Positions 1-64,000 of a DNA stretch of 64,000 nucleotides are shown here, in pieces (position 1 is the first letter of the stretch; each line of letters starts with the position of its first letter). Source of the DNA: an uncultured Lachnospiraceae bacterium (GTDB taxonomy: Bacteria; Bacillota; Clostridia; Lachnospirales; Lachnospiraceae); the NCBI GenBank assembly GCA_947627365.1, contig CANQVT010000007.1:1-64000 (forward strand), read 5' to 3'. The position numbers and the translations under genes were made by a program. The notes under the pieces are model-generated. The model did not search any database, had not been told where the DNA came from, and saw only the letters and a program-made list of their open reading frames with translations.

Positions 1-32
1 CTGGATAAAAATCGGGCATGGAATCGAAAAGT

Positions 33-57
33 GGTGCCGGAGATTGTCTCCGGCACC
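33..57 (-). terminator. Perfect 11-bp stem-loop downstream of the minus-strand ABC operon
   Basis: ggtgccggaga-ttg-tctccggcacc; on the minus strand followed by acttttcg. A second hairpin lies at 76-97. Confidence 0.5.
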
Positions 58-75
58 AGCTTTGTCTACAGTCTG

Positions 76-97
76 AGGAATGCCGATAGGCATTCCT
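76..97 (-). terminator. Second stem-loop just after the ABC ATPase stop codon
   Basis: aggaatgcc-gata-ggcattcct, 9-bp stem. Confidence 0.4.
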
Positions 98-109
98 TTC
101 AAACATAAA

Positions 110-904
110 CTACCCGAGCAGTGCCGAATCATTCGTGAACTGCTCGCCGCTGACGCGTTCGAACTGATCGAGAAGATCGCGGACCGTCAGCTTTTTCTTT
201 TCTTCGCCCTCGATGTCGAGGATGATCCTTCCATCCATCATCATGATGAGGCGGTTGCCATGGCGGATCGCGTCCTTCATGTTGTGCGTGATCATCAGCG
301 TTGTCAGCTGATCCCGGTTGACGATCATGTCTGTGATCTCAAGTACCTTGGCGGCTGTCTTCGGGTCGAGCGCGGCCGTGTGCTCGTCGAGCAGCAGCAG
401 CTTCGGCTTCTTGAGCGTCGCCATCAGAAGCGTCAGCGCCTGACGTTGTCCGCCGGAGAGCAGCCCGACCTTGGAGGTCAGACGGTCTTCGAGGCCAAGA
501 CCTAAGATCTTAAGAAGCTCGCGATATTCCTCGCGCTCTGCAGCGGTGATGCCGGATTTCAGAAGACGCGTCTTGCCGCGGCGTTTTGCCAGAGCAAGAT
601 TCTCCTCGATTCCCATCGTAGCAGCGGTGCCGGTCATCGGATCCTGGAAGACCCGGCCGAGGTAGATCGCGCGCTTGTGTTCCGGAAGCTTTGTCACGTC
701 GATTCCGTCGATGAGAATCTGTCCTTCGTCGACCATCCAGGTACCGGCGACCGCGTTGAGCATTGTGGACTTACCGGCTCCGTTTCCGCCGATCACGGTC
801 ACGAACTCACCGTCCTTAATATTCAGAGACAGGCCGTTCAGAGCGGTCTTCTCGTTGATTGTTCCGGGATTAAAGGTCTTGTAGAGATTTTTCAACTCAA
901 GCAT
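110..904 (-). CDS. ABC transporter ATP-binding protein (TrpX/ABC_sub_bind-associated system)
   Basis: Walker A GGNGAGKST, signature LSGGQRQ, Walker B LLLLDEHTAALD; overlaps the permease gene. Confidence 0.9.
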   Translation of the reverse strand: MLELKNLYKTFNPGTINEKTALNGLSLNIKDGEFVTVIGGNGAGKSTMLNAVAGTWMVDEGQILIDGIDVTKLPEHKRAIYLGRVFQDPMTGTAATMGIEENLALAKRRGKTRLLKSGITAAEREEYRELLKILGLGLEDRLTSKVGLLSGGQRQALTLLMATLKKPKLLLLDEHTAALDPKTAAKVLEITDMIVNRDQLTTLMITHNMKDAIRHGNRLIMMMDGRIILDIEGEEKKKLTVRDLLDQFERVSGEQFTNDSALLG

Positions 905-1823
905 TTGCGTTTCCTCCCTTCTTCACTGGTTTTGCGAAATATTTGCCCTTCCAGTAGGGGAAGGCGAGGAAGACTGCCACGACGAGCGCGGACAAAAGCT
1001 TCAGCAGGTCGGTGTCGATGCCCATCCAGATGACGACCTGGAGTACCAGATAGTAGAGGATGGAGCCGAGCGCCACGCTTAAAAGGCGCAGTGCAAAATT
1101 GCGGAAGATGTGTCCGAAGATCGCCTCGCCGATGATGACGGCAGCCAGTCCTATGACGATCGCGCCGCGGCCCATGTTAACGTCCGCAAAGCCCTGATAC
1201 TGGGTCAGAAGAGCGCTGGAAAAGGCTACCAGCCCGTTCGAGAGCATCAGGCCAAGCACCTTATTGAAGTTCGTGTTGATGCCCTGCGCGCGGGACATGC
1301 TCGGATTGCAGCCGGTCGCGCGCAGCGAGCAGCCGAGCTCGGTGCCGAAGAACCAGTACAGAAGCGCGATCAGGACAACGATGATGATCGCAACGATAAA
1401 GATCGTATTTCTCCAGAACGGTACATCCCGGATATAACGCAGCGAGACCAGAAGATCGAAATTACTTACGTTAATCGCCTGGTTTGCTTTGCCCATGATC
1501 TTCAGGTTGATCGAGTAAAGCGAGAGCTGTGTGAGGATACCGGAGAGGATTGCCGGGATTCCCATAAAGGTGTGGAAAATGCCGGTCATCAATCCGGCGA
1601 GCATCCCGACTCCCGTGGCCGCAAGCATCGCCGGCCAGACATCCCAACCGGAGAGCATGAGCATGATGCACACGGCGCCGCCGGTACACATTGTGCCGTC
1701 GACGGTCAGATCTGCGACGTCCAGAATGCGGAACGTTATATAGACGCCGATCGCCATAATGCCCCAGATCAGCCCCTGCGCAGCGGCTCCGGGCATCGCG
1801 TTGATGAGATTCATAATATTCAT
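897..1823 (-). CDS. ABC transporter permease
   Basis: Multi-TM, branched-chain-type permease motif (GRGAIVIGLAAVIIGEAIFG). Confidence 0.88.
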   Translation of the reverse strand: MNIMNLINAMPGAAAQGLIWGIMAIGVYITFRILDVADLTVDGTMCTGGAVCIMLMLSGWDVWPAMLAATGVGMLAGLMTGIFHTFMGIPAILSGILTQLSLYSINLKIMGKANQAINVSNFDLLVSLRYIRDVPFWRNTIFIVAIIIVVLIALLYWFFGTELGCSLRATGCNPSMSRAQGINTNFNKVLGLMLSNGLVAFSSALLTQYQGFADVNMGRGAIVIGLAAVIIGEAIFGHIFRNFALRLLSVALGSILYYLVLQVVIWMGIDTDLLKLLSALVVAVFLAFPYWKGKYFAKPVKKGGNANA

Positions 1824-1937
1824 GTATAATCCTCCGTAATCGTCCGGACACCGCCTGCCCGGTTTTAAAACAACAGCGAGAGAGGAGCATCCTTTCCCGC
1901 TGTCGTTTATGTGAAGTGGTAAACTTGTCAGTTTGAA

Positions 1938-2921
1938 TTACGCCTCAGTCTCGGACTCTGCCTCAGCAGCATCTTCGATCGCTACGTAATCATCTGGAAC
2001 AGTAATGTTGAGCTCCTCGCAGAGCTGAGCATTATATTTCTTGGTGAACGGTGCAAGCTCAACCGGCATCTCAGAGACGTTTGCCTCGCCCTTCAGGATC
2101 TTGATTGCCATTTTACCAGTGGCAACGCCGAGATCGTAGTAGCTGATCGAAAGGGTAGCGACGCCGCAGCCTTTGCAGATGCCTTCCTCACCAGCAATGA
2201 TCGGAACGCCCGCCGGTACGCAGATATTGGCGATCAGCTCAGCGTTGGATGCAGCCGTGTTGTCGGTCGGAATGTAGATAACTTCGCTTGCGTCAGCGGC
2301 AGTCGTAACCACGGAGCTCAGATCGTTGGAATCAGAAAACGCGTAAAACTCGCAAGTATAGCCAAGCGCCTCGAGTTCGGTCTTCATCGCGTCAACCTGA
2401 ACCTGAGAGTTCGGCTCAGCGGAGCAGTACACGAGGCCAACGTTCTTTGCATCCGGGAACATCTCCTGAAGCAATGCAGCCTGCTGATCGTACGGAACTT
2501 CATCAGAAGTACCAGAGATATTGGTGCCTACTGTGCCGTCGAAGTCCTCGATGCCGAGCGCTGCGCCGTAATCGGTAACGGATGTGCCGAGGATCGGAAT
2601 TATGTCCGTGGCAGCCTGAGCAGCCAGAAGAGCCGGAGTAGCGTTTGCCAGGATCAGGTCAACACCATTCGATACGAAGCTGTTGACGATCGTGGAACAG
2701 GTATTGGAATCGCCCTGTGCGTTCTGCGGGTCAAAGACAACCGCGTCGCCGAATTCCTCCGTGAGAGTGTCCATGAAGCCCTGAGTAGCGGCGTCAAGAG
2801 CATCATGCTGCACGAGCTGGCAGATGCCCACATTGTAGGTCTCTTCTGCGCTTACATTCATTCCTACGATGCTTCCTGCCATAACAGCAGAAAGCGCAAC
2901 AGCAATAATTTGTCTTTTCAT
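1938..2921 (-). CDS. ABC transporter substrate-binding protein (ABC_sub_bind/TrpX-like)
   Basis: Signal peptide MKRQIIAVALSAVMAGSIVGMNVSA then YNVGICQLVQHDALDAATQGF; start taken at MKRQ behind an aggagg-like RBS rather than the longer ORF. Confidence 0.88.
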   Translation of the reverse strand: MKRQIIAVALSAVMAGSIVGMNVSAEETYNVGICQLVQHDALDAATQGFMDTLTEEFGDAVVFDPQNAQGDSNTCSTIVNSFVSNGVDLILANATPALLAAQAATDIIPILGTSVTDYGAALGIEDFDGTVGTNISGTSDEVPYDQQAALLQEMFPDAKNVGLVYCSAEPNSQVQVDAMKTELEALGYTCEFYAFSDSNDLSSVVTTAADASEVIYIPTDNTAASNAELIANICVPAGVPIIAGEEGICKGCGVATLSISYYDLGVATGKMAIKILKGEANVSEMPVELAPFTKKYNAQLCEELNITVPDDYVAIEDAAEAESETEA

Positions 2922-2997
2922 TGTGTTATCCTCCTCAAAAATTTGTCCAATTTCCATGTTCAGGGAACAGAAAATTTGCCTGTCCACGAACGGTAAC

Positions 2998-3026
2998 ATT
3001 ATATCGCTTTAAAGCAAAGAAGTCAA
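2998..3026 (-). promoter_or_regulatory. Sigma-A-type promoter for the ABC operon with a palindrome in the spacer
   Basis: Minus strand TTGACT-N17-TATAAT; spacer contains the perfect palindrome GCTTTAAAGC (3006-3015). Confidence 0.7.
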
Positions 3027-3107
3027 TAGGTACATTCGAGATTTCGACAGGCGCATTCAGGGATCACATGCATATGATAGAGAGAATGAAACACGGCTGG
3101 AGGCAGT

Positions 3108-3932
3108 ATGGCAAAGGTAATTCTTGACGCAGGGCACGGCGGTTCCGATCCGGGCGCCGTGTACAACGGAAGATATGAGAAGGATGATGTGCTGCGGCTT
3201 GTCATGGCAGTAGGGAAGCTGCTGGAGGACAATGGCGTAGAGGTGGCCTACACACGGACGGAGGACGTGTATGACAGACCGTTTGAGAAAGCGCAGATCG
3301 CGAACCAGGAGGGCGGAGACTTTTTTGTCTCGATTCACCGGAATTCGAGTCCGGAGGCAAATCAGTATTCCGGGGTAGAGACACTTGTCTATGACAAATC
3401 CGGGCAGAAGCTTGCGCTTGCCGAGGCGATCAATACAGAGCTGGAGCAGGTGGGATTCCGGAATCTCGGGGTGAAGGAGAGACCGGGACTCGTGGTTTTG
3501 CGCAGGACGAAGATGCCGGCAGTGCTTGTGGAAGTGGGATTTTTGAACACGGACGCGGACAATGCCCGTTTTGACGAACAGTTTGACGAGATCGCGGAGG
3601 GAATCGCAAATGGGATATTACAGACGCTCGGACTGGAGCACATAAACGGGCCGGCCGGCGGAGATCAGGGCGGTTCACCAGGCACAGAAGGGGGAGGATC
3701 GCAGGACGGAAGCGGTGGGAAATTGTACCGTGTACAGACCGGAGCATTCCGGATGAGAGAATATGCGGAGGATATGCTCTACCGGCTGCAGCAGCAGGAG
3801 CATCCGGCGTTCATTCTGTACGATGACGGTCTGTATAAAGTGCAGGTCGGCGCGTTCCGGCAGCTTGACAATGCGGTACGCATGGAGCAGACGCTTCGGC
3901 GGCAGGGATATTCCACCTTTATCACCACGTAA
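3108..3932 (+). CDS. N-acetylmuramoyl-L-alanine amidase (Amidase_3) with C-terminal SPOR domain
   Basis: ILDAGHGGSDPGA...; C-terminal YRVQTGAF...YKVQVGAF SPOR repeat. Confidence 0.9.
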   Translation: MAKVILDAGHGGSDPGAVYNGRYEKDDVLRLVMAVGKLLEDNGVEVAYTRTEDVYDRPFEKAQIANQEGGDFFVSIHRNSSPEANQYSGVETLVYDKSGQKLALAEAINTELEQVGFRNLGVKERPGLVVLRRTKMPAVLVEVGFLNTDADNARFDEQFDEIAEGIANGILQTLGLEHINGPAGGDQGGSPGTEGGGSQDGSGGKLYRVQTGAFRMREYAEDMLYRLQQQEHPAFILYDDGLYKVQVGAFRQLDNAVRMEQTLRRQGYSTFITT

Positions 3933-4005
3933 TTTTCTCTTTTGTTTTTCGCAAAGAAGTGGTATGATAAAAACAAAAGTAATATACTACGGAAAGAGAA
4001 ATCAC

Positions 4006-5184
4006 ATGGATACCAGAAATCTGACGGAAATCATTGCTCCGCTCCTTGCCTGGTTTGCCGAAAATGCCCGGGTGCTTCCGTGGCGGGAGCATCCGAGCCC
4101 ATATTATGTATGGATCTCCGAAATCATGCTTCAGCAGACGCGGGTGGAGGCGGTGAAGCCGTTTTTCGCCCGTTTTACGAAAGAGCTGCTGGATGTGGCG
4201 GCCCTAGCGGCCTGCCCGGAGGAGCGGCTTCTGAAGCTGTGGGAAGGGCTCGGGTATTACAACCGTGTGAGAAACATGCAGAAGGCGGCGCAGCTGGTCA
4301 TGTGCGAATACGGCGGAGAGCTGCCGAAGCGTTACGAGGAGCTGCTGAAGCTTCCGGGTATTGGCAGCTATACAGCCGGCGCGATCGCGTCCATCGCATA
4401 CGGACAGGCGGTTCCGGCGGTGGACGGGAATGTGCTGCGCGTGATCAGCCGCATCTGTGGCAATGAGGAGGACATCTCGAAACAGTCGGTCCGTGCGCAG
4501 TTTGAGCAGGAGCTTCAAAGGACGATGCCGCAGGATCAGCCCGGTGTCTACAATCAGGCGTTGATGGAGCTCGGCGCTACGGTCTGTCTTCCGAACGGAG
4601 CGCCGGACTGCGTGAAATGTCCGGTGCGGAAGCTCTGCTATGCGAACCGTACCGGCCGGCAGATGGAGCTTCCGGTGAAGGCGGCAAAGAAGGAGCGAAG
4701 GATCGAGGAGAAAACTGTGCTTGTGATTCGGGACGACGTGCGTGCGGCGGTTCGCCGCCGGCCGAAGAAGGGTCTGCTCGCGGGGCTGTACGAGCTTCCG
4801 AACTGCGACGGACATCTGTCACAGGAGGAGGCGCTTGAAAAGGCAAAAGAATACGGCTTTCGGCCGATTCGGATCCTGCCGCTTGTCCCGGCGAAGCATA
4901 TCTTCAGCCATATTGAATGGCACATGATCGGATACCTGGTGCTGGTGGAAGATGCGCCCGAAGGAGTATGGCAGGTCAATCCGGACAAAAGCGTTGGGAT
5001 TATGGCGGTATCGCCGGATAACCTGACCGAGGAAAAGCCTTGCGCAGATGCAAACGGCGACGAAGCGCTGCTGTTTGTCGAGACAGCGCGTACGGAGCGC
5101 GAATACCCGATTCCGTCGGCGTTTTCGGCTTACGTGAAATATCTCGGCATCCGGCTGGGCCATGAATCTCATGAGTCCGGATAA
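4006..5184 (+). CDS. mutY: A/G-specific adenine glycosylase
   Basis: WISEIMLQQTRVEAV, HhH ELLKLPGIGSYTAGAIASIAYG, CxxxxxxCxxCxxxxxC Fe-S motif; start at MDTRNLTE. Confidence 0.93.
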   Translation: MDTRNLTEIIAPLLAWFAENARVLPWREHPSPYYVWISEIMLQQTRVEAVKPFFARFTKELLDVAALAACPEERLLKLWEGLGYYNRVRNMQKAAQLVMCEYGGELPKRYEELLKLPGIGSYTAGAIASIAYGQAVPAVDGNVLRVISRICGNEEDISKQSVRAQFEQELQRTMPQDQPGVYNQALMELGATVCLPNGAPDCVKCPVRKLCYANRTGRQMELPVKAAKKERRIEEKTVLVIRDDVRAAVRRRPKKGLLAGLYELPNCDGHLSQEEALEKAKEYGFRPIRILPLVPAKHIFSHIEWHMIGYLVLVEDAPEGVWQVNPDKSVGIMAVSPDNLTEEKPCADANGDEALLFVETARTEREYPIPSAFSAYVKYLGIRLGHESHESG

Positions 5185-5276
5185 CCACCGGGAATCTGAG
5201 AAGCGGCGGAACGGGTTGTCTGCCGCGGCTGCAGAAGGAAAGGCAACAAGAATACAAAGAGACAGAGGTTTGGGGA

Positions 5277-6299
5277 ATGAAAATTTTGACGGTAGCAATC
5301 CCTTGCTACAATTCAGAAAGCTACATGGAGAAATGCATCCAGTCCATCCTTCCGGTGGGGGAGGACGTGGAGGTCCTGATCGTGGACGACGGATCGACAA
5401 AGGATCGGACGCCGCAGATCGCGGACGATTACGCGGCCCGGTATCCGGCTCAGGTCAAAGTGATACACCAGGAGAACGGAGGGCACGGAGAGGCGGTCAA
5501 CGCCGGCTTGCGCGGCGCTTCCGGACTGTATTACAAAGTCGTGGACAGCGACGACTGGGTAAATACCAGGGGTCTCTCCCAGATCGTGAAGCGCTTGAGG
5601 GAGCTGGAGAGCGAGGGCGGTGTGGACATGCTGCTCGCCAATTTTGTCTATGACAAGGCAGGCGCCCTGCACAAGAAGCTGATGCGCTTCAAGAATGTGT
5701 TCCCGCGAAATGAAGTGTTTGACTGGGACGCGATGCGCCACATGCGTGTCACGCAGTACATTCTGATGCACAATATCATCTATCGCACGGACCTGCTGCG
5801 TCAGTGCCGGCTGGAGCTCCCGAAGCACACGTTTTATGTGGACAATATATTCGCATTTCAGCCGCTCCCGTACGTGAAGCGCCTGTATTACATGGACGTC
5901 AATCTTTACCACTATTTTATCGGGCGCGAGGATCAGTCAGTCAATGAGTCCGTCATGATCGGCCGGATCGATCAGCAGATCCGCGTCAACAAGATCATGA
6001 TCGATGAGATGGCCGCGCAGGATTTCTCGGATAAGAGCGCGCGGCTGAAGCGCTACATGACGATCTACCTGAAGAATATCATGACGGTGACCTCGATCAT
6101 GCTGATCATCTCCGGCACGGACGAGGCCCTCGAAAAGAAAAGAGATATCTGGGCGTACCTGAAGGAGAAGGACAGCAAGCTTCACCGCACGATCCGCTGG
6201 GGGCTGTTCGGCATCGTGATGAATCTGCCAGGGAGAATTGGACGGAAGGGATCTGTGCTTGCGTACAAGCTTGCGCAGAAAATCGTCGGGTTCAACTAG
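5277..6299 (+). CDS. Glycosyltransferase family 2
   Basis: LTVAIPCYNSESYMEKCIQSIL...VLIVDDGSTKDRT...KVVDSDDWV. Confidence 0.9.
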   Translation: MKILTVAIPCYNSESYMEKCIQSILPVGEDVEVLIVDDGSTKDRTPQIADDYAARYPAQVKVIHQENGGHGEAVNAGLRGASGLYYKVVDSDDWVNTRGLSQIVKRLRELESEGGVDMLLANFVYDKAGALHKKLMRFKNVFPRNEVFDWDAMRHMRVTQYILMHNIIYRTDLLRQCRLELPKHTFYVDNIFAFQPLPYVKRLYYMDVNLYHYFIGREDQSVNESVMIGRIDQQIRVNKIMIDEMAAQDFSDKSARLKRYMTIYLKNIMTVTSIMLIISGTDEALEKKRDIWAYLKEKDSKLHRTIRWGLFGIVMNLPGRIGRKGSVLAYKLAQKIVGFN

Positions 6300-6309
6300 A
6301 GGAGAAGGT

Positions 6310-7257
6310 ATGGATTTTTTACGCTTACTCGAAAGTGTTCGCACACCTGTGCTGACACAGTTCATGTCCGTGATCACCTATTTCGGCTCGGAGATATTCT
6401 TCCTCGCGTTTGCTGTAATCGTATTCTGGTGTGTCAGCAAGCGGGGCGGGTATTATATTCTGCTGGTCGGTTTTCTGGGGACGGCGTGCAATCAGTTCAT
6501 GAAGATCTGGTTTCGGATTCCGCGACCCTGGGTGCTCGATCCGGCGTTTCAAGTTGTTGAGAGTGCAAGAGCCGGCGCCGGAGGCTATTCCTTTCCGTCC
6601 GGACACACGCAGAGCATTGTAGGCTCGATGGCCTGCGTGTTGTGTATGCCTGTGAAGAGAAAATGGATCCGCGCAATCGCTGTTGCCTTAATGCTTCTCG
6701 TGCCGTTTTCACGGATGTACCTGGGCTGCCACACGCCCCTGGACGTGGGAGTGGCGTTCGCTTTGGCTCTGCTTCTGGCCGTTTGCTTCCGGGGTGTGGC
6801 GCGTGACGATGCGCGCGGCGAGCGTACGATGCGGTTGCTATTGGCGCTGTCGCTTCTGGTCAGCGCCCTGTATCTTGTGTTTGTGACGTTTTATCAGTTT
6901 CCGGCGGATGTCGATCCGCATAATCTTGCCGAGGCGACAAAAAACGCTTACCTTTTATTCGGCTGTTTTCTGGGAATCATCCTTGTTAAGGTGCTGGACG
7001 ACCGCTATATTCATTTTCAGGTGGAGGCGGTCTGGTGGGCGCAGATACTCAAGGTGGTGCTGGGAACGGCAGTGCTGCTGGCGATCCGCATGGGGCTCAA
7101 GGCGCCGCTTGGAGCGCTGCTTCCCGGACAGTCGTCGACGGCGGTTCGCTATTTCCTGATGGTGGTGTTCGCCGGCGTGCTGTGGCCGATGACGTTTGGC
7201 TGGTTCGCGCGGCTTGGGCGGAAAGAAAAGCAAATAAAAGCAAATAAAAGCAAATAA
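6310..7257 (+). CDS. PAP2-family membrane phosphatase
   Basis: PSGHTQS and SRMYLGCHTPLDV phosphatase motifs, multi-TM; start at MDFLRLLESV. Confidence 0.88.
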   Translation: MDFLRLLESVRTPVLTQFMSVITYFGSEIFFLAFAVIVFWCVSKRGGYYILLVGFLGTACNQFMKIWFRIPRPWVLDPAFQVVESARAGAGGYSFPSGHTQSIVGSMACVLCMPVKRKWIRAIAVALMLLVPFSRMYLGCHTPLDVGVAFALALLLAVCFRGVARDDARGERTMRLLLALSLLVSALYLVFVTFYQFPADVDPHNLAEATKNAYLLFGCFLGIILVKVLDDRYIHFQVEAVWWAQILKVVLGTAVLLAIRMGLKAPLGALLPGQSSTAVRYFLMVVFAGVLWPMTFGWFARLGRKEKQIKANKSK

Positions 7258-7270
7258 AAGCAAATGAAAA
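7230..7270 (+). repeat. 10-bp tandem repeat (caaataaaag)x3 plus caaatgaaaa across the PAP2 stop codon
   Basis: gaaaag caaataaaag caaataaaag caaataaaag caaatgaaaa read directly. Confidence 0.9.
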
Positions 7271-7313
7271 AGGTGCAGGAGCCTGTGATCGGATCAGTCC
7301 TTGCACTTTTTTA
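7266..7313 (+). terminator. Intrinsic terminator after the PAP2 gene
   Basis: aaaaaggtgcagga ... tccttgcactttttt. Confidence 0.7.
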
Positions 7314-7489
7314 TATACTGCTGTTAGTGGCCCATCTTGCACGAGTGGTGTGTTGTTTTTTTGAAAAACCTATGGTATGATGGGATATCAATGGAAAGCA
7401 TATTGTAAAATAATATAATTTATGCCGCATAGACAGGAAAATGCGTAAAAAGACAGACAGAATATATACGGCGGCGCAGGAGGAGACAG

Positions 7490-9193
7490 ATGGACAGAGA
7501 AGTGGAAAGAGAAGCAGGAAGAGCGGCGGAAAAGGAAGTCGTATCGAAGAATTTTATCGAGCAGATCATCGAGAAGGATCTGGCAGAGGGGCATTGCAAG
7601 ACGGTGTGTACGCGTTTTCCGCCGGAGCCGAACGGCTATCTGCACATTGGACACGCAAAGTCGATTCTTTTGAATTACGGGCTGGCGAAGGAGTACGGCG
7701 GGAAGTTCAACCTGCGCTTTGATGATACGAATCCGACGAAGGAGAAGACAGAGTTCGTCGAGTCGATCAAGGCGGACGTCGCCTGGCTTGGCGCGGACTG
7801 GGAGGACAGGCTGTTCTTTGCCTCCGACTATTTCGAGCAGATGTACGAGGCGGCGGTTAAGCTGATCAGGAAGGGCAAGGCGTTCGTCTGCGATCTCTCG
7901 GCGGATGAGATCCGGGAGTACCGCGGCACGCTGACCGAGCCGGGCAAGGAGAGCCCGTACCGGAATCGCAGCATCGAGGAAAACCTGGAGCTTTTTGAGA
8001 ATATGAAGAACGGCGTCTATGAGGATGGCAGCAAGGTACTGCGCGCGAAGATCGACATGGCGTCGCCGAATATCAATATGCGCGACCCGGTCATCTATCG
8101 CGTGGCGCACATGAGCCATCACAACACCGGGGACAAGTGGTGCATCTACCCGATGTACGATTTTGCGCATCCGATCGAGGACGCGATTGAGGGCGTTACG
8201 CATTCGATCTGCACGCTGGAGTTTGAGGATCATCGCCCGCTGTACGACTGGGTCGTGCGCGAGCTGGAGTACGAAATGCCCCCGAAGCAGATCGAGTTCG
8301 CGAAGCTATATCTGACGAACGTCGTGACGGGAAAGCGCTACATCAAGAAGCTGGTGGAGGACGGCATCGTGGACGGCTGGGACGATCCGCGGCTCGTCTC
8401 GATCGCCGCTCTGCGTCGCCGTGGCTTTACGCCGGAGTCAATCCAGAAATTCGTGGAGCTCTGCGGCATCAGCAAGAGCAACAGCTCCGTGGACTACGCG
8501 ATGCTCGAGTATTGTATCCGCGAGGATCTGAAGCTGAAGCGCCCGCGTATGATGGCGGTGCTCGATCCGGTGAAGCTGATCATCGACAATTATCCGGAGG
8601 ATCAGATCGAGTATCTCGACGTTGAGATGAATCTGGAGAACCCGGAGCTTGGCATGCGCAAGGTGCCGTTCGGACGGGAGCTCTACATCGAGCGCGAGGA
8701 CTTCATGGAGGAGCCGCCGAAGAAATATTTCCGCCTGTTCCCGGGCAACGAGGTGCGCTTGATGGGCGCGTACTTCGTGAAGTGCGTCGACTTTAAGAAG
8801 GATGGAAACGGCAAAGTGACGGAGATCCACTGCACCTACGACCCGGAGACGAAGTGTGGCAGCGGCTTTACCGGGCGCAAGGTCAAGGGCACGATCCACT
8901 GGGTGACTGCGAAGACCGCGGTGCGCGCGGAGGTGCGCCTGTACGAAAACATCATCGACGAGGAGAAGGGCGTCTACAATGAAGACGGTTCTCTGAATCT
9001 GAATCCGAATTCGCTGACGGTGCGGAAGGACTGCTTGCTCGAGCCGGCACTCGGAGAGGCGAAGGCCTACGACAGCTTCCAGTTCGTGCGCCAGGGCTTC
9101 TTCTGCGTGGACGCGAAGGATTCCTGCCCGGACGCGCTGGTGTTTAATCGCATCGTGTCGCTGAAGAGCTCGTTTAAGCTGCCGCAGAGCTGA
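7490..9193 (+). CDS. glnS: Glutaminyl-tRNA synthetase
   Basis: [26 protein letters not shown] (HIGH motif), [12 protein letters not shown], full-length class I GlnRS architecture. Confidence 0.95.
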
Positions 9194-9220
9194 TGACTTG
9201 GTCATGGAATAAGTTGCTGA

Positions 9221-9856
9221 ATGGTACTTCAGAAAGGAAGAAGCGCGGTGCGATTTTATGACTGCATTACCGAGTTTATATTCGTAGAGGACGAGCCGCA
9301 GCGCTCTGACATCATTTTCGTGCCGGGAGGCAGTTATCCGGACGCGGCGGAGCGTGCCGCGCAGCTGTATCATGCGGGCTTCGCGCCGTACATTATGCCG
9401 TCTGGTAAGTATGGGATCCTGAGGGGACGGTTCGTGCCGCCAGAGGATAAAGTCCTTGCGGAGAAACAGGCCAAAAACTATGAGACCGAGTGCGATTACC
9501 TCAGTGACGTCCTGCGGCGGCGCGGCGTCCCGGATCAGGCGATTCTACGGGAGGATCAGGCGACCTATACTTATGAAAATGCAATCTTTTCCAGGAAGAG
9601 GACAAAGGAGCTTGGCCTGCAGATCAAAAGAGCGATTCTTTGTTGTCAGGCGTTTCACGCGCGGCGCAGCCTCATGTACTATCAGGAGCAGTTTCCGGAG
9701 ACGGAATTTCTGGTCTGCCCGGTTGTCACGAAGGACATCAGTCGGGAGAACTGGTATCAGACGAGACAGGGCATCGACCGGGTGCTTTGTGAGCTGGAGC
9801 GCTGCGGCGGGCAGTTTCATGAGATTATGTACGGGAAGCTTTCCGACGAGATGTAA
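9221..9856 (+). CDS. YdcF-family (DUF218) protein
   Basis: IIFVPGGSYPDAAERAAQLYHAG...ENAIFSRK...YQEQFPETEFLVCPV. Confidence 0.8.
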   Translation: MVLQKGRSAVRFYDCITEFIFVEDEPQRSDIIFVPGGSYPDAAERAAQLYHAGFAPYIMPSGKYGILRGRFVPPEDKVLAEKQAKNYETECDYLSDVLRRRGVPDQAILREDQATYTYENAIFSRKRTKELGLQIKRAILCCQAFHARRSLMYYQEQFPETEFLVCPVVTKDISRENWYQTRQGIDRVLCELERCGGQFHEIMYGKLSDEM

Positions 9857-10030
9857 ACGCTGAGAACGCAAATGTGAAAAGGACATCGGAAAAAACACGA
9901 AAGCTAATGCAAAGAAAGCGGACCTGGCCGGAAATACAAAGAAAGCAATGAAAACGGTGGAAGCTTGCGAAATGCCGAATGAGTGAAGAACCGGAAAATC
10001 AGCGGTGAACAGGGAGGAGAACGAGACAGA

Positions 10031-10822
10031 ATGATCAGACTGGTGGTGTCGGATATCGACGGGACGCTGGTTCCGGAGGGCGCGGATCGAATCAACCCGG
10101 AGATGTATGAGATCATACGAGAGTTGAAGAAGAAGGATATCATCTTTGTGGCGTCGAGTGGGCGCCAGTACGCCAGTATGCGGCATGTGTTCGAGCCGGT
10201 TGCAGATGATATCATTTTTATTGCGGAGAACGGTTCGATCGTGATGAGCCGCGGACAGACCTTGGCGAGCAGGCGGATCGATCAGGCGATCGCGGAGGAG
10301 TTGGTACGCTATCTTCGCATGTGGGAGGATGGCCACGTCATGCTGTCCACGCCGGAGTCGATCTGGATTGAGACGAGGGACGAGGTGTTTGTCTCCTTGC
10401 TGCGGGACAGCTACCGTATGAAATTTCAGATTGTTGACGATCTGCTCCCGCTGTGCAGCAGGACGAACAAAATCACGCTGTATCATACCGGAGGAAAGAT
10501 CGACGCGGTCTGCAGCGAGGTCTGCGGGCGATTTGGAGATCGATTGAATGTCATGGTGGCGGGAGATATCTGGGTCGACTGCATGAGTCTGGAATCAGAT
10601 AAGGGCAGTGCGCTCGCGTCGATTCAGGAGACGATGCATATCGCTCCGGAGGAGACGATGGCTTTCGGCGACAATTGCAACGATATCGGGATGATCGAGC
10701 GCGCCGGAGAGAGCTACGCGGTGCAAAACGCGCATCCGGAGCTGAAGAAGGCCGCGAGATTTGAGGCGCCCTCCTTTGCACAGGACGGCGTACTGAAGGT
10801 GATCCGCGAGAGATTATTGTGA
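10031..10822 (+). CDS. Cof-type HAD hydrolase
   Basis: VVSDIDGTLVPEG...SSGRQYASM...MAFGDNCNDIGMIERAGESYAVQNAHPELK. Confidence 0.92.
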   Translation: MIRLVVSDIDGTLVPEGADRINPEMYEIIRELKKKDIIFVASSGRQYASMRHVFEPVADDIIFIAENGSIVMSRGQTLASRRIDQAIAEELVRYLRMWEDGHVMLSTPESIWIETRDEVFVSLLRDSYRMKFQIVDDLLPLCSRTNKITLYHTGGKIDAVCSEVCGRFGDRLNVMVAGDIWVDCMSLESDKGSALASIQETMHIAPEETMAFGDNCNDIGMIERAGESYAVQNAHPELKKAARFEAPSFAQDGVLKVIRERLL

Positions 10823-10903
10823 GAAGGAAAGCATAGAAAGGATATCACAGATAAGAAATCACAGATAAGAAAACACAGAGAAGAAAAAGCACATAGCAGA
10901 GAA

Positions 10904-10940
10904 ACGCGCAGGGCCAAAGAAAGCTTTGCGCGTATTTTTT
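10904..10940 (+). terminator. Intrinsic terminator after the HAD gene
   Basis: acgcgcaggg...ctttgcgcgt followed by attttttata. Confidence 0.6.
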
Positions 10941-11099
10941 ATATAGTTTGAGGTATACTAAGGAGCAGCGGACGAAATGTGCGGCGGGAAACCCGGAAAA
11001 TACGGCCTGAAAATGGCAGAAGAGACAGGCCTTTGCATGAAAGGACGGATCCTTTGCAGCGCTGACAGTCCGACTTGAACGGAAAAGGAAGACAGGCTC

Positions 11100-11570
11100 A
11101 TGGCAGATGCGGCAAAACAGGAAAAACAGCAGGAATATCAGGACTATGTGAAACATGTGACGCCCACGCACAATCTGTTTCTGAATATGTGCAAGGCTTT
11201 TGTGACTGGCGGGGCAATCTGTGTGGTTGGCCAGTGCATACTGAACTGGTGCAGCCGGGCGGGACTCGACAAGGAGACGGCGGGCAGCTGGTGCTCTCTG
11301 CTTCTTGTGCTCGCGAGCGTCCTGCTGACCGGACTGAATCTATATCAGAAGCTTGCGAAATTCGGCGGGGCGGGCACGCTCGTGCCGATCACGGGATTCG
11401 CGAACTCGGTGGCGGCTCCCGCGATTGAATACAAGAAAGAGGGTCAGGTCTTTGGCATCGGCTGTAAAATCTTCACGATTGCCGGCCCGGTCATCCTCTA
11501 CGGCGTGTTCACGAGCTGGGTGCTTGGCCTGGGATACTGGATATTGAAGATGTGCGGAGCGCTAAAGTGA
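11100..11570 (+). CDS. spoVAC: Stage V sporulation protein AC
   Basis: KAFVTGGAICVVGQ...GAGTLVPITGFANSVAAPAIEYKKEGQVFGIGCKIF matches my memory of the SpoVAC family. Confidence 0.88.
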   Translation: MADAAKQEKQQEYQDYVKHVTPTHNLFLNMCKAFVTGGAICVVGQCILNWCSRAGLDKETAGSWCSLLLVLASVLLTGLNLYQKLAKFGGAGTLVPITGFANSVAAPAIEYKKEGQVFGIGCKIFTIAGPVILYGVFTSWVLGLGYWILKMCGALK

Positions 11571-11584
11571 AATCCGGGATGGAA

Positions 11585-12736
11585 TCAGAGTGAATCCTCT
11601 CCAGAACTGCGCGCTGTCCGCACTGGGATCCCGTTGACCTCGACAGAATCGTCGGCCGGGATCACGAAGCACATGCGCCCGTCGACGACGCGGGTCTCGA
11701 TCAGATCGGCGCACTCCGGCTTGACCTGAATCACGATGTTGGGCGTGCGAATCTCGAATTTTCGTGTCTGCGCGACATTCGAAACGTACAGCGCGGTCTG
11801 GGCGTCGCCGCCTGCTTCCTCGAAACTCTCGTCGAAATGCTCCAGGGCCTCGCCCGAGACGCCGCTCGCGGAAAAAAGATGCTTCACGTCGTCCTTGTCG
11901 AGCGCGAGCGGCTCGGGATCATCCTTGCGCTCCTCCAGCAGCCCGTTCAAGGTCTCGTGGATTGTCTTGACCGTCTCGTAGGTACAGTCCTCGCTCAGCG
12001 TCTGGGCGACGAGCGTATTGAAGGTGTCGCGCTGGGAGGCGGCGGTGAGCGGAAGCTCACAGCCCAGCAGCAGCCGGGCAAACTCCTCGTTCAGCTCCTC
12101 CGGGTTGCGCGAGTAGTAGAGAATGCTGTGGATGTCGGTGTTGCGGTCGGAAAAGGCCGGGAACAGAAAACCGGTTGCCGGAGCCTCCACGAACCAATCG
12201 CGGATGCGCTCGGCGATGCTGTTCGTTTCTTCATTATAGGAAAGTCCAGGTTTTGACAGCTTGACCGGACAGATCGCGCACAGTACGAACTCGTACACGT
12301 CCTCGGACGCGTCGAACATTTCCAGATTGTCCGCGCCCCTGCGCGGGATATCATACGCCGCGTGAATCAGGATGATATAATAGTTTTCCGGGTACAGAAA
12401 GGTCTCGATTACCTTGTCGTAGAATTCGTCGAGGAGCGCATCGTCCTGCAGCCGACTTGCGCGCAGCTTCATCAGAAATTCCTGTGTCCCTCCGCCTGCT
12501 TCCTGCACAAGCGGAAATTCCATGTCGAGCAGATTTCGCCCGATCGTGCCAGAGAGCGTTTTCCTGAAGATATCGAAATATTTATACATCTCCTCATCAG
12601 GGAGCGAGAGAAACGCCTCCTTCAGCTTTGTCTTCTTATTTTTATCCGCGTCCACATAACAGCCGCAGATGCGGGTGATCGGGCAGCGATCCGGGTGAAA
12701 CAGGCGCCGGATCTCAAGGACTTCCTTCTTATTCAT
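11585..12736 (-). CDS. DUF4317 family protein
   Basis: MNKKEVLEIRRLFHPDRCPITRICGCYVD characteristic N-terminus. Confidence 0.82.
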   Translation of the reverse strand: MNKKEVLEIRRLFHPDRCPITRICGCYVDADKNKKTKLKEAFLSLPDEEMYKYFDIFRKTLSGTIGRNLLDMEFPLVQEAGGGTQEFLMKLRASRLQDDALLDEFYDKVIETFLYPENYYIILIHAAYDIPRRGADNLEMFDASEDVYEFVLCAICPVKLSKPGLSYNEETNSIAERIRDWFVEAPATGFLFPAFSDRNTDIHSILYYSRNPEELNEEFARLLLGCELPLTAASQRDTFNTLVAQTLSEDCTYETVKTIHETLNGLLEERKDDPEPLALDKDDVKHLFSASGVSGEALEHFDESFEEAGGDAQTALYVSNVAQTRKFEIRTPNIVIQVKPECADLIETRVVDGRMCFVIPADDSVEVNGIPVRTARSSGEDSL

Positions 12737-12868
12737 ATTCTTGTTTTCTCCATTCTTTCTTTTGAAATATTAAAGCGAGACATTGCCTTTGCATGCGTCA
12801 CGGGGAGTTTGTGATGGGCTTTGCACGGCCTTTGGTCATTGCTGTTTCTATGCGGAGATATGTGGGGA

Positions 12869-13609
12869 TCACAGCGGCAGCGCCGGGATCACGTATGTCT
12901 TGAGCACATAAAGCAGCATCAAATGCGCCGGGTAAAACCAGTAAAATATATATTTCAGCTTTAGCCCACGTTTTCCGTTGTACAGGTACACAGGGATAAA
13001 GGCGAGCGGCGCAGGAAGCTCCCAGGAGATCGCTGCGGCTCCGCCGAGGCATTGATAGAGGCGACTGTGCCGCATCAGGTAGAGAACCGCGATCAGGAAG
13101 ACGCCCTTGTAATTATAATCGGTATCAATTTTCAGCGCAACATACATGCCGACCGCGATGGGGATCACTGCGAGAAAGAGATTGCGCGAATCATTGTCTG
13201 TGATCCAGCGAATACCGACCAGCACAAGCAGGCCGATGAGCAGCGTGAAATAGACATTCTGCTTGCCCGGATCGTACCAGCCCGTCTTAAGCGCGATGTC
13301 AAATGGAATCTCGGAGACCAGGGCGAAGAGAAAGAGTCGCTGTGCATATTTCCGGATATCATGTGTGTGAAGGAAGCCTTCGACCAATAGAAAACAAAAG
13401 ATCGGGAATGCGAGCCGGCCGATATCGCGCGAGATACTGTAGACTTGACGCCAGAGCGCGAGCCGAGCCGGGTCGGCGATAATGGCAGGATGGCGCGTAA
13501 TTGCCAGAATCACGGTAGCTCCGGTGTGGTCGATGAGCATGGTGATGATCGCGATCAACTTCAGGGTGCTTCCCGAAATGCCACGAAATGGGATAGATGG
13601 TTCCTTCAT
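12869..13609 (-). CDS. TraX-family membrane protein
   Basis: GSTLKLIAIITMLIDHTGA...FPIFCFLLVEGFLHT...NGKRGLKLKYIFYWFYPAHLMLLY. Confidence 0.82.
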   Translation of the reverse strand: MKEPSIPFRGISGSTLKLIAIITMLIDHTGATVILAITRHPAIIADPARLALWRQVYSISRDIGRLAFPIFCFLLVEGFLHTHDIRKYAQRLFLFALVSEIPFDIALKTGWYDPGKQNVYFTLLIGLLVLVGIRWITDNDSRNLFLAVIPIAVGMYVALKIDTDYNYKGVFLIAVLYLMRHSRLYQCLGGAAAISWELPAPLAFIPVYLYNGKRGLKLKYIFYWFYPAHLMLLYVLKTYVIPALPL

Positions 13610-13745
13610 AAATAAATCACTCTTTTCCTTGCCGCAAATTTTCGTTCATCAAATAATATCTTTTTTCAGCGTAATTGTCAAGAAAATGCATAATAGGCAG
13701 AAAAAGATTGTAAGATTTTTTACTTTTTTAAAAATCTTCCTATTT

Positions 13746-13774
13746 TTGACATTTCTATGGACATGATGTATACT
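13746..13774 (+). promoter_or_regulatory. Promoter P1 upstream of the EPS cassette
   Basis: TTGACA-N17-TATACT. Confidence 0.75.
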
Positions 13775-13898
13775 TTTTCAAAAATGATGCGGCAAACATT
13801 ATAGTAAATGGACAAAGATCGCCCGTATTTCAGGGATTGGGGAGAAATGGATGCGCAGGGAAACTGTTTCCAAAACAAAGAAAAAGATATTATTTCTT

Positions 13899-13927
13899 TT
13901 GACAGAAAGAATTTCTTGGTGTATACT
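13899..13927 (+). promoter_or_regulatory. Promoter P2 upstream of the EPS cassette
   Basis: TTGACA-N17-TATACT; spacer carries the inverted repeat AGAAA-gaa-TTTCT. Confidence 0.75.
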
Positions 13928-13991
13928 TACCTAGAATTCTAACGAGATCACGAAATGATATGATATGTGATCATGGCACATGAGAGTAGGT

Positions 13992-14699
13992 ATGGTTGGC
14001 AGGATTATTGACTTTCATACACATATTTTGCCTGGTATTGATGATGGCAGCAGGGACATTGACACATCGAGCAAAATGCTTGAGATGGCCGTAGAACAAG
14101 GTGTGGAGATAATCGTAGCCACGCCCCATTTCTATGCTTCAAGGGATCGGATCGAGCATTTTATGGAAAAAAGGGAGCGCGCGAAGGACGCTTTGCTGGG
14201 AAAATTGCAAGATTTTCCTTTGCAGCTCAAGTGTGGAGCTGAGGTTGCCTTTTTCCGGGGGATCAGTCGGGCAGAGAAGCTTCATGAGCTGACGGTTGAG
14301 GGGACGGATTTGCTGCTGCTTGAGATGCCGTTTGTACCGTGGGAAGCATCGGATATCGACGAGGTGGAGACATTGGTCAGCGAGCGCGGCTTTCGCGTGC
14401 TGCTCGCCCATCTGGAGCGGTATCTGGACATTCCGGGGAACAGGCATCGGATCGAGGAGCTTTTGGAGCTTCCGATTCATGTGCAGATCAATGCGGAGAG
14501 TCTTACGGACTGGCGGAGAAGAGGACGGTTGGTGCGGATGTTTCGCGATGGGCAGGCGCATGTGCTGGGCAGCGACTGCCACAGCCTTCACCGAAGACCG
14601 CCGAATCTGGCGGTTGGACGAGCGGTGCTTGCGAAGAAGCTGGGACAGGAAATCCTGGATCAAATAGACAAAGGCGGCTGCAAGCTGCTGGGAATATGA
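13992..14699 (+). CDS. CpsB/CapC (YwqE)-type PHP tyrosine-protein phosphatase
   Basis: IIDFHTHILPGIDDGSRD...LLAHLERY...HVLGSDCHSLHRRPPNL; start ambiguous (13980 or 13992). Confidence 0.88.
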   Translation: MVGRIIDFHTHILPGIDDGSRDIDTSSKMLEMAVEQGVEIIVATPHFYASRDRIEHFMEKRERAKDALLGKLQDFPLQLKCGAEVAFFRGISRAEKLHELTVEGTDLLLLEMPFVPWEASDIDEVETLVSERGFRVLLAHLERYLDIPGNRHRIEELLELPIHVQINAESLTDWRRRGRLVRMFRDGQAHVLGSDCHSLHRRPPNLAVGRAVLAKKLGQEILDQIDKGGCKLLGI

Positions 14700-14708
14700 G
14701 GAGAGATT

Positions 14709-14837
14709 ATGTTGAAGAAAGACACAGTGGTCATTGTGGGGTGTGTGGTGCTTTTCGTTGTTCTTGCCGCACTTCTGCTCTTTGAGGTGAAAAATCCGGA
14801 GGGTGGAGTAAAGCTTTTTGAAGAAATTTTCAGGTGA
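14709..14837 (+). CDS. 42-aa single-pass membrane peptide, absent from the supplied ORF track
   Basis: MLKKDTVVIVGCVVLFVVLAALLLFEVKNPEGGVKLFEEIFR, ATG preceded by gaggagag, lies between CpsB and LCP genes. Confidence 0.65.
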   Translation: MLKKDTVVIVGCVVLFVVLAALLLFEVKNPEGGVKLFEEIFR

Positions 14838-14843
14838 CGCAGC

Positions 14844-15917
14844 ATGACGGCACGGCGGCCTCAGAGGATGCGCGTGGGAAGCAGCCGCGCGGTATTCCGG
14901 CATCACAAAAGGATAAAACGAACAGAAGCCGAGAAAAAGCGGCTGAAGAGAAAAGGCATGATCCTTTCGGGCGTTTTGGCTGTTTTCGCAATTCTGGCGG
15001 CGGTCATTTATGTGGCGGATAAAAAGGACATTTTCAGCCTGGATCAGTTCCTGAATCCGAAGCTATATAATGTAACAGAGATCAACGGCGTCAGCTGCAG
15101 GCGGAGAACCCGGATCAAGAGCTATCTTTTCATGGGAATCGACGCCAGAGGAAAGGTCGGAGAGTTTGTGGAGGATCAGGTGGGCTCAGGTCAGTGCGAT
15201 GTGCTGGAGCTCGTCATCATCGATCAGAATGCAGATACATATACCGTATTCCCAATCAACCGAAATACTGTCACAGAGGTGAAGGGGCTCGATGAGGAGG
15301 GCAATCTTCTAGCAGAGGGCGAGGTGCAGCTTGCTCTGGCTCATTCTGGTGGAGATGGACGCGAAATCAGTTGTGAGAATGTGGTGGATGCGGTATCACA
15401 CCTGCTGTACGATCAGCCGATTGACGGTTATCTGTCTTTGAACATGGACAGCATCGGTGTGATCAACCACGAGCTGGGCGGAGTCACGGTGACGATCGAG
15501 GACGATTTCTCGCGGAGCGATCCGAGCCTGAAGATGGGCGAGACCGTGAGGCTGACGGACGAGCAGGCGGTAAGCTTTGTGCGGGGGCGTATGACAGTCG
15601 GAGACGGGACGAACGAGAGCCGTATGCGCAGGCAGGAGCAGTATCTCGCGAGTGCGCAGCCGATCCTCGAGGAGAAGATCATGGAGGATGAGAAATTTTT
15701 CCGCAGTCTCTACGATGCGCTGGGCGACTACATGGTGACCTCCCTTTCCGGGAAGGACATCAGCAAGCTGGCCAAGGCGCTGCGCTCGAACGAGTACCTT
15801 GAGCCTCCGCAGATTGAGGGAGAGATATCCAAGGACAGATTCGGTTCCTCTCAGCTGGTCCCGGACGGGGAGAGCGTGGCGGCAGCCGTGCTGGAGCTCT
15901 TCTATGAGGAAGTGTAG
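14844..15917 (+). CDS. LytR-CpsA-Psr (LCP) family protein
   Basis: N-terminal TM; FMGIDARG...DVLELVIIDQNADTYTVFPINRNT...RGRMTVGDGTNESRMRRQEQYL. Confidence 0.88.
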   Translation: MTARRPQRMRVGSSRAVFRHHKRIKRTEAEKKRLKRKGMILSGVLAVFAILAAVIYVADKKDIFSLDQFLNPKLYNVTEINGVSCRRRTRIKSYLFMGIDARGKVGEFVEDQVGSGQCDVLELVIIDQNADTYTVFPINRNTVTEVKGLDEEGNLLAEGEVQLALAHSGGDGREISCENVVDAVSHLLYDQPIDGYLSLNMDSIGVINHELGGVTVTIEDDFSRSDPSLKMGETVRLTDEQAVSFVRGRMTVGDGTNESRMRRQEQYLASAQPILEEKIMEDEKFFRSLYDALGDYMVTSLSGKDISKLAKALRSNEYLEPPQIEGEISKDRFGSSQLVPDGESVAAAVLELFYEEV

Positions 15918-15974
15918 GACGGGATATAATGTAGTTGTGTTAATTACTTATAATACAGGAATGGAGAATGCAAG

Positions 15975-16811
15975 ATGAATGTTGCAGAGAAGAAAGTGGA
16001 GAACGAGACCGCGGAGCTGAAGGTGATCACAAGCGATGCCTTCCAGCGGCAGGAGAATTCGGACGAGATGGAGATCGATCTGGTTGATCTGTCTCTCATG
16101 CTGCTGGACAGAGTGCATTACATCATCTTTTTCCTGCTGCTCGGAGCCGTGCTGCTGAACGCGTATGCCTATTTCTTTATCGCGCCGAAGTATGAGTCTA
16201 CAGCCAGAATGTATATCGTGTCGGCGTCCGACGATTCGGTCGTCGACCTGACAGACCTGAATATCGGTACGTCCCTTACCGCGGACTATGAAGAGCTGAT
16301 CATGAGCTATCCTGTACTCGACCAGGTGATCGAGAAGACGGGGCTTGACGTTGATTCGATAGAGCTCTCCAAGATGATCTCGATCACGAACCCGACGGAT
16401 ACCCGTATCCTGAACGTCACGGTGACGAGCGAGGATCCGGAGCTTTCGAGGGACATCGCGAACACGGTTGTGGCGGTCGCGATCGACTACCTGCCGAAGA
16501 CGATGGGGACGGAGGAGCCGAACATCGCGCAGGAAGCGCGTGCGGCGCTTCGCAAATCCAGCCCGAGTCTTTTCCGCTTTACCCTGATCGGGGCGCTGCT
16601 CGGCGCACTGCTCTACTGCGGCTTTGTGATCGTACGCTATATGCTTGACGATACGGTGCACACCGCTGAGGACATTGAGAAATACTTTGGCATTGTTCCG
16701 CTGACCTCGATCCCGGATATCCAGGCGGTCAATGAGAGCCATGACAAGCAGGAGAAGAAGAGAAGGCGGAAAAACAAGACAAAGAAGATGAAGTCTCAGG
16801 GGGAAGATTGA
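15975..16811 (+). CDS. Wzz/YveK-type polysaccharide chain-length/co-polymerase protein
   Basis: Two TM helices flanking extracellular domain; YESTARMYIVS...DYEELIMSYPVLDQVIEKTGL. Confidence 0.88.
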   Translation: MNVAEKKVENETAELKVITSDAFQRQENSDEMEIDLVDLSLMLLDRVHYIIFFLLLGAVLLNAYAYFFIAPKYESTARMYIVSASDDSVVDLTDLNIGTSLTADYEELIMSYPVLDQVIEKTGLDVDSIELSKMISITNPTDTRILNVTVTSEDPELSRDIANTVVAVAIDYLPKTMGTEEPNIAQEARAALRKSSPSLFRFTLIGALLGALLYCGFVIVRYMLDDTVHTAEDIEKYFGIVPLTSIPDIQAVNESHDKQEKKRRRKNKTKKMKSQGED

Positions 16812-16813
16812 CT

Positions 16814-17551
16814 ATGGTGAAGATAAATCTGGATTTGCCGGAGCTTCCTTACGCGGTCGAGGAGGCGCTGAACCGCCTGCGTATCAACATCAAGTTCTGC
16901 GGCAAAAATACAAAGATCATTCTGGTGGTCAGCAGCACGCCGAACGAGGGTAAGAGCTTCGTGAGCGTACAATTGTGGAGGATGCTGGCCGAGGCGGGCT
17001 TTCGGACCGTGCTTGTGGACACGGACCTGAGAAAGTCCGTGCTGAAGAGCCGCCACAACTTTGCGGACAATGAGGAGCTGCGAGGGCTGGACTATTATCT
17101 GTCCGGACAGGCGGAGTACGAGGACGTCGTCTATGAGACGAATGTGGAGAACGGGGATATGGTTCCCTGTACGAACCTGCTGGAGAATCCCTCCTCGCTG
17201 CTCGAGGATGCGAGGTTCCGGGAGCTCTTCGGCAAGCTTTCCGAGAAATACCGCTATGTGATCGTGGACTCCGCTCCGCTCATCGATGTGGCGGACGGCG
17301 CTTTGATCGCTTCCATGTGCGACGGCGCCATTCTGGTGGTCAACAGCGGCGAGACCTCAAGGGGGTTGATCAAGCAGTCCCTGAACCAGCTGGAGCGTGC
17401 GGATTGCCGCCTGCTGGGGATGGTGCTGAACAAGACCGAGGTGGCGAGCCGCGCCTACTATAAATACTATGGAAAATACGGCCGCTACTACAGCAATTAT
17501 TACGGCGGGTATTATGGCGGCTACGGCGAGGATGAGGACGACGGCAAATAG
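16814..17551 (+). CDS. CpsD/CapB-type BY-kinase (tyrosine autokinase)
   Basis: VVSSTPNEGKSFVSVQL Walker A, VLVDTDLRKS A', YVIVDSAPLIDV, and a C-terminal tail with 12 Tyr (YYKYYGKYGRYYSNYYGGYYGGY). Confidence 0.92.
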   Translation: MVKINLDLPELPYAVEEALNRLRINIKFCGKNTKIILVVSSTPNEGKSFVSVQLWRMLAEAGFRTVLVDTDLRKSVLKSRHNFADNEELRGLDYYLSGQAEYEDVVYETNVENGDMVPCTNLLENPSSLLEDARFRELFGKLSEKYRYVIVDSAPLIDVADGALIASMCDGAILVVNSGETSRGLIKQSLNQLERADCRLLGMVLNKTEVASRAYYKYYGKYGRYYSNYYGGYYGGYGEDEDDGK

Positions 17552-17644
17552 TGCCGTATTGTCCCCACTGACATCGGATATCTGGCGCGGTGCGTGGTAT
17601 AAGCGCCATTTATCATACATCTTTCAAGAAGGGAGGAGATTGAA

Positions 17645-18277
17645 ATGCGTTATCTGAAGAAGTTGGCAGCTCTGTTCGTCATGATCATGACCTTCGCGGC
17701 CCTGACGGCTACCGTTTCGGCGTCTGATTTCTCACGTTTCACTGCTTCGATGAACGACGAGAAGATCGAGATCACCGGTGGTGATAACTACTACAGAGGC
17801 ACTAAGGTTGGCCCGGGTGCGTTCACCGTGAAGTATAATGGTGTTAAGCTGACGGAAGGCGTAGATTACGTAGTAAAGTCGCTTGGGCACACGAAGGCTG
17901 GCACCTACAAAGCCGACATCGTAGGCACTGGCCTCGGTTTTAAAGACACGAAGCGCGTGTTCTGGCGGCTGAAGGACGCGACCGGGAGCAAAAAGGCCAG
18001 TATCAGATACAAGAAAGATACCAAGGCTTATGTTCATGCTACGACAGGGCTCAAGAAGGATAAGCTGCTTACGCTTGAGGGAAGCAATGGTACTTCCTAC
18101 AAGTTTAAGATCACAGCGTCCAAGAAGGGCTACGAGCAATATATCAAAACCAACAAGAAGACCGGCCGTGTTCGTGTGAAGAAGAACATCAAGGCAGGCG
18201 TCTACAAGGTCAAGATTACTGTTTACCGCGGTAAAAAGAAGGTTGGTACACAGACGATCAAGATTACGATCAAATAA
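17645..18277 (+). CDS. Secreted Lys-rich protein of unknown function
   Basis: Signal peptide MRYLKKLAALFVMIMTFAALTATVSA, mature part strongly basic, terminal KKVGTQTIKITIK; complete ORF with gggaggag RBS. Confidence 0.75.
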   Translation: MRYLKKLAALFVMIMTFAALTATVSASDFSRFTASMNDEKIEITGGDNYYRGTKVGPGAFTVKYNGVKLTEGVDYVVKSLGHTKAGTYKADIVGTGLGFKDTKRVFWRLKDATGSKKASIRYKKDTKAYVHATTGLKKDKLLTLEGSNGTSYKFKITASKKGYEQYIKTNKKTGRVRVKKNIKAGVYKVKITVYRGKKKVGTQTIKITIK

Positions 18278-18401
18278 TCAAGCAACAAGGTTTTGCGGAA
18301 GACAGGTATTTCTTACCACGCAGGGTACCTGTTTTCTGCATTACTTAAAGGAAAATCAGGTTTTTCATCACGATTTGTGCTGCCAACTGTACGGCGGCGG
18401 A

Positions 18402-20480
18402 ATGGAGCTTGAGATGAAGAGGACGGACTCGGTTCGCAGTAGAATCGCGCTTCATATGGAGCACTGGCAGGCGGTCACAGTTTTTCTCGTGATCTATGAT
18501 GTCCTGGCGGTGAATGCGGCGTATTTTTTTGCGCTCTGGCTCCGTTTCGACTGTAAGTATGAGTCGATCCCGAAGGATTATCTGGCGGCGTATCTGCGCT
18601 TTGCGCCGATCTATGCGCTGGCCTGTGTGCTTGTCTTTGCCGGCTTGCGGCTCTACAAGAGCATCTGGCGCTTTGCGAGCTACAGCGAGCTGTTGCGGGT
18701 GATGATATCCACGGCCGTGACGTCGCTCATCCAGATCATAGGGGCTACCGCAATGTATCGCACGGTGGGCTATGGCAAATCTGGCAGGCTGCCGATTTCC
18801 TATTACTTTTTTGGCATGGTTCTGCAGTTTTTCCTGGTGCTGGCGATCCGCTTTTCCTATCGCTTCGTCCTGCTGCTGAAGAACAGGCGGCAGAATGGCA
18901 ACGCAGACACCTACGCGGGCCGTATCATGCTGATTGGCGCGGGCAACGCGGGACAGATGATCCTGCGCGAGCTGCAGCGGGCAAAAGAGATTACCGGGAG
19001 AGTCTGCTGCATCATCGACGACAATCCGAATAAGTGGAATCGTTTCATCGACGGGATCCCGGTGGTCGGCGGCAGGGATTCTATTCTGGAGAATGCGGAA
19101 AAATATCGCATTGACAAGATCATGGTCGCAATACCAAGCGTACCGGAGAAGGAGCAGCGCGCAATACTGAATATCTGTAAGGAAGCGAACTGCAAGATGC
19201 AGATCGTTCCGGGCATCTATCAGCTGCTCAATGGAGAAGTGAAATTAAATAATCTGCGCGACGTCGAGCTCACGGATCTTCTGGGGCGTCCACAGGTGCA
19301 GATCAACAACGACAATGTGCTGAAGCTCATCCGAGGGACCAAGGTGCTGGTGACCGGCGGGGGCGGTTCGATTGGCAGCGAGCTCTGTCGGCAGATTGCG
19401 GCAAATGAGCCGGGTCAGCTGATCATCTTCGACATGTATGAGAACAACGCATACGAGATTCAGCAGGAATTAAAACGAAAATACCCCAAGCTGAACATGG
19501 AGGTTCTGATCGGTTCCGTGCGCAACACAAACCGGATCAGCTCCGTGATGGATACATATAGACCGGACGTGGTATTTCACGCGGCGGCGCACAAGCATGT
19601 GCCGCTGATGGAGGACAGTCCGAATGAGGCGATCAAAAACAATGTGATGGGCACCTATAAGACGGCGCAGGCCGCGGCGAAGGCAGGAGTGAAGACTTTC
19701 GTCCTGATCTCCACCGACAAGGCCGTGAATCCGACGAACGTCATGGGAGCGTCCAAGCGCATCTGTGAGATGATCGTGCAGATGATGGACCGCAAATACG
19801 CGGACACGAAGTTCGTGGCGGTGCGGTTTGGCAACGTGCTCGGGAGCAACGGAAGCGTGGTGCCGCTCTTCAAGAAGCAGATCGCGGAGGGCGGGCCGGT
19901 GACGGTGACTGACAAGAACATCATCCGCTATTTTATGACGATACCGGAGGCGGTGTCTCTGGTGCTGCAGGCGTCCCATTACGCAAAGGGCGGCGAGATC
20001 TTTGTCCTGGATATGGGCGAGCCTGTGAGAATCGACGATATGGCAAGGACCTTGATTCGTCTCTCCGGTCTGAGGCCGGATGTGGACATCAAGATCGAAT
20101 ACACAGGCCTGCGCCCGGGAGAGAAGCTGTATGAGGAGCTTTTGATGGACGAGGAGGGCCTGACCGAGACTGAGAACGAGCTGATCTACATCGGCCATCC
20201 GATTCAGATGGACGATGAATGGTTTGAGCAGATGCTCGAGAAGATCGACCGGGAGAGCCGGCGCGAGACCGACAGGGTGCGCGAGCTTGTGGCTGAGATC
20301 GTGCCGACCTATCGTTACAAGAAGAGGACATCTGGCACTTCCGGAGGCACAGGATCAGGGAGTGCGTCGGGAGATGCGAAAGATACGAGCAGGACAGGCT
20401 CCGACGGGCAATCCGGAGCCGGGGCAAAGTACGTGGCGATCGAGAAGAATAATGTTGAGGTCGCAGCGACATTTATCTGA
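18402..20480 (+). CDS. Membrane nucleoside-diphosphate-sugar epimerase/dehydratase (CapD/WbpM-like)
   Basis: 4-TM N-terminus, GAGNAGQMILREL, VLVTGGGGSIGSELCRQI, HAAAHKHVPLME; start taken at MELEMKRTDS. Confidence 0.92.
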   Translation: MELEMKRTDSVRSRIALHMEHWQAVTVFLVIYDVLAVNAAYFFALWLRFDCKYESIPKDYLAAYLRFAPIYALACVLVFAGLRLYKSIWRFASYSELLRVMISTAVTSLIQIIGATAMYRTVGYGKSGRLPISYYFFGMVLQFFLVLAIRFSYRFVLLLKNRRQNGNADTYAGRIMLIGAGNAGQMILRELQRAKEITGRVCCIIDDNPNKWNRFIDGIPVVGGRDSILENAEKYRIDKIMVAIPSVPEKEQRAILNICKEANCKMQIVPGIYQLLNGEVKLNNLRDVELTDLLGRPQVQINNDNVLKLIRGTKVLVTGGGGSIGSELCRQIAANEPGQLIIFDMYENNAYEIQQELKRKYPKLNMEVLIGSVRNTNRISSVMDTYRPDVVFHAAAHKHVPLMEDSPNEAIKNNVMGTYKTAQAAAKAGVKTFVLISTDKAVNPTNVMGASKRICEMIVQMMDRKYADTKFVAVRFGNVLGSNGSVVPLFKKQIAEGGPVTVTDKNIIRYFMTIPEAVSLVLQASHYAKGGEIFVLDMGEPVRIDDMARTLIRLSGLRPDVDIKIEYTGLRPGEKLYEELLMDEEGLTETENELIYIGHPIQMDDEWFEQMLEKIDRESRRETDRVRELVAEIVPTYRYKKRTSGTSGGTGSGSASGDAKDTSRTGSDGQSGAGAKYVAIEKNNVEVAATFI

Positions 20481-20627
20481 GAAAAGATATTGATACGGGG
20501 AGGACGTCTCAAAGGTCATTTGAAATGACTGGAGGGACGCCCTTCGTTTGATGCAGAGCAGACATTAGGTGCAAGGGCGGCCAATTTATAAAGCACTCCG
20601 GGTGTCTGGGCGAGGGAGATTGGACGG

Positions 20628-22049
20628 ATGGTTTTCAGTAGTCTGTTGTTTTTGTTTCGTTTTTTGCCGGCAGTGTTGGCGGTTTATTATATTGTCCCGC
20701 GCAGAGTACGCAATCTGGTACTTCTGCTGTTCAGTCTTGTGTTTTACGCATGGGGCGAGCCGGTCTACATTGTGCTGATGCTGTTTACGATTCTCGTGTC
20801 TTATACGGGTGGGATTGCAGTGGACGCCATGAAGAGCAGGGGAAGGCCGAAGGGAGCGAAGGCGGCACTGGTCGTGTCGTCGGTGATCAGCCTGTCGCTG
20901 CTGGGTTTTTTCAAGTACGCCGATTTTGTGATTGGCACGGTCAACAGCATCACGGGTGCGGGTTTGGATCTTTTGAAGATCGCATTGCCGATCGGCATCT
21001 CCTTCTATACCTTTCAGACGATGTCGTATACGATCGATGTATACCGAGGCGAGGCAGAGGTGCAGAAAAATCTGATCTCGTTCGGAGCATATGTGACGAT
21101 GTTCCCGCAGCTGATCGCCGGGCCGATCGTCCAGTACAAGACGATCGACGCGCAGCTACGCAGCAGGCGAGAGACGCCGGAGGAGTTCGCGCAGGGAGTA
21201 CACCGCTTCATGCTGGGGCTTGCCAAGAAGGTGCTGTTCGCGAACAACGCGGGTGCGCTCTGGGAGACGGTTCAAGCGATGACATGCGCCAAGACGCCGG
21301 TGCTGACCGCGTGGCTTGGGCTGGCAGCGTACACGTTCCAGATTTACTTTGACTTTTCAGCGTATTCGGATATGGCGATCGGCCTGGGCCACATGTTCGG
21401 CTTTCGTTTTCTGGAGAACTTCAATTATCCGTACATATCGAAGAGTATCACGGAGTTCTGGCGCAGATGGCATATTTCTCTGGGGACGTGGTTCCGGGAG
21501 TACGTCTACATACCGCTCGGCGGCAATCGCGTCAATCTTTGGCGGCATGTCCGCAATATCCTGGTGGTCTGGCTGCTGACCGGCGTCTGGCACGGGGCGA
21601 ACTGGAATTTCGTGATCTGGGGCGTCTACTATGGAATCCTTTTACTCGTGGAAAAATTTTTCCTTGGAAAGCGCCTGGAGAAGCTGCCCTCTGTGTTCCG
21701 GCATATTTACTGTATCTTTTTTGTGATGCTTGGGTGGAATCTGTTCGTGCATGACGACATCGGGCAGGGGGTCTCATTCTTGCGTGCGCTGTTTGGCGGA
21801 TACGGGCAGGGAATCTTGAACCGCGAGACCATATATTTGCTGTACAACAATGCGGCGCTGCTTGTCCTGCTCGCGCTGGGGAGCACGCGGCTTCCGAAGA
21901 AGGCGGGAGAACGGATCTGCGCGGCGTTTCGCGAACATGAGGATATAGAGACGGCTCTTCGGCTGGCGTTTTACGCGGGAATTTTTCTGCTGTCCGTGGC
22001 GTGGCTTGTGGACGCGACGTTCAATCCATTCTTATACTTTCGTTTTTAA
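20628..22049 (+). CDS. MBOAT-family O-acyltransferase (AlgI/DltB-like)
   Basis: FPQLIAGPIVQY, FWRRWHISLGTWFREYVYIPLGGNR, WLLTGVWHGANWNFVIWG. Confidence 0.93.
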   Translation: MVFSSLLFLFRFLPAVLAVYYIVPRRVRNLVLLLFSLVFYAWGEPVYIVLMLFTILVSYTGGIAVDAMKSRGRPKGAKAALVVSSVISLSLLGFFKYADFVIGTVNSITGAGLDLLKIALPIGISFYTFQTMSYTIDVYRGEAEVQKNLISFGAYVTMFPQLIAGPIVQYKTIDAQLRSRRETPEEFAQGVHRFMLGLAKKVLFANNAGALWETVQAMTCAKTPVLTAWLGLAAYTFQIYFDFSAYSDMAIGLGHMFGFRFLENFNYPYISKSITEFWRRWHISLGTWFREYVYIPLGGNRVNLWRHVRNILVVWLLTGVWHGANWNFVIWGVYYGILLLVEKFFLGKRLEKLPSVFRHIYCIFFVMLGWNLFVHDDIGQGVSFLRALFGGYGQGILNRETIYLLYNNAALLVLLALGSTRLPKKAGERICAAFREHEDIETALRLAFYAGIFLLSVAWLVDATFNPFLYFRF

Positions 22050-22224
22050 GAGAGCCATGCAAAAATGACAGATGACAAAATGGCTGCTTGCAGACATTTT
22101 TGGCAGATGACATTTTTATAGGGCGAACGCCCGCGACCGACACATTTGCCATTTGGCGAGGTTATTTCGAGCCTAGTGGCAAAGCGCACCACGGTGGGAA
22201 AAGCGCAGCTTTTTCGAGGTTGGC

Positions 22225-23385
22225 ATGGCTCATATGCAGAGGAGCATCATGACAAAACGACAATCCATCAACACAATCGTTTTATTTTGCATCCTGATCT
22301 TCGGCTTTACGGTCGTGACACTTTTGAAGCCGGAGACGGGACATTCCGAGACGGAGAACCGCGATTTGGCGACGATGCCGAAGCTCAGCGCGAAGACGCT
22401 GCTGAGCGGGGAGTTCGAGTCGGATTACGAGACATACCTGACCGACCAGTTTTTCCTGCGGGACGGCTGGATCGGCTTGAAGACTGCAGTGGAACGGCTG
22501 CTGCAAAAGAGTGAGAGCAAGGACATCTATTTCGCGGACGACGATTATCTGATCGAGAAGCACACAGGGACGTTCACCTCGGACACGGCCGCGCTGAATA
22601 TCCGCGTGCTGCGGCAGTTTGCGCAGAAGTACGAGAAGCAGTTCGGCAAGGCGCATATGACATTCATGATCGTGCCGAACGCGGTGGATATTTTAAAGGA
22701 CAAGCTTCCGGCGTATGCTGCGCCATATGACGAAGAGAAATACCTGACACAGATCGAGGAGGCGCTTCCGGAAGGCACATGGTTTGACGCGGGCGCTGTT
22801 CTGCGAGGGCATGCGGATGAGGAGATTTATTACCGGACCGACCACCACTGGGAGACGCTTGCGGCGTTCTATGTGTATCAGGAATGGGCGAGACGGCAGG
22901 GTTACACGGTGCCGACGGAAGAGGATTTTGACATTGAGACGGTGACGGAGGAGTTCAAGGGGACGGTGCAGTCAAAGCTCGGCATCGAGACGAGGCCGGA
23001 TTCGATCGAGCTGTATCTGCCGAAGGACGACCCGTTCTACACGGTGGAGAAGGATGGATCAGAGCCGTCGTATCGCGTTTACGATTACGCGGCCCTGGAC
23101 ACGAAGAGCAAGTATAACGTTTTCTTCGGAGGCAATTATGCGCTGGCGAGGATCAGCACAAGGGCAAATACGGGGCGGCGCATCCTTGTGATCAAGGATT
23201 CCTACGCACATTGCTTTGTGCCGTTTTTGATCCCGGAGTTTGATGAGATCGATATGCTCGATATCCGCTATTACAACCAAAAGCTCAGCGATCTGATCGC
23301 GGAGAGCGGGTACACGGATCTGCTGTTTTTATACAACGCGGCCGGGTTCGCGGAGGACACGGCGTTGGGAAGGATCGTATATTGA
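22225..23385 (+). CDS. DHHW-family SGNH-like protein (AlgX/AlgJ-type partner of MBOAT)
   Basis: YYRTDHHWETLAAFYVYQEW, RRILVIKDSYAHCFVPFL. Confidence 0.85.
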   Translation: MAHMQRSIMTKRQSINTIVLFCILIFGFTVVTLLKPETGHSETENRDLATMPKLSAKTLLSGEFESDYETYLTDQFFLRDGWIGLKTAVERLLQKSESKDIYFADDDYLIEKHTGTFTSDTAALNIRVLRQFAQKYEKQFGKAHMTFMIVPNAVDILKDKLPAYAAPYDEEKYLTQIEEALPEGTWFDAGAVLRGHADEEIYYRTDHHWETLAAFYVYQEWARRQGYTVPTEEDFDIETVTEEFKGTVQSKLGIETRPDSIELYLPKDDPFYTVEKDGSEPSYRVYDYAALDTKSKYNVFFGGNYALARISTRANTGRRILVIKDSYAHCFVPFLIPEFDEIDMLDIRYYNQKLSDLIAESGYTDLLFLYNAAGFAEDTALGRIVY

Positions 23386-23416
23386 TAGATAGAAATATCG
23401 CAGAGGAGGAAGGCCA

Positions 23417-24265
23417 ATGAGCTATGCAGACCACATTTTTATTGACATGTGCAAGGACATACTGGAGAACGGCGTGAGTACGGAGGGCGAAAAGGTTCGT
23501 CCGAAGTGGGAGGACGGATCGTCCGCGTACACGATCAAGCGTTTTGGCGTTGTGAATCGCTACGATCTGCGAAAGGAGTTTCCGGCGCTGACGCTGCGCA
23601 GGACGGGGCTGAAGAACGCCTTTGACGAGCTGCTGTGGATCTGGCAGCGCAAGTCGAACAATGTCCACGATCTCGGCAGCCATATCTGGGACAGCTGGGC
23701 GGACGAGAGCGGCAGCATCGGCAAGGCCTACGGCTATCAGCTTGGGGTGAAACACCAGTATCGCGAGGGCATGATGGATCAGGTGGACCGCGTGCTCTAC
23801 GATCTGAAGAACAATCCCTACAGCCGCCGTATCATGACGAACATTTATGTCCACGCGGATCTGCATGAGATGCATCTCTATCCCTGCGCCTACAGCATGA
23901 CGTTCAACGTGACGAAGGAGAAGGACAGCGATAAGCTGACGCTGAACGCGATCCTCAACCAGCGCTCGCAGGATGTCCTGACCGCGAACAACTGGAATGT
24001 GGCACAGTACGCACTGCTTGTGCACATGATGGCGCAGTCCTGCGGGATGCAGGTGGGCGAGCTCGTACATGTCATCGCGGACGCGCATATCTACGACCGC
24101 CATGTACCGCTCGTGCAGGAGCTGATCACACGCGAGACCTATCCGGCGCCAAAGGTATGGCTCAGCCCGGACGTGACGGATTTTTATGCCTTTACCGTGG
24201 ACGATCTGCACGTCGAGAATTACGTGACCGGTCCGCAGATTAAGAATATACCGGTGGCGGTGTGA
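23417..24265 (+). CDS. thyA: Thymidylate synthase
   Basis: MHLYPCAYSMTFNVT, LNQRSQDVLTANNWNVAQYALLVHMMAQ; closest to the long-form ThyA variants (CAYS in place of PCH). Confidence 0.85.
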   Translation: MSYADHIFIDMCKDILENGVSTEGEKVRPKWEDGSSAYTIKRFGVVNRYDLRKEFPALTLRRTGLKNAFDELLWIWQRKSNNVHDLGSHIWDSWADESGSIGKAYGYQLGVKHQYREGMMDQVDRVLYDLKNNPYSRRIMTNIYVHADLHEMHLYPCAYSMTFNVTKEKDSDKLTLNAILNQRSQDVLTANNWNVAQYALLVHMMAQSCGMQVGELVHVIADAHIYDRHVPLVQELITRETYPAPKVWLSPDVTDFYAFTVDDLHVENYVTGPQIKNIPVAV

Positions 24266-24328
24266 CGCGGCATTTGCGGAATACCGGAAAGAAACGTGAC
24301 GAAACAAGAATGAGAGGGGAAAGCTGTC

Positions 24329-24820
24329 ATGAATATCATCGTAGCAGTAGATAAGAATTGGGGGATCGGCTGCAACAATAAGCTGCTGGTCAGCATCCCG
24401 GCGGACATGAAATTCTTCCGGGAGACGACGACCGGGAAGGTTGTGGTGATGGGGCGCAGGACGCTCGAGAGTTTCCCGAACGGATTGCCGCTCAAGAACC
24501 GCACGAACATTGTGCTTACGAAGAATAAGGACTATCATGTGAAGGACGCGATCGTGCTTTACACGGTGGAAGAGGTGCTGGAGGAGCTGAAAAAGTATGA
24601 TTCCGGGGATATCTACGTGATCGGCGGCGCGAGCGTCTATCGCCAGTTCCTGCCGTACTGTGATGTGGCGCATGTGACAAAGATCGACCGGGCCTATCAG
24701 GCCGACGCGTTCTTCCCGAACCTTGACGAGATGGAAGAGTGGGTTGTCACCGCCGACAGCGATGAGCAGACCTACTTCGATCTCGAGTACACCTTCGTCA
24801 AATACGAGAGGCGGAAATGA
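24329..24820 (+). CDS. folA: Dihydrofolate reductase
   Basis: NIIVAVDKNWGIGCNNKLLVSIPADMKFFRETT..VVMGRRTLESFPNGLPLKNR. Confidence 0.93.
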   Translation: MNIIVAVDKNWGIGCNNKLLVSIPADMKFFRETTTGKVVVMGRRTLESFPNGLPLKNRTNIVLTKNKDYHVKDAIVLYTVEEVLEELKKYDSGDIYVIGGASVYRQFLPYCDVAHVTKIDRAYQADAFFPNLDEMEEWVVTADSDEQTYFDLEYTFVKYERRK

Positions 24821-24902
24821 GCAGATAGACGAAAGCAAGCGGACAGATAGAAAAACATAGTCCTTACTTCAAGAGAGCTCATTTCAGCGAATAGAAAAAA
24901 GC

Positions 24903-24938
24903 GGCGCAACCACTCGAGACCAAATGGGTGGTTGCGCC
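24903..24938. terminator. Bidirectional terminator between convergent folA and the HD-GYP gene
   Basis: ggcgcaaccac ... gtggttgcgcc, 11-bp stem, T-run on + and A-run upstream. Confidence 0.75.
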
Positions 24939-24955
24939 ATATTGTTTTTCTGAAT

Positions 24956-27900
24956 TCAGTTCTGTTTCATTTCATGTATCGCCGCGGGATCTTTCGCTGC
25001 TGCGGTTTCCTGTGTCGCGACGATATCAGCCGCCGCTGCCACCTGTTGTGCCGCTGCCGCCTCCTTCGATTCCGCGACGCTGCGTGTCACGGCGTTCTTT
25101 GCCAGGTAGGAGGCGTAGGTTTCCTGCTCGGCAGCCGCGGCCTTCTCAAGCTCCTCGTCGGCCTCGAAGCCGTCGTCGATCATCTCGATCATGATCTGCG
25201 CAAAGCGCTCGTCAAACTGCAATCCCTTGCCATGCTCCAGCTCGCTGCGGATCTTTTCTGTCGAGAGCGGCTTGCGGTAGGTACGCGTGGAATGCATCGC
25301 GTCGTATGAGTCCGCGACGGCCACGATGCGGGCGAAGAGCGGGATATTCTCGCCGACGAGTCCCTCGCAGTAGCCCTTTCCGTCGTAGCGCTCATGGTGA
25401 TAGCGGGCCACCTGCGGGATCCACGGAGACTGCTCCTCGAATCCCTTCAGGATGTTGCCGCCGATCGTCGGATGCCGTTTGATATAGGCGTACTCCTCGT
25501 CGGTCAGCTTGCCGTCCTTCGTGAGGATCTGATCGGGGATGCCGATCTTGCCGATGTCGTGCAGCAGGGCGCCGTAGGAGAGCTTGTCGAGATCCTCCTT
25601 CGACAGTCCGTAGCGCCGTCCTATCTCCGTCGCGTAGGCGGCAACGCGGTGCGAATGGCCGACCGTGTATTTGTCCTTGGCGTCGATGGTCTGTGCCACG
25701 ATCTCGACGGTCTGGTCCGTCATCTTCCGGTAGACCTCCCGCTGCTCCGCCGTGCGTTTCCGGAGAATCAACTGCCGGATCAGGATGATGAGCAGGACGA
25801 GCAGGGCCAGGATCAGCAGTCCAAGCAGCGTCCAGAGATACAGAGAGATGTGCTCCAGAAGCTGCGCCTCCTTGTGGATCGGCAGCGTGATCTCCTCGCT
25901 TGGGGTGCCGTCTGCGTTGTAGCCCTTCAGGTGGAAGGTGTAATCGCCGCCGGGCAGGTTCGTGTAGTTCACATGGTTGGCGGAGAGGTTCTTTACCTCG
26001 ATCGGCTCCTCGTCGAAGCCCTCCAGATAATATTCCAGCGTGCCGCCCTCGATGCCGTAGCTTAAGAGATCGAGCGTCAGCGTGATCCTCGGCGTGTCGG
26101 CGGGCAGATCGATGCGCTTGCTCCCGTAGAAGATCTCGTCGTTCGCCTCGACGCTGCCGACCGCCACCTTCGGCGGGATCGTGTTGTACTGGATGTTATT
26201 GATGTCGATGTAGTAAACGCCGTTGCCGGTACAGATCAGGAGCATGCCGTTCTCGAAGTGGTTCCACGAGTTTGCCGTGATGCTGCTGGTCAGGCCGTCT
26301 CTGCGCGTCAGGATGCTGTAATTCGGATTGCCGGCAATGTAATCCTCACGCGAGATCTGAATCAGGCCGAACGATTTCATCAGCCAGACGCTGTCCTCGG
26401 TGAGCTTAATGTCGAAGACGCTGCCGACGCCCGCGTCGATGTTCTTGATCTGCCGGATGCCGTCGTCCGTCATCAGCGCGACCTCCGAGCCGTTGCTGAT
26501 CCAGAAGCCGTCGACCTTGTCGTCCCAGACGATGCGCAGGATGACACCGGACTGAAGTCCGTCGTTTACAGAGATATTTGTCACCTCGTCGGTCTCAGGA
26601 TCGATCTCATAGATGCCGTTGCCATCGCTGCCGGCATAGATATGATGATCCTTGCCCTCCGCGATGCAGAGAATCACCTTGTTCTGGACGCCGTCCACAT
26701 CTGTGTAGGAGCGGAGCACCTTGCCGTCACGGATGACAGAGACTCCGCCGTTGGTCGCGGCGGCGATATCGCCGTTCGAAAGCTCGCAGGCCATGCGGAC
26801 CTGATCGTGCGCCAGCCCGTCGGCTGAAGTGTAGGAGACGCAGTCCTCCGTCTTTGCGTCGTAGCAGACCAGACCGTACTCCTTGTAGGTGGAGATCCAG
26901 AGACGACCGACGGAATCACGCATCAGGCTTCGGATACGGATGCCCTTCATCATCTCGGTCAGGTCGTTGTCTACACGGGCGCCGTCGCCGTCCATGACCG
27001 TCAGGCCGTTGTCTGTCGCGATGTAGAGGCAGCCGTCGTAGATCGCGGTGGCGTTCACCGTCTGGTCAATCAGATCCGCCTCGTAGGCGATATGTAAGAA
27101 TTTGTTCTTTGTGAGCTTGATCACGCCCTTGCGGGAGGAGGCAAACCAGAGGTTCCCCTCGCTGTCCTCGCACATCTGGCTCATGATCGTGTTGCTCGAC
27201 ATGCCGTTGATCTTGTAGAAGACGTCGTTCTCGTCCAGATAGCCGATGCCGTTGTCCGTGCAGATCCAGAGCTTGCCGTCGCTGTTCTGGTAGACGTCGT
27301 TCACGGTCTCGCGGTTGTCCATCGTGAGGAATTCAACCGTCGTGTTCTCCGGCGTGTAATCGTCGCCGCCGGTGCGATGCGTGAGGCGAAGGCGCATCAG
27401 GTAATTGCTGTCCGTACCAATATAAATGGAGCCGTCCTGCGCCTGGTAGAGCCCGTACGCGAGATTGATCCCGGAGAGATCGCGGTCGAAGAGCACGCGA
27501 ACCTCGCCGTCAAAGACGACGAACATACTCCCGGCGCCGGTGCTTCCCCAGATCACGCCGTTCGTGTCGCAGATCAGGTTTTCGATCGTCTCGCCGTCGA
27601 TCGCCTCGTCGTCGATCAGCGCGAGCGCCATCTTGTCGTCGACAAAGAAAAGACCGTTCGTGGTGCCGATGTAGATCGTGCCGTCCGCGCCCTCGGTGAT
27701 GCTGCGCACGGACAGGGCTCCGGCGTCAAGCGGAAGCGGGGCGGCGCCTTCCGTGAGAGAAGAAGGCGACTCGGCGATTTGCGTGATCGCGGAGAACGCC
27801 TCGTTCTCAAAAAGATAAATGCCGGCGTCGTTCGTCCCGATCCAGATGCGCTTTTTCGAATCCTGGAAGAGTACGCGGATGCCGGTGCGCGGCGCGTTCT

Positions 27901-28201
27901 CACGCAGGCTGCTCAGATTCTCAAACTCACGGCCGTTGTAACGGCTTAAGCCCCCGTAGCTTCCGACCCAGATATAGCCGACGTCGTCCTGCATAATGGC
28001 GTTGGCCTCGCTCGTGATCATGCCGCTGCTCTCGTCGTAGGTCGTCTCAACGTACTCCATAAGCCCGATCTGACGGACTTCGTTGGACGCCTCCTGTATG
28101 GCGTCCTGCACGGTATCCTGCGCGAGCGCCGTGCAGGAAAAGGAGCACAGGCCGAGACAGAGACAGCCGAGGGCGATAAGTTTAGAAACGCGTTTTCGCA
28201 T
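24956..28201 (-). CDS. Extracytoplasmic two-component-regulator-type propeller + Y_Y_Y domain + TM + cytoplasmic HD-GYP domain
   Basis: Repeated LWISTD/IWIGT propeller motifs, TM near residue 830, HD-GYP: VGHSHRVAAYATEIGRR..GALLHDIGKIGIPDQIL..HPTIGGNIL..HHERYDGKGY. Confidence 0.9.
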   Translation of the reverse strand: MRKRVSKLIALGCLCLGLCSFSCTALAQDTVQDAIQEASNEVRQIGLMEYVETTYDESSGMITSEANAIMQDDVGYIWVGSYGGLSRYNGREFENLSSLRENAPRTGIRVLFQDSKKRIWIGTNDAGIYLFENEAFSAITQIAESPSSLTEGAAPLPLDAGALSVRSITEGADGTIYIGTTNGLFFVDDKMALALIDDEAIDGETIENLICDTNGVIWGSTGAGSMFVVFDGEVRVLFDRDLSGINLAYGLYQAQDGSIYIGTDSNYLMRLRLTHRTGGDDYTPENTTVEFLTMDNRETVNDVYQNSDGKLWICTDNGIGYLDENDVFYKINGMSSNTIMSQMCEDSEGNLWFASSRKGVIKLTKNKFLHIAYEADLIDQTVNATAIYDGCLYIATDNGLTVMDGDGARVDNDLTEMMKGIRIRSLMRDSVGRLWISTYKEYGLVCYDAKTEDCVSYTSADGLAHDQVRMACELSNGDIAAATNGGVSVIRDGKVLRSYTDVDGVQNKVILCIAEGKDHHIYAGSDGNGIYEIDPETDEVTNISVNDGLQSGVILRIVWDDKVDGFWISNGSEVALMTDDGIRQIKNIDAGVGSVFDIKLTEDSVWLMKSFGLIQISREDYIAGNPNYSILTRRDGLTSSITANSWNHFENGMLLICTGNGVYYIDINNIQYNTIPPKVAVGSVEANDEIFYGSKRIDLPADTPRITLTLDLLSYGIEGGTLEYYLEGFDEEPIEVKNLSANHVNYTNLPGGDYTFHLKGYNADGTPSEEITLPIHKEAQLLEHISLYLWTLLGLLILALLVLLIILIRQLILRKRTAEQREVYRKMTDQTVEIVAQTIDAKDKYTVGHSHRVAAYATEIGRRYGLSKEDLDKLSYGALLHDIGKIGIPDQILTKDGKLTDEEYAYIKRHPTIGGNILKGFEEQSPWIPQVARYHHERYDGKGYCEGLVGENIPLFARIVAVADSYDAMHSTRTYRKPLSTEKIRSELEHGKGLQFDERFAQIMIEMIDDGFEADEELEKAAAAEQETYASYLAKNAVTRSVAESKEAAAAQQVAAAADIVATQETAAAKDPAAIHEMKQN

Positions 28202-28465
28202 AAAAATCTCTCCGTTTTGTTATTTTGTCATTGCCTTGGGATGGATATACAGATCCTCAGACGACACCGGATTCACAAGGTGTTGTCATGCGGCTCCCCG
28301 CGAGGGGGCATATCATGTGGTACAAACGACAGTTATTATATCATTACCAGTATATGTTTGTAAATCCTTTTTAATAAGAAAAAAGAGAATACGGGACGAA
28401 AAAGCCGCGTCCGGCAGCATGCCCCATATTCTCTGGTCGTTTGCACGAAAATTGAGTAAAGTCAG

Positions 28466-28906
28466 TCAGGACTTGCTGCCAGAGCTGCGATACTTCTCCT
28501 CACAGTACTGACAGCGGTAGATCTCCTTTTCCTCGTCGGCGAGAAAGAAGATGTGATCGATGCCCTGCTCGATTGAGGTGATGCAGCGCGGGTTCTTGCA
28601 GTGGATGATGTTGACGAGTTTTTTCGGGAGCGAGAGCTCCTTCTTGGAGACGATCTCGCCGTCCTTGATGATGTTGACCGTGATGTTGTGGTCGATGAAG
28701 CCCAGCACGTTCAGATCGAGCTGGTCGATCGGACATTCCACCTTGATGATGTCCTTCTTGCCCATCTTGTTGCTGTGCGCGTTTTTGATGATCGCCACGC
28801 AGCAGTCCATCTTGTCGAGCTTCAGATATTTGTAGAGCTCCATGCTCTTGCCGGCTACGATGTGGTCGAGCACGACGCCTTCGTTCAGCTTTCCTACGTT
28901 TAACAT
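28466..28906 (-). CDS. pyrI: Aspartate carbamoyltransferase regulatory subunit
   Basis: [22 protein letters not shown]-terminal Zn site CKNPRC...CQYC. Confidence 0.92.
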
Positions 28907-29826
28907 ACGCTTCCCTCCAATCCGAGCAGTGTGAGGATCAGTGCCATCCGGACATACACGCCGTACTGCGCCTGCTTAAAATAGGCCGCGCGCGGGTCGT
29001 CGTCCACCTCGACCGAGATCTCGTTCACGCGCGGCAGCGGGTGCAGGATCATCATGTCAGGGCCGGCAAGCTTCAGCTTCTCCTTGTCTAAAATATAGAA
29101 GTCCTTCATGCGGACGTAATCCTCCTCATTGAAGAAGCGCTCTCTCTGCACGCGCGTCATGTAGAGCAGGTCGAGCTCAGGCAGCGCGTCCTCGAGGCGG
29201 ACGACTTCTTTGAATTGCTGGCGGTTTCGCCGCAGCACATCGTCGCGAATATTGTCCGGGATGCGCAGCTCCTCCGGGGAGATTAGCACGAAGTTAACGT
29301 CGGGATAGCGGATCAGCGCCTGAATCAGCGAGTGTACCGTGCGCCCAAACTTCAGGTCGCCGCACAGGCCGATCGTGAAGTTGCCGAGGCGGCCTTTCAG
29401 GGAGCGGATCGTCAGCAGGTCGGTCAGCGTCTGCGTCGGGTGCTGATGGCCGCCGTCGCCCGCGTTGATGACCGGGATGCGCGATTTCATGGACGCGATG
29501 AGGGGGGCGCCCTCCTTCGGGTGCCGCATCGCGCAGATGTCTGCGTAGCAGGAGATGACCCGGATCGTGTCCGCGACGCTCTCGCCTTTGGCTGCGGAGC
29601 TGGAGTCGGCCGAAGAAAAACCAAGTACGCTGCCCCCTAAATTCAACATTGCGGCCTCAAAACTGAGACGGGTGCGAGTACTTGGTTCATAAAATAAAGT
29701 AGCTAATTTTTTGCCCGCGCAACTGTGTGCGTATTTTTCGGGGTTTTTCTCGATGTCGTTTGCCAGATCAAGCAGCCTGTCCAGCTCTTCGACCGAGAAA
29801 TCCAAAGGATTCATCAAATGTCTCAT
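28900..29826 (-). CDS. pyrB: Aspartate carbamoyltransferase catalytic subunit
   Basis: [35 protein letters not shown]; start at [10 protein letters not shown] with gaggaggat RBS. Confidence 0.94.
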
Positions 29827-29853
29827 AGTATCCTCCTCGCTGTGGTTGAACGG

Positions 29854-29877
29854 GATTGCCGGAATGATTCCGCAATC
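29854..29877 (-). promoter_or_regulatory. Leader hairpin upstream of the pyrB RBS
   Basis: Minus strand gattgcggaa-tca-ttccggcaatc; preceded by TTGAAT-N17-TATGAT promoter-like element. Confidence 0.4.
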
Positions 29878-30082
29878 TGTTTCCTGTTTTGTATCATAGC
29901 CCATCTGCTGTGGAAATTCAAGACGGGAAAACAAAAAAATGGTGGAAAAAGAAAAAATCTGGTTGATTTCTGGACGTATGTATTGTATTCTAATATATGA
30001 AAACGAGGAAAACTGACACACAGTTTCCCCAGGTTGCGGAAGTTGTTATATCAACTAAATACAAAACAGGAGGATGAATGAA

Positions 30083-31114
30083 ATGAGCATGAAAAAGATT
30101 TCAGCAGTGATCCTTGCAGCAGCGATGGTGCTCGGCACGATGCCGATGGCAGTAAGTGCCAATGTCGAGGAAGAGACCGAGGCTTCGAAGTCCATCAAGG
30201 TAGGTATGGTTACCGACGCGGGTGGTATCAACGACCAGTCTTTCAACCAGTCGGCATGGGAAGGCCTTGAGGCTCTCGCCGAGGAGAACGACGCGATTGA
30301 GGTGAACTATCTTGAGAGCGCGACGGATGCGGATTATGCTTCCAATATCCAGACCTTTATCGACGAGGGATACGACCTGATCATCTGCGGCGGCTTTATG
30401 CTGGCAAACGCTACGCGCGAGGCTGCTGAGGCGAATCCGGATCAGAAGTTCGCGATCGTCGACGATGCGTCGAACGCGGATCTTCCAAATGTGGCTTGCC
30501 TGATGTTCTCCCAGGAGCAGGCTTCCTATCTGGTAGGCGTGGTTGCAGGCCTGATGACCAAGTCCAACAAGATCGGTTACGTGCAGGGTCAGGTTACCGA
30601 TACGATGAACCTCTTCGGCTACGGCTACATCGCAGGCGCTCAGTCCGTAAATCCGGACATTGAGGTTATGCAGTTCAACGTGAACAGCTTCACGGATGCG
30701 GCTACGGCTTCCGCAGGCGCGACCGACATGATTACGAACGGCGCGGACATCATCTATCACGCGGCAGGCGGCTCGGGCGCAGGCGTGATCCAGGCATGTG
30801 TGGACAATGACATCTACGCGATCGGCGTTGACACGGACCAGTCCTATCTGGCTCCGGAGACGGTCATCACTTCCGCTATGAAGCGTGTTGACATCGCTGT
30901 TACCTCGATCACCGAGGGCGTACTTGCAGGTGAGTTCGCAGGCGGTGTGCATCAGTACAGCCTGGAGGACGGCGGCGTGGACATCGCTCCGACGCAGGAT
31001 CTCCTTCCGGACGATGTGATCGCGGCAGTTGAGGCGGCGAAGGAGTCCATCCTTTCCGGCGACGTAGTGGTTCCGACCACGGCGGAAGAGTGCCCGGATT
31101 TCGTTCTCGAGTAA
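30083..31114 (+). CDS. BMP-family (nucleoside-type) ABC transporter substrate-binding protein
   Basis: KVGMVTDAGGINDQSFNQSAWEGLEAL..; signal peptide without lipobox Cys; start behind caggagg. Confidence 0.92.
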   Translation: MSMKKISAVILAAAMVLGTMPMAVSANVEEETEASKSIKVGMVTDAGGINDQSFNQSAWEGLEALAEENDAIEVNYLESATDADYASNIQTFIDEGYDLIICGGFMLANATREAAEANPDQKFAIVDDASNADLPNVACLMFSQEQASYLVGVVAGLMTKSNKIGYVQGQVTDTMNLFGYGYIAGAQSVNPDIEVMQFNVNSFTDAATASAGATDMITNGADIIYHAAGGSGAGVIQACVDNDIYAIGVDTDQSYLAPETVITSAMKRVDIAVTSITEGVLAGEFAGGVHQYSLEDGGVDIAPTQDLLPDDVIAAVEAAKESILSGDVVVPTTAEECPDFVLE

Positions 31115-31208
31115 TCCGACACAGACGAAGAAGAGGAATGCTTCCGAAACGCGGGCGGGGGACAATGGCCTGAAGGTTTTCGGAATACTGTAAAGGGTGA
31201 ATGATGAG

Positions 31209-31250
31209 GGGACTGTTGTGAAATAATTTATCTTATTTTGCAGCAGTCCC
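31209..31250 (+). terminator. Stem-loop (partial terminator/attenuator) after the SBP gene
   Basis: gggactgttgtgaaataa-tttatc-ttattttgcagcagtccc, about 18 bp with few mismatches, then ttctttc. Confidence 0.65.
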
Positions 31251-31345
31251 TTCTTTCAGAACAAGGCTGGAAAGTTCGCGGCAGCCGTAAACCTTGCGGA
31301 GAGAACGGGCTTTCGAAGAAAATGATATTATGAGGTGAGAGATTT

Positions 31346-32890
31346 ATGAAGCGAGTTTTGACGCCGGAGATCATTGAGGAGAAGCGCAGGGAGATTTACA
31401 ACACTCTGGTTGATCCCACAAGCTCCCATGAGCAGAAGGTTACCTACCTTGCGCGCCACGCGGAGAATTTTATGACGGTGCTGGATGAGCCAGAGGAGCT
31501 GGACGAGCTGATGCGCTGCGACATCGACACGCGCTGCATCTGCAATCTGTTCGAGGGCGACGCGCCTTATCGCCCGAGGTATATCTGCATCGATTTCCCC
31601 AAATTCCTGCGCGAAGGCAGCGAATTTCTGCAGCTTGGGCCGGCGAAGGATTTCGATGAGGCGCTGACGAACCTGATGATCATGTACCACAATATCCCGA
31701 GCATCACAAATTATCCGGTCTTTATCGGCGATCTCGATGAGCTGCTCGGACCGTACATCGAGAACCTGGACGACGAGACGGTGAAGAAAGCGCTGCGCCT
31801 GTGGCTGACGATGATCGACCGCACGATCCTCGATTCCTTCTGCCACTCGGACATCGGCCCGAAGGCCAGCCGTTTCGGCTATCTTTTGATGGAGGTCGAG
31901 TCGGAGCTGGAGAACGCGGTGCCGAATCTGACGATGCGCGTGAGCAAGGACACGCCGGACGATTTCATCCTGGCGGGAATCAAATGCGCGCTGCACTCGG
32001 CGAAGCCGAGCTTTGCGAACGACGAGATGTTCCGCGGCGAGCTGGGGGACGACTACTGCATCGCAAGCTGCTACAACGGACTGCTCAAGGGCGGCGGCTC
32101 CTATACGCTGAGCCGCCTGATCCTCTCGAATATCGCGAAGAGGGCGGAGAATATCGAGGATTTCAAGACGAACGTGCTGCCGCATGTGTGCGACGTCATG
32201 GCGCGCTATATGGACGAGCGGATCCGCTTCCTCGTGGAGGAGAGCGGCTGGTTCCAGAACAGCTTCCTTGCGAGGGAGGGTTTTGTGCAGAGAGATAAAT
32301 TCACGGCGATGTTCGGGCTGGTTGGCCTGGCGGAGTGCGTGAATCTGCTTCTTGAGAAGGAGGGCGGCACGGAGCGCTTTGGGCATAGCGACAGGGCGAA
32401 TCAGCTCGGCGTGGAGATCATGGATATCATCGATGATTTCAATAAGAACCATTTCAATCCTTACTGTGAGGCGACGGACCATCACTTCCTGCTTCACGCA
32501 CAGGTCGGGATTGAGTCGGATCATGACTGCTCGCCGGGGACGCGCATTCCGATCGGGGAAGAGCCGGACGAGTTGGTCGACCATCTGAAGTGCATCAACC
32601 TGTTCCATAAATATTTCCCGTCAGGCACCGGTGATATCTTCCCGGTAGATCTGACAGTACATAAAAATCCGCAGTATGTGCTTGATATCATCCGCGGAAG
32701 CCTCGGCATGGATATCCGCTATCTGTCCTTCTACGCGAGCGACAGCGACGTGATCCGCGTGACCGGATATCTGGTGAAGCGCAGCGAGATGGAGAAGCTT
32801 GACGCGGGACAGAACGTGCGGCAGAACACGACAGGTCTCGGACTGGGTGCAGCGAAGAACTGCAAGATTCTGGACCGCCGCATTCGCTGA
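31346..32890 (+). CDS. yjjI: YjjI-family glycyl radical enzyme (DUF3029)
   Basis: C-terminal glycyl radical motif RVTGY (Gly codon 32765-32767); candidate catalytic Cys in DDYCIASCYNG; followed by activase. Confidence 0.87.
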   Translation: MKRVLTPEIIEEKRREIYNTLVDPTSSHEQKVTYLARHAENFMTVLDEPEELDELMRCDIDTRCICNLFEGDAPYRPRYICIDFPKFLREGSEFLQLGPAKDFDEALTNLMIMYHNIPSITNYPVFIGDLDELLGPYIENLDDETVKKALRLWLTMIDRTILDSFCHSDIGPKASRFGYLLMEVESELENAVPNLTMRVSKDTPDDFILAGIKCALHSAKPSFANDEMFRGELGDDYCIASCYNGLLKGGGSYTLSRLILSNIAKRAENIEDFKTNVLPHVCDVMARYMDERIRFLVEESGWFQNSFLAREGFVQRDKFTAMFGLVGLAECVNLLLEKEGGTERFGHSDRANQLGVEIMDIIDDFNKNHFNPYCEATDHHFLLHAQVGIESDHDCSPGTRIPIGEEPDELVDHLKCINLFHKYFPSGTGDIFPVDLTVHKNPQYVLDIIRGSLGMDIRYLSFYASDSDVIRVTGYLVKRSEMEKLDAGQNVRQNTTGLGLGAAKNCKILDRRIR

Positions 32891-32946
32891 GGTCCGGCGA
32901 GGAGCTTGCTGGATATCAGACCGCTGCATCCGCTGAGATCCGGCGA
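32874..32946 (+). repeat. 27-bp imperfect direct repeat (24/27) spanning the yjjI stop codon
   Basis: accgccgcattcgctgaggtccggcga (32874) and accgctgcatccgctgagatccggcga (32920). Confidence 0.75.
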
Positions 32947-33002
32947 TGCAGAAAGCATATGAAAGAAGAAAACCACACCCGGCGTATGGTGGAGAGGCAG
33001 AT

Positions 33003-33977
33003 ATGGCGAAGGCGACGGTAAATAAGATCATTTCATTCAGCTGCGTAGATGGGCCTGGCAATCGCAGCGCCGTGTTTCTGCAGGGCTGCGGCTTCGACTG
33101 TCGGTACTGCCACAATCCGGAGACGATCCACGCCTGCATTCACTGTGGCGAGTGCGTGAAGTATTGCAAGCCGGGCGCGCTGACGCTGGTGGAGGAAACT
33201 GTGCGACAGACCGATGAGCAAGGTGTTTGCTGCGGGGATGCCGGAGTAGTATGTTTTGGTGGCGGTGTAATGCCTGAAGTGAGTGACGGCCTGCCCGGTT
33301 TACGTTCTGCTGATCGCGGGACAGGCAGAAAGCGTGTGCACTACGATATCACGAAGTGCGTGTTTTGCGATGAGTGCTTCCGCCACTGTCCGCACGGGGC
33401 CTCCGCCCGGACAAGGGAGCTGACGGCGGAGCAGGTCATGCAGGAGGTCCGCCGCAATCTGCCGTTTATCCGTGGGATCACGGTATCCGGCGGAGAGTGT
33501 ACGCTGTGGCGAGATTTCCTCCTGGAGCTTTTAAGTCTCGCGAAGGCCGAGGGGCTCGGCACGCTGCTCGATTCAAACGGGAGCTATGAGTTTTCGAAGG
33601 ATTCAAAGCTGATGTCTGTGACGGACGGCGTCATGCTGGACGTCAAGGCCTGGAGCCGGGAGGACCATCTGCGCGTCACGGGACGCGACAATGCCTGCGT
33701 GCTTCGGAATCTGGAATGGCTGGCTCATGCGGGAAAGCTTGCGGAGGTGCGTACGGTCGTCGTGCCGGAGCTGTTTGACTGCCGGCAGACGGTGCGGGAG
33801 GTAAGCGCCCTGCTTGCGGAACTTGGCTGCCTGGACGCGAGGTACAAGATCATCCGCTACCGCCCGATGGGCGTGCGGGAGCAATACAAAGATCTGACGC
33901 CCCCGACGGAGGATCTTCTGCAGGAGCTGACCGACATCGCGGCCGGGTACGGGCTGAGGGACGTCGTTATCGTCTAA
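33003..33977 (+). CDS. yjjW: YjjW-family glycyl radical enzyme activase (radical SAM)
   Basis: FSCVDGPGNRSAVFLQGCGFDCRYCHNP (CxxxCxxC), ferredoxin-like clusters CIHCGECVKYC and CVFCDECFRHC, ITVSGGECT. Confidence 0.9.
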   Translation: MAKATVNKIISFSCVDGPGNRSAVFLQGCGFDCRYCHNPETIHACIHCGECVKYCKPGALTLVEETVRQTDEQGVCCGDAGVVCFGGGVMPEVSDGLPGLRSADRGTGRKRVHYDITKCVFCDECFRHCPHGASARTRELTAEQVMQEVRRNLPFIRGITVSGGECTLWRDFLLELLSLAKAEGLGTLLDSNGSYEFSKDSKLMSVTDGVMLDVKAWSREDHLRVTGRDNACVLRNLEWLAHAGKLAEVRTVVVPELFDCRQTVREVSALLAELGCLDARYKIIRYRPMGVREQYKDLTPPTEDLLQELTDIAAGYGLRDVVIV

Positions 33978-34066
33978 CGTTTTTTGGCAGACTGGGGCAT
34001 ACGTCGTCTGGTCTGTAGGAATATGATTTTAAATGACTGCGATATTATGGCAAGGGAGGGATAAAT

Positions 34067-35608
34067 TTGGCGGAACAACATGTGGATCTGAACACCAAGG
34101 TGATCGAGATGCGCAATATTGTCAAGAAGTTCGGCGATTTCACGGCGAACGACGGCATCAACCTCACGGTCCACAAGGGTGAAATCCACGCGATCTTAGG
34201 AGAGAACGGCGCGGGCAAGTCTACGCTGATGAATCAGCTGTACGGACTCTACAGGCCCACGTCGGGCGAGATCCTGGTGAACGGGAAACAGATCGAGATG
34301 AACAATCCGAGGGATGCGATCGCGGCCGGGATTGGCATGGTCCATCAGCACTTTATGCTGGTGCAGCCGTTCACCGTGACGGAGAACATCGTGCTCGGAA
34401 CGGAGCCGGTGAAGGGCGTGAAGCTGGATATGGCGACGGCCCGCGAAAATGTGCAGGAGATTTCGGAGCGCTACGGGCTTTCGATCGATCCGGACGCGAA
34501 GATCGAGGATATCTCGGTGGGCATGCAGCAGAGGGTGGAGATCCTCAAGGCGCTGTACCGCGGCGCGGACATCCTGATCCTCGACGAGCCGACGGCTTCG
34601 TTGACGCCGCAGGAGATTGTGGAGCTGATCGGGATCATGCACAATCTGACCGCGGACGGGAAGAGCATCATCCTGATCACGCACAAGCTGAAGGAGATCA
34701 AGGAGTCCGCGGACTATTGCACGATCATTCGGCTTGGAAAATACATCAATACGGTGAAGGTGGCTGACGTCACACAGGATGAGCTCGCCAGCATGATGGT
34801 GGGCCGTCAGGTCACGTTCGTGGTGGACAAGCCGGAGCAGAAGCCGGGGGACGTTGTCCTGGAGGTGAAGGATCTGCACGGCGTGGATTACCGCAAGGTT
34901 GAGATCCTGAAGGGCCTGAACCTCACGGTTCGTAAGGGCGAGATCGTGGGCATCGCGGGTATCGACGGCAACGGGCAGACGGAGCTTGTCGAGATCATCA
35001 CCGGTCTGCGCAAGGCGTCCGGCGGTTCGATTACGGTGAACGGGGTGGACATCTATAACAAGCCTCCTCGCTTCGGCTTCGTCCACGGCGTGTCGAGCAT
35101 ACCGGCCGACCGCCAGAAGCATGGGCTGGTGCTCGATTTCTCAGTAGAGGAAAATATGGTTCTGCAGAATTACAAGGATCCGCGCTTCGCGAACGGGCCT
35201 TTGATCAACCGCGGGGCGATCCGGGAATTCGCGTCGAGGGCGATTGAGAAGTATGATATCCGTCCGGCGCACTGCGAGGAGCGGCCGGCCGGGACGCTCT
35301 CGGGCGGAAACCAGCAGAAGGTCATCATCGCGCGCGAGGTGGAGAACGACAAGGATCTCCTGATCGCGGTGAACCCGACGCGCGGTCTGGACGTGGGCGC
35401 GATCGAGTTCGTGCACAAGTACATTGTAGAACAGCGCAACAAGGGCAAGGCGGTGCTACTGGTGTCCTTCGAGCTGGACGAGATCATGAGTCTTTCCGAC
35501 CGCATCGATGTGATCTACGACGGGAAGATCGTCAGCGAGGTGAGCGGAAAGGACGCGGAGGAGAATGAGCTCGGTCTGATGATGGCAGGAGGTGGAACGC
35601 ATGAATAA
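34067..35608 (+). CDS. Nucleoside-type ABC transporter ATP-binding protein (two ABC domains; YufO/NupA-like)
   Basis: GENGAGKSTLMNQLYG, GIDGNGQTELVEIITG, LSGGNQQKVIIAREV; TTG start. Confidence 0.92.
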   Translation: MAEQHVDLNTKVIEMRNIVKKFGDFTANDGINLTVHKGEIHAILGENGAGKSTLMNQLYGLYRPTSGEILVNGKQIEMNNPRDAIAAGIGMVHQHFMLVQPFTVTENIVLGTEPVKGVKLDMATARENVQEISERYGLSIDPDAKIEDISVGMQQRVEILKALYRGADILILDEPTASLTPQEIVELIGIMHNLTADGKSIILITHKLKEIKESADYCTIIRLGKYINTVKVADVTQDELASMMVGRQVTFVVDKPEQKPGDVVLEVKDLHGVDYRKVEILKGLNLTVRKGEIVGIAGIDGNGQTELVEIITGLRKASGGSITVNGVDIYNKPPRFGFVHGVSSIPADRQKHGLVLDFSVEENMVLQNYKDPRFANGPLINRGAIREFASRAIEKYDIRPAHCEERPAGTLSGGNQQKVIIAREVENDKDLLIAVNPTRGLDVGAIEFVHKYIVEQRNKGKAVLLVSFELDEIMSLSDRIDVIYDGKIVSEVSGKDAEENELGLMMAGGGTHE

Positions 35609-36698
35609 AAAGAAAACCCTGATTGACGTGATCGCGGACAGCAGGCTTATTCACACGATCCTGTCGATCATCATCGGATTTCTGGTAGGAGCGATTTTTC
35701 TGGCTGTCATGAAGATCCCGGTGGGAGAAGCGTACGGGATGCTCTTCAAGAGTATATTTTCTAACACGAAAAATTTAAGCTATTGCATCGTTTACGGGAC
35801 GCCGTACATCGTGGTCGGTCTGTCGGTAGCGTTTTCCTTCCGGACCGGTGTGTTCAACATCGGCGCGGAAGGGCAGTTTGTGATGGGCTCCCTGGCGGCT
35901 TGCCTGGTCGGTATCCTGTGCGGCTCGCTGCCGAAGATCCTGCTGATCCCGCTGTGCTTCCTGGCCGCGGCAGTGGCAGGCGCCATCTGGGGCGTGATCG
36001 TAGGTTTCCTGAAGAACAAGTGGGGCATCAACGAGGTGCTCTCCATGATCATGTTCAACTGGATCGCGTTTTATCTGAGCAACTTTATCGCGGACTTTCC
36101 GGCGATCCACAACGAGGGCACCGCGGAAGCGACGCGCACGGTTTCTGACAATGCGAGGACGCTTCTTCCTGCCGGGCTGATCGAGAAATTCAATCTGTGC
36201 CCGACGGCCAACTGGGGAATCCTGGTGGCTGTCATCCTGACGGTAGTCGTCTATTTCATCATCGAGAAGACGACGCTTGGCTATGAACTGAAGGCGGTTG
36301 GCTTCAACAAATCCGCGGCGGACTATGGCGGGATCAGCGTGAACCGCTCGATCCTCACGGCGCTCGCGATCTCCGGTGCGCTGGCCGGTCTCGGCGGAGC
36401 TCTTCAGCTTCTGGGTATGGGCGGACGGATCAGTATTTTTACTTCCCAGGAGGGCTTTGGTTTTGCGGGTATTGTCGTGGCGCTGATCGGCGTCTCACAA
36501 CCGTTCGGTGTATTGCTGGCGGGTCTGTTCTACGGGGCGTTGACCTACGGCGGCGGTAAGCTGAACCTTGTGAAGGCACCGACACAGGTGGTAGATATCA
36601 TCGTCGGGACCGTCGTATTCTTCATCGCGATCTCCAGCATCTTCGGCGCGATCCGATATCTGAAGAAGAGTCCACAGAAAGGAGGCAGCAAATCATGA
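35601..36698 (+). CDS. Nucleoside-type ABC transporter permease (YufP/NupB-like)
   Basis: FNIGAEGQFVMGSLAA, KNKWGINEVLSMIMFNWIAFY. Confidence 0.9.
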   Translation: MNKKKTLIDVIADSRLIHTILSIIIGFLVGAIFLAVMKIPVGEAYGMLFKSIFSNTKNLSYCIVYGTPYIVVGLSVAFSFRTGVFNIGAEGQFVMGSLAACLVGILCGSLPKILLIPLCFLAAAVAGAIWGVIVGFLKNKWGINEVLSMIMFNWIAFYLSNFIADFPAIHNEGTAEATRTVSDNARTLLPAGLIEKFNLCPTANWGILVAVILTVVVYFIIEKTTLGYELKAVGFNKSAADYGGISVNRSILTALAISGALAGLGGALQLLGMGGRISIFTSQEGFGFAGIVVALIGVSQPFGVLLAGLFYGALTYGGGKLNLVKAPTQVVDIIVGTVVFFIAISSIFGAIRYLKKSPQKGGSKS

Positions 36699-37639
36699 CT
36701 GCGATCATCAATGAATTAGGAGTTATCCTTTACGCAACCCTGCTCTACACGCCTCCGCTTCTGTTCGCGGCGCTCGGCTCCTGTTTCTCCGAGGTATCCG
36801 GTGTGGTAAATATCGGTATGGAGGGCATGATGACGGCAGGGGCGTTTTCAGGCTGTGTGGTCGCCCATTTTACGGGGAATCCCTGGATCGGCTTTCTGTG
36901 CGGAGGGCTTGCCGGAGCGCTGTTCGGGATGCTCCATGCGCTGGCAACGGTCCGGCTGGGCGCGGATCAGACGATCTCCGGCACGGCGATCAATTTCCTC
37001 GCGCCCGGCGTCGCGGTCATGATGGCAAAATCGCTGTTCAATTCGACCGACACGATACCGCTGATGCCGACCGCGAAGATCCCGCTGTTGTTTAAGGGCG
37101 CGTTCGACACGGCCACGGTGTTTGGCACTTTTATGAAGAATGTATTCACGAATTACGCCACGACGTATCTGGTGTTTATTGCTGTCATTGTGGTATGGTT
37201 TATCTTTTATAAGACTCGTTTTGGTTTGCGCATGCGCGCGTGCGGCGAGCACCCGCAAGCTTGTGAGACGCTCGGCATCAACGTGCTGCGCACCAGGTTC
37301 CTCTGCGTGACGATTTCGGGCTTTATGGCAGGCTTAGGCGGCGCCTGCGTGACGATGGCGATCACGAACCAGTTCCGTCCGATCTCGATCGTGGGGCAGG
37401 GCTTCATCGCGATCGCGGCCGTGATCTTCGGAAAATTCCGCCCGCAGGGCGCGATGCTTGGCTGTCTGCTGTTCGGCTTCTGCACCGGGCTGAAGGTAGT
37501 GCTCGGCAATTCCAATATCATTTCGGCACAACTGATCTCGATGATCCCGTATGTGGTGACGGTCATCGTGCTGATCCTGTTCGTGGGCAAGTCCCATGTG
37601 CCGGCGGCCAACGGTAAGCCGTTTGTGAAATCGAAATAA
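36695..37639 (+). CDS. Nucleoside-type ABC transporter permease (YufQ/NupC-like)
   Basis: GVVNIGMEGMMTAGAFSG, LGADQTISGTAINFLAPG, RMRACGEHPQACETLGINV. Confidence 0.9.
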   Translation: MTAIINELGVILYATLLYTPPLLFAALGSCFSEVSGVVNIGMEGMMTAGAFSGCVVAHFTGNPWIGFLCGGLAGALFGMLHALATVRLGADQTISGTAINFLAPGVAVMMAKSLFNSTDTIPLMPTAKIPLLFKGAFDTATVFGTFMKNVFTNYATTYLVFIAVIVVWFIFYKTRFGLRMRACGEHPQACETLGINVLRTRFLCVTISGFMAGLGGACVTMAITNQFRPISIVGQGFIAIAAVIFGKFRPQGAMLGCLLFGFCTGLKVVLGNSNIISAQLISMIPYVVTVIVLILFVGKSHVPAANGKPFVKSK

Positions 37640-37650
37640 GTTTTTCTTTT

Positions 37651-37711
37651 AAAGAGAACAGGGCTGTGGTATAATGCTAAAAGATTGTGCCGCGGCTCTG
37701 TTTTTCTTTTG
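37651..37711 (+). terminator. Terminator after the nucleoside ABC operon
   Basis: aacagggctgtgg ... ccgcggctctgtttttctttt, with a tataat in its loop. Confidence 0.6.
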
Positions 37712-37771
37712 GCGGAAAACAGAACCGGGTCAGCGTATGCACAGAAAAATGAGGCAAAGGAGGATGAAGCT

Positions 37772-38152
37772 ATGGCATATAAGGAAAAGAAGAGGTGGGC
37801 GTTTTTTGGTCTGCCGCTGACTTTCACTACCTACACGATCGCGGATGAGATCATTACGGTAAACTCCGGTTTTCTGAAAAGGGTCGAGAATGACTGCTAC
37901 ATGTATAAAGTGGTTGACGTACGGCTGGAGGTGGGCCTGTTTGAACGTATCTTCGGGCTTGGGACCGTCCACTGCTTCAGCGGCGATATGACGAATCCGG
38001 ACATGCGGCTGCAGCATATCAAACACGCGAAGGAGATCAAGAACTATATCCTCAAGCAGTCCGAGGAGGAACGTCTGAAGAGGAAGACGCTCAATATGCA
38101 GAGCCTCGACGGGAATCCGGACGTCGCGCAGGTGGACAGTTGCGATCTGTAG
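37772..38152 (+). CDS. Small PH-like domain protein
   Basis: FFGLPLTFTTYTIADEIITVNSGFLKRVENDCYMYKVVDVRLEVGLFERIFGLGTVHCFS resembles bacterial PH-domain proteins. Confidence 0.6.
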   Translation: MAYKEKKRWAFFGLPLTFTTYTIADEIITVNSGFLKRVENDCYMYKVVDVRLEVGLFERIFGLGTVHCFSGDMTNPDMRLQHIKHAKEIKNYILKQSEEERLKRKTLNMQSLDGNPDVAQVDSCDL

Positions 38153-38209
38153 GCGGATATCTGCGGATGAAGTGAACGGATAGAAATATGCGAGGGTGGG
38201 GATAAACAA

Positions 38210-39898
38210 ATGGGTGATTATGCAAATTATGACGTCCATACGTTCCTGAACGCGGCCGGCGTGGCTCTTTTCACTTTCCTGGTGTATCTCGCGGTGTATT
38301 TTTTCTATAAATGGAAAAATCACAGGAACATGATGTGGAAGATCCGCCGGGAGTGGGGACAGCCTCCGGAGCAGGAGTATGGGCTTGCGGAGTTTGAGAA
38401 CATCAGTCGCTATTACGCCAATCGCAGGACGGACGAGTTCCAGATCGACGATATTACCTGGAATGACCTGGACATGGACCGTGTGTTTTTGTGCCTGAAT
38501 CATACGCGCTCGTTTCTTGGCGAGAGCTATCTGTATTATCAGCTACGCACCCCACAGATGAAGAAGGAGCCGCTTGAGAAATTCGAGCGGCTTGTCCTTT
38601 GGTTTCAGGAGCACACGCCGGAGCGCGAGGAGATGGAGTATTTCTTCTCACGGCTTGGCAGAAGCGGGAAAAGCTCGATCTTTGACTACGTCTACAATCT
38701 GGCGTCGGTGGAGCACGGAAACCCGCTGATCCATTACGTGATGATCGCGCTGCTTCTCGTCTCGGTCGGAGTGCTTCTCGTGGCGCCTCAACCGGGGATC
38801 CTCCTGCTGCTTTTTTCTCTGATACTCAGTATATGGACCTATGAGAAATACAAGCGTCCGATCGCCCCGTACATCACATCCTGTATCGCGCTGGAGAAAA
38901 TCCTGCGCGCGGCGGAGGAGATCGTGAAGTATGACGTGCCGGGGCTTCAAAAGAACGAGATAAAAGCTTATGTCAGTGAGTTTGGCAGGCTGCGCCGGAA
39001 TATGTGGATGCTGCTTGCGGGCGAGGGCACGGGACTCGAGAGCTTCCTGTTCGTCTATCTGAACAATCTGTTCCACATTGATCTGATTCAGTTTCACGCG
39101 GTGGTGAAGGAGATCGCGAAAAAGCTTTCCGGATTTGAATTTCTGGTGGAGGAGATGGGGCGGGTAGAGTCCGCGATCGCGGTCGCGTCGACCCGTGTGC
39201 TGTATCCGGAGCACACGGTTCCTCTGCTGCATGAGGAGGGGGAAATCCGCTTCCGTGCTGTGGACATGTATCATCCCCTGATCGCTGAACCGGTCGCGAA
39301 CTCGATCGACACAAAGGAATGTGTCCTGTTGACGGGCTCCAACGCTTCCGGTAAGTCCACGTTCCTGAAGACCGCGGCGCTGCAGGCGCTCCTTGCGCAG
39401 ACGATCCACACGGCGTTCGCGAAGAAGTATGAGGGACGGTTTTTCCGTGTGTTTACCTCGATGGCGCTGCGAGACGACATCATGAGCGAGGAAAGCTACT
39501 ATATGGTCGAGATCCGCTCACTCAAGCGGATCCTGGACACTGCCGGCGAGGAGCCGCCGGTGTTCTGCTGTGTGGATGAGGTGCTGCGTGGCACGAACAC
39601 GGTCGAGCGTGTCTCTGCCTCGTCGCAGATCCTGAAATGGATGGCAGGGAAGAAGCTGCTGTGCATGGCGGCGACGCACGACATTGAGCTGACCTGGATC
39701 CTCGAGGATATTTACCGGAACTTTCATTTTGAGGAGGAGGTCACGGACGATGCGATTCGTTTCGATTACTGCCTGCGCGAGGGAAGGGCGATGACCCGCA
39801 ACGCGATCCGCCTGCTTGCCCTGATGGGCTTCGACGAGGGCATCATCCGCGACGCCAATCAGATGGCGGAGCGGCTTGGCGCCGACAAACGAATCTAG
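38210..39898 (+). CDS. Membrane-anchored MutS-like ATPase
   Basis: N-terminal TM (FLNAAGVALFTFLVYLAVYFFY), two further TMs, then MutS ATPase core LLTGSNASGKSTFLKT...CCVDEVLRGTNTVER...AATHDIELTWIL. Confidence 0.85.
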   Translation: MGDYANYDVHTFLNAAGVALFTFLVYLAVYFFYKWKNHRNMMWKIRREWGQPPEQEYGLAEFENISRYYANRRTDEFQIDDITWNDLDMDRVFLCLNHTRSFLGESYLYYQLRTPQMKKEPLEKFERLVLWFQEHTPEREEMEYFFSRLGRSGKSSIFDYVYNLASVEHGNPLIHYVMIALLLVSVGVLLVAPQPGILLLLFSLILSIWTYEKYKRPIAPYITSCIALEKILRAAEEIVKYDVPGLQKNEIKAYVSEFGRLRRNMWMLLAGEGTGLESFLFVYLNNLFHIDLIQFHAVVKEIAKKLSGFEFLVEEMGRVESAIAVASTRVLYPEHTVPLLHEEGEIRFRAVDMYHPLIAEPVANSIDTKECVLLTGSNASGKSTFLKTAALQALLAQTIHTAFAKKYEGRFFRVFTSMALRDDIMSEESYYMVEIRSLKRILDTAGEEPPVFCCVDEVLRGTNTVERVSASSQILKWMAGKKLLCMAATHDIELTWILEDIYRNFHFEEEVTDDAIRFDYCLREGRAMTRNAIRLLALMGFDEGIIRDANQMAERLGADKRI

Positions 39899-40043
39899 CG
39901 GCGCTCATTATGACCGGTTATTTTCGGGAGCTATTTTCGAGAGCGACCGCGATACAAAAAGATTGCTATTCCCCAAATTATCTGATAAAATTGAAAATAA
40001 TACAAACAGTTACCGAAAATCATTGTTTTTCAGGAGAAAGAGG

Positions 40044-41822
40044 ATGAAAATGAAAAAGGCAGGCTACGCATTGATCATTGGAATGATTCTGACAGGCATT
40101 TTTTCCGGCACGGCGGCCGCCAGGGACGGCGCAGAGAAGCACGAACCGCTCACGATCACGTACAGCTCCGGAATCGACGCGCTGGAGGCTCTGGTTCAGG
40201 AGAGCTATCCGGAAATTGACCTGGAGGTGTATCCCTATACCGGCAGAAACTGGTCGCGTTTCACCTGCGATCAGATGATCACCGGAGAAATGCCGGACAT
40301 CTATAACACGACGCTTGCCTGGCTCAACTATCCGGAGGAGATGAAGGCACATCTTCTGGATCTTTCCAGCTACGCGTTCACGGATCTGTACGATCCGAAC
40401 CTGCTCGCCCAGCAGGAGGTGGACGGAGGGCTTTACCTGCTTCCGGGAAACTACTATGTGTATTCTCTGGCCTACAACGCGACGCTCTTTGAAGAACACG
40501 GCTGGAAGGTGCCGGAGAGCTTTGAGGAGCTTGAGGCGCTGGCGCCCGAGATCGAGGCGGCCGGCGTGGATCTCGCGGCGACCAACACCGACTCGGCGGG
40601 ACAGGGCTTCCAGTATATGTGCAACCTCGCGGACACGATCGACCTCACTTCGCTGAAGGGCGTCAAGTGGCAGAGGGATTTCCTGAACGGGAACGCGACG
40701 GCCGAGGAGGGCTTCGGCGAGGCGATGGACTATATGCAGAAGTGGATCGACCTCGGGATGCTGGAGGGCAGCGAGGCGAGGGGCGGACGGCGCGGCTTCG
40801 AAGTCTTTTCCGAGGGGAACACGGCGTTCATGGTCGGCGGCGTGGACCGCTGGACCCAGAACGAGGACGGGACGGGGGACGTCTATGAGCCGATGCCCTA
40901 CCTTTCCATGGACGGAACGAACAACATGTACATTACGATGATGTCGAAGAACTTCGGCCTGAGCGCGAAGCTTGCCGAGCCCGGGAACGAGCAGAAGCTG
41001 GAGGACGCGCTGCATGTCATGGAGGTTCTGTCCACGTTTGAAGGGCAGAACACGTTCAACAATTATAACAGCAGCAGTATTTCCTCTCTGCGCGGGTGGA
41101 CGATCGACGAGGCCAATCCGCTGGCTCCCTGTATGGAGCTTCTGCAGGCGGGGCAGTCGGCGCCGCTTCTCTACACGGGCTGGGAAGGCTTCCTTGCCGA
41201 GGTCGGGGGAAAGGTTCTGGATTATCTCAACGGGAAATGTACCGGGGACGACGTTCTCGCCCTCACAGACGAGCTCTGCGCGAAATTTCTTGAAAACGGC
41301 GCGTACTCTTACTCGGAGGTTGACCGGAGCTACAGCGGAGAGGAGACGGCGATGCTGACAGGCAGGATCTTCGGCGACGCCGTCGGGGCGGACTGCGCGC
41401 TGATCTCCGTCGACAGGCTTCAGGCGGACGGAAGAATCCAGGACGGCGCCGGGATCTGCGGCTATATGATGCCGCTTCCGCTGACGGACGAGAGGATCGT
41501 GTCCGTGATCCCGACCGGCTGGAACGGCACGATCCAGACCGTGACGCTGAGCGGAAAGCAGATCAATGAATACAAGGAAAAAGGATATGTGGTGGAGAAA
41601 GACGGCGAGACCGCCGTATTCCCTTATGTGCTTGTCACAAAGGGCGGCGCGGCCCTGGAGGACGACACGGAATACACCGTGGTGGTCTGCGGCGCGGACG
41701 GGGAGATGGGCGCCGCGGGAAACATTACGGATTCCGGCGTCAGCGGACTGCAGGCGTTTAAGGACTTTTTTGAAGACCGCGGGAATCCGCCGATGTCCGA
41801 GGAGCTGCTGAACTGGGATTGA
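40044..41822 (+). CDS. Extracellular solute-binding protein (family 1) with C-terminal 5'-nucleotidase-C-like domain
   Basis: Signal peptide; SBP core WSRFTCDQMITGEMPDIYNTT...VDGGLYLLPGNYYVYSLAYN; C-terminal GDAVGADCALISVDRLQADGRI...LPLTDERIVSVIPTGWNGTIQTVTLSGKQINEY resembles 5_nucleotid_C. Confidence 0.75.
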   Translation: MKMKKAGYALIIGMILTGIFSGTAAARDGAEKHEPLTITYSSGIDALEALVQESYPEIDLEVYPYTGRNWSRFTCDQMITGEMPDIYNTTLAWLNYPEEMKAHLLDLSSYAFTDLYDPNLLAQQEVDGGLYLLPGNYYVYSLAYNATLFEEHGWKVPESFEELEALAPEIEAAGVDLAATNTDSAGQGFQYMCNLADTIDLTSLKGVKWQRDFLNGNATAEEGFGEAMDYMQKWIDLGMLEGSEARGGRRGFEVFSEGNTAFMVGGVDRWTQNEDGTGDVYEPMPYLSMDGTNNMYITMMSKNFGLSAKLAEPGNEQKLEDALHVMEVLSTFEGQNTFNNYNSSSISSLRGWTIDEANPLAPCMELLQAGQSAPLLYTGWEGFLAEVGGKVLDYLNGKCTGDDVLALTDELCAKFLENGAYSYSEVDRSYSGEETAMLTGRIFGDAVGADCALISVDRLQADGRIQDGAGICGYMMPLPLTDERIVSVIPTGWNGTIQTVTLSGKQINEYKEKGYVVEKDGETAVFPYVLVTKGGAALEDDTEYTVVVCGADGEMGAAGNITDSGVSGLQAFKDFFEDRGNPPMSEELLNWD

Positions 41823-41895
41823 GCGGAACGAAAGCGGTAACACAGACGGAGTATACATGGAAATTGAACCGGTAGTATTGATGGAGTATACATAG

Positions 41896-44538
41896 ATGGA
41901 GCGGAAGAAAAGAGGAAAGCTGAATATTGCTCTGGGGATTGTCGGCGGGCTTCTGCTGGCAGTCCTGTTCGGCCTGCTGATGGTCCGTTTTGTCCGCACG
42001 CGCCTGAGCTCAATGGTCTATGAGGAGCGGATGAATCAGCTCTCTGAGATCACGGCGCAGATCTTCGACGGGACGGAATGGAAGATCAGCCAGTACTGGG
42101 ACGACGCGGCCGAGATCATGGACCGTTTCCTCGACGAGAGTCTGCCGACCGTGGACAGCGCGATCTCTTTTCTGCAAAGGGAAGACAGACTGCGCCGTTT
42201 TGAGGAGGAAAAGGTGAACGCGATCCTGATCGACGAGGACGGGAGACCATACACAAGCGCCGGAATGGGCGGGATCCTGAGCAATGTGGAGCCGCTCATC
42301 GACTGTGAGGAGCAGGTGAGCTTTATCAACGACGACAAGACAAAGCCGCAGAACGACGCGATGTTTATCTATCAGCTGAATACACCGATCGCGCTCACGG
42401 CCGGAAATGCCCGGAAGACGATCCTCTTCGCGGGGATCAGTGTGCCGATGGATACGATCGGCACGCTGTTCCGGAGCTCTTCCTATTCCGGGAACAACAG
42501 TACTTATATCCTGAGTAAGGATGGCTCCAAGCTCTTTGTGGATGATACGGATTCCGAGGATATCGTCGAGGGATACAATGTATACAACGTGTTTCGAAAG
42601 CTCTCCGAAGAACAGGGGCTGGACTTCGAGGCGGTCCTCGACAATCTGAACGAGGCCGGGCTGACGCTGTCGCACATCGAAGTAGACGGGCGGGACTGCT
42701 TTTACGCGATCCGGCAGATGGACCACATCGACTGGGTCGTTATGTACATCAATCCGGGGGATCAGGTCGCGCAGGGCACGGTGGCGGTGGTAAGTTCTGT
42801 GATCCGCATGGCAGGGATCTCGGCGACGCTTCTCTTTTTCGCGCTTGCGCTTGTGCTGCTTTTCGCGGGCAGGGCGAACCGCTCCCTTGCCGAGCTGCGG
42901 GCGGAGAAGAAATCGCGGGAGGAGCTGCATGAGCTGAACGGACAGCTCACGCAGGCGAAGCAGGCCGCCGAGGACGCCTACCTCGCGGCGCAGTACACGA
43001 ACCAGGCGAAGACGACGTTTCTGAACAACATGTCCCACGACATACGTACGCCGATGAACGCGATCATCGGCTTTACCTCGCTTGCGGTCACGCATCTTGA
43101 CGACAGGGAGACCGTCCGGGATTATCTGGGAAAGATCATGGTTTCCAGCGAGCATCTGCTCTCGCTGATCAACGATGTGCTCGACATGAGCCGCATCGAG
43201 AGCGGAAAGGTGCGGATCGAGGAGAAGGAGTGCTTCCTGCCTTCGATCATCCATGATCTCAGAAACATTCTCCAGACCGATATCAAGGCGAAACGTCTTG
43301 ACTTTTATATCGATACCGTGGATGTGGAGCATGAGGGCATTATCTGCGATAAGCTGCGGCTGAACCAGGTGCTGCTCAACATTATGTCCAACGCGATGAA
43401 GTTCACAAAGCCCGGCGGGACGGTCGGACTGCGCGTCGTCGAGAAACCGCATGCGCCGGAGGGATTCGCGGACTACGACTTTGTCATCAAGGATACCGGC
43501 ATCGGTATGAGCGAGGAGTTCCGGCAAAAGATTTTCGAGCCGTTCACCCGTGAGGAGAACTCGACGGTCAGCGGGATCCAGGGCACCGGGCTTGGTATGG
43601 CGATCACGAAGAACATTGTCGACATGATGAACGGCACGATCACGGTGAAGAGCAAGCTGGGCGAGGGCTCCGAGTTTACGGTCTCGCTGCGGTTCCGCAC
43701 GACGGAGCAGAAGCAGAAGATTACGGTGATCAAGGATCTGGAGGGCTTCCGGGCGCTCATCGCGGACGACAGCATGGACAGCTGTACCAGCGTGGAAAAG
43801 ATGCTGCGGATCATCGGTATGCGCCCTGAGTGGACGACCTCCGGGAAAGAGGCGGTCTACCGGGCGAAATACGCGACGGAGCAGAACGACCCGTTCAGGG
43901 TGTATATCATCGACTGGCTGATGCCGGATATGAACGGCGTGGAGGTCGTGCGCAGGATCCGAGGGGAGATCGGCGATCAGGTGCCGATCATCATTCTCAC
44001 GGCTTACGACTGGAGCGAGATCGAGAAAGAAGCGAGGGAGGCGGGCGTCACCGCGTTCTGTGCGAAGCCGCTGTTCCTGTCTGAGCTTTACAGTATTCTG
44101 CAGAACGCCGGGGGTATTGCCGGCGCGGAGGTTGAGCAGGAGATCGATCCGGATGAATTCAAGGGGAAGCGCGTGCTGCTGGTCGACGATGTGGAGCTGA
44201 ACCGGGAGATCGCCGTCGCGATCCTGGAGGAGGCGGGACTTGAGGTCGAGACTGCGGAAAACGGAAGGGAAGCGGTTGAGTTTATCCAAAAGATGAAACC
44301 GGGTTATGTCGATCTTGTACTGATGGATATCATGATGCCGATCATGGACGGCTATCAGGCGGCGCGGGAGATCCGGAAAATGGACGATCCGGCCTATTCT
44401 CAGATTCCGATCATCGCGATGACGGCGAACGCGTTCGAGGAGGACCGGCAGGCGGCGCTCGACGCCGGCATGAACGACCATCTCGCGAAGCCGTTCCAGA
44501 TCGAGCAGCTATACCAGATGATGCGGACGTATCTATGA
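41896..44538 (+). CDS. Hybrid sensor histidine kinase with two receiver domains
   Basis: Two TMs flanking an extracellular sensor, H-box NNMSHDIRTPMNAIIGF, HATPase DTGIGMS..GTGLGMAI, receivers ALIADDSMD/IIDWLMPDMNG and LLVDDVELN/LMDIMMPIMDG. Confidence 0.93.
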   Translation: MERKKRGKLNIALGIVGGLLLAVLFGLLMVRFVRTRLSSMVYEERMNQLSEITAQIFDGTEWKISQYWDDAAEIMDRFLDESLPTVDSAISFLQREDRLRRFEEEKVNAILIDEDGRPYTSAGMGGILSNVEPLIDCEEQVSFINDDKTKPQNDAMFIYQLNTPIALTAGNARKTILFAGISVPMDTIGTLFRSSSYSGNNSTYILSKDGSKLFVDDTDSEDIVEGYNVYNVFRKLSEEQGLDFEAVLDNLNEAGLTLSHIEVDGRDCFYAIRQMDHIDWVVMYINPGDQVAQGTVAVVSSVIRMAGISATLLFFALALVLLFAGRANRSLAELRAEKKSREELHELNGQLTQAKQAAEDAYLAAQYTNQAKTTFLNNMSHDIRTPMNAIIGFTSLAVTHLDDRETVRDYLGKIMVSSEHLLSLINDVLDMSRIESGKVRIEEKECFLPSIIHDLRNILQTDIKAKRLDFYIDTVDVEHEGIICDKLRLNQVLLNIMSNAMKFTKPGGTVGLRVVEKPHAPEGFADYDFVIKDTGIGMSEEFRQKIFEPFTREENSTVSGIQGTGLGMAITKNIVDMMNGTITVKSKLGEGSEFTVSLRFRTTEQKQKITVIKDLEGFRALIADDSMDSCTSVEKMLRIIGMRPEWTTSGKEAVYRAKYATEQNDPFRVYIIDWLMPDMNGVEVVRRIRGEIGDQVPIIILTAYDWSEIEKEAREAGVTAFCAKPLFLSELYSILQNAGGIAGAEVEQEIDPDEFKGKRVLLVDDVELNREIAVAILEEAGLEVETAENGREAVEFIQKMKPGYVDLVLMDIMMPIMDGYQAAREIRKMDDPAYSQIPIIAMTANAFEEDRQAALDAGMNDHLAKPFQIEQLYQMMRTYL

Positions 44539-44569
44539 GGATGCGGTAAGATTTCGGCGGCAGGGCATC

Positions 44570-44953
44570 TTAGGATGTCTGGGCCGCCTTTTCGTAAAAT
44601 AATCCGGTCAAAAACCACAGCGGCGCGTAGTCGAGCCGGATCACTCCGTTCACGTGATACGGGGAATCGCTGTAGTCCCAGGGACAGCAGCCGCGCTTTT
44701 TCAGATAAGTGCCGGTGCTGTATTCCACGGCGTAGATGCCGAGCATGTAGACGAGTCCGCGCGTGACGGTGCCGAAGCGTTTGAGGTGAGCGGAGAGCGG
44801 GCCGATCATCGAGGCCATGCCGTAGATCGGGAACATGCGCAGGGACGAAGTGCCCATCAGCTTCGGATCATGACATGCGAGAGAGTGCAGGCCGGTCCAG
44901 AGCACCTCGATGCACCAGCCGTACATGCCGCACTGGATAAATTTTGATTTCAT
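44570..44953 (-). CDS. Putative ABC-transporter-permease-like small membrane protein (CmpB/PF06541-like)
   Basis: MKSKFIQCGMYGWCIEVLWTGL...MFPIYGMASMIGPL...KKRGCCPWDYSDSPYHVNGVIRLDYAPLWFLTGL. Confidence 0.7.
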   Translation of the reverse strand: MKSKFIQCGMYGWCIEVLWTGLHSLACHDPKLMGTSSLRMFPIYGMASMIGPLSAHLKRFGTVTRGLVYMLGIYAVEYSTGTYLKKRGCCPWDYSDSPYHVNGVIRLDYAPLWFLTGLFYEKAAQTS

Positions 44954-45255
44954 AAAGAAGCCCCTTTCATAAGTAGACAGTTGTTGACAGAACAATTCCG
45001 ATATTCTCTACATCACTATAGCATTTCCAGACATGATTATTTCTATGTGTTGATTCCCGTGTGATGCATATGACGCAATTAGACGTATAGCTAATAAGAT
45101 AGTTGGCATATGGTGTATATGATTTTATGTGTTGACGGCAAGAATAGAATATAATATAGTATTTATAGAATATTGTCATAGAAGATTGGAATTACGAAGC
45201 CAATTTATTTTGTAGATCTGCAGGAAGATAGAATCTGAGAAAGGAGAATAGATTT

Positions 45256-46695
45256 ATGAAGAATAAGTTCGGGAAATTATATGGGTTTGTATTGGCGCTT
45301 TCCTTTTTCGCCGGGCTGTTTGTCGTTTCAGTACCGGCGTCCGCCGCAGGCAGTTACACACTTGCAGTGGGCGATGAGACGACGCTTTACAGCAATATTC
45401 CGTCCAGATATGCGGTGACGACGGTGAACTGGACGAGCAACAATTATCAGGCGGTGGAGATTACACAGCATACGAATTCATATTGCAAGATCCGTGTAAA
45501 TCAATATTTCTCTTCTCCGGTTATCATATCCTGCAATTACTATTACATAGACTCCTTTGGCGGCGCGTCCTATATGCGGCAGGGATACACTGATTTTACA
45601 ATTTATATAAGCAAGTCTGGCGGCACAGGGAGTACAGGAAGTATGACGGTGAGTCCGTCTTCGGTATCGCTGGATCTCGCAGATGGGAAACCAAAGGTGG
45701 TAACGCTTAAGTATGATAAAGGCACCGCAAAAACATGGAACTTTGGTTTCCTGTCGGAAAATGGCTGTGTTGAGCTGTGGGAGGTCTGGGCGACTGGCCC
45801 GATAGGAACGGATGAGGCAGAAGTGTATGCCAAAAAGCCGGGGACAGATACGGTTACGTGTATTTTATATGCGGATGGCCAGGAAATTGCCTCAGCTAAG
45901 CTGAACGTAAATGTAATATGCTCCCATAAATATGATGAAGGGGTAGTCCGTGTGCAGCCGGGGCCGGGCAAGGAAGGGAGTATGGTGTATACTTGCCAGG
46001 TTGAAGGCTGCGGCGATCAGTACGAGGTTTCGATACCGGCCCTTCCGGAAGAGAAGAAAGAAGATAGCGAGAAAGAAGAGAACAATAAAGAAGAAAGCAG
46101 CAAAGAAGAGAATAGCAGTAAGGGAAATGACAAGGAGAAAAATAGTAAAGAGAACACCAATACGAGCAAAAAAAGCGAAACGAATAAAAAGAATCAGAGT
46201 GATAAAGTAACCGAAAAGAATATTGTAAAGCTTAGCAAAGAAAGTGCTACCATTTATCCGGGACAGAAATTGTCTTTGAATATAAAAAATGCGAAGAGTG
46301 GAAAGAAGACATGGTCATCTAATAAGCCCAAAGTGGCGTCAGTCGATGCAAATGGGAAAGTGACTGCCAAAAAGCCTGGAACCGCGATTATTTCCGTCAA
46401 GACAGGTGGAAAGACATTGACATGCCGTGTGACAGTCAGGAAAGTATTTACGGCTTCTTCTTCGAATATAAGTGTGTCAAAGGGAAAGAAGAAGACAGTG
46501 ACGGTCACATGCAGCAAAAAACTGAAGTTAAAATACGTGATAAAGAATAAAAAAATAGTTTCCTGTGCCTGGAAAAAGATGAAGGGAAATAACTATAAGC
46601 TGATCATACGTGGGAAAAAGAAAGGAAAAACGAGTATCACGCTTACAAATTCCTTCAATCAGGAGAAAATCAAGCTTACAGTGAAGGTCAGGTAA
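45256..46695 (+). CDS. Secreted Ig-like (Big_2) protein with Lys/Glu/Asn/Ser low-complexity linker
   Basis: Signal peptide; KKTWSSNKPKVASVDANGKVTAKKPGTAIISVKTGGKTLTCRVTV; linker EEKKEDSEKEENNKEESSKEENSSKG... Confidence 0.82.
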   Translation: MKNKFGKLYGFVLALSFFAGLFVVSVPASAAGSYTLAVGDETTLYSNIPSRYAVTTVNWTSNNYQAVEITQHTNSYCKIRVNQYFSSPVIISCNYYYIDSFGGASYMRQGYTDFTIYISKSGGTGSTGSMTVSPSSVSLDLADGKPKVVTLKYDKGTAKTWNFGFLSENGCVELWEVWATGPIGTDEAEVYAKKPGTDTVTCILYADGQEIASAKLNVNVICSHKYDEGVVRVQPGPGKEGSMVYTCQVEGCGDQYEVSIPALPEEKKEDSEKEENNKEESSKEENSSKGNDKEKNSKENTNTSKKSETNKKNQSDKVTEKNIVKLSKESATIYPGQKLSLNIKNAKSGKKTWSSNKPKVASVDANGKVTAKKPGTAIISVKTGGKTLTCRVTVRKVFTASSSNISVSKGKKKTVTVTCSKKLKLKYVIKNKKIVSCAWKKMKGNNYKLIIRGKKKGKTSITLTNSFNQEKIKLTVKVR

Positions 46696-46744
46696 GGATT
46701 TGCTGCCAGTGTTTTTGCGAGAGCTGGCAAGGCAATTTTTTTAC

Positions 46745-46772
46745 TTGCAATATATACGCGATATGCTATAAT
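46745..46772 (+). promoter_or_regulatory. Promoter for the riboswitch-folT transcript
   Basis: TTGCAA-N16-TATAAT. Confidence 0.65.
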
Positions 46773-46787
46773 AGCCTAAATAAATAA

Positions 46788-46900
46788 TAGCGAAGTAGGA
46801 ATTTGTGCGTTAAGTTGTCAGCGGCTGGGGAGTCGCCCTGAACCGAAAAGTCCGTCGGAAGATTGGGCTTGCGATACATTTTCCGCACCCGTTGCTACAG
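46788..46900 (+). promoter_or_regulatory. Tetrahydrofolate (THF) riboswitch
   Basis: GUAG..., GCGUUAAGU, GGGA and GCACCCG segments in the order of the THF riboswitch consensus; closing pair tagcga/ttgcta; directly upstream of folT. Confidence 0.75.
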
Positions 46901-46979
46901 TATGAGGACGCCTCATAATGTGGAGGGAATATTATTTATTAACTCGTTCACTTAATTCACATTGTGGAGGTGTTTTGTC

Positions 46980-47546
46980 ATGCAGAAAAACAAAAAGACA
47001 ATCTGGGACACTCGTACACTGGTTTTCCTCGGATTTCTGGTCGCACTGCACATTGTGCTGACACGTCTGGTCGTGATTGATCTCGGCGGCTCGTACCGCA
47101 TCACGATCGGCAGCGTGTGCACAGTGTTGGCCGGACTCTGGTTTGGGCCGCTGGGCGGCGGCGTCTGCGGCATGGTGGCGGATCTGCTCGGCTGCCTGCT
47201 GAAAGGCTACGCGGTCAATCCGCTGATCACGGTTGCCGCGATGCTCTGGGGGATCATTCCGGCGCTGTTCCGTCCTCTGATGACGGGCACTCGCGTGCGC
47301 AAGATCGTGTTCATCTGCATCGCGACGGTGATTACGTCTGTGCTGTCTACGCTGGTTTTCAATACGGCGGGGCTGGTGTTGATAAACGGTTTTAGCTTTT
47401 ACGCGATCATGCCGGGGCGTGTCGCGCAGTGGGCGCTCATGACGCCGGTCTACTGTGTGTTGATCAGCCTTCTGTACTTAAGTCCGGTGACGCAGCTGGT
47501 ACATAATGTGACAGCGCAGAAGGTGAAGGATACCGCGAAGGCGTGA
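46980..47546 (+). CDS. folT: Folate-family ECF transporter S component
   Basis: RTLVFLGFLVALHIVLTRLVVIDLGGSYRITIGSVCTVLAGLWFGPLGGGVCGMVADLLG. Confidence 0.88.
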   Translation: MQKNKKTIWDTRTLVFLGFLVALHIVLTRLVVIDLGGSYRITIGSVCTVLAGLWFGPLGGGVCGMVADLLGCLLKGYAVNPLITVAAMLWGIIPALFRPLMTGTRVRKIVFICIATVITSVLSTLVFNTAGLVLINGFSFYAIMPGRVAQWALMTPVYCVLISLLYLSPVTQLVHNVTAQKVKDTAKA

Positions 47547-47657
47547 GTGTGCTGAAAAGGCGTACCCGGTATGGGCGTGTGGCCTGTGTGTAGAACGGCG
47601 CAGGGAATAAGAAATTCGGAAATACATCTCCGTAGATTCCCCACGGAGTGCAGTGCG

Positions 47658-47687
47658 GGGCGTTGCAGTGAGCGACGCCCTGTTGTT
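47658..47687 (+). terminator. Intrinsic terminator after folT
   Basis: gggcgttgc-agtga-gcgacgccc tgttgtttt. Confidence 0.6.
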
Positions 47688-47774
47688 TTCTCACAAGGAA
47701 TATGATAAAATTCTGATGATAACCGCAGAACTCACGGAAGAGGGGTGAGCTGTGTATGATTACGTGGAGGACAT

Positions 47775-48905
47775 ATGAAGGACTTACTGGAATTGAGAGA
47801 AGAGATTGACGCGATTGACGAGCAGATTGTGAAGCTGTTTGAGGAGCGGCTGCAGATCAGCGAGGACGTTGCGGCGTACAAGATTGCCAACGGGAAAAAA
47901 GTGTTTGACAAGGATCGCGAGAACGAGAAGATTCGGACGCTGACAGGGCTTGCACACGGTGATTTCAGCAAGCACGGCGTGCAGGAGCTGTTTCAGCAGA
48001 TTATGTCCATGAGCCGCAAGCTGCAGTATCAGCTTTTGGCGCAGAGAGGCGCGGCCGGGAGGCTGCCGTTCATCGCAGTGGACGACATCGAGAGGGAAAA
48101 CATCCGCGTCGTCTATCAGGGGGTGGAGGGCGCGTACAGCCATGCGGCGATGCGGGAGTATTTTGGCAAGGACGTCAACTGCTTCCATGTGCGCAAGTGG
48201 CGTGATGCGATGGAGGCGATCGCGGAGGGCGCGGCGGACTACGCGGTGCTTCCGATTGAGAATTCGTCCGCCGGTATTGTCGCGGACAATTATGATCTCC
48301 TTGTGAATTTTGAGAATTACATTGTCGGGGAGCAGGTCATTAAGTGCGAGCATGCGCTGCTCGGCCTGCCTGGGGCAGAGCTTTCGCAGATCAAAAAGGT
48401 CTATTCGCACCAGCAGGCGCTCTCGCAGTGCGAAGAATTTCTGGATCGCCACAGGGAGTGGCAGCAGATTCCGTTTGACAACACGGCACGCGCGGCCAAG
48501 AAGGTGGCCGAGGATAAGGATCCGACGCAGGCGGCAGTGGCGAGTCATTTCGCGGCGGAGTATTTCGGATTGGAGGTGCTGGCGGATCATATCTACTACA
48601 ATAAGGAGAATTCGACGCGCTTTATCATCGTCACGAATCAGAGAATTTTCCGGCGCGATGCGAAGAAGATCAGCATTTGCTTCGAGGTGCCGCATTACAG
48701 CGGCGCTTTATACAATATCCTGTCGCATTTTATCTACAACAACGTAAATATGAGTAAGATCGAATCGCGGCCAATTCCGGGGCAGAACTGGGAGTACCGC
48801 TTCTTCGTGGACTTCGACGGAAACCTGAACGACAGCGCTGTGAAGAACGCGCTGCGGGGCATCCGGGAGGAGGCCATCAACATGAAGATCCTCGGGAACT
48901 ATTGA
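47775..48905 (+). CDS. pheA: Bifunctional chorismate mutase/prephenate dehydratase (P-protein)
   Basis: LLELREEIDAIDEQIVKLFEERLQIS; YQGVEGAYSHAAMREYFG; LPIENSSAGIV; ACT ESRPIPGQNWEYRFFVDFDG. Confidence 0.93.
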   Translation: MKDLLELREEIDAIDEQIVKLFEERLQISEDVAAYKIANGKKVFDKDRENEKIRTLTGLAHGDFSKHGVQELFQQIMSMSRKLQYQLLAQRGAAGRLPFIAVDDIERENIRVVYQGVEGAYSHAAMREYFGKDVNCFHVRKWRDAMEAIAEGAADYAVLPIENSSAGIVADNYDLLVNFENYIVGEQVIKCEHALLGLPGAELSQIKKVYSHQQALSQCEEFLDRHREWQQIPFDNTARAAKKVAEDKDPTQAAVASHFAAEYFGLEVLADHIYYNKENSTRFIIVTNQRIFRRDAKKISICFEVPHYSGALYNILSHFIYNNVNMSKIESRPIPGQNWEYRFFVDFDGNLNDSAVKNALRGIREEAINMKILGNY

Positions 48906-48952
48906 AGAGCAAATGAGTATATGATGCTAAAGCGTTGAAGGAAGAGGAAAAA

Positions 48953-49642
48953 ATGAAAGCAAAAAAAGCGATTTGTGTGTGTATTGTGGCGTTTATCGGC
49001 ATATTAGGCGTGGTACTGCCGACGTCCCATTTCCCGGTGTCCTCTGTGACCGCTTCCGACGAGGTGGGGGAACCATATGCGGATGAAAGTATTTCCGCAG
49101 AGGAAGCGCTGGAAAAACTGAAAGCCGGGAATGAAGAATATATGGAATCCCAGACGAATCCGGGAGATATCTCTCCTGAGAGGAGGAAATATACCTCTGA
49201 GAATGGGCAGAAGCCATATGCGATCGTCCTGGCGTGTTCTGATTCCAGAGAGATCCCGGAAGCGATATTCTGTGCCGGAATCGGAGAACTCTTTGTAATC
49301 CGGGTTGCGGGCAACGTGGTGGACGAGCAGCAGCTGGGAAGTGTGGAGTATGCCGCGGAGCATCTGGGATGCCGGCTGGCAGTAGTGCTTGGACACACGC
49401 AGTGCGGAGCGGTGAAGGCGGCTATTGATCATGATGCGGACGGATATATCAAATCCATTACCGATGAGATCTCTCTGGCGGTCGGGAATGAAAAGGACGA
49501 GTATCAGGCGTGCTGTCTGAATGTGAAGAGAAGCGTCGAGCAGATCGACAGCAGTATCAACGCCGGGCATACGGAAGAAGAGGGGCTTCAGGTTATCGGA
49601 GCTGTTTATCATCTGGAAGACGGGCATGTGGAGTTTCTTTAG
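48953..49642 (+). CDS. Secreted beta-class carbonic anhydrase
   Basis: ACSDSREIPEAIF and LGHTQCGAVKAA zinc motifs behind a signal peptide. Confidence 0.88.
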   Translation: MKAKKAICVCIVAFIGILGVVLPTSHFPVSSVTASDEVGEPYADESISAEEALEKLKAGNEEYMESQTNPGDISPERRKYTSENGQKPYAIVLACSDSREIPEAIFCAGIGELFVIRVAGNVVDEQQLGSVEYAAEHLGCRLAVVLGHTQCGAVKAAIDHDADGYIKSITDEISLAVGNEKDEYQACCLNVKRSVEQIDSSINAGHTEEEGLQVIGAVYHLEDGHVEFL

Positions 49643-49690
49643 AAAGATTCACCCGGAATTTGGGACAAAATCATCTATTGAGGTTTTGAT

Positions 49691-49912
49691 ATGAGAATAG
49701 AACATATCGCACTGTATGTAAAAGATCTGGAAGCTGTCGGAGACTTCTTTGTCACCTATCTCGGAGTCCATTCCAATGATGGCTATCACAACATATCTAC
49801 AGGCTTCCGGTCTTTTTTCATCAGCTTCGATGATGGAGCAAGACTGGAAATAATGACAAGGCCGGAAATGGCAGATGCAGAGAAAGCATTGAAGGCATTG
49901 AATTTGACATAT
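49691..49912 (+). pseudogene. 5' remnant of a VOC/glyoxalase-family gene
   Basis: MRIEHIALYVKDLEAVGDFFVTYLGVHSNDGYHNISTGFRSFFISFDDGARLEIMTRPEMADAEK then loss of family similarity. Confidence 0.7.
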
Positions 49913-49914
49913 AA

Positions 49915-50271
49915 AAGAGCAACGCTTATTATAAAAAAGCGCTTCGCGATGGCACCCATATCGCGTATTTGATCTTTGAGGGAGAGCGTTTTGCAGGTTC
50001 TGGCGGCGTCAGCTTTTTCCAAATAATGCCAACTTATCATAATCCAAGCGGAAAGAAAGCATATATTATGAACATGTACACACGCCCCGATTACAGAAGA
50101 AGAGGAGTTGCATACAAAACATTAGATTTACTAGTTAAAGATGCGAAAAGCATGGGGATAACGGATATTTTCCTGGAAGCAACTGATATGGGGCGCCCTT
50201 TGTATGAAAAATATGGTTTTTTTAAGATGAATCATGAAATGGAGTTGCCGGTAAACAAAACTTGTTGGTGA
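49915..50271 (+). pseudogene. 3' remnant of a GNAT acetyltransferase gene
   Basis: Frame 1 reads NAYYKKALRDGTHIAYLIFEGERFAGSGGVSFFQIMPTYHNPSGKKAYIMNMYTRPDYRRRGVAYKTLDLLV but has an in-frame stop at 49912 and no start. Confidence 0.7.
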
Positions 50272-50332
50272 ATGGGAAAATGTGAACTAATATCACGAGT
50301 TATCAATTAAAAAATGCGAAAGGAATCCAAAA

Positions 50333-50638
50333 ATGAAAACAGTTCTTACTCTTAGAGATATAAAGAAAAGAGTTTCTGACCTTGGCTCTCAGTATGAGGC
50401 AGAGCGAATTTTCCTTTTTGGCTCTTATGCAAGAGGGGAAGCTACTGTTGACAGTGATATAGATTTGCGTATCGATCGCGGGCGTATCAAAGGCTGGGCG
50501 ATTGGCGGATTGTTGATGGATTTGGAAGCATCCCTGAATAAGAAAGTTGATCTGCTCACTACAGGCAGCCTGGACAATACTTTTCTGGATGCTATTAAAA
50601 ATGAGGAGGTTTTGCTATATGAACGTAAATCGGGATAA
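50333..50638 (+). CDS. MNT-type nucleotidyltransferase (MntA-like antitoxin)
   Basis: FLFGSYARGEATVDSDIDLRI (GSxxRGx9DxD). Confidence 0.85.
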   Translation: MKTVLTLRDIKKRVSDLGSQYEAERIFLFGSYARGEATVDSDIDLRIDRGRIKGWAIGGLLMDLEASLNKKVDLLTTGSLDNTFLDAIKNEEVLLYERKSG

Positions 50639-50812
50639 AAACATTTATTTCGTACTACGTACACAGCAATACCCTGGAAACAAATTCGTGGTTTTCGCAA
50701 TATAATTGCTCATGCCTATGGTACGGTTGAGCCGCAAATTGTATGGGAAATTATCACAACGGAATTGTTGGAGTTAAAAGACTACTGCCGGAAATATATG
50801 GCGGAAGAATGA
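50619..50812 (+). pseudogene. Degenerate HEPN (DUF86) toxin gene
   Basis: Starts MNVNRDKNI overlapping the MNT 3' end, then a different frame reads TTYTAIPWKQIRGFRNIIAHAYGTVEPQIVWEIITTELLELKDYCRKYMAEE* (RNxxxHxY motif). Confidence 0.75.
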
Positions 50813-50841
50813 TCATACACAATTGGAGATGAGGAATCAAT

Positions 50842-52140
50842 ATGACACGAATCGATGAGCTGATCGTCTATCGCGAGCCGGAGAGCGGCGAGCTGCTTCG
50901 CGAGATGGCGTGGATTATGGAGAACTTCGAAAAGGGCGAGCTGCGCGAACAGGTGCGCGCGCGTTTTTTCTCGTGTATGCACAGACTGGTCGAGCTGGCG
51001 GGAACGTATGGCTTTGAGCGGAATCTCTGGCAGGACTACCTGACCTTTCTGCTGGTGAACAATGAGAACGTATTCAGCACCGCCTGTGAGATCAAGGGGA
51101 TCACGGAGGGGAGCCTGCTGGAGCTGGCGCGACACGACTTTACGATTTTCCGGGAACTGTTTGCCTATGATTTTTCTGAGCTGGAGCGGACGCTGCAGGC
51201 CGGATTCTTTGAGGAGATATTGAGTTATCGGAGGGCGGGCGTGGCGAGCCGCGTGTTCAACCGCCGCATCCGGGACCGCATCAGCGAGCTGTCCCTGCAG
51301 CTGGCAGGCGCGCGGGACGTCGAGGTGTTCACGCAGTACATGATCCGTTTTTACCGGGAGTTCGGCGTCGGCAAGCTCGGACTGCACAAGGCGTTCCGCG
51401 TCGTGCACGACGAGTCGGGCGTACAGATCTGCCCGATCACGAACATTGCGCATGTGAATTTGGATGATCTGGTCGGATACGAGATCCCGAAGCAGAAGCT
51501 CATCGACAACACGGAGGCGTTCGTGCAGGGCAGGAGGGCGAACAACTGTCTGCTGTTCGGCGACGCCGGGACGGGGAAATCCTCGAGCATCAAGGCGATC
51601 CTGAACCGCTATTACGATCAGGGGCTGCGCATCATCGAGATCTACAAGCATCAGTTCCAGGATCTGAACGATGTGATCGCGCAGATTAAGAACCGCAATT
51701 ATAAATTTATCATCTACATGGACGACCTCTCGTTCGAGGAGTTTGAGATCGAGTACAAATATCTGAAGGCCGTGATCGAAGGCGGACTGGAGCGAAAGCC
51801 GGAGAACGTCCTGATCTACGCGACGTCCAACCGCCGCAACCTGATCCGCGAACGCTTCAGCGACAACTGGGAGGAGCAGGACGGAGACATTCACCGCAAC
51901 GATACGCTGCAGGAGAAGATGTCGCTCGTCTCGCGCTTCGGCGTCACGATCTATTTCGGCGCGCCGAACAAGAAGGAGTTCCAGAATATCGTGCGGACGC
52001 TGGCGACGCGTTATGGCGTGACGATGCCGGAGGAGGAGCTGCTTCTGGAGGCGAACAAGTGGGAGCTGAGCCACGGCGGGCTTTCGGGCCGTACGGCGCA
52101 GCAGTTCATCGACTATCTGCTCGGGCAGGCAAAAGAATAA
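50842..52140 (+). CDS. DUF815-family AAA ATPase
   Basis: NCLLFGDAGTGKSSSIKAIL, IIYMDDLSFEEFEIEYKYLKAVIEGGLE, ATSNRRNLIRERFSD. Confidence 0.87.
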   Translation: MTRIDELIVYREPESGELLREMAWIMENFEKGELREQVRARFFSCMHRLVELAGTYGFERNLWQDYLTFLLVNNENVFSTACEIKGITEGSLLELARHDFTIFRELFAYDFSELERTLQAGFFEEILSYRRAGVASRVFNRRIRDRISELSLQLAGARDVEVFTQYMIRFYREFGVGKLGLHKAFRVVHDESGVQICPITNIAHVNLDDLVGYEIPKQKLIDNTEAFVQGRRANNCLLFGDAGTGKSSSIKAILNRYYDQGLRIIEIYKHQFQDLNDVIAQIKNRNYKFIIYMDDLSFEEFEIEYKYLKAVIEGGLERKPENVLIYATSNRRNLIRERFSDNWEEQDGDIHRNDTLQEKMSLVSRFGVTIYFGAPNKKEFQNIVRTLATRYGVTMPEEELLLEANKWELSHGGLSGRTAQQFIDYLLGQAKE

Positions 52141-52277
52141 TTGATACAGTAAGCGAAGAGTTTTATTTGACCTTTATTTGACTTGTTTGCCCGGCAGGTG
52201 AAATAAGTGGAAATATAGACAGGATCAACAGTCTTTTATAGCAGATTCGGGTTTTGAGCGAAAGGAAAGGAAAAGGC

Positions 52278-53822
52278 ATGAGCGTCAGAATGTTTGCGGC
52301 GATTGCGATCGGGTCGACCGTGACGGAAATGAAAATCTTTGAATTTGGCGGCCGGAAGCCGATGAAGGAGGTCGAGTGCGTCAGCGCCAGGCTGAACATC
52401 GGACTGGATGCGTACAGTATGGGGCATATCAGCAGCGCGAAGATCGAGGATCTCTGCGAGGTGCTGAACGATTTCCGGCGGACGATGCAGAGCTATAAGG
52501 TGACGGATTACAAGGCCTGCGCGACCAGCGCGTTCCGCGAGTCGAGAAATATGCTGATCATGCGGGATTACATTGAGAAGCAGACCGGGCTTAAGATCGA
52601 CGTGCTGAGCAATTCCGAGCAGCGCTTTGTCGACTATAAATCGATCGCGTCGGTCACGGCGGAGTTTGAGCAGATCATCCAGAATCCGGCGGCGATCGTC
52701 GACATCGGCGGAGACAGCCTGCAGATCTCGCTGTTTGACAAGGACAAGCTAATCACGACGCAGAACGTCCGCGTGGGAAGCGTGACGACCAGGGAGCGCC
52801 TGGCTCCACTCACGAAGAACCGCGCGCATTTCGAGAGGATGGTGGTCGAAATTCTCGGACATGAGCTGGCAGGTTTTGGAAAGCTTTATCAGAAGGACCG
52901 CCAGATCAGAAATTTGATCGTCATCGGCGGTGGGCTCGCCGAATTGACGCGCCAGTACAAGCAGCAGAACCGGAAGATCACCTCTGTGGCGCAGGAGCAG
53001 TTCCAGACGGTCTACGATCGGATCATCGCGATGAACCCGGAGGAGATTGCGGAGCGCTTTGAGATTTCCTCGGAGCAGGCGGCTGGGATTGTTCCGTCCG
53101 CAATCTTCTGCAAGTGCATGTTGAGCGACTTTGGTGCGGAGACGCTCTGGGTGCCGGACTACAGCCTCTGCGACGGTCTTGCCTATGACTACGCGCTTAA
53201 AAATCAGTTTATCAAAAGCACGCACAGCTTCGAGGAGGATATCCTCGCGTCGGCGCGCAGCATCTCGAAGCGATACAAGTGCAGTCAGGCGCACATCCGC
53301 AATCTTGAGGAATTGGCTTTGCAGGTGTTCGACCGTATGAAGAAGATCCACGGGATGGGCAAGCGGGAGCGGTTGCTTTTGCAGATCTCCGTGATCCTGC
53401 ACAACTGCGGCAAGTTCATCAGTCTGGAGGATGTCTCGGAGTGCGCCTACAACATCATCATGGCGACGGAGATCATTGGGCTGTCTGACGTGGAGCGCGA
53501 GATGATCGCCTACACGGTGAAGTTCAACACGAGCCGTTTCATCTATTACGATGAGCTCTCGGTACGGACAGGTATCAGCCGGAACGAATACATGTCGGTG
53601 GCGAAGCTCACCGCGATCCTGCGCATGGTGAACGCGCTCGACCGCACGCACCGGCAGAAGTGCAAGAACGCCGTGGTGACGCTAAAAGAACATGAACTTA
53701 AGATTACGGTCGCGAGCCAGGAGGATCTGTCGCTCGAGATCGGGACCTTCAATGAGAAGGCAGAGTTCTTTGAGGAAGTGTTCAATGTGCATCCGGTGTT
53801 TAAGCAGAGGAAGCAGCTTTAA
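52278..53822 (+). CDS. ppx: Ppx/GppA-type exopolyphosphatase with C-terminal HD domain
   Basis: FAAIAIGSTVTEMKIFE, YKACATSAFRESRN, VDIGGDSLQIS. Confidence 0.85.
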   Translation: MSVRMFAAIAIGSTVTEMKIFEFGGRKPMKEVECVSARLNIGLDAYSMGHISSAKIEDLCEVLNDFRRTMQSYKVTDYKACATSAFRESRNMLIMRDYIEKQTGLKIDVLSNSEQRFVDYKSIASVTAEFEQIIQNPAAIVDIGGDSLQISLFDKDKLITTQNVRVGSVTTRERLAPLTKNRAHFERMVVEILGHELAGFGKLYQKDRQIRNLIVIGGGLAELTRQYKQQNRKITSVAQEQFQTVYDRIIAMNPEEIAERFEISSEQAAGIVPSAIFCKCMLSDFGAETLWVPDYSLCDGLAYDYALKNQFIKSTHSFEEDILASARSISKRYKCSQAHIRNLEELALQVFDRMKKIHGMGKRERLLLQISVILHNCGKFISLEDVSECAYNIIMATEIIGLSDVEREMIAYTVKFNTSRFIYYDELSVRTGISRNEYMSVAKLTAILRMVNALDRTHRQKCKNAVVTLKEHELKITVASQEDLSLEIGTFNEKAEFFEEVFNVHPVFKQRKQL

Positions 53823-53829
53823 AGCGGTA

Positions 53830-54330
53830 TTCGTGTTTAGTTCACTTAAAGTGTAATCCGGACGCGTGCTCTGTCTGCGGATGTTCCGCCGCAAACACGT
53901 TGTTCTCCTAGATTCGCTCCGCCGCCTATGGACAGCTGTCTACGCAAACTCGCTTTGCTCAGACATGCTCCGACAGCTGTCGCTATGCTCGCGAATCCTG
54001 CGTCGAACTGCCTATCGTTTGCGCACGGAACACCGACAGCACATCGCACGCTGTTTCCTCACACAATCTACATTACATAATAAGCAAAGCACTGCAAAAC
54101 TGTAGATTAATTCTGAGAAAACAACAGCTTCATGTTTTGCAATATACCAACGCACAGCCCGGCAAAAGGGACTTGCTGTGTCAGGGAAGATCATTGAGGG
54201 CCGCCGGTGCTTAGTGAGCGTAAGCGGGCTTATGCACCGCTGCGTGCCCGATTAAGCGCGAGCGGGTCTGCCCTGACATTGCAAGCCCTTGCAGGGCGTC
54301 CGGGTATCCAATATGTGAATTAAACACGAA
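53830..54330. repeat. Non-coding element bounded by 16-bp imperfect inverted repeats (MITE-like candidate)
   Basis: ttcgtgtttagttcac (53830-53845) vs gtgaattaaacacgaa (54315-54330), 15/16 complementary; nested inverted repeats inside. Confidence 0.5.
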
Positions 54331-54394
54331 GAAAGAAGTTTATAGCAGATAATAAGGTGTTCAAACAGCGAAAGCAGATATAGGAGGAAGAAAC

Positions 54395-56647
54395 ATGGCG
54401 ACGATTGATTTTGAGAAGCCGGAGTATTATATCAACAGAGAGTGCAGCTGGCTCGGATTCAACAGCAGGGTGCTCTCGGAGGCGAGAGACAAGAGCCTCC
54501 CGCTGCTGGAGCGCCTGAAATTTCTGAGTATCACTTCCTCTAATCTGGACGAGTTCTTTATGATCCGCGTCGCGTCCCTGAAGGACATGGTGCACGCGAA
54601 GTACACGAAGAAGGATATCGCGGGGATGACGCCGCAGGAACAGCTCGCGGCGATCGCAGTGCAAGCGCATGAGCTGGTGGCGCAGCAGTACAGCACGTAC
54701 AACCGCTCCCTGCTCCCGCTGATGAAGCAGTGCGGGTTGGAGCTTGTGACAGAGCATGAGAAGTTGACGAAGCAGCAAAAGGCGTTCGTAGACCAGTATT
54801 TCGAGGAAAATGTCTACCCGGTGCTGACGCCGATGGCGATGGACTCGGCGCGGCCGTTCCCACTGATCCGCAACAAAACGCTGAATATTGGAGCCCTGAT
54901 CTCGAAGAAGGATGAGAAGGACGCGAAGGATGCGAAGAACGCGAAAGATACAAAGGATGTAAAAGACGCCAAGGACGCGAAAGATGCAAAAGACGTGAAA
55001 GAGGCGAAGGGCGCAAAGGATACAAAGGACGCGAAGGAGAAGACAAAATATGAGTTCGCGACGGTGCAGGTGCCCTCGGTGCTGCCGAGGATCGTGCGGC
55101 TCCCGGAGGGATCGGACGGAAAGCGCAGCGTGATCCTGCTCGAGGAGATCATCGAGCGGAACATCGACAAGCTGTTTCTGAATTACAACGTGGTCTGCGC
55201 GCACCCATACCGGATCATGCGCAACGCCGATCTGGCCTACGACGAGGACGAGGCCGCCGACTTGCTCAAGGAGATTGAGAAGAAGCTGAAAAAGCGCCAG
55301 TGGGGCGAGGTCATCCGTCTGGAGATCGAGGAGAAGATGGATCCAAAGCTACTGAAGATCCTGAAGACGGAGCTGAATGTGAAGGAAGAGGACATCTACA
55401 AGATCAGCGGCCCGCTGGACCTGACCTTCCTGATGAAGCTCTATGGCACGGAAGGGATGGATGAGTACCGTTACGAGCCGTACAAGCCGCAGAGCGTGCC
55501 GGGCATGAACGACGAGGAGGATATCTTCACGCAGATCCGCAAGGGGGATATATTGCTACATCATCCGTACATGACCTTTGTGCCGGTCGTGCATTTTGTA
55601 CAGCAGGCGGCGAAGGATCCGGATGTGCTCGCGATCAAGCAGACGCTGTACCGCGTCAGCGGACATTCGCCGATCGTGGCGGCGCTCGCACAGGCGGCCG
55701 AGAACGGCAAGCAGGTGACGGTGCTCGTCGAGCTGAAGGCGCGCTTCGACGAGGAGAATAACATCCTCTGGGCGAAGATGCTGGAGCAGGCGGGCTGCCA
55801 CGTAATTTACGGACTGCTCGGCTTAAAAACGCACAGCAAGATCACGCTGGTGGTGCGCCGGGAGGAGGACGGCATCCGGCGCTACGTGCATCTCGGCACC
55901 GGCAATTACAACGATTCCACGGCGAAGCTCTACACGGACTGCGGAATTCTGACCTGCGCGGAACCGATCGGCGAGGATGCGACAGCCGTATTCAACATGC
56001 TCTCCGGGTATTCGGAGCCGAAGCACTGGAACCGTCTGGTGCTCGCGCCGCTGTGGATGCGGGACGCGTTCATGCGTCTGATTCAGAGGGAGACGCGCCA
56101 TGCGAAGGCGGGGGAGCCGGCCCAGATCGTTGCGAAGATGAATTCGCTCTGCGATAAAGGAATCATCGCGGCGCTCTACGAGGCGTCCGCGGCGGGTGTG
56201 GAGATCGACCTGATCATCCGTGGGATCTGCTGTCTGCGGACGGGGATTCCGAAGGTCAGCGAACATATCCGGGTGCGCTCGATCGTAGGGAATTTTCTGG
56301 AGCACGCGCGCATTTTCTACTTCCGCAACGGCGGGGACGAGGAATTCTACATGGCGAGCGCCGACTGGATGCCGCGCAACCTTGACAAGCGCGTGGAGAT
56401 CCTGTTCCCGGTGGAGTCGCCGGAGATTCGCGAGAAGGTGCGGCACATTTTGCAGATTCAGCTTGAGGACAACGTGAAAGCGCATGTGATGCAGCCGGAC
56501 GGCAGTTATGAGAAGATCGACAAGCGCGGCAAGACGCTTTTGTGCGCGCAGGATTACTTCTGCGAGGAGGCGGTGAAGCTCGCGCAGACGGCGCCTGAAG
56601 AGACGAGAAGTCGGGTGTTCATCCCCGCGGAGCCGGCGGAAGATTGA
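54395..56647 (+). CDS. ppk1: Polyphosphate kinase 1 with a KDA-repeat insertion
   Basis: YINRECSWLGFNSRVLSEARD, FASVQ-like EFATVQVPSVLPRIVRLP, HHPYMTF, KQTLYRVSGHSPIVAAL, GLKTHSKITLVVRRE. Confidence 0.93.
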   Translation: MATIDFEKPEYYINRECSWLGFNSRVLSEARDKSLPLLERLKFLSITSSNLDEFFMIRVASLKDMVHAKYTKKDIAGMTPQEQLAAIAVQAHELVAQQYSTYNRSLLPLMKQCGLELVTEHEKLTKQQKAFVDQYFEENVYPVLTPMAMDSARPFPLIRNKTLNIGALISKKDEKDAKDAKNAKDTKDVKDAKDAKDAKDVKEAKGAKDTKDAKEKTKYEFATVQVPSVLPRIVRLPEGSDGKRSVILLEEIIERNIDKLFLNYNVVCAHPYRIMRNADLAYDEDEAADLLKEIEKKLKKRQWGEVIRLEIEEKMDPKLLKILKTELNVKEEDIYKISGPLDLTFLMKLYGTEGMDEYRYEPYKPQSVPGMNDEEDIFTQIRKGDILLHHPYMTFVPVVHFVQQAAKDPDVLAIKQTLYRVSGHSPIVAALAQAAENGKQVTVLVELKARFDEENNILWAKMLEQAGCHVIYGLLGLKTHSKITLVVRREEDGIRRYVHLGTGNYNDSTAKLYTDCGILTCAEPIGEDATAVFNMLSGYSEPKHWNRLVLAPLWMRDAFMRLIQRETRHAKAGEPAQIVAKMNSLCDKGIIAALYEASAAGVEIDLIIRGICCLRTGIPKVSEHIRVRSIVGNFLEHARIFYFRNGGDEEFYMASADWMPRNLDKRVEILFPVESPEIREKVRHILQIQLEDNVKAHVMQPDGSYEKIDKRGKTLLCAQDYFCEEAVKLAQTAPEETRSRVFIPAEPAED
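54904..55047 (+). repeat. Tandem codon-level repeat encoding KDAKDxKD inside ppk1
   Basis: EKDAKDAKNAKDTKDVKDAKDAKDAKDVKEAKGAKDTKDAKEK. Confidence 0.9.
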
Positions 56648-56658
56648 GGAGGAAAGAA

Positions 56659-57723
56659 ATGTACCGGGAACATACAAAAGTGGTAAAGATCGGCGACCGC
56701 GTGATCGGGGGCGGCAACCCGATCCTGATCCAGTCGATGACAAACACAAGAACCGAGGATGTGGCGGCCACGGCCGCGCAGATTGCGAGACTCGAGGCAG
56801 CGGGTTGCGATATTATTCGCTGTGCTGTGCCGACGATGGAGGCTGCACAGGCGCTTGGCGAGATTAAAAAGAGAATTCATATCCCGCTGGTGGCTGACAT
56901 CCATTTTGACTACAGGCTTGCGATCGCAGCGATCGAGGCGGGGGCGGATAAGATCCGCATCAACCCGGGTAATATCGGCAGCACGGACCGTGTGCGCGCG
57001 GTGGTCGACGCGGCGAGAGAGCGGGACATCCCGATCCGGGTCGGCGTCAACAGCGGTTCGCTTGAGAAGGAGATCGTCGAGCGCGACCACGGAGTGACCG
57101 CGGAGGGGATCGTCGAGAGCGCTCTGCGCCAGACGGCCGTGATCGAGGATATGGGTTATGACAAGCTTGTCATCAGCATCAAGTCCTCGGACGTCCTGAT
57201 GTGCGCGAAGGCGCACGAGCTTTTGGCGAAGAAGACGGTTCACCCGCTGCACGTCGGCATCACGGAAGCAGGGACGCTGCTGTCCGGGAATATCAAGTCG
57301 GCAATCGGCCTGGGACTGATCCTCTCGCAGGGGATCGGGGACACGATCCGTGTCTCGCTGACCGGAGACCCGCGCGAGGAAGTAAAGTCCGCGAAGCTGA
57401 TCCTGCGCACGCTTGGACTGCGAAAGGGCGGGATCGAGGTGGTTTCCTGTCCGACCTGCGGGCGCACGCGCATCGATCTGATCGGATTGGCGAACCAGGT
57501 GGAGGAGATGGTCGAGGACATCCCGCTTGATCTTAAGGTGGCTGTGATGGGCTGTGTCGTGAATGGCCCGGGCGAAGCGAAGGAGGCAGACATCGGCATC
57601 GCCGGAGGCATCGGAGAGGGACTTCTGATCAAGAAGGGAGAGGTTGTCCGCAAGGCGCCGGAGAGCGAACTTTTGAGTACGCTGCGGGAAGAACTGCTTC
57701 ACTGGGATGCGAAAGAGAACTGA
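56659..57723 (+). CDS. ispG: 4-hydroxy-3-methylbut-2-en-1-yl diphosphate synthase
   Basis: VIGGGNPILIQSMTNTRTEDV; SCPTCGRTRIDLI; GCVVNGPGEA. Confidence 0.95.
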   Translation: MYREHTKVVKIGDRVIGGGNPILIQSMTNTRTEDVAATAAQIARLEAAGCDIIRCAVPTMEAAQALGEIKKRIHIPLVADIHFDYRLAIAAIEAGADKIRINPGNIGSTDRVRAVVDAARERDIPIRVGVNSGSLEKEIVERDHGVTAEGIVESALRQTAVIEDMGYDKLVISIKSSDVLMCAKAHELLAKKTVHPLHVGITEAGTLLSGNIKSAIGLGLILSQGIGDTIRVSLTGDPREEVKSAKLILRTLGLRKGGIEVVSCPTCGRTRIDLIGLANQVEEMVEDIPLDLKVAVMGCVVNGPGEAKEADIGIAGGIGEGLLIKKGEVVRKAPESELLSTLREELLHWDAKEN

Positions 57724-57823
57724 AACCGAATTGTTTATTGCTTTTATATTTCACACAATTGTTTGCACAAAAGCATTTTTAAAGAAAAAGAAAGAGAAAT
57801 TTGTGCAAAATATTCGAAAACAG

Positions 57824-57852
57824 TTGACTTGTCGGGATAATTATTGTATTAT
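57824..57852 (+). promoter_or_regulatory. Promoter of a free-standing transcript
   Basis: TTGACT-N17-TATTAT. Confidence 0.75.
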
Positions 57853-57859
57853 TCATATG

Positions 57860-58066
57860 ATTTTTATGAACACAGTATGGGAACGAGACGGCACAAAGCG
57901 ATTTATGCCGACCACATTGGCATAAGTATCCCGGCAGGACGGGAGAAGAGGCAGCATGGGGCCGGGACTTATGCCTTGTGTTCATATAAAAAGAGAGTGC
58001 TTGGGAAACAAAGCGAAGATACCATACGGTACGTTTGCAGTGAATTCCGGGCACTCTCTTTTTTGC
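57860..58066 (+). ncRNA. Candidate structured non-coding RNA, family unassigned
   Basis: Own promoter, two coaxial helices (57865-57875/57976-57986 and 57919-57935/57961-57975), 3' rod-shaped terminator hairpin ending in TTTTTT; no convincing ORF. Confidence 0.6.
57992..58064. terminator. Long rod-like terminator hairpin (12-bp stem, inner hairpin)
   Basis: gagagtgcttgg ... ccgggcactctctttttt, inner gcgaagatacc-atac-ggtacgtttgc; may also terminate the convergent minus gene (aaaaagagag). Confidence 0.7.
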
Positions 58067-58073
58067 ATCGTAT

Positions 58074-59948
58074 TCAGTGCAGCTGGATTCCCATGATGCG
58101 GCAGGCTCGTGTGCCGATCACGGCGATATCCTCATAGACGGCGGGCGAGGCCTCGATCGAGCCGTTGCTGATCTGACAAACATCGAGGACATCTCCGCTG
58201 AGGGCGTCCATCAGGTACATATATCCCGCGCAGCTGCAGTAGATCACACGGCCGCTTCCGTCTGAATTGTATACGCAGACGGGAGAGGACCAGGCGTAAT
58301 ATGCCTTGTGCTCCCAGACGATCCTGCCGGTAATTCTGTCCAGACAGGCAAGCACGCCGTCGTACAGGCCGCCTGTGCGAGAGACCGTGACGTACAGATA
58401 GTCGGAGAGCTCATGCTTTCCGACCGCGATGGTCGACTGCACGCCGCCGGACACGCCGTCGACCGTGTAGCATTCATAATCCGTCTGCCAGACGACCTCG
58501 CCGTTCTCCGCGTCGATCTTCCAGATCGGGATCGTCGCGGAGGAGGAACTTCTCCATCCAAGGTGGAAGGAGGTGCTGATATAGAGGTACAGATGCCCGT
58601 CCTCGAATGTGAGAACCGGGGTAGAGTTTGTATCGTCCAGCGTATCCTGCACCCAGACGAGCTGCAGGGTGTTCAGATTCAGGCACATGAGATTACCGCC
58701 ATTGTCCGCGACGAACAGATATCCTTTGTAGACGGCGGCGCTTGTCTCCATACCGACCCAGTAGGAGCCGGCCGTGGTCCGTACGCCGCTGTAACGCCAT
58801 TTGACGATCGGGTCGGGCGCGATAGAGAGCGTGCCGGCCGCTTCGTCATATGCGGTGTTGAGCTTCATCAGGTAGAGAATGCCGTTCTCGCCGGGATAGA
58901 TCAGCGTGTCTGTCTCGGCGTCTACGAGGGCCGAGGAGTCAAAATAGCTCAGAGAGCCGCGCAGGGAGAAGGGGTCGTTGTTCCCGAAGGTCATCATGAC
59001 GCTGCAGTCCAGCAGGTTGACGATGAAGACGCGGGCCGTTCCTTCGCTGCTGTCGTAGCCTGCTCCCACATACAGAATCGGATACCCGCGCGGATCAAGG
59101 GCTCCGCTTCCCTTGAACGTGTAGCCGAGCCAGAGCGGGTCGCGTGTTTTTTCTCCGGTGCGAAGATTGAGAAAATAGACGTACCCGTCCATACAGGCGT
59201 AGATTACTTCGACGAGTTCGTCGTCCTCTTTTGCCTCGTCGTACAGATTCATATGTTCCTTTGCCGCACGCGGCCATTTCATCATCAGCGGCTGCCCGGT
59301 CCATCCGCTTCCGGACCAGCTTGCATTGCCGTAGGTCAGTCCGCCTGTGGTCTGGGTCCAGATGCCGGACATTGTGTCGACGGACATTTCCGCGAAGCCA
59401 TATGAGGGACTGTTGCGGAAATTATCGCCGCGGAAGGTGACGATTCCTTCTGCGCTGGTGTAATCCTCGCCGGGATCGAAGCTGATCTCAGAGGACGGAG
59501 CATATTCGGCTGTGCTGTCCAGGATCGTGCCGTTTACTTCCACTTCGGTGAATTCGATCAGATTGTCCGGATTGGTCGTGTCTATGCAATATGGATGAAA
59601 TTCCGGGTCGGGAGCTTCTGTCTGGATCTCCTCCGCAAAGGTCAGCGCGCTGTCCGTCTCGGTCTCCGTTTCCGTTTCCGTGGCCGCTTCGTGTTCCGTC
59701 TCTGTTCTCCAGCCATAGCGGGAGAATCCGATCCGGCCGGAAGCAATGTCTGAGACCAGTGTGACGGGATCGGTTTTCTGATGAATGCAGACCAAGGCCA
59801 GAACGGCGCACAGCGACAGAAGGACACACCCCGCCGCGAGCAGGGAAACGCGCAGCGCGCGTGATCTCTTCCTCGTGGAATTCCCGGACGGTTGTGATTT
59901 GTCGGCGTATCGGCTGAATTGTCTGTCGTAATCGTTTTCTGTAGACAT
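58074..59948 (-). CDS. Membrane-anchored PQQ-like beta-propeller protein
   Basis: N-terminal TM; propeller motifs ENGEVVWQTDYECYTVDG, DRITGRIVWEHKAYYAWSSPVC. Confidence 0.85.
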   Translation of the reverse strand: MSTENDYDRQFSRYADKSQPSGNSTRKRSRALRVSLLAAGCVLLSLCAVLALVCIHQKTDPVTLVSDIASGRIGFSRYGWRTETEHEAATETETETETDSALTFAEEIQTEAPDPEFHPYCIDTTNPDNLIEFTEVEVNGTILDSTAEYAPSSEISFDPGEDYTSAEGIVTFRGDNFRNSPSYGFAEMSVDTMSGIWTQTTGGLTYGNASWSGSGWTGQPLMMKWPRAAKEHMNLYDEAKEDDELVEVIYACMDGYVYFLNLRTGEKTRDPLWLGYTFKGSGALDPRGYPILYVGAGYDSSEGTARVFIVNLLDCSVMMTFGNNDPFSLRGSLSYFDSSALVDAETDTLIYPGENGILYLMKLNTAYDEAAGTLSIAPDPIVKWRYSGVRTTAGSYWVGMETSAAVYKGYLFVADNGGNLMCLNLNTLQLVWVQDTLDDTNSTPVLTFEDGHLYLYISTSFHLGWRSSSSATIPIWKIDAENGEVVWQTDYECYTVDGVSGGVQSTIAVGKHELSDYLYVTVSRTGGLYDGVLACLDRITGRIVWEHKAYYAWSSPVCVYNSDGSGRVIYCSCAGYMYLMDALSGDVLDVCQISNGSIEASPAVYEDIAVIGTRACRIMGIQLH

Positions 59949-60092
59949 CGTTTCTCCGTATAAAGTAAAAAATATAGAATGCTGAACCTTAGGATAACAT
60001 GATAAATTATATCCTCAATGTGGGACGCTGACAAGACCTTTGTGGAAATCGGAGACGATCTGCGGTTACGCGCGAACAGACTATGCTCTGGC

Positions 60093-60713
60093 TCAGCCGT
60101 GTGTCAGATAAAAGATGGCAAGCTGTGTGCGGTCGCGCAGCTCAAGCTTGGCCAGGATCGAGCTGAGATAATTGCGGACGGTTCCCTCGCTGAGATACAG
60201 GGATTCCGCGATCTCACGGTTGCTCAATCCCTCCGCCACGCCCTTTATGATCTCCAGCTCCTTTTCCGAGATATGATATTCGCAAAGATCCGGTTCCGGC
60301 GTGCTGCGCAGGAGACGGGGAAGCTTTTCCGTCACCTCTGTGCCGAACACGGTCTGGCCGTTGTACACTGCCTTGATCGCCGGGATCAGCCGGTCGTAAT
60401 CCTGCTTAAGAAGATAACCGCGCGCGCCGATCTTCAGAGCCCTGACGATATATTCGTCGTCGGAGAAGGTCGTGAGAAGAAGGATTTTGGCTTCCGGGTG
60501 TTCCGCCAGGATCGTCTGCGCGGCTGTAAGGCCGTCCGTCTCTTTCATGCGAATGTCCATCAAAAGGATGTCGGGACGCAGCCTTTCATAAAGACAGACG
60601 GCTTCTTTGCCGGAGCTTCCGGTCGCGGACACATGCAGCTCCGGGTCGGTTCCCAGGATGGTTTTCAATGCGGTTGTCACCAGAAGGTCGTCGTCGATCA
60701 GCACGAGGTTCAT
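60093..60713 (-). CDS. NarL/LuxR-family response regulator
   Basis: NLVLIDDDLLVTTAL, PDILLMDIRMKETDGL, HTH GVAEGLSNREIAESLYLSEGTVRNYLSSILAKL. Confidence 0.93.
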   Translation of the reverse strand: MNLVLIDDDLLVTTALKTILGTDPELHVSATGSSGKEAVCLYERLRPDILLMDIRMKETDGLTAAQTILAEHPEAKILLLTTFSDDEYIVRALKIGARGYLLKQDYDRLIPAIKAVYNGQTVFGTEVTEKLPRLLRSTPEPDLCEYHISEKELEIIKGVAEGLSNREIAESLYLSEGTVRNYLSSILAKLELRDRTQLAIFYLTHG

Positions 60714-60761
60714 GAAAGCTCCTTTCTTTGCGGGCGTGCAGTTCGTTGTGTCTGCAGCAGA

Positions 60762-61976
60762 TTATGCCCGCGGGATCGTGATATAGATGCGAAATCCGTC
60801 TGTGGTTCGGATCTGCAGGTTTCCGCGCAGCGCGCTTACCCGGGCGCGTATATTTTCAAGGCCGATGCCGGCCGGATCCGAAGACCGGAAGTCGGGCGTA
60901 TGTCCTCCGCGCCCGGACGGATCAATGCCGATATGCGGATCGCCGTCCGCGAAGCCGTCGGCTGTATCCCCGTTGTCCTGTATGATGAACTGGTAAAAGC
61001 CCGGATGCTCGATCGCCGTGATGGACGCGCTTGTAGCGTTGCTGTGCCGGGAGATGTTGACCAGCGCTTCTTTCGCGATCGCGATCAGGCTGTATCTGAT
61101 CTCACGCGGCAGATCCGGCGACATCCGGTATTGCAGGCTGACCGGGCAGAAGGAGAAGCTCTGTATCATCGCGCGAAGCGAGTCCTCCAGGTTCACGGAG
61201 CTGTCATGCAGATCATGTACGCTGCTGCGGATGCTGTCCATCGCGTGATCCAGCGTGTCTCCCAGCTGCCGCAGGGGCTCTTCGGAGGAGGGATCACGGC
61301 AGGTCGCCTTCAAAGCGCCTGTCATCAGGATCGCGCGCGTCAGCAGGTGGCCGACATTATCGTGAATTTCCCGGGCGATACGGTTGCGCTCGCGCAAGGT
61401 GGCCGTGTAGATCTCGCTGTCCTGCTTTTCCATAAGGGAACGGTTGCGCTCTTCGAGCAGCAGCTGGAATTCCATGTCGTCGTCCCTGGTGCGCAGCAGC
61501 TGCCGGCGCAGGCGAAGCTGCGCGCCTGTCCTGCAGCGCAGCAACAGGGCGAGGATACAGCCTGACAGCAGGATCAGCAGCTGAAAGCGGTACGGCAGAA
61601 ACGCATGCCGGAAGCCGAGGCTTCCTCGGAAGAAGAAAAAGAGGACAAGCGCTCCTGCAACGCTAAGCAGAGCGATCCGGTCGGCCGGCCGGAACGGAAA
61701 ACGGTTTTCCGGGGCAGCGGGACTGTCGTCCTTTGTCTCCGGGAACACGTCGTAAGCAAGAAGCGGAAGAAACATCGCCGGCTGAGGAAAGACGAACAGC
61801 AGCATCGTATACAAGGGGAAGACGACGCATACTGCTTTCCGGGGAAAAACGCAGAGTCCCGCGCTGACGGCGACGGCCAGGAGACAGGCGAACACGCACA
61901 AAGGCATGATCTGATCGAAGGGAAACATCATAAGGCAGAACAGAAATAAAACGCATTTGTCGAACAGGTAATTCAT
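60762..61976 (-). CDS. Sensor histidine kinase (HisKA_3 type)
   Basis: Multi-TM N-terminus; RERNRIAREIHDNVGHLLTRAILMTGAL; HATPase IGLENIRARVSALRGNLQI; start at MNYLFDK. Confidence 0.9.
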   Translation of the reverse strand: MNYLFDKCVLFLFCLMMFPFDQIMPLCVFACLLAVAVSAGLCVFPRKAVCVVFPLYTMLLFVFPQPAMFLPLLAYDVFPETKDDSPAAPENRFPFRPADRIALLSVAGALVLFFFFRGSLGFRHAFLPYRFQLLILLSGCILALLLRCRTGAQLRLRRQLLRTRDDDMEFQLLLEERNRSLMEKQDSEIYTATLRERNRIAREIHDNVGHLLTRAILMTGALKATCRDPSSEEPLRQLGDTLDHAMDSIRSSVHDLHDSSVNLEDSLRAMIQSFSFCPVSLQYRMSPDLPREIRYSLIAIAKEALVNISRHSNATSASITAIEHPGFYQFIIQDNGDTADGFADGDPHIGIDPSGRGGHTPDFRSSDPAGIGLENIRARVSALRGNLQIRTTDGFRIYITIPRA

Positions 61977-62029
61977 GTGTCTGACCTCCGGCTTTACGGA
62001 ACATCGTGGGCGCATATCCGGCCGGATTC

Positions 62030-62072
62030 ATCGTAGCACAAGCGAGGTTTAAAATCAAATGACATTTGTCAT
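62030..62072 (-). promoter_or_regulatory. Kinase promoter (TTGATT-N17-TACGAT) with abutting inverted repeat ATGACA-TT-TGTCAT
   Basis: -10 at 62030-62035, -35 at 62053-62058, palindrome 62059-62072. Confidence 0.6.
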
Positions 62073-62222
62073 CTGCCGCGTTTACATTCGACACTTTCCC
62101 CGGCAGGACGGATATGATAACATTTGTACGAAGAATGTGATCCGCGAATCCTTGAAAGACTGCCCGGACAGGGAGAGCGGGAGAGCCTATGTGACAGATG
62201 CCGGGCAGATAAGGAGGCAGAT

Positions 62223-63155
62223 ATGATCCATATTAAAAATCTTGTAAAACGTTACGGGGAGCTGACGGCGCTCGACCACTTTGACTTGGACATTCAGGAG
62301 GGCGAGATCTTCGGACTGCTGGGGCCGAACGGCTCCGGGAAGACGACGGCGATCAACTGCCTGCTCGCGCTTTTGAAATATGATAAGGGAGAGATTACCG
62401 TGTTCGGGAAGGAGATGCGCCCGGACAGCTACGAGCTGAAGCGGCAGATCGGTATCGTGCCTCAGAATGTGGCGGTGTTTGAACAGATGACGGTCTGGGA
62501 GAACATCGATTACTTCTGCGGACTGTATGTGCCGGACAAGGCGAAGCGCAGGGAGCTGGTGGAGGAGGCGATCCGTTTCGTCGGGCTTGAGGATTACCGG
62601 AAGATGACGCCGAAGAAGCTCTCCGGCGGACTGCTGCGGCGTCTCAACATCGCCTGCGGGATCGCGCACCGGCCGAAGCTTATCATCATGGACGAGCCGA
62701 CCGTCGCGGTGGATCCGCAGAGCCGGAACAGGATCCTCGAGGGGATCGTGGAGCTGAACAAAGGCGGCGCAACGGTGATCTACACCTCCCACTATATGGA
62801 GGAGGTTGAGCAGATCTGCAGCCGCATCGTCATCATGGATCACGGACGCGCGATCGCGTCCGGCACGACCGAGGAGCTCAAGCAGATGATACGGACGGCC
62901 GAGACCGTGACGGTCGAAGGGATCGCGGCGTCGGAGGGGCAGCTTCAGGCCATCCGCGAGCTGCCGCACGTCTTTCTGGCAGAGCTTTCGCAGGAGCATG
63001 TGCTGACGGTGAAGTGTACGAGCGGACGGCACAACCTGATCCGAATCCTGAATTATCTTCAGGAGCAGGAGCTCGCGTTCGGGCGTGTCTACGCGGCGCC
63101 GCCGACGCTGAACGATGTGTTTCTGGAGATCACGGGCAAGGAGCTGCGCGACTGA
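62223..63155 (+). CDS. ABC exporter ATP-binding protein
   Basis: GLLGPNGSGKTTAINCL, LSGGLLRRLNIACGIAHRPKLIIMDEPTVAVD. Confidence 0.92.
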   Translation: MIHIKNLVKRYGELTALDHFDLDIQEGEIFGLLGPNGSGKTTAINCLLALLKYDKGEITVFGKEMRPDSYELKRQIGIVPQNVAVFEQMTVWENIDYFCGLYVPDKAKRRELVEEAIRFVGLEDYRKMTPKKLSGGLLRRLNIACGIAHRPKLIIMDEPTVAVDPQSRNRILEGIVELNKGGATVIYTSHYMEEVEQICSRIVIMDHGRAIASGTTEELKQMIRTAETVTVEGIAASEGQLQAIRELPHVFLAELSQEHVLTVKCTSGRHNLIRILNYLQEQELAFGRVYAAPPTLNDVFLEITGKELRD

Positions 63156-63236
63156 CGGATGCGTGTTCCGGCTTGACCGACGTCAGCCTGTGGGATCTGC
63201 GCAGTTTGTCTGTTTGAAGATAAGAAGGAGGAAATG

Positions 63237-64000
63237 ATGGGACGTTTATATCGATACAATGTGCTCCGGATACTGCGGAACCGGGCGGACATGTTCTGGA
63301 CGCTGCTGTTTCCGCTCATTATGGCGACGCTTTTCTATGTCACGTTCGGCAGCAGTCAGATGGAAAATATGAAGCCGATCCTGGTCGCGGTCGTGGAGGG
63401 CGGAAACGGAATATTTGAGACGTTTCTCGACGCGCTGGACGGGGAGACGCTGCGTCTGCAGAAAATGGGAGCTCAGGAGGCGCAGGAAGCGCTTACAAGC
63501 GGCGCGGTGACAGGGATTTTTTACAGCGAAAAGGAACCGTCTCTCATGGTCGCCGGGACGCAGATCCAAGAGAGCATCCTCGAGATGCTGTTGAACGGAT
63601 ACCGGCAGAACCAGAGCCTTGCAGAGACGATCGGCGAGAAACATCCGCTTGGCGTCCTTGGCGCGGCGAAGGCGATGTCGGAGCAGACAGATTTTGTTGA
63701 GGAGGTGAGCGCCGGGGGCAGCACACAGGACTCTTCCCTTGACAGCTTTTTCTCGCTAATCGCGATGACCTGTCTCTTTGGGGCGCTCATGGGCGTGGAG
63801 TCGGCGATGAGACTGCGCGCGGACCAGTCGGCGCTCGCGGCGAGGCGCAGTGTCACTCCGACGCGGCGGATGGGACTCATCGTTAGCGAGATGGCGGCCG
63901 TGTTCACGATGCAGTTCGCGTACATCTGCATTCTGCTTCTGTATCTTCATTTCGGGCTGGGGATTGGCATGGGACGGCGGTGGCCGCTGCTTTTGCCGGT
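63237..64000 (+). CDS. ABC-2-type permease, truncated by the window end
   Basis: MGRLYRYNVLRILRNRADMFWTLLFPLIMATLFYVTFGSSQMENMKPILVAVVEGG; aggagg RBS; open to the end; not in the ORF track. Confidence 0.85.
   Translation, partial: MGRLYRYNVLRILRNRADMFWTLLFPLIMATLFYVTFGSSQMENMKPILVAVVEGGNGIFETFLDALDGETLRLQKMGAQEAQEALTSGAVTGIFYSEKEPSLMVAGTQIQESILEMLLNGYRQNQSLAETIGEKHPLGVLGAAKAMSEQTDFVEEVSAGGSTQDSSLDSFFSLIAMTCLFGALMGVESAMRLRADQSALAARRSVTPTRRMGLIVSEMAAVFTMQFAYICILLLYLHFGLGIGMGRRWPLLLP

Follow-up and report, generated by a model that had tools for sequence, protein, structure and literature searches.

Several described groups of RNA resemble the element analysed here, which lies at positions 57824–58066 of the window (the whole 64,000-nucleotide stretch of an uncultured Lachnospiraceae genome, contig CANQVT010000007.1). 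6S RNA (RF00013) is likewise a free-standing transcript of about 200 nt with a closing stem and its own promoter, and some Firmicutes possess two 6S RNAs. The S domain of SRP RNA (RF01854/RF00169) offers a superficial likeness in the loop, where CAGG..GGA..(A)GGCAGC in the present RNA can be set against CAGG..GGAA..AGCAGC. The CsrB/RsmZ-type RNAs, which act as CsrA sponges, carry several GGA motifs in unpaired purine-rich stretches, as does this RNA. The lineage-specific, intergenic, trans-acting small RNAs of Firmicutes share with it a sigma-A promoter, a structured body, a strong intrinsic terminator and a narrow range. Finally, the candidate structured RNAs of the human microbiome (PMC8040213) are also intergenic structured RNAs of gut bacteria that match nothing in Rfam. 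The main text of that survey, on which our comparison was based, names neither ispG nor Lachnospiraceae, and this RNA may already have been detected computationally there. Our literature searches returned nothing on this RNA.

The earlier note had assigned the element to no family, and an Rfam 15 scan of the region bore this out, with nothing at the gathering thresholds and nothing convincing at E<=10. Identification as SRP RNA was rejected: neither the RNA nor its divergent homolog in G003 matched the model (G000 denotes the genome holding the window and other G numbers denote further genomes), and a canonical SRP RNA was found at G000:C53 with 179.8 bits. In contrast to the SRP S domain, the RNA has no conserved upper helix and no GNRA tetraloop, the computed folds shared no stable helix within the P3 loop, and the CAGG side (5' half) of that loop is unconserved in G009, G016 and G003. 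A CsrA sponge is also unlikely, as no CsrA (PF02599) was found in any of 10 genomes, 8 of them carriers of the RNA, by a search that recovered the CsrA proteins of E. coli, B. subtilis and T. maritima as controls; the genome holding the window is 84.5% complete and several of the relatives are more than 95% complete. Unlike the Firmicutes small RNAs it otherwise resembles, the RNA matches no small-RNA family in Rfam, and its junction and loop are more elaborate than a simple antisense RNA. It represents a lineage-specific RNA family that is not yet listed but is ordinary in kind.

When 57824–58066 was reread directly from the sequence, the promoter, the helices P1 and P3 and a duplicated ttatgcc were all found where the earlier note had placed them. 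The sigma-A-type promoter on the + strand consists of TTGACT (57824–57829) and TATTAT (57847–57852) separated by 17 nt, agrees with the consensus at 10 of 12 positions, and would be expected to start transcription at about 57859–57860. A TTGACTT-N17-TATAAT-like promoter is kept in the homologs, that of G003 being TTGACA-17-TATAAT, and column identity is 77% in the promoter versus 54% in the spacer just upstream of it. The promoter, the helices and the P3 loop are all more conserved than the flanking spacer. At the 3' end stands P4, a long Rho-independent terminator hairpin (57988–58064, + strand) with an inner hairpin and a T6 run at 58059–58064; the hairpin and T6 described earlier were therefore present, and the 12-bp stem given for it was found to be a 19-bp outer stem in the minimum free energy (MFE) fold. 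This outer stem shows C-G/U-A covariation. P4 is probably bidirectional, because the A-run on its 5' side is a T-run on the other strand; a simple terminator scan with a loop limit of 8 did not list it. In G003 a terminator-like hairpin of entirely different sequence, lacking a U-run unlike those of the other carriers, was seen at L039 1628–1676. The 210-nt transcript has an MFE of -84.7 kcal/mol, compared with -51.2 ± 4.0 for dinucleotide shuffles (z = -8.35, 0/200), much of this z coming from the 19-bp terminator stem. The RNA is present in a single copy in its own genome and had no match among the plasmids or phages searched, and on these grounds a mobile element or repeat was rejected. On sequence comparison, the locus is very probably a real and conserved RNA gene.

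The predicted consensus fold is a three-way junction of P1, P2 and P3. The two directly stacked helices of the earlier note, of 11 bp and of 15 bp with a 2-nt bulge, are both present (P1 and P3); the P2 hairpin (GA(G/U)-A-CGGC / GCCG-AUC) and the conserved purine-rich apical loop of P3 had been overlooked, and it is the addition of P2 to P1 and P3 that makes the junction. All of these elements lie on the + strand. The closing helix P1 pairs tatgaacacag (57865–57875) with ttgtgttcata (57976–57986), which directly abuts P3. Its 5' strand is near-invariant in 7 genomes, and in G003 the helix is kept with different bases, partly mismatched; because P1 is almost invariant, it says little by covariation. 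A variable, purine-rich linker, J1/2 (57876–57884), is uAGGAGaaA-like in several homologs and leads to P2, in which GAG-A-CGGCA with its bulged purine (57885–57893) pairs with UGCCGACC (57906–57913), the latter being GCCGAUC in several homologs. Both strands of P2 take part in covariation: its pairs change between C-G and U-A and between G-C and G-U, and from G-C to A-U in G003. Refinement by hand suggests that P2 is 5'-GAU(A/G)CGGC/GCCGAUC in several genomes and that G003 has a perfect 7-bp version, GGUCAGC/GCUGAUC; the lower part of P2 is mismatched in the G000 and G069 copies. The J2/3 linker, ACAUU (57914–57918), is ACAYU in seven genomes and ACGAC in G003. P3 is formed by ggcataagt(at)cccggc (57919–57935) and gccgggacttatgcc (57961–57975), whose end abuts the 3' strand of P1, and it encloses a purine-rich apical loop of 25 nt (57936–57960) with the conserved sequence AGGACnGGAGAAGAGGCAGC. 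With 86% column identity (the spacer ahead of the promoter has 54%), this loop is the best-conserved long unpaired segment, and its motif GACGG..AGAAAGGCAGC is still recognisable in the divergent G003.

Covariance analysis in related genomes, which the earlier note had proposed as a check, showed P2 and P3 to covary above both shuffles and slid controls. In the eight-sequence alignment, which leans towards the consensus fold because it was fitted to the model, 98.4% of pair cells held standard pairs, and slid controls paired at only 30–44%. Pairs changed on both sides numbered 10, versus 3.3 ± 1.3 in shuffles (0/500 reached 10), counted over only eight homologs of which seven are close. Seven of these pairs fall among the 15 of P3, two in P2 and one in P1. 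P3 and P2 also covary in a MAFFT alignment of six sequences.

DNA similarity identified the element in five more members of the genus, and a covariance model (R1) raised the carriers to 8 of 47 genus genomes, including the divergent G003 at 30 bits; the 69.6 bits that G003 obtained with model R2 are so by construction, since R2 was built with it. The G003 homolog keeps the architecture with a changed sequence. The named relatives among public genomes are MAGs of uncultured Lachnospiraceae from the rabbit gut ('Lapin'). In an ispG tree the seven placeable carriers formed one clade (0.99). The eighth, G023, is off the tree, its ispG being split between contigs, and there the 3' end of ispG stands immediately before the RNA. 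Outside the genus, shallow searches of 397 genomes of the family and 392 of the order (8–9 candidates scored per genome) gave no homolog, at a depth where remote ones may have been missed; a deeper search of 40 family genomes gave none either. A match in G022 (E = 0.48) was judged to be chance. Judged by these genome sequences, the putative RNA gene is limited to a single clade within an uncultured genus of Lachnospiraceae. It exemplifies a structured RNA gene that occupies a fixed chromosomal site in one clade of gut Lachnospiraceae and was not detected in the sisters of that clade. Nothing already known is overturned by it; its value is that of an RNA gene that matches nothing in Rfam, is solidly supported by comparison, is restricted to one clade and offers a defined conserved loop to probe.

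The constant upstream neighbour is ispG (GcpE; 56644–57723, + strand; PF04551, 492.9 bits); it is separate from the RNA, which lies directly 3' of it in every carrier (8/8). The non-carriers that were read have other genes after ispG, often a polC-like gene (identity by eye). Downstream, the neighbouring gene (58074–59948, - strand) is convergent, as the earlier note had said, and by domain match encodes a PQQ_2-like beta-propeller. This neighbour varies: G000, G005, G009 and G029 have the beta-propeller gene; G016, G069 and G023 have the locus of a two-component LuxR-type regulator; and G003 has a co-directional glgC-like gene (identity by eye). The beta-propeller gene does not adjoin the RNA in G016 or G023. 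In G069 (L054), only a short C-terminal remnant of it is left immediately 3' of the RNA and continues into the locus of the two-component regulator, which suggests a deletion in that lineage.

Because the downstream neighbour varies between genomes, the RNA is not the leader of a fixed gene, and the co-directional downstream gene that a riboswitch or cis-leader would have is absent from the main group, in which the neighbour is convergent. An encoded peptide was also rejected: no reading frame survives the variation in core length (123–126 nt), and G009, G016 and G023 lack the ATG that follows GGAGAAGAGG in G000. The consensus matches, the fold and the conservation instead describe a transcript with its own predicted promoter and terminator and with covarying helices, and the earlier reading of a free-standing ncRNA of about 200 nt was supported.

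On balance, we lean towards a stand-alone, clade-specific small-RNA gene whose product would act in trans as a regulator through the P3 loop. The proposal that it acts in trans comes only from the free-standing anatomy, and is the simplest reading because the structure is kept while the neighbour changes. Transcription would begin at the RNA's own housekeeping-type promoter, as the conserved consensus match suggests, and would end at the strong hairpin terminator, which is probably common to the convergent gene. The RNA would fold into the three-way junction of the P1 closing stem, the P2 hairpin and P3 with its 25-nt loop, P1–P3 serving as a stable scaffold that may present the conserved loop GACnGGAGAAGAGGCAGC and the linkers. 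C/U-rich mRNA sites could then recognise the loop and linkers in trans. Near-complementary sites to the loop were not enriched in eight genomes and in most of them were fewer than with a reversed-pattern control. The idea that the loop pairs antisense with a shared target was rejected, as the 13-mer complement (<=1 mismatch) was no commoner than the reversed control and gave scattered hits, with no shared target found in the eight genomes. The functions that remain would be presentation of the loop to a protein, or to mRNA sites too short or imperfect for the 13-mer search.

The lack of enrichment of complementary sites also speaks for another possible explanation, which we hold at distinctly lower confidence: an RNP scaffold, in which a dedicated protein would be bound by the conserved loop and the junction, and the RNA would function in a stable complex or as a protein decoy, not by base pairing. 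Conservation of a long purine-rich loop, carried by a covarying stem, is consistent with such binding; against it, CsrA, the obvious candidate for binding GGA, was not found in any of the 10 genomes searched. A bolder form, in which the junction and purine-rich loop would constitute a dedicated protein or ligand site and the RNA a new ncRNA class (a clade-specific RNP without known counterpart), is speculative, and we consider it rather doubtful.

It is unlikely that the element acts in cis, as the 3' UTR or terminator region of ispG or as the downstream gene's leader, maintained chiefly to end transcription between neighbours. The constant adjacency to ispG and the strength and apparent bidirectionality of P4 would fit such a role, as would the co-directional glgC-like gene in G003, where a leader role is possible because that gene lies downstream of a hairpin without a U-run. 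However, a conserved promoter separates ispG from the RNA, the gene on the downstream side differs between carriers (convergent in the main group), and termination alone would not require the conservation seen in P2, P3 and the loop.

The earlier note had also suggested a divergent 6S-like RNA. A divergent or second 6S RNA sequestering RNA polymerase would match the element in its similar size, free-standing position and closed, rod-like arms, and is nevertheless very unlikely. The 6S model RF00013 had no match in 57700–58100 of the window at E<=10, or in G003 at E<=5. Nor does the consensus fold have the large, two-sided central bubble that separates the closing and terminal stems of 6S RNA: on the 3' side P1 follows P3 without a gap and P2 stands on the 5' side, so that no open-promoter-like bubble is formed. 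A canonical 6S RNA of G000 was found elsewhere, at L001 1501–1680 (- strand; G000:C74:6193–6372), with 64.3 bits to RF00013.

The mutually exclusive helices proposed in the earlier note did not hold as a conserved competition. In the G000 sequence, ttatgcc does occur twice (57903–57909 and 57969–57975), and both copies are complementary to ggcataa (57919–57925); the alternative and consensus folds lie within about 1.3 kcal/mol of each other, with a probability of about 0.5 each. This near-equality is seen only in G000 and its closest relative, G069. In G009, G023, G005, G029 and G016, the consensus fold is the MFE and the alternative hairpin is 4.3–12.9 kcal/mol worse, and in G003 the MFE contains P3 and a long P2, being neither the aligned P1/P2 nor the alternative. 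Across the alignment, pairing in the alternative hairpin is at the level of shuffled columns (79.2% vs 79.0%), and its helix is broken in most homologs, with one pair unpaired in 5 of 7 cells and mismatches at others. The alternative hairpin is fortuitous in the G000 copy and its closest relative and is not a conserved switch; since neither shuffles nor energies point to conservation of the alternative pairing, a metabolite- or state-dependent switch between two folds is extremely improbable, even with the two folds equally probable in G000.

Two further features were observed elsewhere in the window. A THF riboswitch (RF01831, 56.3 bits) lies at 46789–46896 on the + strand, upstream of the gene for a small membrane protein (46962–47546) that by eye resembles the S component of an ECF-type folate transporter, an ordinary pairing with a THF riboswitch. 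The polyphosphate kinase gene (54395–56647) contains in-frame tandem repeats at 54907–55038 (+ strand), which encode K-D-A-K-like units over about 45 residues, within or beside the middle domain.
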